Position numbers and translations under genes: made by a program. Shown piece after piece: positions 1 through 37,355 of a stretch of DNA of 37,355 nucleotides (the first letter of the stretch is position 1; each line of letters starts with the position of its first letter). Source of the DNA: Candidatus Poribacteria bacterium (lineage in GTDB: Bacteria > Poribacteria > WGA-4E > WGA-3G); the NCBI GenBank assembly GCA_021295735.1, contig JAGWBU010000036.1, positions 15,635 to 52,989 of the forward strand, given 5' to 3'. The notes beneath the pieces were generated by a model, which saw only the letters and a list, made by a program, of their open reading frames with translations, made no database searches and was not told the origin of the DNA.

Positions 1-25
1 AATTGTATTGTTTTCACTGCCGATG

Positions 26-55
26 GTAAGGGCGGGCACAGAGACCCGCCCCTAC
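26..55. repeat. short palindromic repeat (REP-like hairpin) at the 5' edge of the FRG gene
   Basis: Two 11-base arms (26-36 and 45-55, 10 of 11 pairing) enclose an 8-base loop. Bases 41-55, read on the minus strand, match exactly 15 bases at 19076-19090 in the repeat before trmJ, so this is a dispersed family rather than a chance hairpin. It ends ten bases before the in-frame TAA (65-67) that closes the FRG reading frame upstream. Confidence 0.6.
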
Positions 56-67
56 GATTTAGGGTAA

Positions 68-769
68 TTTGGTATAAGTGATGTTTTTGAAATAATCCAA
101 GAGATAGCTGAAGAATCAATTGGTGGTGACTTCATCTATCGAGGCGAACCCGAACACTATGAGAAAGTATCTTCAAGTCTGTGGCGTGAATGCACAGAAG
201 AAATCGGATCAGAGGACTTCAATATTGAAGTCATACAAGAGCAGATGTTAAAAGTGGCTAAAGACTATACTCACGAAGAAGACACTTTTGAAATTTTAAC
301 CGAACTTCAACACTTCGGTGGTTATACCAATCTTATAGATTTTACGACTGATAGCCACGTTGCCTTATTCTTCGCATGTGAGAGTTCCCTTGACAAGCCA
401 GGCAGGATGATCTTGTTAGAAAGAACGGAAGATATAGACAAAAAATATCAAATAAAAAGACCTCAGAATCCTCAAAATCGTATCATAGCGCAAAAAAGTG
501 TCTTCGTTCGACCTCCGATGGGTTTTCTTGAACGAAAACAATATACTGTAATTGATATTCCTGGATTGCTTAAAAAACCTATATTAGTCCATTTGCAAAA
601 ACATCATGGTATCTCAATCCAAACTGTCTACAACGACCTCCACGGGTATATTAGAAACCAAGACACCCACCTGAAAGAAGGCATAGAAGTTTACATAAGC
701 GAAACGCAACCGATAGAAGATGTCTTACAAATTACGGATTCTCAACCCAGTAAAAAAAGGGAGTCATAA
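68..769 (+). CDS. FRG-domain protein, start codon uncertain (possibly 5'-truncated)
   Basis: The frame translates to a typical FRG domain: an amphipathic helix (DVFEIIQEIAEES), then FIYRGEPEHY and a SLWRE segment, then QHFGGYTNLIDFT and VALFFA, ending with IQTVYNDLHGYIR. The first ATG in frame is at 245, but that start would remove the defining YRG block, which is coded from about 130. The frame is open back to 68 after a TAA at 65-67 and has no ATG, GTG or TTG between 68 and 245, so initiation is unclear. The palindromic repeat at 26-55 may have replaced the original start. FRG proteins often accompany conflict systems; the biochemical activity is not established. The TPR gene follows after one intervening codon and in the same frame, so the pair may once have been one FRG-TPR protein. 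Confidence 0.7.
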   Translation, partial: FGISDVFEIIQEIAEESIGGDFIYRGEPEHYEKVSSSLWRECTEEIGSEDFNIEVIQEQMLKVAKDYTHEEDTFEILTELQHFGGYTNLIDFTTDSHVALFFACESSLDKPGRMILLERTEDIDKKYQIKRPQNPQNRIIAQKSVFVRPPMGFLERKQYTVIDIPGLLKKPILVHLQKHHGISIQTVYNDLHGYIRNQDTHLKEGIEVYISETQPIEDVLQITDSQPSKKRES

Positions 770-772
770 AGC

Positions 773-1570
773 ATGCAGACACAAGCAGAACAGACACCTT
801 ACGATATCACCATTGAGCGCTTTAACAAAGCAATTGAACGGAGACCCACTTTTGCCCAAGGTTATAACTATAGAGGCATCGCTTATGGTAATAAAGATGA
901 GATTGACCGCGCCATTGAAGACTTTAACACGGCGATACGACTCAAGGAAAACTATGCCGAAGCATACAGCAATCGCGGGGCAGCTTACCGCATGAAAGGC
1001 GACTATGACCGCGCATTTGAAGATTGTAACACAGCTATAAGACTAGATCCAAATTTACCAGAAGCATATAACAATCGAGGAATAGTTTATAAACTTAAAG
1101 GTGAGATAATACCTGCTATTAAAGACTATAACAAAGCAATAGAACTTGATCCAAGTTTTGCTTACGCCTATTACAACCGTGGTATTGTTCACTATGAAAA
1201 ACAAGAATATGATAGTGCAATCAAAGACTATAACAAAGCAATAGAACTGAGACCGGATCTGGTCCATCCCTATAACAATCGTGGTAATGTCTACAGTAGA
1301 AAAGGCGAGTATGAACGTGCTATCATAGATTATAACATGGTAATAGAACGTAAACCCGAATTAACTGAGGCATATTACAATCGCGGCATGGCGTTTGTAC
1401 ACTTGCAGAATTGGGAAAAAGCCAAAATAGATCTGACAAATGCCATAGAACTTCAAGAAAATATCATCATTGATAACTTTGGTAAAGACTACGAAAACGT
1501 TGAAGTTTTTGAACAGACACATAATATCAAACTACCAAAAAACATCGCCGCAATCCTAACTCCTCCGTAG
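773..1570 (+). CDS. TPR-repeat protein
   Basis: The 265-residue protein consists almost entirely of tetratricopeptide repeats: about six 34-residue units from residue 28 to 231 with the usual pattern (AYxNRGxxYxxKGEYxxAIxDYNxAIELxP), plus a degenerate N-terminal half unit. The C-terminal tail (about 235-265) is not TPR. TPRs are protein-interaction scaffolds; no enzymatic motif is visible. Two repeats share 26 identical bases (1121-1146 and 1223-1248), exactly one TPR length apart, so repeat number has changed recently. An AAGGGAG sequence about 11 bases before the ATG supports independent initiation. The gene lies in the same frame as the FRG gene, separated by TAA plus one codon, and probably works with it. 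No signal peptide is visible. Confidence 0.88.
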   Translation: MQTQAEQTPYDITIERFNKAIERRPTFAQGYNYRGIAYGNKDEIDRAIEDFNTAIRLKENYAEAYSNRGAAYRMKGDYDRAFEDCNTAIRLDPNLPEAYNNRGIVYKLKGEIIPAIKDYNKAIELDPSFAYAYYNRGIVHYEKQEYDSAIKDYNKAIELRPDLVHPYNNRGNVYSRKGEYERAIIDYNMVIERKPELTEAYYNRGMAFVHLQNWEKAKIDLTNAIELQENIIIDNFGKDYENVEVFEQTHNIKLPKNIAAILTPP

Positions 1571-1572
1571 GC

Positions 1573-2121
1573 ATGAATAGGATGGAAACTATGAACGGCA
1601 CCGAAAAAGTTGTGAAGCATTTAGAGATGATCCAAGCCGTTATTAAACGCTTGGCAATCAACAGTTTTCTCGTAAAAGGTGGGAGCATCGTATTTGTTAT
1701 AACATCCCAAGTTTTATTTGTTTCTTATGTTTTCTTCGCCTTTCATGAAGACATCCATCTCACTGGAGAGGATTCTTTTGCCATTGCAGAGGCAGCGATG
1801 CTCATTTTTTTTATCTTTGGATTTTGGATTCTGAATGGATTCTTCCTCTGGCAAGAACGATTATTTCGGCACCTCTACGATACAGTAAGAAAACAAGACG
1901 ACACAGATTTTATAGTAAAATTCACAATTACCTTTACATTGGCGAGGTTAGGAAACCTCGCCAGCGCATGCGTGTGGGAATTGCTGAATATGGATATTGG
2001 TAATTATAAAAGCAGTTGGCTATCTGCTATTTTTTCTGGCACTCTTGTAATTTTCTACACTATAGAAATTGTTTTTGTTCTTTTCCTACCAACAGTTATT
2101 CTATTTGCGGACATTTGGTAA
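1573..2121 (+). CDS. four-helix membrane protein of unknown function
   Basis: The 182-residue protein starts two bases after the TPR stop. It has a short cytoplasmic N-terminus with a conserved-looking KHLEMIQAVIKRLAINSF segment, then predicted membrane helices at about 34-57, 70-95, 118-138 and 152-180. After helix 2 comes an ILNGFFLWQERLFRHLYDTVRKQ block. The combination of an N-terminal HLExIQxVIxRxxxNSF and an FWxLxxxFLxQERxFRxLYDxVR loop recalls a family of small bacterial membrane proteins that I know only as hypothetical, often near accessory or defence genes. Its position as third gene of the FRG/TPR cassette suggests a membrane-associated partner, possibly an effector; this is inference. 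The start could instead be the ATG at 1582 or 1591. Confidence 0.72.
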   Translation: MNRMETMNGTEKVVKHLEMIQAVIKRLAINSFLVKGGSIVFVITSQVLFVSYVFFAFHEDIHLTGEDSFAIAEAAMLIFFIFGFWILNGFFLWQERLFRHLYDTVRKQDDTDFIVKFTITFTLARLGNLASACVWELLNMDIGNYKSSWLSAIFSGTLVIFYTIEIVFVLFLPTVILFADIW

Positions 2122-2168
2122 AGTTAACCGTTTTCCACAGTGATTTTGCTTCAAATAGGAATAAGGAC

Positions 2169-3503
2169 TTACTCCTTATATCCAGATCTATCCGTATTTC
2201 CGCCGTACTTCAACGCGTAAATCAACAGATTTGTCATAAACCGATAAACGTCTGGAGAACGTCGAAGCCGTAGCATCGTGCGGCTCTGAATTTCTGCTGT
2301 CTCCATCGCACACATATAATCCTTCCGATTAAAAATAACCGCTAACCGATTGTTAATAATAATCCCTTTCTGAAAACGGAATTTTGTTGGTTGTGCGTTA
2401 TTCTCGTTGCCCCAGAACACATCACCCCCTGTCGGTGGTTTTTGGAGATGGTAATGAATCGTATAAATTTCATGTTCATGCGGCAGGATTTCAAGCGGAT
2501 AATCGGGAAAAATCTGTTGCAGCTCCTCAGCCACAATATGTGCAAAAAGACCGTGAAAACCGCAGTCGTCAAAAAAGAGCATACCCCCTTCATCAACGAT
2601 ATATTTGCGTAGTGCGGCGCGTTCTGCTGGCGTAAAACTACTTTGTAAAGGACCATCTTTTGCAAGCCCACGGCCCGCGGTAATATCTCTGTCATGCCCT
2701 GTCATCACAAGTAGTGGTGCGTCGAAAATTTTCGGATCTGTCAGCGGAAGCGAACCGCCTTCAAAATTCATATCTACCCGAATTGTCGTATATTTATCCA
2801 TCCATTTCATAAGTGCCGGGAGTGCAGTAGGGTCTTGCCACCAATCCGAGAGCGAATGTTTTAGCCGAATAATCCGAATATGACCGCGCAAATTTTCGCT
2901 TGTGCCTTCAAGGATTGCGCCCAATTCACCTTGCGGCAGCAGAACAGGATTTTGTAATGTGACATTAAGGTTTCCCTTTAAGTTGTCATCCGGTAAAGTG
3001 TTGTCGAGAAACTCAGCGAATCCGCCAGTCGTAGGCGCGTTTGACTTTGGACTAACAACAGCATTAAGACGCGATTTTATTTTTACTGCGGCTGATGGGA
3101 CTGTAGGGACACCTATGGGGGTTTCCCGCACGGTATCAACTGCACGTTGATCTGTTTCTACGCGGAGATTCGGCGCTGGAACATCATCTGGTTTTAACAC
3201 GTTTGTGTCATATATGGGTGTAGCCGTTGCGTTTTGAATTGGAGTGTCGGTTTTTGGGAGTTGATTGACTGATGGGGTGTGAACTTGCAATGGGTCAACT
3301 GTTTGATGAGGCGTGGGAAGTACCACCGTTCTATGTGTTCGGTGCACTGTATCCCTTGTAGGTGTGTTTTTGACAAATCTCACATCGATTGCATCGTCAT
3401 TCAATGTCCAGTAGTGTTCTGACAGAAACAGACCAATAATCGCAGCGATAATGAGATGAATTACCACTGAAGCGAAAACTGCATGAAGACGTTTATATTT
3501 CAT
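2169..3503 (-). CDS. TonB-like N-terminus fused to a DUF4159 domain
   Basis: I chose the ATG at 3503 (MKYKRLHAVF), giving 444 residues and a 7-base gap from the upstream gene; an ATG at 3593 would overlap that gene by 83 bases. One membrane helix (about 8-28, VVIHLIIAAIIGLF) is followed by a DAIDVRFV segment like that of TonB-type proteins and a Pro/Thr-rich linker to about 160. The C-terminal half (about 215-435) looks like DUF4159, with LPALMKWMDKYTTIRV, PLLVMTGH and a YIVDEGGMLFFDDC segment. The likely topology is an inner-membrane anchor with a periplasmic domain. DUF4159 proteins are uncharacterised. It is the last gene of the operon that starts with the MR/MLE gene. Confidence 0.75.
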   Translation of the reverse strand: MKYKRLHAVFASVVIHLIIAAIIGLFLSEHYWTLNDDAIDVRFVKNTPTRDTVHRTHRTVVLPTPHQTVDPLQVHTPSVNQLPKTDTPIQNATATPIYDTNVLKPDDVPAPNLRVETDQRAVDTVRETPIGVPTVPSAAVKIKSRLNAVVSPKSNAPTTGGFAEFLDNTLPDDNLKGNLNVTLQNPVLLPQGELGAILEGTSENLRGHIRIIRLKHSLSDWWQDPTALPALMKWMDKYTTIRVDMNFEGGSLPLTDPKIFDAPLLVMTGHDRDITAGRGLAKDGPLQSSFTPAERAALRKYIVDEGGMLFFDDCGFHGLFAHIVAEELQQIFPDYPLEILPHEHEIYTIHYHLQKPPTGGDVFWGNENNAQPTKFRFQKGIIINNRLAVIFNRKDYMCAMETAEIQSRTMLRLRRSPDVYRFMTNLLIYALKYGGNTDRSGYKE

Positions 3504-3510
3504 TGCTTGT

Positions 3511-4080
3511 TTATAGATGCCGCTGAATTTGATGAAAACTCTGTGCATCCAACTCCCGATAATCTGGAATATCGTAGCGATTCCCCCGCACATCTGTCAC
3601 AAAAAGTCGTGCAGGTGGAGCCTGCTTTATATTTTGATTCAATCCACGCACTAAAAATGTCGCACGCCCGCGCTCCGTTTCTACCTCCCACTCATGGATA
3701 CCGAATTGTTCCTTAACACGATATATCTTTTGAATTATAGGCGTGAAATACCGTTTATCTAATTCCTCATTTAAAATTTGCAGGCTTTCAGGTGCGAGTT
3801 CCGATGGGCTCGCAAGGATTCCGATTTCAGTGTCCTCATCAGCGGCGAGTGAGATGTATTGTTCAGGATGACTAAGCGGCATCAACCTGCGTACGATTAC
3901 GCGTAGATGGCAGACTTCATTGCGAATTTCAAGCCGTGCAGTACCTACTTGAGAACGTGTGAACGTAAGCTCAGATGCATCCAAAAAACGTTGTGTAAAA
4001 TCATCTTGCTCATGAGACTCTGTCGTTTCGGACTTATGATTTGAAGCCATGTTTTGTTCTTCGGTATTTTCGTTCTGCAT
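3511..4080 (-). CDS. DUF1854 family protein
   Basis: The 189-residue soluble protein has an acidic N-terminal tail of about 30 residues. A body follows with RLMPLSHPEQYISL, DTEIGILASPSELAPES, LDKRYFTPIIQKIYRVKEQFG and RLFVTDVRGNRYDIPDYREL. These are the features I associate with DUF1854, a small family commonly encoded beside an ABC exporter; some members have been labelled cyanophycin-metabolism associated. No cyanophycin synthetase or cyanophycinase gene lies in this window, so that role is not supported here. It begins two bases after the ABC transporter stop, so the two are almost certainly co-translated and likely act together. Confidence 0.82.
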   Translation of the reverse strand: MQNENTEEQNMASNHKSETTESHEQDDFTQRFLDASELTFTRSQVGTARLEIRNEVCHLRVIVRRLMPLSHPEQYISLAADEDTEIGILASPSELAPESLQILNEELDKRYFTPIIQKIYRVKEQFGIHEWEVETERGRATFLVRGLNQNIKQAPPARLFVTDVRGNRYDIPDYRELDAQSFHQIQRHL

Positions 4081-4082
4081 TT

Positions 4083-6404
4083 CTATCTCTCCACGATTTG
4101 TGCTTCTGCGCGAACATTAGCAGCTTCCCGCTGTGTTTCTACAAGTTTGTAGTAGATGCCCTTTTTCTCCATAAGTTCTTCGTGAGACCCGCACTCAACA
4201 CCTTTTCCCTTTTCTATTACAAAAAGCCGATCCGCATTTCGGAGTGTTGAAAGACGATGTGCAATTGCAAACGTGGTTCGGTTCTGCACCAATCTGTCAA
4301 TCGCCTGCTGAATCTTTTTCTCGGTTTCCACATCTACGGAAGAGGTGGCTTCATCAAGAATCAGGATACGCGGGTTATGTAAAATCGCCCGTGCGATTGA
4401 GACACGCTGACGTTCACCACCGGATAAACTCCCACCCCGTTCTCCGACTTCAGTATCATATCCATCAGGGAATTTGATGATAAATTCGTGTGCATTAGCC
4501 GCCTTTGATGCAGTGATAATTTCCTCCATTGAGGCATCGGGATTCGCATAGGCAATGTTCTCTGCTATGGTGCCGCTGAACAGATATGGCTCTTGTAGCA
4601 CTACGCCAATCTGTCTACGCAGATCCTTGAGGTTTATCTGTTTGATGTCTTCGCCATCAATTTCTAAACGTCCGGCATCCGGTGTATAGAACCGACAAAT
4701 TAAATTGATGAGGGTAGACTTTCCTGCCCCTGAATGCCCAACGAGTCCTATCATTTCACCCGGTTTTACATGTAGATTTATGTCGCGAAGTACAGGTTTA
4801 TGCGCATCGTAACCGAAAGTCATGTTGTGAAATTTCACTTCTCCGACAATATTTGGTATCGCTTTAAGATTGCCATCGTCAAACTGTTCCGGTTGTGAGT
4901 CTATCACCTCAAAAAGTCGTTCCGCTGCTGTCATAGACCGAGAAGCCCAATTGATGAGTGGACTAATATATCGCAACGGTCCATAGAACATTGTGAGATA
5001 TGCGTTAAAAGAAATCAATTCGCCGAGCGTCATTGCCCCATCAAGAACATCAAGTCCTCCTGCATACCAAACAATGAGAGACCCCAAATTAACAGCAAAC
5101 ATCAGCGGCGGGTAATAGGTTGCCCAGACCATCTCAGCTTGGGTTTCATAGTCTCGCGCATCAATGTTCGCACCACCAAATCGGTTAACTTCACTTCTTT
5201 GTTGACCGAATGCACGAACAACTCGGATACCGGACACAGAATCGTTGACAACATCAAAAAGTTTTGAGCGGCGTCGCCATGCCCGATGCCAAAGACTTCG
5301 CACCTTTCGCCAAAACCAACCTCCGCCCAGAACAATAATCGGAATTGGAATTAAGACGAAACATGCCAATTGCCAATGCATCAAAAAAAGCACGACACCA
5401 ATCGCGAAGATCAGAAACAATTCCCTACCAAGGAACGACAGTCCTTCCAACATAAAGTCCTGTAACCGTTCACTATCCTCGGTGATGTGTGAGATAACAG
5501 TTCCTGTAGTTCGTTTGTCAAAAAATCTGATAGAGAGATCATGCAAATGCTCGTAAACGTGTTCGCGTATATTTGCTGCGATGTGGAGCGTCAACCACGC
5601 ACTCAATCGCGAGTGCAAAATATTAATAATTGCGCTGATTAGATGCGTTACTAACAGTGTCCCTACCGCTATGGATAACGCTGTCGCCGCTGGTTGGATC
5701 GCTCGAAAGATTTCGCCTAACCATGTTGTCTCTCCATCAGGTGTTGGAGCGTTAGCATCATTCAGCAGTAATATATCGTCAACCAAGATTTGAAAAAAAT
5801 AAGGTGGAGCCAGAGAAATCAGGGTGCCAACAATGACAAATACAATAAAGAGGAATGCCCTACCCCGGTAAGGTCGCATATATGACAAAATGCGTAGCAT
5901 TACCCTATGTTTTTTCGTGCATGCAGGACACGGAGAAAACTCATCGGCAAGTGGCAATCCACAAGTTTTACAAGAATGTTCCTCAACCTTATAGTCCCAA
6001 ATCGGCGGCTCATCCCGGTTACCAGCTTGAAATTCTATCTCATCCCCAATAAAACGTGCCACGAACCCGAACTTCGCCGCACAACCGTTTGAATAACGGA
6101 TGAGGTCTATCGTCCCTTCCTGTGTTTCCAGCACAACGAGACCAGCATCCACTACGGTCTCAGCACGAATACCTAACACACTCTTATAGGGTATATAGTG
6201 AAGCACCTCACCTGTACCCGTTACGGTAAAAATCGCTATATCTGTTAACACAAACCATTCTTCACCGTAATTCCCTGTTGAACTTACGTCACTTTGAACC
6301 GCGAATCGGATTTTTTTAAAGTCTATATCCAGCGTTTTTAATGTTTCTTCAATTGATTCGGGCAGCTCATCAAGCGTACCCGTTGGTGTATCTGCGGTTG
6401 ACAT
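4083..6404 (-). CDS. ABC exporter (fused membrane and ATPase domains) with N-terminal zinc-ribbon extension
   Basis: The protein has 773 residues, about 180 more than a usual half-size exporter. Residues 1-140 form a mixed beta domain resembling DUF1854-partner transporters. A CxxC...CxxC zinc ribbon follows at Cys145, 148, 159 and 162. The six-helix exporter core runs from about 180 to 490 and the nucleotide-binding domain from about 525 to 760. Walker A (GHSGAGKST), the signature (LSGGERQRVS), Walker B (ILILDEATS) and the switch His (IAHRLST) are all intact, so it should hydrolyse ATP as a dimer in the inner membrane. The substrate is unknown. The extension and the adjacent DUF1854 gene match transporters annotated as cyanophycin-metabolism associated, but nothing local confirms this. 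The MR/MLE gene lies 15 bases upstream in the same operon. Confidence 0.93.
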   Translation of the reverse strand: MSTADTPTGTLDELPESIEETLKTLDIDFKKIRFAVQSDVSSTGNYGEEWFVLTDIAIFTVTGTGEVLHYIPYKSVLGIRAETVVDAGLVVLETQEGTIDLIRYSNGCAAKFGFVARFIGDEIEFQAGNRDEPPIWDYKVEEHSCKTCGLPLADEFSPCPACTKKHRVMLRILSYMRPYRGRAFLFIVFVIVGTLISLAPPYFFQILVDDILLLNDANAPTPDGETTWLGEIFRAIQPAATALSIAVGTLLVTHLISAIINILHSRLSAWLTLHIAANIREHVYEHLHDLSIRFFDKRTTGTVISHITEDSERLQDFMLEGLSFLGRELFLIFAIGVVLFLMHWQLACFVLIPIPIIVLGGGWFWRKVRSLWHRAWRRRSKLFDVVNDSVSGIRVVRAFGQQRSEVNRFGGANIDARDYETQAEMVWATYYPPLMFAVNLGSLIVWYAGGLDVLDGAMTLGELISFNAYLTMFYGPLRYISPLINWASRSMTAAERLFEVIDSQPEQFDDGNLKAIPNIVGEVKFHNMTFGYDAHKPVLRDINLHVKPGEMIGLVGHSGAGKSTLINLICRFYTPDAGRLEIDGEDIKQINLKDLRRQIGVVLQEPYLFSGTIAENIAYANPDASMEEIITASKAANAHEFIIKFPDGYDTEVGERGGSLSGGERQRVSIARAILHNPRILILDEATSSVDVETEKKIQQAIDRLVQNRTTFAIAHRLSTLRNADRLFVIEKGKGVECGSHEELMEKKGIYYKLVETQREAANVRAEAQIVER

Positions 6405-6419
6405 GCCACTCCTTTAATC

Positions 6420-7538
6420 TCAGAGTTCAATGGTGTGTTTTTCCAAAACTTCTTCGTTCAGTTCAATGCCAAGTCCCGGTCCAGTCGGTGGAATGATGTA
6501 ACCATCCTCCCATTGTATTGGTTCCTTGAGAATTTCAGCGTGAAAACCGTCCCACATATGAATGCCCTCTTGAATTAGGAAGTTTGGACTACAGACATCC
6601 AACTGTATATTTGCAGCGCCTCCGATTGGACCGCCGTATAGATGCGGTGCGATTTGCGCGTAGTGTGCCTCACCCATAGACGCAATCTTCTTCGCTTCAA
6701 GGATGCCGCCTGTTATCGTCAAATCCATTTGCAAGATGGATGCTGCCTGTTGCTCCAAGAGGTCAGAAAACTCATATTTGGTGAGTAGTCGTTCACCGGT
6801 GGCAATAGGGATACTTGTAGATTGTGCGACGCGTGCCATCTCTTTGATATTTTCAGGGGGTATCGGTTCTTCAAACCAAAGTGGGTCGTAGGGTTCAACA
6901 CGTTTGGCAAAGCGGATAGCACTGTTGGTATTAAATTGTCCGTGTGTGCCGATGAGAATATCACACTTATCACCTACAGCATCGCGAATCCCACGGATGA
7001 CACTTTCTGCATAGTTGAGTGTTTCTAACCTATCTGCAGTGTGTGGATGAACGGGATCGAATTTGACCGCAGTAAATCCCTTTTCAACGTAAGAAAGCGC
7101 GACTTCACCCGTTTTTTCTGGAGAATCACCGTGCCGCCAATGCAAGAGATAGGAATATGCCCTCAATTTTTCATGGAACATGCCACCCAAAAGGTTGTAA
7201 ATAGGTTGGTTCACCGCTTTCCCGACGATGTCCCAACACGCCATCTCTATTGCACTCATTGCTGGTGTAGCAAGCGGGCCAGGGTGTCGTACACAAGGAC
7301 CTTCATAAAGTGTTGACCAGATTTTTTCTATCCGAAACGGATCATTACCGATGAGATAACGTTCTCCCCAATCTTTGATTAATTCTATGACGACGTGGTT
7401 AAGTCGGGTATGATAGGTGCATTCTCCTACGCCTTCAATTCCTTCATCAGTCACTAATTTGACAAAAATCCAATGCCTACCGCCCCAATGTGGAGGCGGT
7501 ACGTCAATCATATAGGTTTTTACCTCAACTATTTTCAT
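6420..7538 (-). CDS. mandelate racemase/muconate lactonizing enzyme family protein (enolase superfamily, sugar-acid dehydratase-like)
   Basis: The 372 residues have the family layout: an N-terminal capping domain (1-125, MKIVEVKTYMIDVP) and a TIM barrel. The barrel includes GFTAVKFDP (Lys159), WFEEPIPPEN (Glu223/224), GERLLTKYEF (Glu249), a general-base His in APHLYGGPIGG (His299) and Glu324 near the end. Family members remove the alpha proton of sugar acids and dehydrate, racemise or cycloisomerise them using Mg2+. The usual first metal ligand (Asp of a DxHG-type motif) reads Gly197-Thr-His-Gly here, so either a subgroup with a different ligand set or an altered chemistry is implied. The substrate cannot be assigned. 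It is the first gene of a four-gene minus-strand operon. Confidence 0.9.
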   Translation of the reverse strand: MKIVEVKTYMIDVPPPHWGGRHWIFVKLVTDEGIEGVGECTYHTRLNHVVIELIKDWGERYLIGNDPFRIEKIWSTLYEGPCVRHPGPLATPAMSAIEMACWDIVGKAVNQPIYNLLGGMFHEKLRAYSYLLHWRHGDSPEKTGEVALSYVEKGFTAVKFDPVHPHTADRLETLNYAESVIRGIRDAVGDKCDILIGTHGQFNTNSAIRFAKRVEPYDPLWFEEPIPPENIKEMARVAQSTSIPIATGERLLTKYEFSDLLEQQAASILQMDLTITGGILEAKKIASMGEAHYAQIAPHLYGGPIGGAANIQLDVCSPNFLIQEGIHMWDGFHAEILKEPIQWEDGYIIPPTGPGLGIELNEEVLEKHTIEL

Positions 7539-7692
7539 TGAGTTCTCCTGCGGACAAGTATATTTTCAACGTTAAAATGATTACTGCTATTATACCCAAT
7601 CTGTTAAAATTATACATTAATCTTCTGGATTCTTCCACGAGTTCTTTGAAAATATCAATCTTTCCCAACAATGTTTACACTTAAAGGTAGTA

Positions 7693-7816
7693 GGCACGCT
7701 TCGCGTGCCGTTGTTTATTACTTTCAAGAAGGTTGACAGTTATGGTTTTCGCTGCGCTCTATCCATAACTGTCAACTTAAGAAAAAACGCGTTTGTAGTC
7801 GCGCAATTTATTGCGC
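7693..7816. repeat. array of three hairpins (REP-like)
   Basis: Three perfect stem-loops follow each other: 7-base arms with a 3-base loop (7693-7709), 14-base arms with a 17-base loop (7732-7745 and 7763-7776), and 6-base arms with a 4-base loop (7801-7816). The spacing and perfect pairing suggest mobile palindromic repeats rather than a terminator, because none is followed by a T run. Confidence 0.6.
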
Positions 7817-8025
7817 CTCGGACATTTTTCACCAGTGTGAACCTATAATCTCATAATGAAATCTTATTTTAGAAATGATATTATATGATGTGTACGATGA
7901 GGAAGTCAAATTTTGTTTTCATTCTTTGTAGCGTTGATGTATAATATACTCAAGGAATAGGATGTAAGTCTCCCTTGTATGACACTTAGAGCTTGTTTTG
8001 GAAGTAGATGAAATGGCCCTCTTTT

Positions 8026-8078
8026 GTCATTTTAGGAGCAAAATCAACCGGTTTTTAAGGTATTTACCGTAAAATGAC
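8026..8078. repeat. inverted repeat upstream of katG
   Basis: The arms GTCATTTTA (8026-8034) and TAAAATGAC (8070-8078) are exact inverted copies 35 bases apart, ending about 97 bases before the katG start. It could be a regulatory structure or another dispersed repeat; the sequence alone does not decide. Confidence 0.35.
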
Positions 8079-8157
8079 AACTTTCAGAGATCCATTTGAT
8101 TTTTTTTAATAGGTTCTTAAGGAAAGAATACTTCAAGGAATAGAATAAAAAATGTAG

Positions 8158-10365
<2,208 letters not shown>

Positions 10366-10379
10366 TCTCATTAAGATTG

Positions 10380-10424
10380 GGGCATTAGAAGCGTGGAACC
10401 CTCACGCTTCTAATGCCCTATTTG
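10380..10424 (+). terminator. katG terminator-like hairpin
   Basis: A perfect 16-base stem (10380-10395 with 10403-10418) with a 7-base loop begins 15 bases after the katG stop, followed by TATTT. The T tract is short, but stem strength and position fit an intrinsic terminator. Confidence 0.7.
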
Positions 10425-10479
10425 CTCTGCATAGTGGATTGTCTAATCTAAAATCGTGGGTCTTGATAATAGTCGGGCA

Positions 10480-10526
10480 TCGGAGTTTCCTCCTACAATA
10501 CATGATTCTGTAGGAGCGCTCTCCGA
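10480..10526. repeat. palindromic repeat between katG and the MFS gene
   Basis: Outer arms TCGGAG/CTCCGA (10480-10485, 10521-10526) and inner arms TCCTACA/TGTAGGA (10491-10497, 10509-10515) form an interrupted hairpin. The inner TGTAGG core recurs in other intergenic hairpins of the window (19075, 29451), pointing to a repeat family. Confidence 0.45.
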
Positions 10527-10619
10527 ATCGCGACCTACAATATAAATGTAGACTCCAATAGTAGATGTAGGAAAGTACAGAAAAGGTACCAGCCTTATTC
10601 CTTTGCAGATAGGAAAAAT

Positions 10620-11945
10620 ATGAAAAACGATAAAAAATCAATTTTTGGCTGGTGCATGTATGACTGGGCGAATTCTGCCTATATCACCACTGTCGGTGTG
10701 GCGCTTCTACCCATTTATTTTGCGGAAGGCATTGTAGGAAAAGAGGGTGTTCCCATTTTCGGAGCAACTGTCAGTGCGACAGCGTTATGGGGATTTATGT
10801 TGGGATTCGCTGCACTCTTGGTTTTCCTATTTGCACCTGTGTTGGGTGCAATCGCTGATTTTTCTTCGGCAAAAAAGAAATTTCTCATCGGTTTTGCCTA
10901 CTTCGGAAGTTTGTTTGCAACCATGCTCTACTTTTGCAGGCCGGGTAATGTGTGGATAGCGGTTGTGCTATATATCTGCACGCAAGTCTGCTTTGTTGGC
11001 GGGAATGTCTTCTATGACGCATTTTTACCGCACCTTGCTTCTGAGGACAGACTTGATTCGGTTTCTGCCAAAGGATTCGCGTACGGTTATGTCGGAGGCT
11101 CCATACAATTTGGAATAGCTTTGGCACTTGTTGCTTTGCACGAAACAATCGGCATTGACCGAGTAATGGCAGTCCGCATCGGCATGGCGATGACAGGATT
11201 CTGGTGGGCAGGATGGACGCTATTCACTGTGAAATACCTAAAGGAGATTAAGACAGAGCAGGAACTTCCAGAGAAGTACCGCAATCAACCGAAAATCTCA
11301 GCATACCTTTCCCTCGGCATCAACCGAACTATTGCAACAGCGAAAAAAGTAGGGAATTTCAAGCATCTCACCCTATTCCTGATTGCATATATGATTTACA
11401 ACGATGGCATCCACACAGTCACCAGTATGGGGACAATTTATGGTAAAGAAGAGTTAGGACTTTCTGATACAGATCTGATGGTGACACTTTTACTGATACA
11501 AGTTGTTGCATTAGTAGGTGCGTTGATATTCGGTCTACTTGCAAACCGAATTGGCGCGAGAAGGTCAGTAATGTTTTCTTTAGTCCTATGGAGTGGCGTT
11601 GTAATTTATGGATATTTCATCCAGACTGCAACGCAATTCTTTATTTTGGGAATGATTGTTGGTTTTGTACTGGGTGGGACACAGGCTCTGAGTCGTTCTT
11701 TCTACGGCGCGATGATTCCAGAGAAAGCGAGTGCCGAGTTCTACGGATTTTATTCTGTCTTTAGTAAGTTTTCTGCTATCTGGGGGCCTACGACGTTTGG
11801 CGTTATCAAGCAGATCACAGGCAGTGCGCGTCTTGCTATTATTTCTTTAATGGTTTTCTTTATCCTGGGCTTGATTTTGCTTGCATTTGTTAATGATGAG
11901 AAGGCGAAAGCAGAAAAACTGGCTTTTGATACAGAACTGGGATAA
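10620..11945 (+). CDS. MFS transporter, UMF1/Atg22-like family
   Basis: The 441-residue protein has about 12 predicted membrane helices. The N-terminus reads KKSIFGWCMYDWANSAYITTVGVALLPIYFAE, and the YDWANSAY motif is the hallmark of the UMF1/Atg22-like MFS family. A first-half loop (APVLGAIADFSSAKKKFL) corresponds to the MFS A-type motif; a central loop of about 40 residues (KEIKTEQELPEKYRNQPKI) separates the halves. The substrate is unknown; yeast Atg22 exports amino acids, but that does not transfer safely to bacteria. The AGGA just before the ATG serves as ribosome site. It is monocistronic and followed by a strong hairpin. Confidence 0.9.
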   Translation: MKNDKKSIFGWCMYDWANSAYITTVGVALLPIYFAEGIVGKEGVPIFGATVSATALWGFMLGFAALLVFLFAPVLGAIADFSSAKKKFLIGFAYFGSLFATMLYFCRPGNVWIAVVLYICTQVCFVGGNVFYDAFLPHLASEDRLDSVSAKGFAYGYVGGSIQFGIALALVALHETIGIDRVMAVRIGMAMTGFWWAGWTLFTVKYLKEIKTEQELPEKYRNQPKISAYLSLGINRTIATAKKVGNFKHLTLFLIAYMIYNDGIHTVTSMGTIYGKEELGLSDTDLMVTLLLIQVVALVGALIFGLLANRIGARRSVMFSLVLWSGVVIYGYFIQTATQFFILGMIVGFVLGGTQALSRSFYGAMIPEKASAEFYGFYSVFSKFSAIWGPTTFGVIKQITGSARLAIISLMVFFILGLILLAFVNDEKAKAEKLAFDTELG

Positions 11946-12013
11946 GTTAGAAAGTGAAAAATAAATGTTTGAATGTTCAGAGTTATAGTGAAAATAAGCT
12001 GGACGTTTTGTAA

Positions 12014-12050
12014 GATAAAGGGTGGTATAACACCACCCTTTATCTTCTAT
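12014..12050. terminator. probable bidirectional terminator between convergent genes
   Basis: A perfect 13-base stem (12014-12026 with 12032-12044) and 5-base loop lie between the plus-strand MFS gene and the minus-strand TonB gene. A T-rich tail (TTCTATTCT) follows on the plus strand and a weaker one (TTACAAAA) on the minus strand. Confidence 0.8.
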
Positions 12051-12070
12051 TCTAAAACAATTCAAGACAA

Positions 12071-13084
12071 CTAATTAACCAATTCAAAGACAACCGGAAG
12101 TTCAAGGCGTATACTATTTCCAGATTGTGCTTCGGGGAACGGTGGATAAGGTTCAGCATTTTGGACAGCCGCGAGGGCGGCGTTATCTAACACATGTGAA
12201 CCAGAGGAACTTGCAACCTTCGGATCTCGAATGGTGCCATCTCTAAGAAGTGTGAAGCGGATAGTTGCTGAAGAACCCTCTTCTAAATTCCGAACGTTTG
12301 GCGGAAAACGTTGCATCTCTTTTATCCGTTCACGCACCCGTTTCAAAAACTCTGAGAATGACTGCTTTGTATCCCCAAAACCTGCAGCAGACAGACTAAG
12401 ATCTGCTGAATCTTCAAAATCCACAGTGGCTAAACTCGTTCCCATATCCATTTGCATTGTTAAACCCGTAGTTTCAAACTTAGGCATTTCAAACTTAGGT
12501 GCTGTGGAGACAATTTTCACTTGTCGGGTTTGTTCCATCATACCTTTTCCTCTTTCCAGTGCCGTAAGTCTCATCGTATTGTCAGCTGGTAGTTCAGTCA
12601 TTGGAATAGTGAAATCTGCCGGTCCCACAGAGACGTTCGTATTCGTTGTTATCCCGTTGGTTTTCGGTGCAAGCACTTTTACGACTTTTGGTTTTGCCGT
12701 TTTCTGAGTTTTGCGTGGCTGAATGATGCGTTTTGTTTGAGGTTTCGGTGCCTTCACAATAACACTCTGCAGATTATCTACGTTCATCTGCAGAACCGCT
12801 TTTTTAATAAACCAAATACCAAAGATAACAAGGGCGGCAGCATGAAGACTAATTGCAAGTCCAAATGCAAATTTTCGGGCTTTTGCTTTCCATTTTTGGG
12901 TTGCCTGACGATTTTGTCGTTGCGCTTCAACAAATGTGATTGAAACTTCGGACGCGTTTTCAGATGCCATTCTCTTTGCAACGTTCGGCGCTTTTACACT
13001 CACGCTGCCGGTCATTGCCATCTTTTTTTTGTAACGCTTTTTCCTCTGTTTACCAGATGTGTAAATAGAGAGTGTGTGACTCAT
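12071..13084 (-). CDS. TonB family energy-transducing protein
   Basis: The 337-residue protein has one membrane helix (about 72-95), a basic cytoplasmic N-terminus of 70 residues that is longer than usual for TonB, a periplasmic linker rich in Lys/Pro/Thr (about 105-240) and a TonB C-terminal domain (about 245-337). That domain contains FSEFLKRVRERIKEMQRFPP, GSSATIRFTLLRDGTIRDP and AALAAVQNAEPYPPFPEA. TonB links the proton-driven ExbB/ExbD motor to outer-membrane receptors. A GGGAGG sequence about 11 bases upstream supports the ATG at 13084. It is the last gene of the minus-strand run that includes the TonB-dependent receptor and probably energises it. No exbB or exbD lies in the window. Confidence 0.9.
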   Translation of the reverse strand: MSHTLSIYTSGKQRKKRYKKKMAMTGSVSVKAPNVAKRMASENASEVSITFVEAQRQNRQATQKWKAKARKFAFGLAISLHAAALVIFGIWFIKKAVLQMNVDNLQSVIVKAPKPQTKRIIQPRKTQKTAKPKVVKVLAPKTNGITTNTNVSVGPADFTIPMTELPADNTMRLTALERGKGMMEQTRQVKIVSTAPKFEMPKFETTGLTMQMDMGTSLATVDFEDSADLSLSAAGFGDTKQSFSEFLKRVRERIKEMQRFPPNVRNLEEGSSATIRFTLLRDGTIRDPKVASSSGSHVLDNAALAAVQNAEPYPPFPEAQSGNSIRLELPVVFELVN

Positions 13085-13223
13085 TAAATTTAAGTCCTCC
13101 CAGATTTTAGATAAGGCATTTGAAGTACAATATCTGCCTATAATTTATAGATTTCAGTTTTGGTGTAGATACCATACAAAAACAGATTAAAAATGCAATT
13201 CAATTTGCATATAAAAACTGAAA

Positions 13224-13751
13224 TTAGCCGTCATCATAGCTGAGCAATTTGTAACGATTATCCTTCATAACAACGGAGCCCAAAATCTTTAATTCTTCTT
13301 TTTGCCCCGCGGAATTCCGTAACGTCAAAACGGTTCCACGTAAAAGTTGGAACCCATCATAAGATTCTGTCGGTTTATCGAATCGTATATTTACAAAACT
13401 AAGGTTAAGTCCACCATATCGGTCAATCCACCTTTTCATGCCTACTTTACATTTTTTATTCAGATTTGACCAAGCGAAATCAGGTGGAAAATTGCTTCTC
13501 GGAAAAGCTGGATAAATCCAAGAAACATACGCCTTCTCTTGTACCCGCAACTCGTTTAACTGGACAATATCTTTCTGATTTAAAGCGTCAACGACTGCCA
13601 GACCAAGTTGGTCTGGCGAATCGAGACTGTTTTCCCATACTTGACGCTGACACCCCATCAAACTAATGCTAAACAGTAGAACTGCAATCGCAATGTGAGA
13701 GAGGTAGCACCCAGCAGAGATTGTAGTACTACACCGTTTAGTTCCGCGCAC
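13224..13751 (-). CDS. small putative lipoprotein
   Basis: The 175-residue protein begins with a GTG and a signal peptide: a basic N-terminus, a hydrophobic core (IAIAVLLFSISL) and the lipobox LMGC (Cys34), so it should be lipid-anchored. The rest is a compact alpha/beta domain (LAVVDALNQKDIVQLNELRV, then WIDRYGGLNLSFVNIRF, then LLRGTVLTLRNSAGQKEELKILGSV) of the kind seen in NTF2-like or DUF4878-type folds; I cannot name a family. Its start overlaps the end of the beta-helix lipoprotein gene by 14 bases, so the two are translationally coupled. A role as accessory to the TonB receptor system is inferred from position only. Confidence 0.72.
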   Translation of the reverse strand: MRGTKRCSTTISAGCYLSHIAIAVLLFSISLMGCQRQVWENSLDSPDQLGLAVVDALNQKDIVQLNELRVQEKAYVSWIYPAFPRSNFPPDFAWSNLNKKCKVGMKRWIDRYGGLNLSFVNIRFDKPTESYDGFQLLRGTVLTLRNSAGQKEELKILGSVVMKDNRYKLLSYDDG

Positions 13752-15093
13752 TCGTTGTCCAACCTGTTGTCCAGTTATTGGAAGAACTCACGCCGCCGAT
13801 GAAGTTAGCAGTTTCAAAGAAACCGCCTGAAGGTGGTGAAGCGGCACTAACAGAAGCGGCACCAGCACCGGGTGTAAAATTCGGATTGTCTTTGTTGAAC
13901 GGTGCTACGAGATTCGGGTCTTTTTCGTAATTGTCAAGACCTTTTGCCCATGCTGCTTCATCAAAACCGTCATCATCTTTTTCATCGCCGAAGTTGGCTT
14001 TGCCGTTATCAAAGAAGATGCTGTTTTTAACGATCAAATTTCCTTCATTCGCTTGCTTGTGTGATGATTCATTGTTAACATCAAGTCCAACTTCTCTGAA
14101 ACCAGTAACGATGAAGTTTACATACATACCTGCGGCACCTTCACGAATCAGCATGCCGTTATCGCTTTTGGATCCATCTGCTGGATCTCCCACGAGCGTT
14201 ACGTTGAAAATAGTTGGTGCGGAACGCGGGGTTGCTTCGTTATTTTTACTGCTGTTATCGTTTTCGAAGCCGTTATCAGCTTCATCACCGTACTGCTGAG
14301 CAACCCAAAATTGACCTTTACCTGTCCAACCGTCTGTCCAATCAAATGAATCATCGCGAGCACCAGTGACGAGCGCGTATTTCAGATTGACAGTACCACC
14401 AAACATTTCAATTCCGTCATCCTGGTTCATGTGCACCTGGACATATTCAATAACCGTACCAGAACCGACACCTTGTAAAGCGATACCGTTCAATTCATTG
14501 TCTGGACTAAATTCAATACCAGCATATTCAACACGGACATAACGCAACACACCACTGTTATCAGCAGGATCGTTTCCGCCGAAATCTCCTGTGTTCCCTT
14601 CACCAGCGGTAATACCCTGATTTGTGGGTGCTCTACCATTGATAATCAAACCGCCCCACTGTCCACGTGCGCGTTGTCCAATTTCAGCATCACTTGTCAT
14701 AACGATAGGTGCATCGGCTGTGCCATCTGCCATAATCTTTCCACCTTGCGCGACAATCAGGGTGCCGTTTTGTGCCTGTTCCCCGTAAATTGTAACACCG
14801 GGTTCAATTGTTAGCGTAGCACCATCTTCAACAAACACTGCACCGCGCAACAAATAATCATAGTCCGATGAAAGTGTTTTATCTTCCGTGAGTGTGCCTT
14901 GTAGGACAACCACTTCACGTCCATCAACAATAATGATTTCCTCAACTATTGGTTCTGGTTCTGGGTCACCATCTTCACCACATCCGACAAAAACTAAGGT
15001 AAATCCGAATGTGCAGATGACCATTAACTGAAACAACCATGTAAATTTACCTTGTATCCAACTGGATTTTAGGGTTGACACGATATTTGACAT
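13738..15093 (-). CDS. beta-helix lipoprotein linked to a TonB receptor
   Basis: I chose the ATG at 15093 (451 residues) because AGGAG lies 13 bases before it; the frame also allows a GTG at 15129. A signal peptide ends in the lipobox FVGC (Cys38), followed by an acidic Glu/Pro tether. The body is a repetitive parallel beta-helix: GATLTIEPGVTIYGE, GGKIMADGTADAPIVMTSD, QWGGLIINGRAP, GTVIEYVQVHMNQDDGIEMFGG, RDDSFDWTDGWTGKGQF. Many Asp and Asn residues are present, as in Ca2+-binding or carbohydrate-binding helices. Such lipoproteins are often encoded just downstream of CarboxypepD_reg-like TonB receptors, as here, and may be surface substrate-binding partners. The ligand is unknown. The C-terminus (FIGGVSSSNNWTTGW) is Trp/Asn-rich. 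Confidence 0.83.
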   Translation of the reverse strand: MSNIVSTLKSSWIQGKFTWLFQLMVICTFGFTLVFVGCGEDGDPEPEPIVEEIIIVDGREVVVLQGTLTEDKTLSSDYDYLLRGAVFVEDGATLTIEPGVTIYGEQAQNGTLIVAQGGKIMADGTADAPIVMTSDAEIGQRARGQWGGLIINGRAPTNQGITAGEGNTGDFGGNDPADNSGVLRYVRVEYAGIEFSPDNELNGIALQGVGSGTVIEYVQVHMNQDDGIEMFGGTVNLKYALVTGARDDSFDWTDGWTGKGQFWVAQQYGDEADNGFENDNSSKNNEATPRSAPTIFNVTLVGDPADGSKSDNGMLIREGAAGMYVNFIVTGFREVGLDVNNESSHKQANEGNLIVKNSIFFDNGKANFGDEKDDDGFDEAAWAKGLDNYEKDPNLVAPFNKDNPNFTPGAGAASVSAASPPSGGFFETANFIGGVSSSNNWTTGWTTSARN

Positions 15094-15155
15094 TAGTTTA
15101 GCAAAGCTCCTTTCTATTTTAAATCCCACTTACAATAATGAATGGACTTTTATTC

Positions 15156-15190
15156 TCACTACAATCCTTTGATTAGAAGTCACTACAATC
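15156..15190. promoter_or_regulatory. direct repeat in the gap between receptor and lipoprotein genes
   Basis: TCACTACAATC occurs twice, at 15156-15166 and 15180-15190, 24 bases apart, in the 242-base A+T-rich gap upstream of the lipoprotein start. It could be a regulator site giving the lipoprotein its own promoter, or chance; the spacing does not match a classic Pho box. Confidence 0.25.
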
Positions 15191-15335
15191 AATTTCTGTC
15201 ACGTTTAATACTACTCATTAATTGTTACAAAATACTGACGACGTTATGACTTTTTATCGGCACTTAATCATCTCTGTGACTAACTTGAAACATCCAAAGA
15301 AATGTCTGATAAACTTTCATAAGTCGTTAGCGTGG

Positions 15336-18200
15336 TTATAGGTTATAACTTATCCCAAATGAAAACGATCTGCCAATTTTATAACTGACTGATGTTGCTT
15401 CACCCTGTTTGAAGTGAACAGCAGGGTTAAGCAGGTTTTTAGCGGAAAAACTAAATTTGTATGTATCAGCAACTGTCCGGCTAAAACTCATATCTAACTG
15501 TCCACGCGGTTGTTCAAAAACATCTGGCGCACCATGGTTGCCTACATCAGAGAGTCGTCGTCCATAAATGTTGTATGCAACTGAACTTGAAATTCCCCAG
15601 TTTGGCTCTTCGTATCCTACTGAAAGATTGATGATGTAAGGGCACTGTCCTTGCAGGGGGCGTTCCGAGGATGTCTGAATACCAACATCTTCGGGAAGCA
15701 CAACTCTGGACGCAATAAACGCGGCATTTGTGTTAATTGAAAAAGCGCTCAATTTTGGTGAGAGTACACTTAAGTTCTGGCGCGCTTCAAATTCCAATCC
15801 GTAGTTGTTAGCGCCTTCTGCGTTTTCATAAGTGATGCGAACTTCAGCTTGCGGTTGGATAATCTGTTCAATCGGTTTTTGGAACCGCTTGTAAAATGCA
15901 CTTATTGCCACAACACCGCCACCGCTTGTATTTGGAAAAACTTCCCAACGGAAGTCGTAATTATCAATCAGTGTACGTTCTAAGTCAGGATTTCCAAGAA
16001 TAGTTCTCCCACCAACAAAGTCTGTAAATTCAAAAGGTGCAAGTTCTCGAAAATCGGGACGTGTGACTGTTCGTGATACGGCAGCACGCAAATTCATCCT
16101 TTCTGTTAACCGATATGTAAGGTTGAGTCCCGGAAGCAGGTCAAGGGTTTCCAAATCTGCCTTAATTGGCTTCAATACCGGAGAAAACGGGTCAAATGTT
16201 GTTACTACTTGATTAGAGGATTCCAATCGTAATCCCGTCATCACTTGCCATTTTGTAGTAAGCGGAATATCAAGCATCAGATAACCTGAGTAGATATTAT
16301 GGTCAGCGAGGTAGTTATCAGTTGCAAGGGTAGATTCGCGTAATTCAAAGACGCGTGGGGCAATGTTTTCAGTTTGGAAAAGCGTTTCCGGTGGTGAGGA
16401 CAAATCAACAGCTGTATCAACATTATCTGAAGGCAAGAATCTGAATCTCCGAACATCAAACGAACGATCCCTATTTCGTAAGAGGCCTCCAAATTTGAAG
16501 AAACCTGTTTCCCTGATCACTAATTTCCAGTCAGCGCGTGCGTTATATTCATCATCTTCAAGGTCAAAGAAGAATCTACTACCACTATGTGTAACATCGC
16601 GAAATGTGTACGTGCCGTCACCTCTATCTTCATAAATTACTTCACGTGTGTCGGGTTCATCGCGCGCCGCACGCGAATAGGTGAGCCGCCATTCCATAGA
16701 AAAATCTGGTTGATTTAATACCATTTCCATGGAATCAATATTTTCTTCTGCAGCGGCGTTTTGCAATTCTGGTTCGCCAAAATTAAACCCGTGCGTGCCT
16801 GCCAATTGTCCTGAGAAGAGTTGGCGTTCAACATATCTAAGACGTGCACTCCGCATATCCGTATTTCTATCAGCGTTAAAACCTTCCCATGTCCGGGTTT
16901 GGTCTTCTGCTGCGTGTGTCGTAAGCGTCCGCAAACTGAGGAGATGATCCGGTGAAAACCGCAGACTTGCGTTTATAACACTTCCCCAGTCGACTTCGTG
17001 TCCACTTTCTTCAACAGCGTAATCGGTTACGGGTGAAAGTGTCTCGTTTAATCCTATGCGGAATGCTTTGCGCACCTGCGTACTGTAACTATGGCTATTA
17101 CCATAGGAGATGACACCGAGATAACCAAATTGTTTGCCAAAAATTGTCCTGCTGTTACCGATACTGAATTTATAACCTTGATTTGCGGGGATCGCATGCC
17201 GTTCGGGTGACCAAACGTTAGAAAAAGCGCGTCCAAATTCCTGAATATCTTCACGTGTGAATCCTGTTGTAGTAAAACGACCACGTTCGCGGATAGGAAT
17301 TTCATCTGCTTTTTCTTGGATAATTTCTGGTAGCTTACGCGAGCCGTCATCAAATCCTAAAAAATCAAGACTTCCACCAGGATAAGTCAATCCGTCTGTG
17401 CCGGTTGCCTGTGTATTGAAACCGGTAGATAGCGAAAGCGACATCATCAACGCTTCTGGAAAGTCTTTTGTAAATACCTGCACTGAACCACCAGCAAATC
17501 CTCCGGGTTGATCAGGTGAAAATGTTTTCACAGTTTGGAGGCTTGCAAGCAAACTTGCAGGGAAGATGTCCATCGGGACAACCCGACGATTCGGTTCCGG
17601 ACTCGGAATTTCAACATTGTTGAGAAGGGTATTACTATAACGTTCACCTAACCCACGGACAAACACATATTTGCCACCTACAATACTAACACCTGTTACA
17701 CGCTTAATAGCCTGAGCCGCTGAGGAGTCCGGCAATTTGCTGATTTCTTCAGTACTAATGCTATCTTCAATTCGAGAGCTCCGCATCCGTTTTTCAAGAA
17801 GACCGCGTTCTCCAGATTGACTTAATCGAACCTTCATATTAATTGCATCTAACTTTATAACTTGTGGTTCAAGTGCAACCTGTAGCGGTTTTGATAAACC
17901 TTGGGCGTTGACTTCAATATCAGAAAGTACAGCAGCGTTGTAGAACGGCGCAGAAATTTGAAAAGTATAAGTGCCAGCAGGCAATTCTAAAGAAAACGCC
18001 CCTGTTTCATCAGTCTTTACCGTGATGTTTGTGTCTACTACCTTTATCGTCACATCAACTAACGGTGTATCGGTATCACTATCTACGACAACTCCTGTGA
18101 TTTTTACGGTCTGCTGTGTTTCTTGCGCAGCTGCACCTACTGTCCAGATGAGTCCCATACCAAGCATAAAAAATAACAACCTGATGCAAAGACCTTTCAT
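15336..18200 (-). CDS. TonB-dependent outer-membrane receptor with CarboxypepD_reg-like N-terminal domain
   Basis: I chose the ATG at 18200 (954 residues), which has AGAGG four bases upstream; the ATG at 18212 lacks one. A signal peptide (LLFFMLGMGLIWTVGAAAQ) leads into a carboxypeptidase-regulatory-like beta-sandwich (KITGVVVDSDTDTPLVDVTI). The plug domain includes STEEISKLPDSSAAQAIKRV and YVFVRGLGERYSNTLLNNVE, and a long 22-strand-type barrel follows. The C-terminus ends in SFGISYNL, an aromatic beta-signal-like ending for BAM insertion. It should import a bulky ligand through the outer membrane with TonB. The plug style (RGLGERYSNTLLNN) is that of receptors often paired with beta-helix lipoproteins, as found next door. 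No linked binding protein or ABC importer identifies the ligand. Confidence 0.93.
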   Translation of the reverse strand: MKGLCIRLLFFMLGMGLIWTVGAAAQETQQTVKITGVVVDSDTDTPLVDVTIKVVDTNITVKTDETGAFSLELPAGTYTFQISAPFYNAAVLSDIEVNAQGLSKPLQVALEPQVIKLDAINMKVRLSQSGERGLLEKRMRSSRIEDSISTEEISKLPDSSAAQAIKRVTGVSIVGGKYVFVRGLGERYSNTLLNNVEIPSPEPNRRVVPMDIFPASLLASLQTVKTFSPDQPGGFAGGSVQVFTKDFPEALMMSLSLSTGFNTQATGTDGLTYPGGSLDFLGFDDGSRKLPEIIQEKADEIPIRERGRFTTTGFTREDIQEFGRAFSNVWSPERHAIPANQGYKFSIGNSRTIFGKQFGYLGVISYGNSHSYSTQVRKAFRIGLNETLSPVTDYAVEESGHEVDWGSVINASLRFSPDHLLSLRTLTTHAAEDQTRTWEGFNADRNTDMRSARLRYVERQLFSGQLAGTHGFNFGEPELQNAAAEENIDSMEMVLNQPDFSMEWRLTYSRAARDEPDTREVIYEDRGDGTYTFRDVTHSGSRFFFDLEDDEYNARADWKLVIRETGFFKFGGLLRNRDRSFDVRRFRFLPSDNVDTAVDLSSPPETLFQTENIAPRVFELRESTLATDNYLADHNIYSGYLMLDIPLTTKWQVMTGLRLESSNQVVTTFDPFSPVLKPIKADLETLDLLPGLNLTYRLTERMNLRAAVSRTVTRPDFRELAPFEFTDFVGGRTILGNPDLERTLIDNYDFRWEVFPNTSGGGVVAISAFYKRFQKPIEQIIQPQAEVRITYENAEGANNYGLEFEARQNLSVLSPKLSAFSINTNAAFIASRVVLPEDVGIQTSSERPLQGQCPYIINLSVGYEEPNWGISSSVAYNIYGRRLSDVGNHGAPDVFEQPRGQLDMSFSRTVADTYKFSFSAKNLLNPAVHFKQGEATSVSYKIGRSFSFGISYNL

Positions 18201-18315
18201 GTTTCCTCTCATTTTAATTCTGTTGATTTACGATCATTCTATTTATTCTCAAACAATTCCAATGATAAAGAAATTTTAACCCGAAATTGAAACAAAATTG
18301 TGATAATTTCTTGCC

Positions 18316-18345
18316 AAATACAAGAAAATATTTTTCCTTGTATTT
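18316..18345. promoter_or_regulatory. 30-base palindrome between divergent genes, candidate operator
   Basis: The two 15-base halves pair at 13 of 15 positions (outer arms AAATACAAG and CTTGTATTT). It sits about 116 bases before the TonB receptor start and 68 bases before the kinase start, in the only gap that can hold the receptor promoter. A TTGACT hexamer starts at 18344. Its length, A+T richness and lack of a G+C-rich stem argue for a protein-binding site rather than a terminator. Confidence 0.45.
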
Positions 18346-18412
18346 GACTGTATAAATCTGCAATAATAAACCTACATTAACCTTAACTTCATTGAGTGGA
18401 GACTCCAAATTC

Positions 18413-18988
18413 ATGATCACGGAATTGCTCCGAAAAACGACCCATCTGGCAGGATTCTTCTTACCCCTAATTTATATTGTTTTGGAAAAGTCCACTATGT
18501 TGCTCATTGTCGGATGTTTGGCAGGTATTGCGGTGGTAGTAGAATTTTTGAAATGGGTATCTGAACGTTTCCGAGATTTCTTTTTTCGTGTTTTCAAGTC
18601 CATTCTTCGGACTCATGAACAGAAAGGAGCGATTACCGGTGCGACTTACTATATCGTCAGCATCTTGCTATGCATTTTCTTTTTTGAGAAATCTATTGCC
18701 ATCGCCTGTATTTTTTTCATTATTTTGGGAGATACGGCTGCCGCCTTAGTAGGGAAAAGGTGGGGTCGAACAAAACTTATCGGTAACAAGAGTTTAGAGG
18801 GGAGTGCTGCATGTTTCATCGTTTGTGCTGCAATTTCGCTTTTCTGGCTGAACCCACTTGTCGGTCTTATCGGTGCATTCGTAGCTACTCTTGTTGAACT
18901 CCTCCCACTTCGGATAAATGATAATTTAACAATGCCTCTTATCTCTGGGACTGTGATGCATCTAATGGTTAATTATCTACCGCTTTAA
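18413..18988 (+). CDS. membrane CTP-dependent diacylglycerol/polyprenol kinase-like protein (SEC59/DGK1/VTE5 family)
   Basis: The protein has 191 residues from the ATG at 18413, preceded by GGAG about 11 bases upstream; a TTG start at 18392 is also open. About six membrane helices are predicted. The N-terminal ELLRKTTHLAGFFLP and the central GDTAAALVGKRWGRTKL...NKSLEGSAA block are diagnostic of the family that phosphorylates dolichol, phytol or diacylglycerol using CTP. It also resembles CDP-diglyceride synthetases distantly. The bacterial substrate is unknown; salvage of isoprenoid alcohols or lipid recycling is plausible. It is divergent from the TonB receptor gene and is not tightly linked to trmJ (225-base gap with a repeat). 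Confidence 0.87.
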   Translation: MITELLRKTTHLAGFFLPLIYIVLEKSTMLLIVGCLAGIAVVVEFLKWVSERFRDFFFRVFKSILRTHEQKGAITGATYYIVSILLCIFFFEKSIAIACIFFIILGDTAAALVGKRWGRTKLIGNKSLEGSAACFIVCAAISLFWLNPLVGLIGAFVATLVELLPLRINDNLTMPLISGTVMHLMVNYLPL

Positions 18989-19074
18989 TGGTGCATTTAC
19001 GGAATGTAACCTTGTCTTCCACAAACCCACAAACGGGTGTGTAAAGTTTTTGTAGAAATCCGCACAACTCCTAT

Positions 19075-19130
19075 TGTAGGGGCGGGTCTCCGGGAATGCC
19101 ATAAGGCATTCCCCGGGACCCCGCCCTACA
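19075..19130. repeat. long palindromic REP-like repeat upstream of trmJ
   Basis: Two 26-base arms (19075-19100, 19105-19130) pair at 22 of 26 positions around a 4-base loop. Fifteen bases of the left arm (19076-19090) match the repeat at 41-55 exactly in inverse orientation. This defines a dispersed G+C-rich repeat family in the genome. Confidence 0.7.
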
Positions 19131-19213
19131 GTGGAAAACGCCGCGTAATCATTGCAAATTGAACCTATGTAACCAAATATTCAATTTGTGCAATTTGCTA
19201 TACCTTTATTATT

Positions 19214-20038
19214 ATGTCAACTGAGACCTATAGAAAACCGATTCAACCAACAGAGAGTTTCCGCGCTATTCCTGTAGCTGTGCCAGAGAACCTTGCGAAT
19301 GTTCGTGTAATTCTCTTTGAACCGCGAGAACCGGGCAACATCGGCTCTGTCGCAAGAGTTGTAAAAGGCATGGGATTATCGCAGCTTTACCTTGTCCATC
19401 CTGTTCCGTTTCAGAATGTGGACGCGGCATGGTCCATGGCACACGGGGCAAAGGATGTTTTGGAAAACTGCAAAGTTGTTCCTGAACTAAAGGATGCGCT
19501 TGAAGGCATTCAGTACCTTGTTGGCACAACACACCGTCGCCGTGATATGCGCCTACCATCACCTGTAACTGCTCGCGATGCTGCAGACACAATCGCATCC
19601 GTCTCACAGGATAAATCGGTCGCCCTACTTTTTGGTCGTGAAGACTTCGGGTTATCCACAGATCAGATGAGTCTCTGCCAGTTGACAGCAAGTGTGCCGA
19701 TGGCGACCAAAAATCCGTCTCTGAATTTAGCACAAGCAGTTCAAATCTTCGCGTATGAGGTATTCATTGCGAGTTTGGAGGAACATGCGTCTGTTGAGAT
19801 TGACTATGCTGAAGTAAACGCTTTGGAGGAATTCTATGGAAGGGTTACCCGTTTATTAGATAAGGTGGGTATGTCTCCGTATAATCAGGAATGGGAGACG
19901 TATTTGAAATCGTTACGGCGTGTATTTTCACGCGCGCCGTTAGAGGCACGAGACATTGCTACGCTTGACATGATCTTCTCTACAACCTATCGACATATTG
20001 TGCGTTTAGAAGAAAAATTAGGAATGACACAAAAGTAG
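19214..20038 (+). CDS. trmJ: TrmJ-type RNA 2'-O-methyltransferase (SPOUT/TrmH superfamily)
   Basis: The 274 residues match the TrmJ layout, an N-terminal SPOUT domain and a C-terminal helical extension. The SAM-binding trefoil-knot motifs are present: motif 1 EPGNIGSVARVVKGMG (about 40-54), motif 2 LLFGREDFGLS (about 143-153) and motif 3 PSLNLAQAVQIFAYE (about 171-185). The expected reaction is 2'-O-methylation of position 32 in the tRNA anticodon loop. Related TrmH-family enzymes can act on rRNA, so the exact substrate is not proven. The 3' end, coding LDMIFSTTYRHIV, recurs as a decayed copy at 21701-21760 beyond the AAA/PD-(D/E)XK gene. A 7-base inverted repeat (20038-20044, 20060-20066) follows the stop. 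Confidence 0.9.
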   Translation: MSTETYRKPIQPTESFRAIPVAVPENLANVRVILFEPREPGNIGSVARVVKGMGLSQLYLVHPVPFQNVDAAWSMAHGAKDVLENCKVVPELKDALEGIQYLVGTTHRRRDMRLPSPVTARDAADTIASVSQDKSVALLFGREDFGLSTDQMSLCQLTASVPMATKNPSLNLAQAVQIFAYEVFIASLEEHASVEIDYAEVNALEEFYGRVTRLLDKVGMSPYNQEWETYLKSLRRVFSRAPLEARDIATLDMIFSTTYRHIVRLEEKLGMTQK

Positions 20039-20084
20039 CAGACATACGCAGCGGGTCTTTGTCTGCATCGTTATTGAGAAAAAC

Positions 20085-21680
20085 ATGAGAACATTTGGCA
20101 CTCACGGTCCTGTAAATCCTGAAGATCATTACGTTGTCTCACGCAGCGCGGAACTCGCTGATTTCATCAACCGCGTTAAGCAGGGACGATATATCGTTAT
20201 ATTCGCTCCTCGGCAGACAGGCAAGACGACATTTTTCCAATGGGCTCTTAATGCCCTCACAACCGATCAGACAGAAACCTACTTCCCGATTGAACTGAAT
20301 TTTGAGGTTTATGAAAACTATAGCGCGTCCGATTTTTACACCGAACTTTATGAAAGCATATACGAGGAGATTAAATGTGTTTTTGAGAAACGCGGATACG
20401 TGCCATCTGAAGCGCAAAGCCAATTCTTGGAAAACGCGAAGTTAACCGATCACGTTGCAATGCTCAGATTTTTTCAACAGTTCGGGGCTTTTCTTGGAGA
20501 TGAAAAACTTGTCCTCATCATTGACGAATTTGATGGCATTCCCCGTGATGCTGTGAGCGGTTTCTTGCATGCACTCCGCACCATCTATGTTCAACGTTCT
20601 ATGCGTGAATGTCCCTACAGTATCGGTATTGTAGGGGTCAAGAACATTATACAACTCAATCTAAACCGCTCTATTTCACCGTTCAATATTCAGGACGAGT
20701 TCACTTTGCCGAACTTCACCTTTGAACAGGTGCGCGATCTACTTGATCAGTATACGGATGAGGTCGGTCAAACTTTCGCGCCTGAGGTTATTGAGAATAT
20801 TCACAGACAAACTGCCGGACAACCTTTCCTTGTCAACCGATTTGCACAGATGCTCACAGAGGAGATGGACATTCCGAAAACGGAAACAATTACGATGACG
20901 CACTTTTCACAGGCACACATAGAAGTCCGAGAAGAAGATAACGCGAACCTCACACATCTGATGACCAATATCCGTAGAGACCCGCGCTATAAAAATATCC
21001 TGATGCGAATCGTTTCTTATGAGAGGGGCGTCCGCTTCAACCCACGCAGAGAAATCATCAGTGAACTTGCTACACTCGGTGTAATCGGAAAAGCACCGGA
21101 TGGGATGTGTCAAATTGTTAATCCGATTTACCACTATTGCATCCTGCAGGCGTTTAAGCCTGAGATGAATGGACTTGAGCAGGACTACCTCCCTGAAGAT
21201 ACCGATTTTCTGGACTATCTAACGCCGACAGGACAAATTAATATGGAACTGCTTCTTGATAATTTCCAAAATTTCATTGCACGCGTAGGGTATCGGATAC
21301 TACAAGTTCCAGAAACTCCGAAAGAATTTGTTGGGCAAGACCTCCTCTACGCCTATCTTGACCAGTTTGTTAGCCTGATCCGTGGTGCAATGTTCCTTGA
21401 AGCACAAACGGGGCGGGGCAGGATGGACATGATTATTTTTCAGAACGGAAGTAAATATATCGTTGAAACAAAGATTTGGGAGGGGAAACTGCGTTATGAT
21501 GCAGGTAAGAAACAACTGGCCGCGTATCTCAAATTAGAAGGTGTGCAGGAAGGATATTACGTCGTTTTCGATCATCGTGCCGAACCTGAACCACGCGTCC
21601 AAACAGAAACGATAGATGGGGTGACTATCCGATGCTACGTCATTCCTGTGGTGCAGGAAGTCCCTTCAGACCATGTATAG
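20085..21680 (+). CDS. AAA ATPase with C-terminal PD-(D/E)XK nuclease-like domain
   Basis: The 531-residue protein starts with an AAA-like domain: Walker A APRQTGKTT (41-49), Walker B LVLIIDEFD (142-150) and a sensor region GIVGVKNI. A helical lid and winged-helix-like part (about 215-350) contains TAGQPFLVNRFAQ. The C-terminus (about 385-531) has a restriction-endonuclease-like core: Asp448 (GRMDMII), Glu461-x-Lys463 (IVETKIW) and Gln477. This architecture is widespread in uncultured and gliding bacteria, is often multicopy, and is thought of as accessory or mobile, with no firm function. It is inserted between trmJ and a remnant of a second trmJ 3' end, which supports arrival as a unit. No signal peptide or transmembrane segment is visible. 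Confidence 0.88.
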   Translation: MRTFGTHGPVNPEDHYVVSRSAELADFINRVKQGRYIVIFAPRQTGKTTFFQWALNALTTDQTETYFPIELNFEVYENYSASDFYTELYESIYEEIKCVFEKRGYVPSEAQSQFLENAKLTDHVAMLRFFQQFGAFLGDEKLVLIIDEFDGIPRDAVSGFLHALRTIYVQRSMRECPYSIGIVGVKNIIQLNLNRSISPFNIQDEFTLPNFTFEQVRDLLDQYTDEVGQTFAPEVIENIHRQTAGQPFLVNRFAQMLTEEMDIPKTETITMTHFSQAHIEVREEDNANLTHLMTNIRRDPRYKNILMRIVSYERGVRFNPRREIISELATLGVIGKAPDGMCQIVNPIYHYCILQAFKPEMNGLEQDYLPEDTDFLDYLTPTGQINMELLLDNFQNFIARVGYRILQVPETPKEFVGQDLLYAYLDQFVSLIRGAMFLEAQTGRGRMDMIIFQNGSKYIVETKIWEGKLRYDAGKKQLAAYLKLEGVQEGYYVVFDHRAEPEPRVQTETIDGVTIRCYVIPVVQEVPSDHV

Positions 21681-21700
21681 GGTTTAGGCAAATACATAGA

Positions 21701-21760
21701 TGACATAATCTTCTCTACAACTTATCGGCATATTGTGTGATTGGAGAAGCGGTTAGAAGA
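21701..21760 (+). pseudogene. remnant of a trmJ 3' end
   Basis: Bases 21701-21740 match 19966-20005 inside trmJ at 35 of 40 positions. In the same codon phase they read DIIFSTTYRHIV, then a stop, then LEKRLED, against DMIFSTTYRHIVRLEEKLG in the live gene. Several differences are synonymous third-position changes, so the copy derives from a diverged functional gene rather than a fresh duplication. It has no upstream gene body and is now non-coding. Confidence 0.8.
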
Positions 21761-21824
21761 TTCCTCTTGATATTTTGGGTATACTGGCGTATTATATATA
21801 CATATCCTTGTTAGGCATAAGCAA

Positions 21825-24800
21825 ATGCGACACATAAAACTCCTCGTTTGGCTCATCTTTATCCTATCCGGCGCGAGTGCCCTCATCTATGAAGTTATCT
21901 GGATGCGGCAACTGACGCTTGTCTTCGGCAGCACCGTCTTTGCGACAAGCACCGTGCTGACTGCATTTATGGCAGGACTCGCGCTGGGCAGCTTCTACTT
22001 CGGCAGAAAGATTGATGAGGGCAGAATGTCACCGCTGAAACTTTACGCCCTCCTTGAAGTAGGTATCGGTGGGTTTTGTATTATCTGGCCGCTGTTGTTA
22101 ACCGTCCTCACTGGTCTCTATGTCCTTATTTACCGCAACATTACATCCGAATTCTATACCCTCTCACTTATCCGTTTTGTCCTGACATTTGGCATATTAC
22201 TAATCCCTTCTACATTGATGGGTGGCACTTTACCTGTCCTGACACGGTTTTTTGTCAAAAGATTGGAACAACTTGGCACGAACATCGGAATTCTATATGC
22301 GTTGAATACGTTTGGCGCAGTCATCGGCACTGTGGCGGCAGGGTTTTTCTTGATTCAAGCATTGGGAATTACATGGACACTCCGAGTGGGAATTGCAATA
22401 AATCTCGGTGTTGCGTTAGTTGCATTGGTATTGGCACGGCATGCCCACAAAATAGAAACGGATGAAAACGAGGAGTCAATAGAACAAACAGAATCCGTAG
22501 CAGGTGAACAGGAAGCCGCAGTCCCTGAAGTTGTCAAACAAGAACGACAATTGGTTCTATGGGCGATAGGAATATCAGGTTTCTGTGCTTTAGCTTATGA
22601 AGTGTTGTGGACTCGTATTCTCGTATTCTTTCTTGGGAGTACGACTTATGCGTTTGCCACGATGCTCGCTGCGTTTCTTTTTGGAATTGCATTAGGAAGT
22701 ATAGTTTTAGCACGTTGGGTTGACAAGATAAAACAACCGGTTACCATTTTTGGCATCGTACAACTGGGTATTGGACTCTTCGCAATTGCCCTGATGCCCG
22801 CATTTGAGAGATTATATGGGATGACCTATGCACTCCAGTCAACATTCGGTAGTAGCAGATTTTGGGCATTCTTTTCCTGTTTCGTTGTGATGAGTCTTCC
22901 TACATTTTTGATGGGCGCAAGTTTTCCACTCGTTACAAAAATATATACCGGTAACGCGCGTCAACTCGGTAGGAGTATTGGCAATGTTTATGCTATTAAC
23001 ACAGTCGGAAGTATTTTGGGCGCGTTTTGTGCGGGGTTTTTGTTAATTCCACTATTAGGCATTCGTCCAAGTATTGTTTTAACAGTAGCATTGAACACAG
23101 GTATCGGGTGTCTGCTTGTTTTGAAAGGATTACGTACGTCTAAGGATGCTGAGATAGGTGAAACGGAATCAGGAAGCGGTGCCAAGTCTATTTTTCAAGG
23201 AATGGGCATCGCTGTGCCGATACTCAATATTGGGTTAGCTGTTATTTTATTATTGACTTTGAGTCAACCGCTTTTCAAAAAAAGCACGATTTATAAAACG
23301 CAACGCCCGGGCGATGAAGTTGTTGATTACAAGGAGGAAGTAGACGCGACGGTAACGACGTTGAAAGATGACGAAGGGATTTACCGACTCTATGTAGATG
23401 CGAATCAAGCCGCTGACGCTTCGCGGTGGGACTCTCCTTCGCACCGTGTTATCGCACATTTGCCATTGCTATTACATCCTAATCCGAAACGCGCACTTGT
23501 CGTTGGTTTTGGCATGGGACTCACTTCTCATTCAATAACGCAACATGGCGTGCAAGTTGATGCAATAGAGTTATCAAAAGGGGTGATTTCTGCAGCACAA
23601 GAACATTTCAAACATGTTAATGGCAACATATTTGAAAACCGACTATTTAACTATAAGATTAATGATGGACGCAACCATATCCTGATGACGCAAACCAAGT
23701 ATGAGCAAACGAAGTATGATATGATTTCTACTGGAATAATCCATCCGCTTGTGAGTGCTGGAAGTTCCAATATCTATACAGAAGACTTTTATAAGTTGTG
23801 TAAAAGAATCTTGACTGAGGGCGGTGTGATGTGTCAGTGGGTGCCGCTGCATCGTTTACCGGAGGCGCATTATAAGATGATTGTTCGTACATTTATCAAT
23901 GTATTTCCAGAGACAACCCTCTGGTATAAATACACACCCGATTTTGTGATTCTTATCGGCACACGGAAACGTCTCTCTATAGATTACGAAGATTTTATGG
24001 CACGTTGTCGGATACCGAGTATTCGTGAGGGGCTTGCTGCTGATGACCTTGATGGCATGTCGCTGCTTGACTCATTTATGATGGGACCAAGGGCAGTTCG
24101 AGAATATGCAAGTGATGGACCTATCCACACAGATGACAGACCCAGATTAGAATTCTTTAAAGGTGAAGATTTAGTGAGCTCTACCGCTAAAAATATTGAA
24201 GGAATGAAAGAATATCGGCAGCACGTTACACCGTTTCTAAGAAACTATGGTGCGACGTGGGAAGAGAAAAAAGCAGTTCAGGAAAAGATAGCTACCTACT
24301 TTAATGCCACACAGAAATTGATTCTTGGACAGATTGCTTATGCTAAAGCACAAATTGCCAATCCCGCTGCACAACTCGAAAAAGCGAGCACTTTGATGAA
24401 CGAAGCGGTGCGCGACAATCCGATTGACGAAACAATTCGCTACAATTTTGGGGTTGTCTCCGGCTTTATTAACGAAGGTTACCAAGAAGAACTCCGCCAA
24501 CTTGAAAAAGAAGCGCAACAGAACATGCGGCAAAATCCTGGCGATGTTCAAGTACATCTTCAATTGGCGACAGTGTATGAGCGTTATGCTTCAGAGTATG
24601 AAAATCTGGCGATGCAGTATGAGAGAAAGGGTGAACTTGAAAAGGCGACAACAGAACTTGAAAAGGCGACAACAGAACTTGCGAAAGCATCAACAGAACT
24701 TGAAAAATTACTCAAGCGCGATCCGAGCAGATCAGAAGTTTATCCTATTCTTGGTGCGTTATATGAACGTCAAGAACGTTACAAGGAGGCACTTCGCACC

Positions 24801-25121
24801 TACGAACGGTGGGAACAACGTGAACCTGACTTGCCCGAAATAATCTTCGCTGCTATGGCACGTCTTCACCTTGTATTGAATAATTTAGATGAAGCAAAGA
24901 AGTACGCACAAAAAGGTGTGGATGCTGATGAAAATGCGTGGCGCTCATTTTACATCCTTGGCAACGTCTATGCCGCTATGAATCAACCACAAAAACAGCA
25001 AGAGTACTTTACAACCGCACTAAAAAATATCGATCGAGCTATCCCTTATACCTCTGATCTAACAAACTTACAATTTGCTAAACAACAGATACAAAACGAA
25101 CTTAAAGAGATACAAAAATAG
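21825..25121 (+). CDS. membrane-bound spermidine-synthase-like protein with C-terminal TPRs
   Basis: The 1098 residues fall into four parts. Two homologous membrane modules (about 8-205 and 245-435) align well (SGASALIYEVIWMRQL with SGFCALAYEVLWTRIL; LMGGTLPVLTRFF with LMGASFPLVTKIY), so the region arose by internal duplication. A Rossmann methyltransferase/spermidine-synthase-like domain follows (about 500-760; GFGMGL at 561, Glu582, NDGRNH at 613). The remainder is TPR and coiled coil (about 800-1098). In true aminopropyltransferases the YDxIIxD motif supplies a catalytic Asp; here YDMISTG ends in Gly637, so polyamine synthesis is doubtful. Members of this fused family are known from many bacteria with no settled function. 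It lies 20 bases upstream of aspS, probably co-transcribed. Confidence 0.87.
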   Translation: MRHIKLLVWLIFILSGASALIYEVIWMRQLTLVFGSTVFATSTVLTAFMAGLALGSFYFGRKIDEGRMSPLKLYALLEVGIGGFCIIWPLLLTVLTGLYVLIYRNITSEFYTLSLIRFVLTFGILLIPSTLMGGTLPVLTRFFVKRLEQLGTNIGILYALNTFGAVIGTVAAGFFLIQALGITWTLRVGIAINLGVALVALVLARHAHKIETDENEESIEQTESVAGEQEAAVPEVVKQERQLVLWAIGISGFCALAYEVLWTRILVFFLGSTTYAFATMLAAFLFGIALGSIVLARWVDKIKQPVTIFGIVQLGIGLFAIALMPAFERLYGMTYALQSTFGSSRFWAFFSCFVVMSLPTFLMGASFPLVTKIYTGNARQLGRSIGNVYAINTVGSILGAFCAGFLLIPLLGIRPSIVLTVALNTGIGCLLVLKGLRTSKDAEIGETESGSGAKSIFQGMGIAVPILNIGLAVILLLTLSQPLFKKSTIYKTQRPGDEVVDYKEEVDATVTTLKDDEGIYRLYVDANQAADASRWDSPSHRVIAHLPLLLHPNPKRALVVGFGMGLTSHSITQHGVQVDAIELSKGVISAAQEHFKHVNGNIFENRLFNYKINDGRNHILMTQTKYEQTKYDMISTGIIHPLVSAGSSNIYTEDFYKLCKRILTEGGVMCQWVPLHRLPEAHYKMIVRTFINVFPETTLWYKYTPDFVILIGTRKRLSIDYEDFMARCRIPSIREGLAADDLDGMSLLDSFMMGPRAVREYASDGPIHTDDRPRLEFFKGEDLVSSTAKNIEGMKEYRQHVTPFLRNYGATWEEKKAVQEKIATYFNATQKLILGQIAYAKAQIANPAAQLEKASTLMNEAVRDNPIDETIRYNFGVVSGFINEGYQEELRQLEKEAQQNMRQNPGDVQVHLQLATVYERYASEYENLAMQYERKGELEKATTELEKATTELAKASTELEKLLKRDPSRSEVYPILGALYERQERYKEALRTYERWEQREPDLPEIIFAAMARLHLVLNNLDEAKKYAQKGVDADENAWRSFYILGNVYAAMNQPQKQQEYFTTALKNIDRAIPYTSDLTNLQFAKQQIQNELKEIQK
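24633..24716 (+). repeat. 21-base tandem repeat coding a heptad coiled coil
   Basis: Units start at 24633, 24654, 24675 and 24696; the first two are identical, the third differs at a few bases and the fourth is partial. They encode ELEKATT-type heptads linking TPR units of the spermidine-synthase-like protein. Whole-codon units keep the frame if the copy number changes. Confidence 0.85.
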
Positions 25122-25141
25122 GAGGAAAATACAGACCCATT

Positions 25142-27154
25142 ATGTCCCAAGAACCTTCTTTAAAACGGACCCACTATTGTGGTGATCTGCGTTTGAGTGA
25201 TGCTGGTACCACTGCCCAACTGAATGGCTGGGTGAGACGTCGCCGCGACCACGGCGGTGTGATTTTCGTGGATTTACGCGATAGAACTGGAATTACACAG
25301 GTAGTCTTCGACCCACAGATTGACGAAAAAGCACACGCGCTTGCAGATGCTGTCAGAAGTGAGTTTGTCCTAAATGTCAGCGGAACAGTCCGTGAACGTG
25401 CCCCGGGCGAACTGCTCTTCAAAGCAGATGCAGCATTCCAAGCGGAACTCTCCAATGGAACATCTTTGTCAACCGAATTGCGATCACTTTTTTCGGATTT
25501 AGATACAAAATACACACTGTCAGACAACATAAAAGTTGATGTTCGCGAGAATGACAAACGATGGCTTCTCACTGATGTGGAAAATAATAGAACTTACGAC
25601 ATAGAACGTGAAGCAGACAGTCTAAATATTTATCAAGGCACCGTGAATCCAGAGCTTGCCACAGGTGAGATTGAAATAGCGGTAGATTCGTTGAACATAC
25701 TTAATACTGCCAAAACACCACCGTTCCCAGTAGAAGACGAGATCGAGGTAGCAGAAGATATACGGATGCGTTATCGGTTTATCGATTTGCGGCGACCGGA
25801 GATGCAAAAAACGCTTGAAATGCGGCATAAAGCCGCCCTTGCAGCCCGTAACTATATGAATGAAGAGGGATTCCTTGAAATTGAGACACCTATCTTGATG
25901 AATAGCACACCAGAAGGCGCACGCGATGTTCTCGTGCCGAGTCGTTATTATCCCGGTAAATTCTATGCGCTTCCGCAATCGCCGCAACAGTTCAAACAGA
26001 TTCTGATGATGAGCGGAGTAGACCGTTATTTTCAAATTGCACGCTGTTTCCGCGATGAGGATACTCGCGCTGATAGACAACTTGAGTTCACACAACTTGA
26101 TATTGAGATGTCCTTCGCAGGTGTTGACGATGTGCTTGAGGTAACCGAAGGTCTGATGAAACGGATATTTGAGGAAGCTGGGAACATTTCTGTTGAAACG
26201 CCTTTCTTAAGGTTGCCCTACCATGAATCGATGGCACGGTTCGGCAATGATAAACCAGATACGCGATTTGGTATGGAACTTACAGACCTCTCCGATGTAA
26301 TGGCAGACTGTGATTTTCAGGTATTCACCCGTGCTCTGTCTTCCGGTGGACAAGTAAAAGGCATCGCTGTCCCTGGAGGGGCAGATTTTTCAAGAAAAGA
26401 TATTGACGATTTGACGGAGTTCGTTGCGACCTACCGCGCAAAGGGATTGGCATGGGTTAAGGTCACATCAGATGAATTCTCATCAGGTATTGTTAAGTTT
26501 TTCAAAACTGAGCAGCTCGAAACAGCACAAGAGAGAACGGGAGCAAAACCCGGAGACATAATGTTTTTTGTTGCTGACCGATCAAAAGTTGTTGCAGATG
26601 CACTCGGCAATCTTCGCCTACATCTCGGTCGCAAACTAAACCTGATTGATGAAGACCGTTATAACTTCTTGTGGATTGTGGATTATCCGCTGTTCGAATG
26701 GAATGAAGAGGAGAATCGATTTGAACCGTTCCATCATCTGTTCACGGGTGCAACAGAGGATACCTTACATCTGTTAGATACAGATCCCGGCAAGGTTCAG
26801 AGTCAACACTACGATTTGGTTTGCAATGGCTCAGAAATCTGTAGTGGGAGTGTTAGAATACATCAATGGGATATCCAACAGAAGATTTTTGATATTCTGA
26901 AGATTACACCCGAAGACGTTAAAAATCGGTTCGGCTATTTCATTGACGCTTTGGAATATGGCACGCCACCACATGCGGGGATTGCACCAGGGCTTGACCG
27001 TATTGTGATGTTAATGCGAAACGAGGAGAACATTCGCGAGGTGATTGCATTCCCAAAATCGCAACAAGGGCTTTGCCCACTTACCCATGCCCCATCTACT
27101 GTGACAGAGGCACAATTAGAAGAGTTGTCTATACGTGTAGATGTGGATGCGTAA
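25142..27154 (+). CDS. aspS: aspartyl-tRNA synthetase with an insertion in the anticodon-binding domain
   Basis: This class II synthetase charges tRNA-Asp (and tRNA-Asn if non-discriminating). The order is OB-fold anticodon-binding domain (about 22-190), catalytic core with motif 2 (FRDEDTRADRQLEFTQLD), the bacterial GAD insertion (about 330-450) and motif 3 (GIAPGLDRIVMLM). At 670 residues it is about 75 longer than usual. The excess lies at residues 90-166, between RERAPG and TVNPELATGEIEI, which are normally nearly contiguous. His37 in RRRDHGG resembles non-discriminating AspRS (His31 of the Pseudomonas enzyme), suggesting an Asn-tRNA amidotransferase pathway; this is inference. AGGAGG lies 13-15 bases upstream of the ATG. 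Confidence 0.97.
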   Translation: MSQEPSLKRTHYCGDLRLSDAGTTAQLNGWVRRRRDHGGVIFVDLRDRTGITQVVFDPQIDEKAHALADAVRSEFVLNVSGTVRERAPGELLFKADAAFQAELSNGTSLSTELRSLFSDLDTKYTLSDNIKVDVRENDKRWLLTDVENNRTYDIEREADSLNIYQGTVNPELATGEIEIAVDSLNILNTAKTPPFPVEDEIEVAEDIRMRYRFIDLRRPEMQKTLEMRHKAALAARNYMNEEGFLEIETPILMNSTPEGARDVLVPSRYYPGKFYALPQSPQQFKQILMMSGVDRYFQIARCFRDEDTRADRQLEFTQLDIEMSFAGVDDVLEVTEGLMKRIFEEAGNISVETPFLRLPYHESMARFGNDKPDTRFGMELTDLSDVMADCDFQVFTRALSSGGQVKGIAVPGGADFSRKDIDDLTEFVATYRAKGLAWVKVTSDEFSSGIVKFFKTEQLETAQERTGAKPGDIMFFVADRSKVVADALGNLRLHLGRKLNLIDEDRYNFLWIVDYPLFEWNEEENRFEPFHHLFTGATEDTLHLLDTDPGKVQSQHYDLVCNGSEICSGSVRIHQWDIQQKIFDILKITPEDVKNRFGYFIDALEYGTPPHAGIAPGLDRIVMLMRNEENIREVIAFPKSQQGLCPLTHAPSTVTEAQLEELSIRVDVDA

Positions 27155-27492
27155 CGCGTGCTTAAAAGGTTTTGTGTTTACTAACACTCTGAGAAAATGT
27201 TTCTATGAGAGGATTTGAGGACTTGGGCGGATGAGGGGGTACATAATTGTTGACCGCCCGTTTGAGGCTGTCATTGGGGCCGCCTTCAGGTAGATTAGGA
27301 TTAGTGAATTGAAAATAGTCTCGGTAATTCTGTATACATTATTGCTACTTCACAGAAGCAATAGTTTGATACTATGTATACCGAAAAGGTAAACGTTATG
27401 CATGAAATTTACCGAGATACATTCTTTACTTAATCAATCTTACAATAATTTCATAATGGAGGTAAAACTCCACCTACAAAAGGAAGTAAACT
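27155..27492. other. gene-free leader region before the symporter gene
   Basis: These 338 bases hold no credible gene. A short hairpin (GGGCGG at 27225-27230 with CCGCCC at 27254-27259) lies after aspS, without a T run. From 27318 to 27420 there is a larger nested inverted-repeat structure, described separately. The symporter ribosome site (AGGAAG) sits just before 27493. Confidence 0.5.
27318..27420 (+). promoter_or_regulatory. nested inverted-repeat structure upstream of the symporter
   Basis: TCTCGGTAA near the left end (27319-27327) is the inverse of TTACCGAGA near the right end (27409-27417). Inside are GTATAC/GTATACC elements and an ATTGCT...AGCAAT hairpin. The whole could fold as a multibranched leader RNA or be a small palindromic mobile element. 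It ends about 75 bases before the symporter start. No known riboswitch core was recognised. Confidence 0.4.
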
Positions 27493-29073
27493 ATGAATGA
27501 AAACCGAAATGGAAAGAGCGAACTTGGTATACTTTACGGTATTATTATCGCTATCATTGTTGGCGCACTTGTCGGTGGCTTATTCCCCGATTTTGCCGAA
27601 CACACACATATATTAGGTGATATCTTCTTAACATTGCTCAAGATGATAGTTGTTCCACTCGTTATCTTCTCTATGGTGGTCGGTATTACGAACTTAGGTG
27701 ATATCCGTAACCTCGGTTCTATTGGTGGACGCACTGTGCTTTACTATATGGCAACTACCGGCATCTCTGTCGTCATTGGGATGATTCTCGTTAACATCAT
27801 TGCCCCCGGAAAAGGGCTTTCATCGGGTGAAGAACTAACGAATGCAAACTATACGTTAAGCGGCACAGGTGATCTGACTGTTACATTGGACGGTCAAGTG
27901 ACCGGAAACTATACCGATAAATATGTCATCACACTCGACGATCAGAATGTGGTAGGCGAGATAAAATCTATTGATGGCAACACAGTCACTGTAGATCGAT
28001 GGCAAGTTTTATCAGATGATGTGGAATACATTGTAGCAGAGAGTGGTAACCTGTTAATGATCGATAACAAACAATTTAGTGATTTGGATTTGCAAGCAAC
28101 TGGTACCGGTGTTAAAATTTCCCTGCCAATTGCCTCAAAAGTTCAAGGTAAAGAGCAACGTACTATGGTTGGCACCATTATAGAGGTGTTCCTTGGGAAC
28201 AAAGAAACTGGGAAACAGGGTATGATTCCGTCAAACGTCTTCAAGGCGATGGCGAACATGGAAATCCTACCACTCATCTTTTTCTCACTGCTCATCGGTG
28301 CGGCTTTGTCAGTCATCGGTGAAGTAGGTAAACCCGCTATAGCTATTTTCCAAGCGTTTAATGAAGCTGTGATGCGGATTGTTAACTGGATCATGTTCCT
28401 TGCACCGGTAGGTATCTTTGGCTTAATAGCTGGTAGGATAGGAAAGGCGGACGGATTCGCTGGATTCTGGCCAGAATTAGTGGCTGTCGGAAAATATAGT
28501 GTTACGGTCATATTGGGGCTTGGCGTCCACGGTTTCATTGTACTTCCAGTGATGCTTCTCATTTTAGGAAGGCGAAACCCTTTCGGATACGCCAAAGGCG
28601 TGGGAACCGCATTGCTGAACGCGTTCTCCACAGCGAGTTCAAGTGCGACTTTGCCGCTCACTATGGAAGGTGTTGAAGAACAAAACGGCATCTCTAACCG
28701 TACTGCCAGTTTTGTTTTGCCATTAGGTGCTACCATTAACATGGATGGCACTGCGCTTTATGAAGCAGTCGCTGTTATGTTCATTGCACAGGTATATGCT
28801 ATACCAATGGGACCGGTGGAGCAAATAATTGTTGTGTTGACTGCAACGCTTGCCGCAATCGGTGCTGCAGGGATACCTGAAGCAGGACTTGTTACGATGG
28901 TTATTGTGCTAAATGCTGTTGGACTACCGATCGAAGGTGTCGCCTTGATACTTTCAATTGACTGGCTTCTTGACAGATTCCGCACCACCGTTAACGTTTG
29001 GGGCGACAGTGTCGGTGCCGGTATCATTGAAACTTATGAATCTGGAGATTCCGCAGAAGTTCCAGCGACTTAG
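27493..29073 (+). CDS. dicarboxylate/amino acid:cation symporter (DAACS family) with a periplasmic insertion
   Basis: This 526-residue inner-membrane Na+ or H+ symporter is GltP/DctA-like. Transport motifs are intact: HP1 serine-rich STASSSATLP, TM7 NMDGTALYEAV, HP2 AAIGAAGIPEAG and TM8 DRFRTTVNVWGD. The TM8 Arg fits acidic amino acid or dicarboxylate transport. Typical members have about 400-440 residues. The excess is a beta-rich segment at about 112-222 between TM3 and TM4 (TGDLTVTLDGQVTG, KYVITLDDQNVVGEI, DGNTVTVDRWQVL), predicted to face the periplasm and possibly forming a small barrel. AGGA lies nine bases before the ATG. The gene appears monocistronic, flanked by structured intergenic sequence on both sides. 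Confidence 0.95.
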   Translation: MNENRNGKSELGILYGIIIAIIVGALVGGLFPDFAEHTHILGDIFLTLLKMIVVPLVIFSMVVGITNLGDIRNLGSIGGRTVLYYMATTGISVVIGMILVNIIAPGKGLSSGEELTNANYTLSGTGDLTVTLDGQVTGNYTDKYVITLDDQNVVGEIKSIDGNTVTVDRWQVLSDDVEYIVAESGNLLMIDNKQFSDLDLQATGTGVKISLPIASKVQGKEQRTMVGTIIEVFLGNKETGKQGMIPSNVFKAMANMEILPLIFFSLLIGAALSVIGEVGKPAIAIFQAFNEAVMRIVNWIMFLAPVGIFGLIAGRIGKADGFAGFWPELVAVGKYSVTVILGLGVHGFIVLPVMLLILGRRNPFGYAKGVGTALLNAFSTASSSATLPLTMEGVEEQNGISNRTASFVLPLGATINMDGTALYEAVAVMFIAQVYAIPMGPVEQIIVVLTATLAAIGAAGIPEAGLVTMVIVLNAVGLPIEGVALILSIDWLLDRFRTTVNVWGDSVGAGIIETYESGDSAEVPAT

Positions 29074-29122
29074 TTTGAAGGTGGTTTAAGTGTAGGTTGG
29101 TTTGAACATAGTGAACCCATAG

Positions 29123-29310
29123 GTGTCAATTTAAGGATATACCCTCTTGTGGGAGTGAATCAACGCCAAATGCGTTTTTTGGCATTTGGCCAAATCAACG
29201 CAGCATGCGCGTATGGCATGCTGTGGGTTTTCAACCCGATATAACGGTTTGAGTCTCAAAAATCGGGCTTTCAAAGCCCTCCCACAAGAAAATCATCGCT
29301 AAATTGACAC
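29123..29310. mobile_element. MITE-like nested palindromic element
   Basis: Terminal inverted repeats of 11 bases are exact (29123-29133 and 29300-29310). A second exact 11-base pair lies inside (29145-29155 and 29279-29289). Between them are at least three further hairpins (CCAAATGC/GCATTTGG, CAGCATGC/GCATGCTG, GGGCTTT/AAAGCCC). It has no coding capacity. Flanks carry related 20-base direct repeats rather than a clean short target duplication. Confidence 0.55.
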
Positions 29311-29445
29311 ATAAGGGTTGAACGCAGTGAAACCCGACAAATGTTATAAGCGTTCTATTAGCATAGATTCGCTAAGACTTTAGTTGAACTTACGTTAGTT
29401 TATCCTGAAAAACACTTTTCAACGTAACAATTGAAAACGTTGAAT

Positions 29446-29501
29446 CTTCCTTGTAGGTGCGCTTTAGGAACGACCTATTCAAAAACGCACCTACAAGGAA
29501 G
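29446..29501. repeat. perfect 16-base inverted repeat
   Basis: The arms at 29446-29461 and 29486-29501 are exact inverse copies around a 24-base loop. The TTGTAGGTGCG core resembles the TGTAGG-type arms at 10491 and 19075. There is no T run, so it looks like a dispersed repeat; it lies 24 bases upstream of the permease start. Confidence 0.55.
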
Positions 29502-29525
29502 AACTAAAAACACTCCTACACTAAA

Positions 29526-31928
29526 ATGAACTCCCGAAACGACATAACTCCACGACAATCAGGCATTTCTGGCGAGACGGCTCTTGCAATCATTAGTGTC
29601 GCACTTGCTGCCTTATGGATAGCATTTGCCTTCTACCACGGCACGAGTCCCGATACAAATGGAAATCGGATACTGTTATTGCATCCGCTTGTTCCCATCG
29701 CGCTTATTGCGCTTCTCATCCGTATTTATCGGTGGGTTGACATTAAATTTGTCGTCCAGCTCGAAATCATTATGATTGGTCTCTGGCTCTTTGTTAGGAT
29801 GTTGGGAGTTTTGATGCCTTTCATCCTCGGTTTCGGATTTGCCTATCTCTTTCGGTTTCTGTGGCGTGCACTTCCATTCAAGAAGTATTACCAACGTGCG
29901 ATTGCGACTGTCTTAATCGTTCTTGTTTGTAGTGGTGTGTTAATTTTGACAGGCTTTCGGGTTAGCAATCAAGTAGGTCAGATGGCTAAAGGGTTACAGA
30001 AATTTTATCACGAATCATTATTGCCGTTAGTCGTAGGTGAGGAGTTTACGGCATTTGTAAGTGACGTTTCTGGTGAGACAGAAACCTTCTATCTTGGTAC
30101 GAACCATGGTATTTATTTTTATCAAATAAATAAAGATGTAGATGCTAATAAAGAAAATAAAGATGTAGATGCTAATAAAGAGAACACAGAACCCGAAAGA
30201 AACGGCATTACAAACGGTGAGCTTGTTGGAAAGCCAATTCAGACAATTGCTGTGAGTGATAAATTTATCTACGCTGGCACTAAAGGTGGGGTGTACCGAT
30301 GTAGTAAGAAAATTGTAAAGGTAGCAATGGGTGAGACAGAAGATTCCTTGATTACCCCAACTGAAGATTTGATATGGACAAAAATAAATGCCACACGTTT
30401 TGACAACCAATCTATTCAATCTGTTAACATACCATCATGGGATTCTTCGTTAATTTATGTTGGAACAGAAACAGGGCTTTATAAGGGAGTGTATACAAAT
30501 ACTGATTCAATAGAACAGTGGTCCCGAGTTGCAATTGATGGGGAGGAAGAAAGGCCTATTGTTAGTATTAATTCTATTGATAGATTTGAGAGGGCGCGCA
30601 GAACAAGATCTATTTATGTTGTTAGCACTACCCTAGAAAACAAAAAAACTGAGCAAGTAGTCCAGCAAACGGATCAGCAAAGAAAAACAAACACAAATGG
30701 TACTTCCCAATCTATTGATAACACAGAAGATACAGCACAAGATTCTACGAGTATAGAAAAAGAAATAGATGAAAGACCAAATAATGATGAAAAACAGGAG
30801 GAAATTACCACTGCCACTCTTGTCCATCGGCTTAGACATTCGGCGAATTCTGTTGCGATGGGATGGGAACCGTTAAATGAAGGTGATGTTCCTACGCAGG
30901 AAATTAAGATCCTTGCACCTACCGATAAGAGTGATATTAAACTCTACGCTGGAACAGTGGATGGGTTATATGAAAGATATGAACAGGGTAGTAAGGAAAA
31001 ATGGCGAAAAATGTCTGACTCGGATCGTCTTCCGAGATCCATTTCCCTGTTAGTTTCAGTGCCTTCTGGACTGTACGCGGGGAACAGTAGCGTTATTCAC
31101 CATAGTCCTAATAACACATCAGCATGGGAAAAATTTGCGCTTTCAGAACAGGGTATTTTGATCTATAGGGATGATCCGTATGTAAAACAGTTTCAAGAAT
31201 ATCTTACTAAGAAAATTCCTAGTTGGACAGCAAGTGGCGGTGCGTTTATTAGGTGGTTGTCAGGATTAGCTGGTTCCATTGCATTTCAGTTCGGTGGATT
31301 CATCGCGACTGTGTTCCTTGCATTCATTGTTTTTGTCTACGCAAGCCAAGGATTTGATAAATATTTCCGTGGTTTTATCAGTTTAGTTCCTGAAAAACAC
31401 CAGGAAACTGCTATGGCATACCTGCGGGAAATTGATAGAAATATGCATCAGTTTCTCAAAGGGCAATTTACTGTGATTGTAATTATTTCTATTATTTCTT
31501 GTATCGTCTATCGTATTATTGGCGTGCCCTTCGCGCTTCTTGTAGGCATATTAGCAGGACTCTGCAACGCAATACCTACTTTTGGTCCTTTCATTGGCGG
31601 TGGATTCGCTTACATTGCAATGTTGATGGGACTCGCCGCAAGCGATTTTAGTAGTACTGGGTTTCTCATCCGTTGTGTGTTTGTATTAGGTGCAATCCTC
31701 GGTATTCAGACAATTGACAATTCCCTTATTTCTCCGAAAGTGATGAGTAATGCTGTTGATGTCGATCCTTTGCTCATTATGTTCTCCGTTATAGTCGGTG
31801 CTTCTATTCTCGGTTTTTGGGGCGTCCTACTGGCAATCCCAATTATAGTTGTGATAAAATCTATCATTGCCGTTTCAAAATCTGCTGCAAATGATGCGGA
31901 CGCGCAACCCGCACAGGAGCCATCCTAA
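29526..31928 (+). CDS. AI-2E family permease with a large propeller-like insertion
   Basis: The 800-residue membrane protein has a normal AI-2E transporter frame (PF01594 type): N-terminal helices to about 148 and C-terminal helices from about 575. The characteristic GVPFALLVGILAGLCNAIPTFGPFIGG lies at about 666-692. Family members usually have 340-400 residues. About 370 extra residues (172-545) replace the usual loop and carry repeated YxGTxxGxY units: YLGTNHGIYFY (189), IYAGTKGGVYR (248), IYVGTETGLYK (310), LYAGTVDGLYE (473), a degenerate IYVVSTTLE (363) and LYAGNSSVIHH (516). This resembles a Ycf48/BNR-like beta-propeller, interrupted by a Gln/Asn/Glu-rich linker (371-430). The substrate is unknown. 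Its stop overlaps the der start by one base. Confidence 0.88.
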   Translation: MNSRNDITPRQSGISGETALAIISVALAALWIAFAFYHGTSPDTNGNRILLLHPLVPIALIALLIRIYRWVDIKFVVQLEIIMIGLWLFVRMLGVLMPFILGFGFAYLFRFLWRALPFKKYYQRAIATVLIVLVCSGVLILTGFRVSNQVGQMAKGLQKFYHESLLPLVVGEEFTAFVSDVSGETETFYLGTNHGIYFYQINKDVDANKENKDVDANKENTEPERNGITNGELVGKPIQTIAVSDKFIYAGTKGGVYRCSKKIVKVAMGETEDSLITPTEDLIWTKINATRFDNQSIQSVNIPSWDSSLIYVGTETGLYKGVYTNTDSIEQWSRVAIDGEEERPIVSINSIDRFERARRTRSIYVVSTTLENKKTEQVVQQTDQQRKTNTNGTSQSIDNTEDTAQDSTSIEKEIDERPNNDEKQEEITTATLVHRLRHSANSVAMGWEPLNEGDVPTQEIKILAPTDKSDIKLYAGTVDGLYERYEQGSKEKWRKMSDSDRLPRSISLLVSVPSGLYAGNSSVIHHSPNNTSAWEKFALSEQGILIYRDDPYVKQFQEYLTKKIPSWTASGGAFIRWLSGLAGSIAFQFGGFIATVFLAFIVFVYASQGFDKYFRGFISLVPEKHQETAMAYLREIDRNMHQFLKGQFTVIVIISIISCIVYRIIGVPFALLVGILAGLCNAIPTFGPFIGGGFAYIAMLMGLAASDFSSTGFLIRCVFVLGAILGIQTIDNSLISPKVMSNAVDVDPLLIMFSVIVGASILGFWGVLLAIPIIVVIKSIIAVSKSAANDADAQPAQEPS
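30129..30182 (+). repeat. 27-base tandem duplication inside the permease gene
   Basis: Units 30129-30155 and 30156-30182 differ only in the last base and encode NKDVDANKE twice. The duplication is in frame and lies in a linker between the first two propeller-like repeats. Confidence 0.85.
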
Positions 31929-33274
31929 TGCAAAACCAACTTCCTATTGTCGCTATTGTCGGTAGGCCTAATGTGGGCAAATCATCTCTCTTCAATCGCA
32001 TTACCGCAGATGCTCGTCAAAGTTCTGAACATCCGAAGCGGATTGCTGTCGTTAATGATAGACCCGGTGTAACGCGCGATCGTAACTATGCAGATGTAAA
32101 GTGGGGTAAAACACCTTTTACGATTGTTGATACAGGCGGACTGGACGTTGATCCCGAGGATCCACTTATTGATAACGTCCAGATGCAAGTAGACCATGCC
32201 TTATCTGAGGCAACACTCGTTCTGTTTGTCGTTGATGTTCGGACTGGTATTATGTCTCACGACATTATTGTTGCAGATAAACTACGTGCTTCTGGAAAAC
32301 CTATTCTCCTTGTTGCGAATAAGGCAGATAGTGTCAGTCTTGAAATGGACACGGCGGAATTTTATGCACTCGGATTGGAAGAGCCAGTTTTGACTTCATG
32401 CGTACAAAATATAGGTGTCCGTCAACTTCTTGACCAAGTTGTGGAAACTCTCCCTGAAGTTGATGACACATCAGAACCTGCTTCCGAACCCATCAAAATC
32501 TCAATTGTTGGCCGTCCGAACGTCGGAAAATCCTCGATCCTCAATTCTCTTCTCGGTGAAGAACGTATGATTGTGGATAACCGCCCCGGTACTACTCGCG
32601 ATGCTATCAATATCCGATTCGTATATCAAAATATTCCTTTTGAACTTGTTGATACTGCAGGAATGCGGCGAAAATCTTCAATTAAAGATGAATTGGAATC
32701 TGAGACAGTCCAGCGTGCAATTCACAGTATCCGTCAAAGTGACATCGCTGCGTTGGTATTAGATGTTACACAGGATGTGGCGCAGCAAGACAAAACAATC
32801 TCGAGTTTTATTGCACGTAACGGGAAAGCATCTGTGCTGGTTTTAAATAAGTGGGACCTCGTTGAGAAGGACAACGCAACCCACGGTGAATTTATGTCGC
32901 AAATCTCATTTCAGGTTCCACAATTAGACTATGTTCCCAAAATTTTTGTTTCCGCTTTAACAGGACAACGCGTTTCAAAAATCCTTGATGTTGCGCTTGA
33001 CGTTCATCGCGAGTATTGCACCCGCATACCAACGCCAGCGCTCAACGAACTCTTGTTAGAGTTACGAACAGCACATCCACCGCCGCGTGTAAAAGGCACA
33101 CGCCCAGCGTTGAAATATATGACGCAGGTTGAGACGCAACCACCGACTTTTCTGATTTTTGGTAGAAATACACACAGAGTTCGTCCTCCTTATACTGCTT
33201 ATTTGATTAACAATATTCGTAGCACCTTTGGATTTCACGGCACACCGATCCGCATCTTTTATCGGAGAAATTAA
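31928..33274 (+). CDS. der: ribosome-assembly GTPase Der (EngA)
   Basis: The 448-residue protein has two tandem G domains and a C-terminal KH-like domain, unique to Der, which acts in 50S subunit assembly. G domain 1 has GRPNVGKSS (12-20), DTGG and NKAD. G domain 2 (about 193-360) has [18 protein letters not shown] and NKWD. The KH-like part has [31 protein letters not shown]. Domain 1 carries a short extra segment in switch I ([22 protein letters not shown]). The ATG shares its A with the permease stop (TAATG), so the two genes are translationally coupled. Length is normal. Confidence 0.97.
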
Positions 33275-33293
33275 CCATACAGTTTTCCATATC

Positions 33294-33362
33294 GTAGTGT
33301 GAGGTCTCTATGCCTCGCAATTTCCCAATAAATGTAGCGTGAGGCCCTTGTGCCTTGCAGTT
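33294..33362. repeat. pair of diverged 29-base repeats downstream of der
   Basis: Units at 33294-33322 and 33334-33362 match at 22 of 29 positions, and every difference is a transition. Each can form a small GAGG...CCTC-type hairpin. They fill most of the 127-base gap between der and the dehydrogenase gene. Confidence 0.6.
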
Positions 33363-33401
33363 GTAATTTTAATCCAAAAATCCTAACCTACGAGGAATTC
33401 C

Positions 33402-34391
33402 ATGGCACCCCCAAAAATCTTTATCACTCGCCCTATTCCCGAACCTGTTCTCGTCCGAATACAAGCGGAATGTGACGTTGACATGTGGCACACAAGTGCT
33501 ATTCTACCGCCTATCGCTGAAAAGATTCCTCCGCTTGACGGATTGATGACTTACGGACATGAACCGGTCACTGATGTGATGTTTGACACTGCGCCCAATC
33601 TTAAGGTTGTCTCTGTTGTTGGTGTTGGCTATGACCATGTTGATGAAGATGCAGCCAGAGAACGTGGCATTGCGCTTGGACATACCCCTGGTGTGCTCAG
33701 CGATACCACTGCTGATATGACATGGGCACTCCTGCTTGCTGCTGCAAGAAATGTTGTACCAGCCTATAACCACGTTCAGGTTGACAAGCAGTGGCACTAC
33801 TACGACCCGAACATTCTTTGGGGATATGATGTACATCACGCGACAATAGGGATTGTAGGTATGGGGCGTATCGGGTATGCTGTTGCCAAACGCGCTGTGG
33901 CATTTGACATGAACGTGCTATATTACAAACGTGAACGTAGACCCGATTGGGAAGCGGAACTCGGAATTGAATACGTTGAACTGGAACATCTGCTCAAAGT
34001 TTCCGATTTTGTTACGCTCCATGTTCCTTTGACAGAAGAGACTGCTCACATGATTGGAAAAGCTGAGTTTGAATTGATGAAACCTACTGCTATCCTCGTC
34101 AATATCGCCCGAGGTCCTGTTGTTGATCACGATGCATTGTATAAAGCACTCACGGAAGGACAAATTGCGGGTGCCGCACTTGACGTAACTGAACCGGAAC
34201 CGATTAACACTGACCATCCACTCCTTGATTTAGATAACTTACTCATAGCACCGCATCTCGGTAGTGCCACAATTCAAACCCGTATGAAAATGGCAACGAT
34301 GGCAATGGAGAATTTACTTGCTGGGTTGAAGGGTGAACGGTTGCCTTATGGTGTGTTGCATCCACCTCAATTAAACAACGGTATTTCTTAG
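33402..34391 (+). CDS. D-isomer-specific 2-hydroxyacid dehydrogenase (glyoxylate/hydroxypyruvate reductase-like)
   Basis: This 329-residue NAD(P)-dependent cytosolic oxidoreductase has a substrate-binding domain (1-100, 290-329) and a Rossmann domain (about 101-289). Motifs are VVGVGYDHVD (71-81), the nucleotide loop GIVGMGRIG (150-158) and catalytic Arg237 (NIARGPV), Glu266 (EPEP) and His285 (APHLGSAT). Spacing is canonical, so the enzyme should be active. Closest in style are glyoxylate reductases (GyaR/GhrB type); the actual substrate is not provable. A GAGG sequence before ATG 33402 supports the start. It precedes the AAA/PIN pair by 13 bases and may share a transcript. Confidence 0.94.
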   Translation: MAPPKIFITRPIPEPVLVRIQAECDVDMWHTSAILPPIAEKIPPLDGLMTYGHEPVTDVMFDTAPNLKVVSVVGVGYDHVDEDAARERGIALGHTPGVLSDTTADMTWALLLAAARNVVPAYNHVQVDKQWHYYDPNILWGYDVHHATIGIVGMGRIGYAVAKRAVAFDMNVLYYKRERRPDWEAELGIEYVELEHLLKVSDFVTLHVPLTEETAHMIGKAEFELMKPTAILVNIARGPVVDHDALYKALTEGQIAGAALDVTEPEPINTDHPLLDLDNLLIAPHLGSATIQTRMKMATMAMENLLAGLKGERLPYGVLHPPQLNNGIS

Positions 34392-34404
34392 GAGTAGAAC
34401 ACAC

Positions 34405-35700
34405 ATGCCAGAAGAAAATATCTCAGGCATTACCAAGATAGCTGTAAAGGGTTTTAAGTCAATAGCGGAGGAGTGTGAAATTGACATCCGTCCATTAACG
34501 ATCCTTGCTGGTGCGAACAGTTCAGGGAAATCCAGCATTATGCAGCCGCTGCTGCTGCTGAAGCAGACGTTGGAGGCACCTTATGATCCAGGGCCGTTGT
34601 TGATTGATGGGCCTAACGTTCGTTTCACTTCAACATCACAATTTCTTTCTACGTTAACTGACAAGAAAACGGTTGATAGTTTTCAGGTTAAGATTGACAC
34701 TCGTGATTCTGATTATTCAAATTCAATGGCTTTGACTTTTAGAAGTGGACAAAGAACAGTTGAAATAATTGAAATGACGTGTGAAGAAAAATTGCTCTCT
34801 GACAAATTCTCACCAACAGAACATTTAACTTTAGCACCTCAAATGACATCTGAAGAAATCAGATCGATAATTGAACAACATTCAATTCCAAAAGATTTTA
34901 ATATAGTCAAACGATTACGCTGTTTTTTAGTTTTTGGATCTCAAGATAGTGAGATTATTTACATTATTACACCAAAAGTTGAATCCAATATTTTCAACAT
35001 CATCTACCTTCCCGGTCTACGTGGCAATCCAGAACGTATCTACAGACTGACCAGTTCAGGACCTCTGTATCCTGGTACGTTTGAGCATTATGCATCAAGT
35101 GTCATTCACGAATGGCAAGAAACAAAAAGTAAACAACTGAATAAGATTACCGATTCACTTCATATCCTTGGATTGACAGCACAAGTTAGTACACAACAAA
35201 TAGGTAACATCGGTGTTGAGGTACAAGTGAGTCGTCTTCCGCATGACAGTTCCAGAGAGACGGATACGGTCAACATTGCAGATGTAGGATTCGGTGTATC
35301 TCAAGTCTTACCTGTTGTAGTAGCTCTGATTGCAGCTAAGCCAAGACAGTTGGTCTATCTTGAGCAACCTGAGCTGCACCTTCATCCCAACGCGCAAGTC
35401 AAGTTAGCACAAGTCTTAGCAGATGCAGCGAAGCGAGGTGTGCGTGTCGTAGCAGAAACACACAGCTCGCTACTGCTTTTAGGGATTCAAACGCTTGTTG
35501 CAGAAGGAAAACTCTCGCCAGAATTGGTCAAGTTACACTGGTTCTCACGGAACAAAGAAGGTATTACCAAAGTTGACAGCGTGGATTTAGACGAAGCGGG
35601 GACTTACGGTGAGTGGCCCGTAGATTTTAATGATGTTAGTCTCAACGTACAGAGCCGTTATATAAAGGCATCACGATCGCGTTTCATTGAAGGGACATAA
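34405..35700 (+). CDS. DUF3696-like AAA/ABC-type ATPase (OLD-related), partner of a PIN-like protein
   Basis: The 431-residue protein has Walker A GANSSGKS (36-43) after IAVKGFKSIAEE, a signature-like NIADVGFGVSQVLP, Walker B LVYLEQPELHLHP (316-328) and a D-loop/His segment VAETHSSLLL (349-358). It ends in a DUF3696-like tail (LDEAGTYGEWPVDF, about 394-407). This is the OLD/SMC-like ATPase core without a TOPRIM domain. The middle third (about residues 90-200) is A+T-rich and not recognisable, as expected for a variable sensor region. Such ATPases typically control a nuclease encoded next to them, and here the next gene is PIN-like. A defence or toxin role is inference. Confidence 0.88.
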   Translation: MPEENISGITKIAVKGFKSIAEECEIDIRPLTILAGANSSGKSSIMQPLLLLKQTLEAPYDPGPLLIDGPNVRFTSTSQFLSTLTDKKTVDSFQVKIDTRDSDYSNSMALTFRSGQRTVEIIEMTCEEKLLSDKFSPTEHLTLAPQMTSEEIRSIIEQHSIPKDFNIVKRLRCFLVFGSQDSEIIYIITPKVESNIFNIIYLPGLRGNPERIYRLTSSGPLYPGTFEHYASSVIHEWQETKSKQLNKITDSLHILGLTAQVSTQQIGNIGVEVQVSRLPHDSSRETDTVNIADVGFGVSQVLPVVVALIAAKPRQLVYLEQPELHLHPNAQVKLAQVLADAAKRGVRVVAETHSSLLLLGIQTLVAEGKLSPELVKLHWFSRNKEGITKVDSVDLDEAGTYGEWPVDFNDVSLNVQSRYIKASRSRFIEGT

Positions 35701-35701
35701 T

Positions 35702-36250
35702 ATGCGTCCAAGGGGTATGAAAAGAATCGTGGTAAATGCCTCTGTTGCGCGTGCTGCCGGTGGTGAGGGTGCTACTGCGTCTGTATCAATTAATTGCACC
35801 GAATTTCTTGAAACCTTTCGAGACAATACTCCACACCACGTTGTGATGACGTTGGAGTTGTCTGAGGAATGGGATGAACATCAATCGAATTTTGCAGCCG
35901 CATGGTTAGCAAACATGATTGCCACAAAGAGATTCCATTATGTCAAACTTTCCCAGAACCGGACTTTGCACGAGAAAATTGAAGCGACAGCAAGCCAACA
36001 AAAAGACATCAACGCGATGCTAAAAGATTTTCACCTTTTGGGAGCTGCACTGGCGACTGATCAGATTGTGATTTCGCTTGATGAAACTATTCGGACGCTT
36101 TTCGCACAAGTCTCTCAACGTGTTAGTGAAATTCGAGACATTATCTGGGTAAACCCTGAACGAACAACGAAAGAACAACCTATCACTTGGCTCAAGAATG
36201 GCGCACCGCCTGAAGTGCAACGTCAACTCTCTGCATATCCAATACAATAA
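35702..36250 (+). CDS. PIN-like domain protein, probable nuclease partner of the ATPase
   Basis: The protein has 182 residues from the ATG at 35702; AAGGG about nine bases upstream lies inside the end of the ATPase gene, and a TTG at 35687 is also open. The fold pattern is PIN-like: an initial strand KRIVVNASVARAAG, a central VVMTLELSEEW (Glu55/56), KDFHLLGAALATDQIVISLDE (Asp109, His111, Asp127) and a C-terminal helix and tail. PIN ribonucleases use three or four acidic residues. The first Asp is Asn12 here, but the others are present, so activity is uncertain. Coupling to the ATPase (1-base gap) indicates one functional unit. It is not a VapC with a VapB neighbour. Confidence 0.75.
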   Translation: MRPRGMKRIVVNASVARAAGGEGATASVSINCTEFLETFRDNTPHHVVMTLELSEEWDEHQSNFAAAWLANMIATKRFHYVKLSQNRTLHEKIEATASQQKDINAMLKDFHLLGAALATDQIVISLDETIRTLFAQVSQRVSEIRDIIWVNPERTTKEQPITWLKNGAPPEVQRQLSAYPIQ

Positions 36251-36254
36251 GATT

Positions 36255-37127
36255 CTATCCCCGCCAAGCCGAATCAATACTGGTGTATCCGTGTGTATAT
36301 TTGTGCAGATGTGGCGGTAAATCCGCTAAAAATTGCTTGCCTACATCCGGTATTTCCCACGGAATATCAATGTGGTGATCTTGACTCCGAAAACCGATAG
36401 CGCACGATAGCCTTATCTCGTCAATCTGGTTCGGGAATGCGGCGTGATATGTACGATGCGCAAACACAATCATATCACCGGGGTTCGTAAAGAGTGGTAC
36501 GACTCCCGGAACATCAAAACCTGTGTATGCCTTCTCTTCTCCACCTATTTTGTAAAATGAACGTTTATCTGCTGTGAGGTTGAAACCTTCTGGACCTTCC
36601 CAGTTTTCCACATGGGAATCTGCAATCACACATAAACCGCCGTGTTCTGGACGCGAACCGGTGATGTAAAACCATTTGCCCGAGGGCCACATTCCTCGGT
36701 TCAGCACATCACCAGAATTTTTGGGTGTATCCATAGAAAACCCGCACCAATCGGTATGCCACGCAACAGGATGCGATCCGGGCATCCGAATGATTGCAGC
36801 AGAGCGATGTACGGTCAGTTCATCTGCGCCAATCAGGTGCCGATGGACTTCCATGAACGGTTCATATTCCAGCAGCTGCCACGCCCCTTTGCCAGATTCA
36901 ATCCAAGCATGTCGGGTACGACTTTGTCCCTGCTCTAATTCTCTGTTTGGGTCTGTGCCATCAAAAATGGCTTGTTTCAAACTATCAACTAACTCAACAG
37001 GCAGCACGTCTTTAACAATTGCAAACCCATGTGCCACTAAACATTCAGACATTTGGGAAAGCTGATCAATTTCAAACTCGTAAGTGTATCCAAGCTCAGG
37101 TTTTTGGATTTTTAAATAATGTTCCAT
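36255..37127 (-). CDS. phytanoyl-CoA dioxygenase (PhyH) family oxygenase
   Basis: The 290-residue Fe(II)/2-oxoglutarate-dependent oxygenase has a double-stranded beta-helix core. Fe ligands are His124 and Asp126 in VAWHTDWCGF and His228 in HRTYHAAFPNQ; Arg239 (DEIRLS) should bind 2-oxoglutarate. The N-terminus has LVAHGFAIVKDVLPVELVDSL, typical of the family. These enzymes hydroxylate lipids, secondary metabolites or amino acids, and the substrate cannot be assigned. It converges on the PIN-like gene with only four bases between stops, so no terminator separates them. The family is strongly expanded in Poribacteria-like genomes as I recall, which supports the taxonomic guess. Confidence 0.9.
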   Translation of the reverse strand: MEHYLKIQKPELGYTYEFEIDQLSQMSECLVAHGFAIVKDVLPVELVDSLKQAIFDGTDPNRELEQGQSRTRHAWIESGKGAWQLLEYEPFMEVHRHLIGADELTVHRSAAIIRMPGSHPVAWHTDWCGFSMDTPKNSGDVLNRGMWPSGKWFYITGSRPEHGGLCVIADSHVENWEGPEGFNLTADKRSFYKIGGEEKAYTGFDVPGVVPLFTNPGDMIVFAHRTYHAAFPNQIDEIRLSCAIGFRSQDHHIDIPWEIPDVGKQFLADLPPHLHKYTHGYTSIDSAWRG

Positions 37128-37355
37128 AGCAAATATCCCTAAAGTATTTATACAGTATTCTATGATACGTTCGCTATCATGTCAATGTCATTTTCCGGTT
37201 ATCCTCTTGCACTAATTGCCAACTTTTGTTAGAATACTAATGGAAAATAAATATCATCCAAGATTCGGAAGTAGCACAGTCATAGTGACCCACTACCTAA
37301 AGGCAGGGGCTTGTGCTTCGTAGCAGTTAGCGTTTCCGAAGAAGCGTCTTACATC
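37128..37355. other. non-coding right edge, possibly the end of a mobile element
   Basis: The first 120 bases should hold the PhyH promoter. From about 37280 the sequence reads CCCACTACCT, then AGGCAGGGG and GCTTGTGCTTCG; an imperfect stem can form between the first two. It resembles what I remember of ends of IS200/IS605-type elements with TnpB, but no transposase is within the window, so this is only a suspicion. Confidence 0.25.

Follow-up and report, generated by a model that had tools for sequence, protein, structure and literature searches.

The window analysed here, a stretch of 37,355 nucleotides from a Candidatus Poribacteria genome, encodes an AI-2E-family protein of 800 amino acids whose membrane core is interrupted, after the third core helix, by an insert of about 375 residues (171-545) with the predicted fold of a beta-propeller. 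The propeller-in-AI-2E architecture is real and looks new: the one paper found with both "AI-2E" and "propeller" uses the words in unrelated contexts, and literature searches on Poribacteria and propellers, autoinducers or miniature inverted-repeats gave nothing on these proteins. To our knowledge, bacterial transporters with a whole folded propeller in a core loop are rare. As a whole, the findings are best explained by an AI-2E transporter carrying a probably extracytoplasmic propeller as a putative recognition domain, an explanation that we hold with modest confidence.

The frame is intact, with zero internal stops in the ORF list of the window, and its stop shares one base (31928) with the start of der, in keeping with the intact, der-coupled frame noted in the initial annotation. 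The Pfam model PF01594 (AI-2E_transport) matches the protein in two stretches, the better one in the C-terminal core (Table 1), and its score of 154.2 bits against a curated cut-off of 34.3 makes the protein, by this sequence measure, a member of the AI-2E family; between the two stretches no Pfam family rises above its cut-off. The GVPFALLVGILAGLCNAIPTFGPFIG motif of the C-terminal core, regarded in the initial annotation as normal for the family, is largely invariant across 18 sequences. AI-2E proteins are expected to have about eight membrane helices and a long outside loop after the third. Hydropathy predicts ten segments in total in the window protein, an extra hairpin included, with those of the N-terminal part at residues 18-36, 49-67, 81-99 and 126-144.

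Table 1. Features of the AI-2E gene and its neighbours (nucleotide positions in the window).
Feature	Position	Strand	Evidence
Upstream neighbour: SDF dicarboxylate/amino-acid symporter, synteny conserved, carries its own insert	27493..29073	+	Pfam, synteny
AI-2E-family protein with propeller insert, 800 aa	29526..31928	+	PF01594, E 6.3e-45
N-terminal membrane part, residues 1-170: extra hydrophobic hairpin, then first core helices and amphipathic stretch	29526..30035	+	Hydropathy
Predicted beta-propeller insert, residues 171-545	30036..31160	+	Strands and pLDDT, Foldseek, profile search
Blade 1, residues 174-227 (YLGTNHGIY)	30045..30206	+	Predicted strands; limits are our reading
Blade 2, residues about 240-286 (YAGTKGGVY)	30243..30383	+	Three predicted strands and a two-residue one; limits approximate
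Blade 3, residues 297-335 (YVGTETGLY)	30414..30530	+	Predicted strands
Blade 4, residues 345-449, split by linker	30558..30872	+	Predicted strands
Gln/Asn/Glu-rich linker in blade 4, residues about 371-430	30636..30815	+	pLDDT <50 at 372-426; composition
Blade 5, residues 460-495 (YAGTVDGLY)	30903..31010	+	Predicted strands
Blade 6, residues 508-539 (YAGNSSVIH)	31047..31142	+	Predicted strands
C-terminal membrane core with GVPFALLVGILAGLCNAIPTFGPFIG	31161..31925	+	PF01594 stretch, residues 577-782
Downstream neighbour: der (EngA) GTPase, one-base overlap	31928..33274	+	Pfam, synteny

The loop at residues 100-125, ahead of the last helix before the insert, holds five K/R and zero D/E, and by the positive-inside rule it would therefore lie inside and the insert outside, i.e. 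the insert-bearing loop is probably periplasmic. The only transporter among the PDB sequence matches of the window protein was TqsA of E. coli (7nb6, with five chains in the entry), aligned downstream of the insert with E 9.9e-5 (query 588-786 to chain 143-328); the upstream alignment (query 73-193 to chain 11-131) has an i-Evalue of 65 and is not significant alone. The window protein resembles TqsA in its membrane core and PF01594 profile, but TqsA, with 344 amino acids and a short loop at this place, has neither a 375-residue propeller nor the extra N-terminal hydrophobic hairpin. Judging from these alignments, the insert seems to stand in place of the short outside loop that joins core helices 3 and 4, and by homology with the TqsA entry the protein may be a pentamer.

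The initial annotation had proposed a propeller between the membrane helices, at 30039-31160 (residues 172-545), and this is borne out by AlphaFold2 blades and by propeller matches in Foldseek and profile searches, the predicted strands spanning residues 174-539. The full-length model of the window protein, built on 18 aligned sequences, has a mean pLDDT of only 57.3; its membrane parts are poor (ten-residue blocks at 32-69), and 24 of the 37 ten-residue blocks of the insert have means of 71-86. Within the insert, values below 50 occur at residues 206-221, 264-279 and 372-426, elsewhere blades being predicted. A second run, on the 349-residue insert of the compact relative L044 with the same 18 loci, gave a pLDDT of 76.7 and a pTM of 0.77; we grouped its 23 strands and a further one of two residues into six blades of four, a predicted closed propeller. 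We are fairly confident from this model that the insert of L044 is one six-bladed beta-propeller. Disorder instead of blades is rejected by both models. The insert also contains four strict copies of the YxGTxxGxY repeat, and a looser pattern, written after the sequence was inspected, has six matches in five blades, with two overlapping in the last blade and blade 4 lacking any; none of 20,000 shuffled inserts reached the strict or the looser count. The linker described as Gln/Asn-rich was found at residues 372-430, with 24% N+Q.

With the full-length model and with the insert, Foldseek searches of the PDB gave 345 and 446 matches at E <=0.001, respectively, and propellers lead among the best 50 of each (e.g. 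NUP43, GH74 6p2k, sensor BT4673). TM-scores normalised by the insert are 0.20-0.54 among the matches listed and do not single out an exact propeller subfamily. The insert profile A2 matched 19 PDB sequences at E <=1, each over one or two blades, and four of them fell below 0.001: a BNR glycosyl hydrolase (1.5e-5), BT4673 in two entries (1.7e-5 and 1.8e-5) and 6p2k (5.9e-5); the remaining matches are, by their names, GH74-type enzymes and sortilin. The repeats are well preserved (GLYSSTDRGATW) in L050, a relative from another family, which matches 6p2k with E 5.7e-9 in plain phmmer, the NCBIfam glycosylhydrolase model F510_1955 with 5e-17 (61.9 bits, under the cut-off of 175) and, weakly, the Ycf48 model PRK13684 (E 0.079). 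Pfam detected no propeller family in the window insert alone, the only match being PH_16 (E 0.086, below cut-off), and Sortilin-Vps10 stayed below cut-off in L047, L048 and L050; therefore, the evidence for the fold comes from the predicted structure, the profile and the relatives. The Asp-box (SxDxGxTW) is degenerate in the window copy and by eye clear in L050 (YSSTDRGATW), yet PF02012 is below cut-off there.

Two groups of known propellers are thus brought into comparison. Asp-box/BNR propellers (GH74 6p2k, BNR protein 3b7f, sortilin and, weakly, Ycf48) match the insert in sequence and fold, and relatives such as L050 keep repeats of the GLYSSTDRGATW type; unlike them, the insert is a single six-bladed domain within a transporter, with a worn Asp-box in the window copy, GH74, sortilin and Ycf48 propellers having more than six blades. 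The extracytoplasmic propellers of hybrid two-component sensors resemble it as well, BT4673 (3ott/3va6) through profile and fold matches and BT4663 (4a2m) through fold matches, and their repeat is presumably similar, of the YxGTxxGL type. BT4673 and BT4663 are sensor kinases with several propellers, whereas the membrane part here is a transporter.

To follow the insert across the phylum, 84 Poribacteria genomes, grouped into families f1-f4 and f7 among others, were searched with the window protein, and frames were counted by us from the resulting table, some rows of which have one stop codon within the match. Matching open frames of at least 680 aa are present in 53 of the 58 genomes of the window's family f1 (681 in G027). 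In three of the other five (G031, G032 and G067) matching pieces, some of the insert among them, lie at contig ends or on different contigs; G029 and G076 have no match. The insert also occurs in both f2 genomes and in genera g5-g7 of f3 (three genomes, one cut at a contig end), f2, f3 and f4 belonging to the same order as f1. In the six f3 genomes of genus g8 only a distant paralogue was found, and the frames of the three f4 genomes, 464-498 aa long, lack the insert. It is likewise missing from the AI-2E frames (275-664 aa) of ten of the twelve more distant genomes, G001-G012, the remaining two having no match. Twenty distant regions were read in sequence and the others judged from frame and match pattern; relatives in f7 have, by eye, a different stretch in the insert loop. 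The insert-less homologues are not near relatives: they belong to other families of the phylum and lie at the same locus where it is visible. All 17 named loci carrying the protein are from Poribacteria assemblies, and the same architecture recurs in independent assemblies, including the single-contig G045 and G081 and the chromosome record OX639992.1, which upholds the earlier view that no frameshift artefact is involved. Outside the phylum, PF01594 was found in 59 of 60 chosen genomes (control search positive in 13 of 14), a sample from 204 other-phylum genomes made up mostly of ones with an earlier match. Among the matches listed for these 59 genomes there was no internal insert of about 375-residue size: nearly all run uninterrupted through the profile, the largest internal excess being about 70 residues (G150, G162), a few span only part of it, and the long frames of G111, G210, G220 and G131 (578-920 aa) have their extra length outside an uninterrupted match. 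Across the genomes sampled, no phylum other than Poribacteria showed the insert.

The order symporter - AI-2E - der is kept in 17 of 17 named loci (L031-L047) and, with the propeller, in L050/L114 of G016. The propeller-less L054 (G025) and L055 (G026) have the order of the window, and L057 (G005) has AI-2E - der. The proteins of these three loci count 443-465 aa with a short stretch only in the loop, their tblastn pieces end at window residue 167-171 and restart at 547-559, and their C-terminal core is 51-58% identical to that of the window protein. As far as their regions were read, the propeller-bearing G014 and also G012 and G024 showed no der. Thus, the propeller is present at this locus in some genomes and absent from it in others. 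A tree of 26 proteins based on the C-terminal core only (126-254 residues each) needs two changes of the propeller label; it is compatible with a single origin but does not discriminate one gain from gain plus loss. The locus comes in three natural states, free of the insert, with a well-ordered Asp-box propeller or with a worn propeller, so that comparison can be used to test how a transporter gains a regulatory or recognition domain.

Insert and core have evolved at different rates. Identity to the window in 17 relatives is 64-92% for the core and 36-83% for the insert (92% and 41% in L033), and the ratio of insert dN to core dN against the window goes from 1.5 (L031) to 12 (L033). Within the insert, dN/dS is 0.28-0.42 in five close pairs (window-L031 0.083/0.196, L033-L034 0.22/0.57, L035-L036 0.16/0.47, L038-L039 0.15/0.47, L040-L041 0.12/0.43), well below 1, which indicates that it changes fast but under constraint. 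Moreover, the insert alignment of 18 sequences has 29 invariant columns, including the L044 blade positions W144, Y150, G152, T153, W167 and W320.

Between the window and L031 on one side and L033 and L034 on the other, core dS is 0.36-0.71 and insert dS about 2. In 150-base bins, identity of the window to L033/L034 is 0.87-0.95 over 29551-30000, 0.51-0.69 over 30001-31200 and 0.83-0.90 for the remainder of the gene, and identity to L031 is 0.82-0.94 across the same span; the upstream symporter is also low against L031, L033 and L034 (0.68-0.88), so the insert is not the only region of low identity. As the dS contrast may stem from misalignment at 41% identity, the comparison was redone on fourfold-degenerate codons within stretches where four or more consecutive residues are identical. 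Eight pairs of our own choice from the resulting table, which share lineages and are not independent, were put to Fisher tests, the p values being uncorrected for multiple tests. Insert and core differed in L031-L033 (17/25 versus 55/175, p 0.0006) and L031-L034 (p 0.004), in the opposite direction, the insert being closer than the core, in window-L031 (p 0.003), and also in L044-L047 (p 0.009). The contrast was not significant for window-L033 (0.076), window-L034 (0.057), L033-L034 (0.55) and L035-L036 (0.31), and in most other pairs of the fourfold table insert and core agree. These results are suggestive, but not conclusive, of a replacement of the insert by recombination in the clade of the window, L031, L033 and L034.

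LuxS (PF02664) was found in none of the 84 Poribacteria genomes, by a search whose control was positive in 5 of 14 known genomes; therefore AI-2 is an unlikely substrate, its export is not favoured, and the family name is no guide to function. We envisage an AI-2E inner-membrane transporter in which a complete six-bladed Asp-box-type propeller has replaced the loop between core helices 3 and 4. The donor was perhaps a BNR-type propeller gene standing on its own: free BNR-like frames, 321-363 aa long, are present in the six genomes searched with the insert profile (e.g. G000 C59, 342 aa) and represent a plausible donor pool. If the protein assembles like TqsA, five propellers would crown the membrane pores and, acting as recognition domains, touch a variable partner (a small ligand, a glycan, an envelope protein or a hostile agent); this contact might set how the substrate gains access, or where the transporter sits and how active it is. 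Recognition is suggested by the dN excess of the insert, its constrained dN/dS and its apparent replacement in one clade, although fast evolution also fits relaxed constraint and the dN excess is only 1.5-fold in the nearest pair, window-L031. The full-length model is weak, so that propeller orientation and oligomer cannot be read from it. The initial suggestion that ligand or protein sensing controls the pore is kept as a hypothesis, and the protein becomes a candidate device for a phylum of sponge symbionts to read its surroundings. It is tempting to go further and picture a periplasmic five-propeller crown that behaves like a variable receptor, diversifying and being swapped among lineages, above a nearly constant channel. 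This stronger version is doubtful; if true, the phylum would tune one conserved transporter to changing ligands, or escape hostile agents that use it as a receptor.

The main rival to a recognition domain is a tolerated passenger, i.e. a domain that arrived by gene fusion in a loop accepting insertions and that has little or no role in transport. This loop takes up other material, since an element of 64-75 aa lies in it in an AI-2E paralogue (L060, L061), ahead of the propeller in L048 and L049 and inside that of L029, and f7 relatives have their own stretch there, by eye; the insert evolves fast and f4 orthologues do without it. We nonetheless judge a passenger unlikely in view of the open frames of at least 680 aa in 53/58 f1 genomes, the insert dN/dS of 0.28-0.42 in close pairs and the 29 invariant columns. 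The propeller could also be a docking platform for a fixed envelope partner, such as the cell-wall or division machinery. Other AI-2E proteins, e.g. PerM, have been linked to the envelope, WD40-type and BNR propellers are common docking scaffolds, WD40 proteins abound among the Foldseek matches listed, and the gene adjoins der in all 17 named loci. However, a fixed partner should keep the surface constant, which is at odds with the insert and core identities of the window-L033 pair (41% versus 92%), and der also adjoins propeller-less genes (G025, G026, G005) and was not seen in the regions read of G014, propeller-bearing, G012 and G024. Docking is rather improbable, and we infer that a fast-evolving, periplasmic and perhaps exchangeable propeller would better fit a recognition domain than a fixed docking site.

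An enzyme of GH74 or BNR type, acting on the substrate before or after transport, would account for the GH74 enzymes and the BNR glycosyl hydrolase among the closest PDB sequence relatives of the insert and for the F510_1955 match of L050, which at 5e-17 is still below cut-off. GH74 enzymes consist of two seven-bladed propellers with the active site between them, whereas the window insert is predicted to be one propeller of six blades, and all propeller family scores are below cut-off; a catalytic GH74 enzyme is not favoured for this reason, and an enzymatic role of any such kind appears very unlikely. A frameshift, misassembly or chimera has a practically negligible chance and was rejected, the window frame being open without internal stop and the insert present in many independently assembled genomes.

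Apart from the propeller, an in-frame segment of about 70-75 residues was observed to recur in unrelated Poribacteria proteins and also to enter AI-2E proteins. A 12-row profile of this element gave 11 hits spread over 9 ORFs in the window's genome, two of these having served as profile rows, and 41 hits in G015; at E <=1e-5, in a set of 276 genomes, it matched 77 of the 84 from Poribacteria and none of the 192 others. Pfam assigned no family to the 12 rows (best E 0.023, in one row). In the window the element lies in aspS, at residues about 90-164 (25409-25633). The aspS genes of 12 of 18 other genomes gave two abutting matches (residues about 3-89 and 165-668) and thus have no element; the match runs through in G028, G013 and G016, covers the second part only in G002 and is fragmentary in G005 and G017. 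L092 is an example of a filled aspS site, L096 and L098 are examples of empty ones. Copies in G015 lie in frames resembling, by eye, sigma-54, an ABC ATPase, a BamA-like protein and others, many of them preceded by LLFS. In an uncontrolled fold prediction, the consensus DNA of 30 copies pairs its two ends, and the closest known parallel to this element is the Rickettsia palindromic elements.

The aspS gene of the window carries an in-frame insertion of about 75 residues separating the anticodon-binding OB fold of aspartyl-tRNA synthetase from its catalytic domain (see table); among the 18 other Poribacteria searched, this segment was absent from 12, present in 3 and ambiguous in the remaining 3. 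The family to which it belongs was found in 77 of 84 Poribacteria genomes and in none of the 192 genomes from outside the phylum, with 11 matches in the window's own genome and 41 in that of a relative, G015, its hosts being proteins unrelated to one another, and a Pfam search of the family returned no match. The family has the appearance of a mobile in-frame coding element, comparable to the Rickettsia palindromic elements.

At the DNA level, pairwise local identity among the G015 copies (L117-L146) was mostly 64-81% over longer stretches, and the few pairs exceeding 95% correspond to duplicates of the host gene or to one site taken twice. The consensus of these 30 copies contains CTGTTTAG near its left end and CTAAACGTTTAC near its right end, which are predicted to pair with each other when the consensus is folded, and the residues LLFS precede the segment in many of the copies.

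The segment also reaches AI-2E proteins: it lies within the loop of a different AI-2E paralogue (L060, L061), ahead of the propeller in two f2 family loci (L048, L049), and inside the propeller of the G015 locus L029 (residues about 336-398). In the class-level relatives of family f7 (L062-L065) the same AI-2E loop holds a different stretch, some of them showing by eye a recurring pattern like LASGAAVTPETLxRLRAAGVE. LuxS (PF02664) was found in none of the 84 Poribacteria genomes.

Features of the window and their positions
Feature	Window	Residues	Gene
Segment in aspS	25409-25633	about 90-164	aspS, 25142-27154
Long stretch in SDF symporter	27832-28218	about 114-242	symporter, 27493-29073
Doubled unit in propeller blade 1	30129-30182		
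1098-aa ORF	21825-25121		

The SDF symporter upstream of the AI-2E gene has 129 residues between two helices, versus 17 in its best PDB relative, 9bgz. Both of these neighbouring transporters therefore carry a large loop insertion. The symporter stretch falls inside unbroken matches in relatives, including the loci L110, L111 and L114.

Blade 1 contains a low-confidence loop in which the nine-residue unit NKDVDANKE is doubled, against about one copy in the relative L031. Elsewhere in the window, the 1098-aa ORF combines a membrane part that is MFS-like with a spermidine-synthase domain and with TPR repeats.
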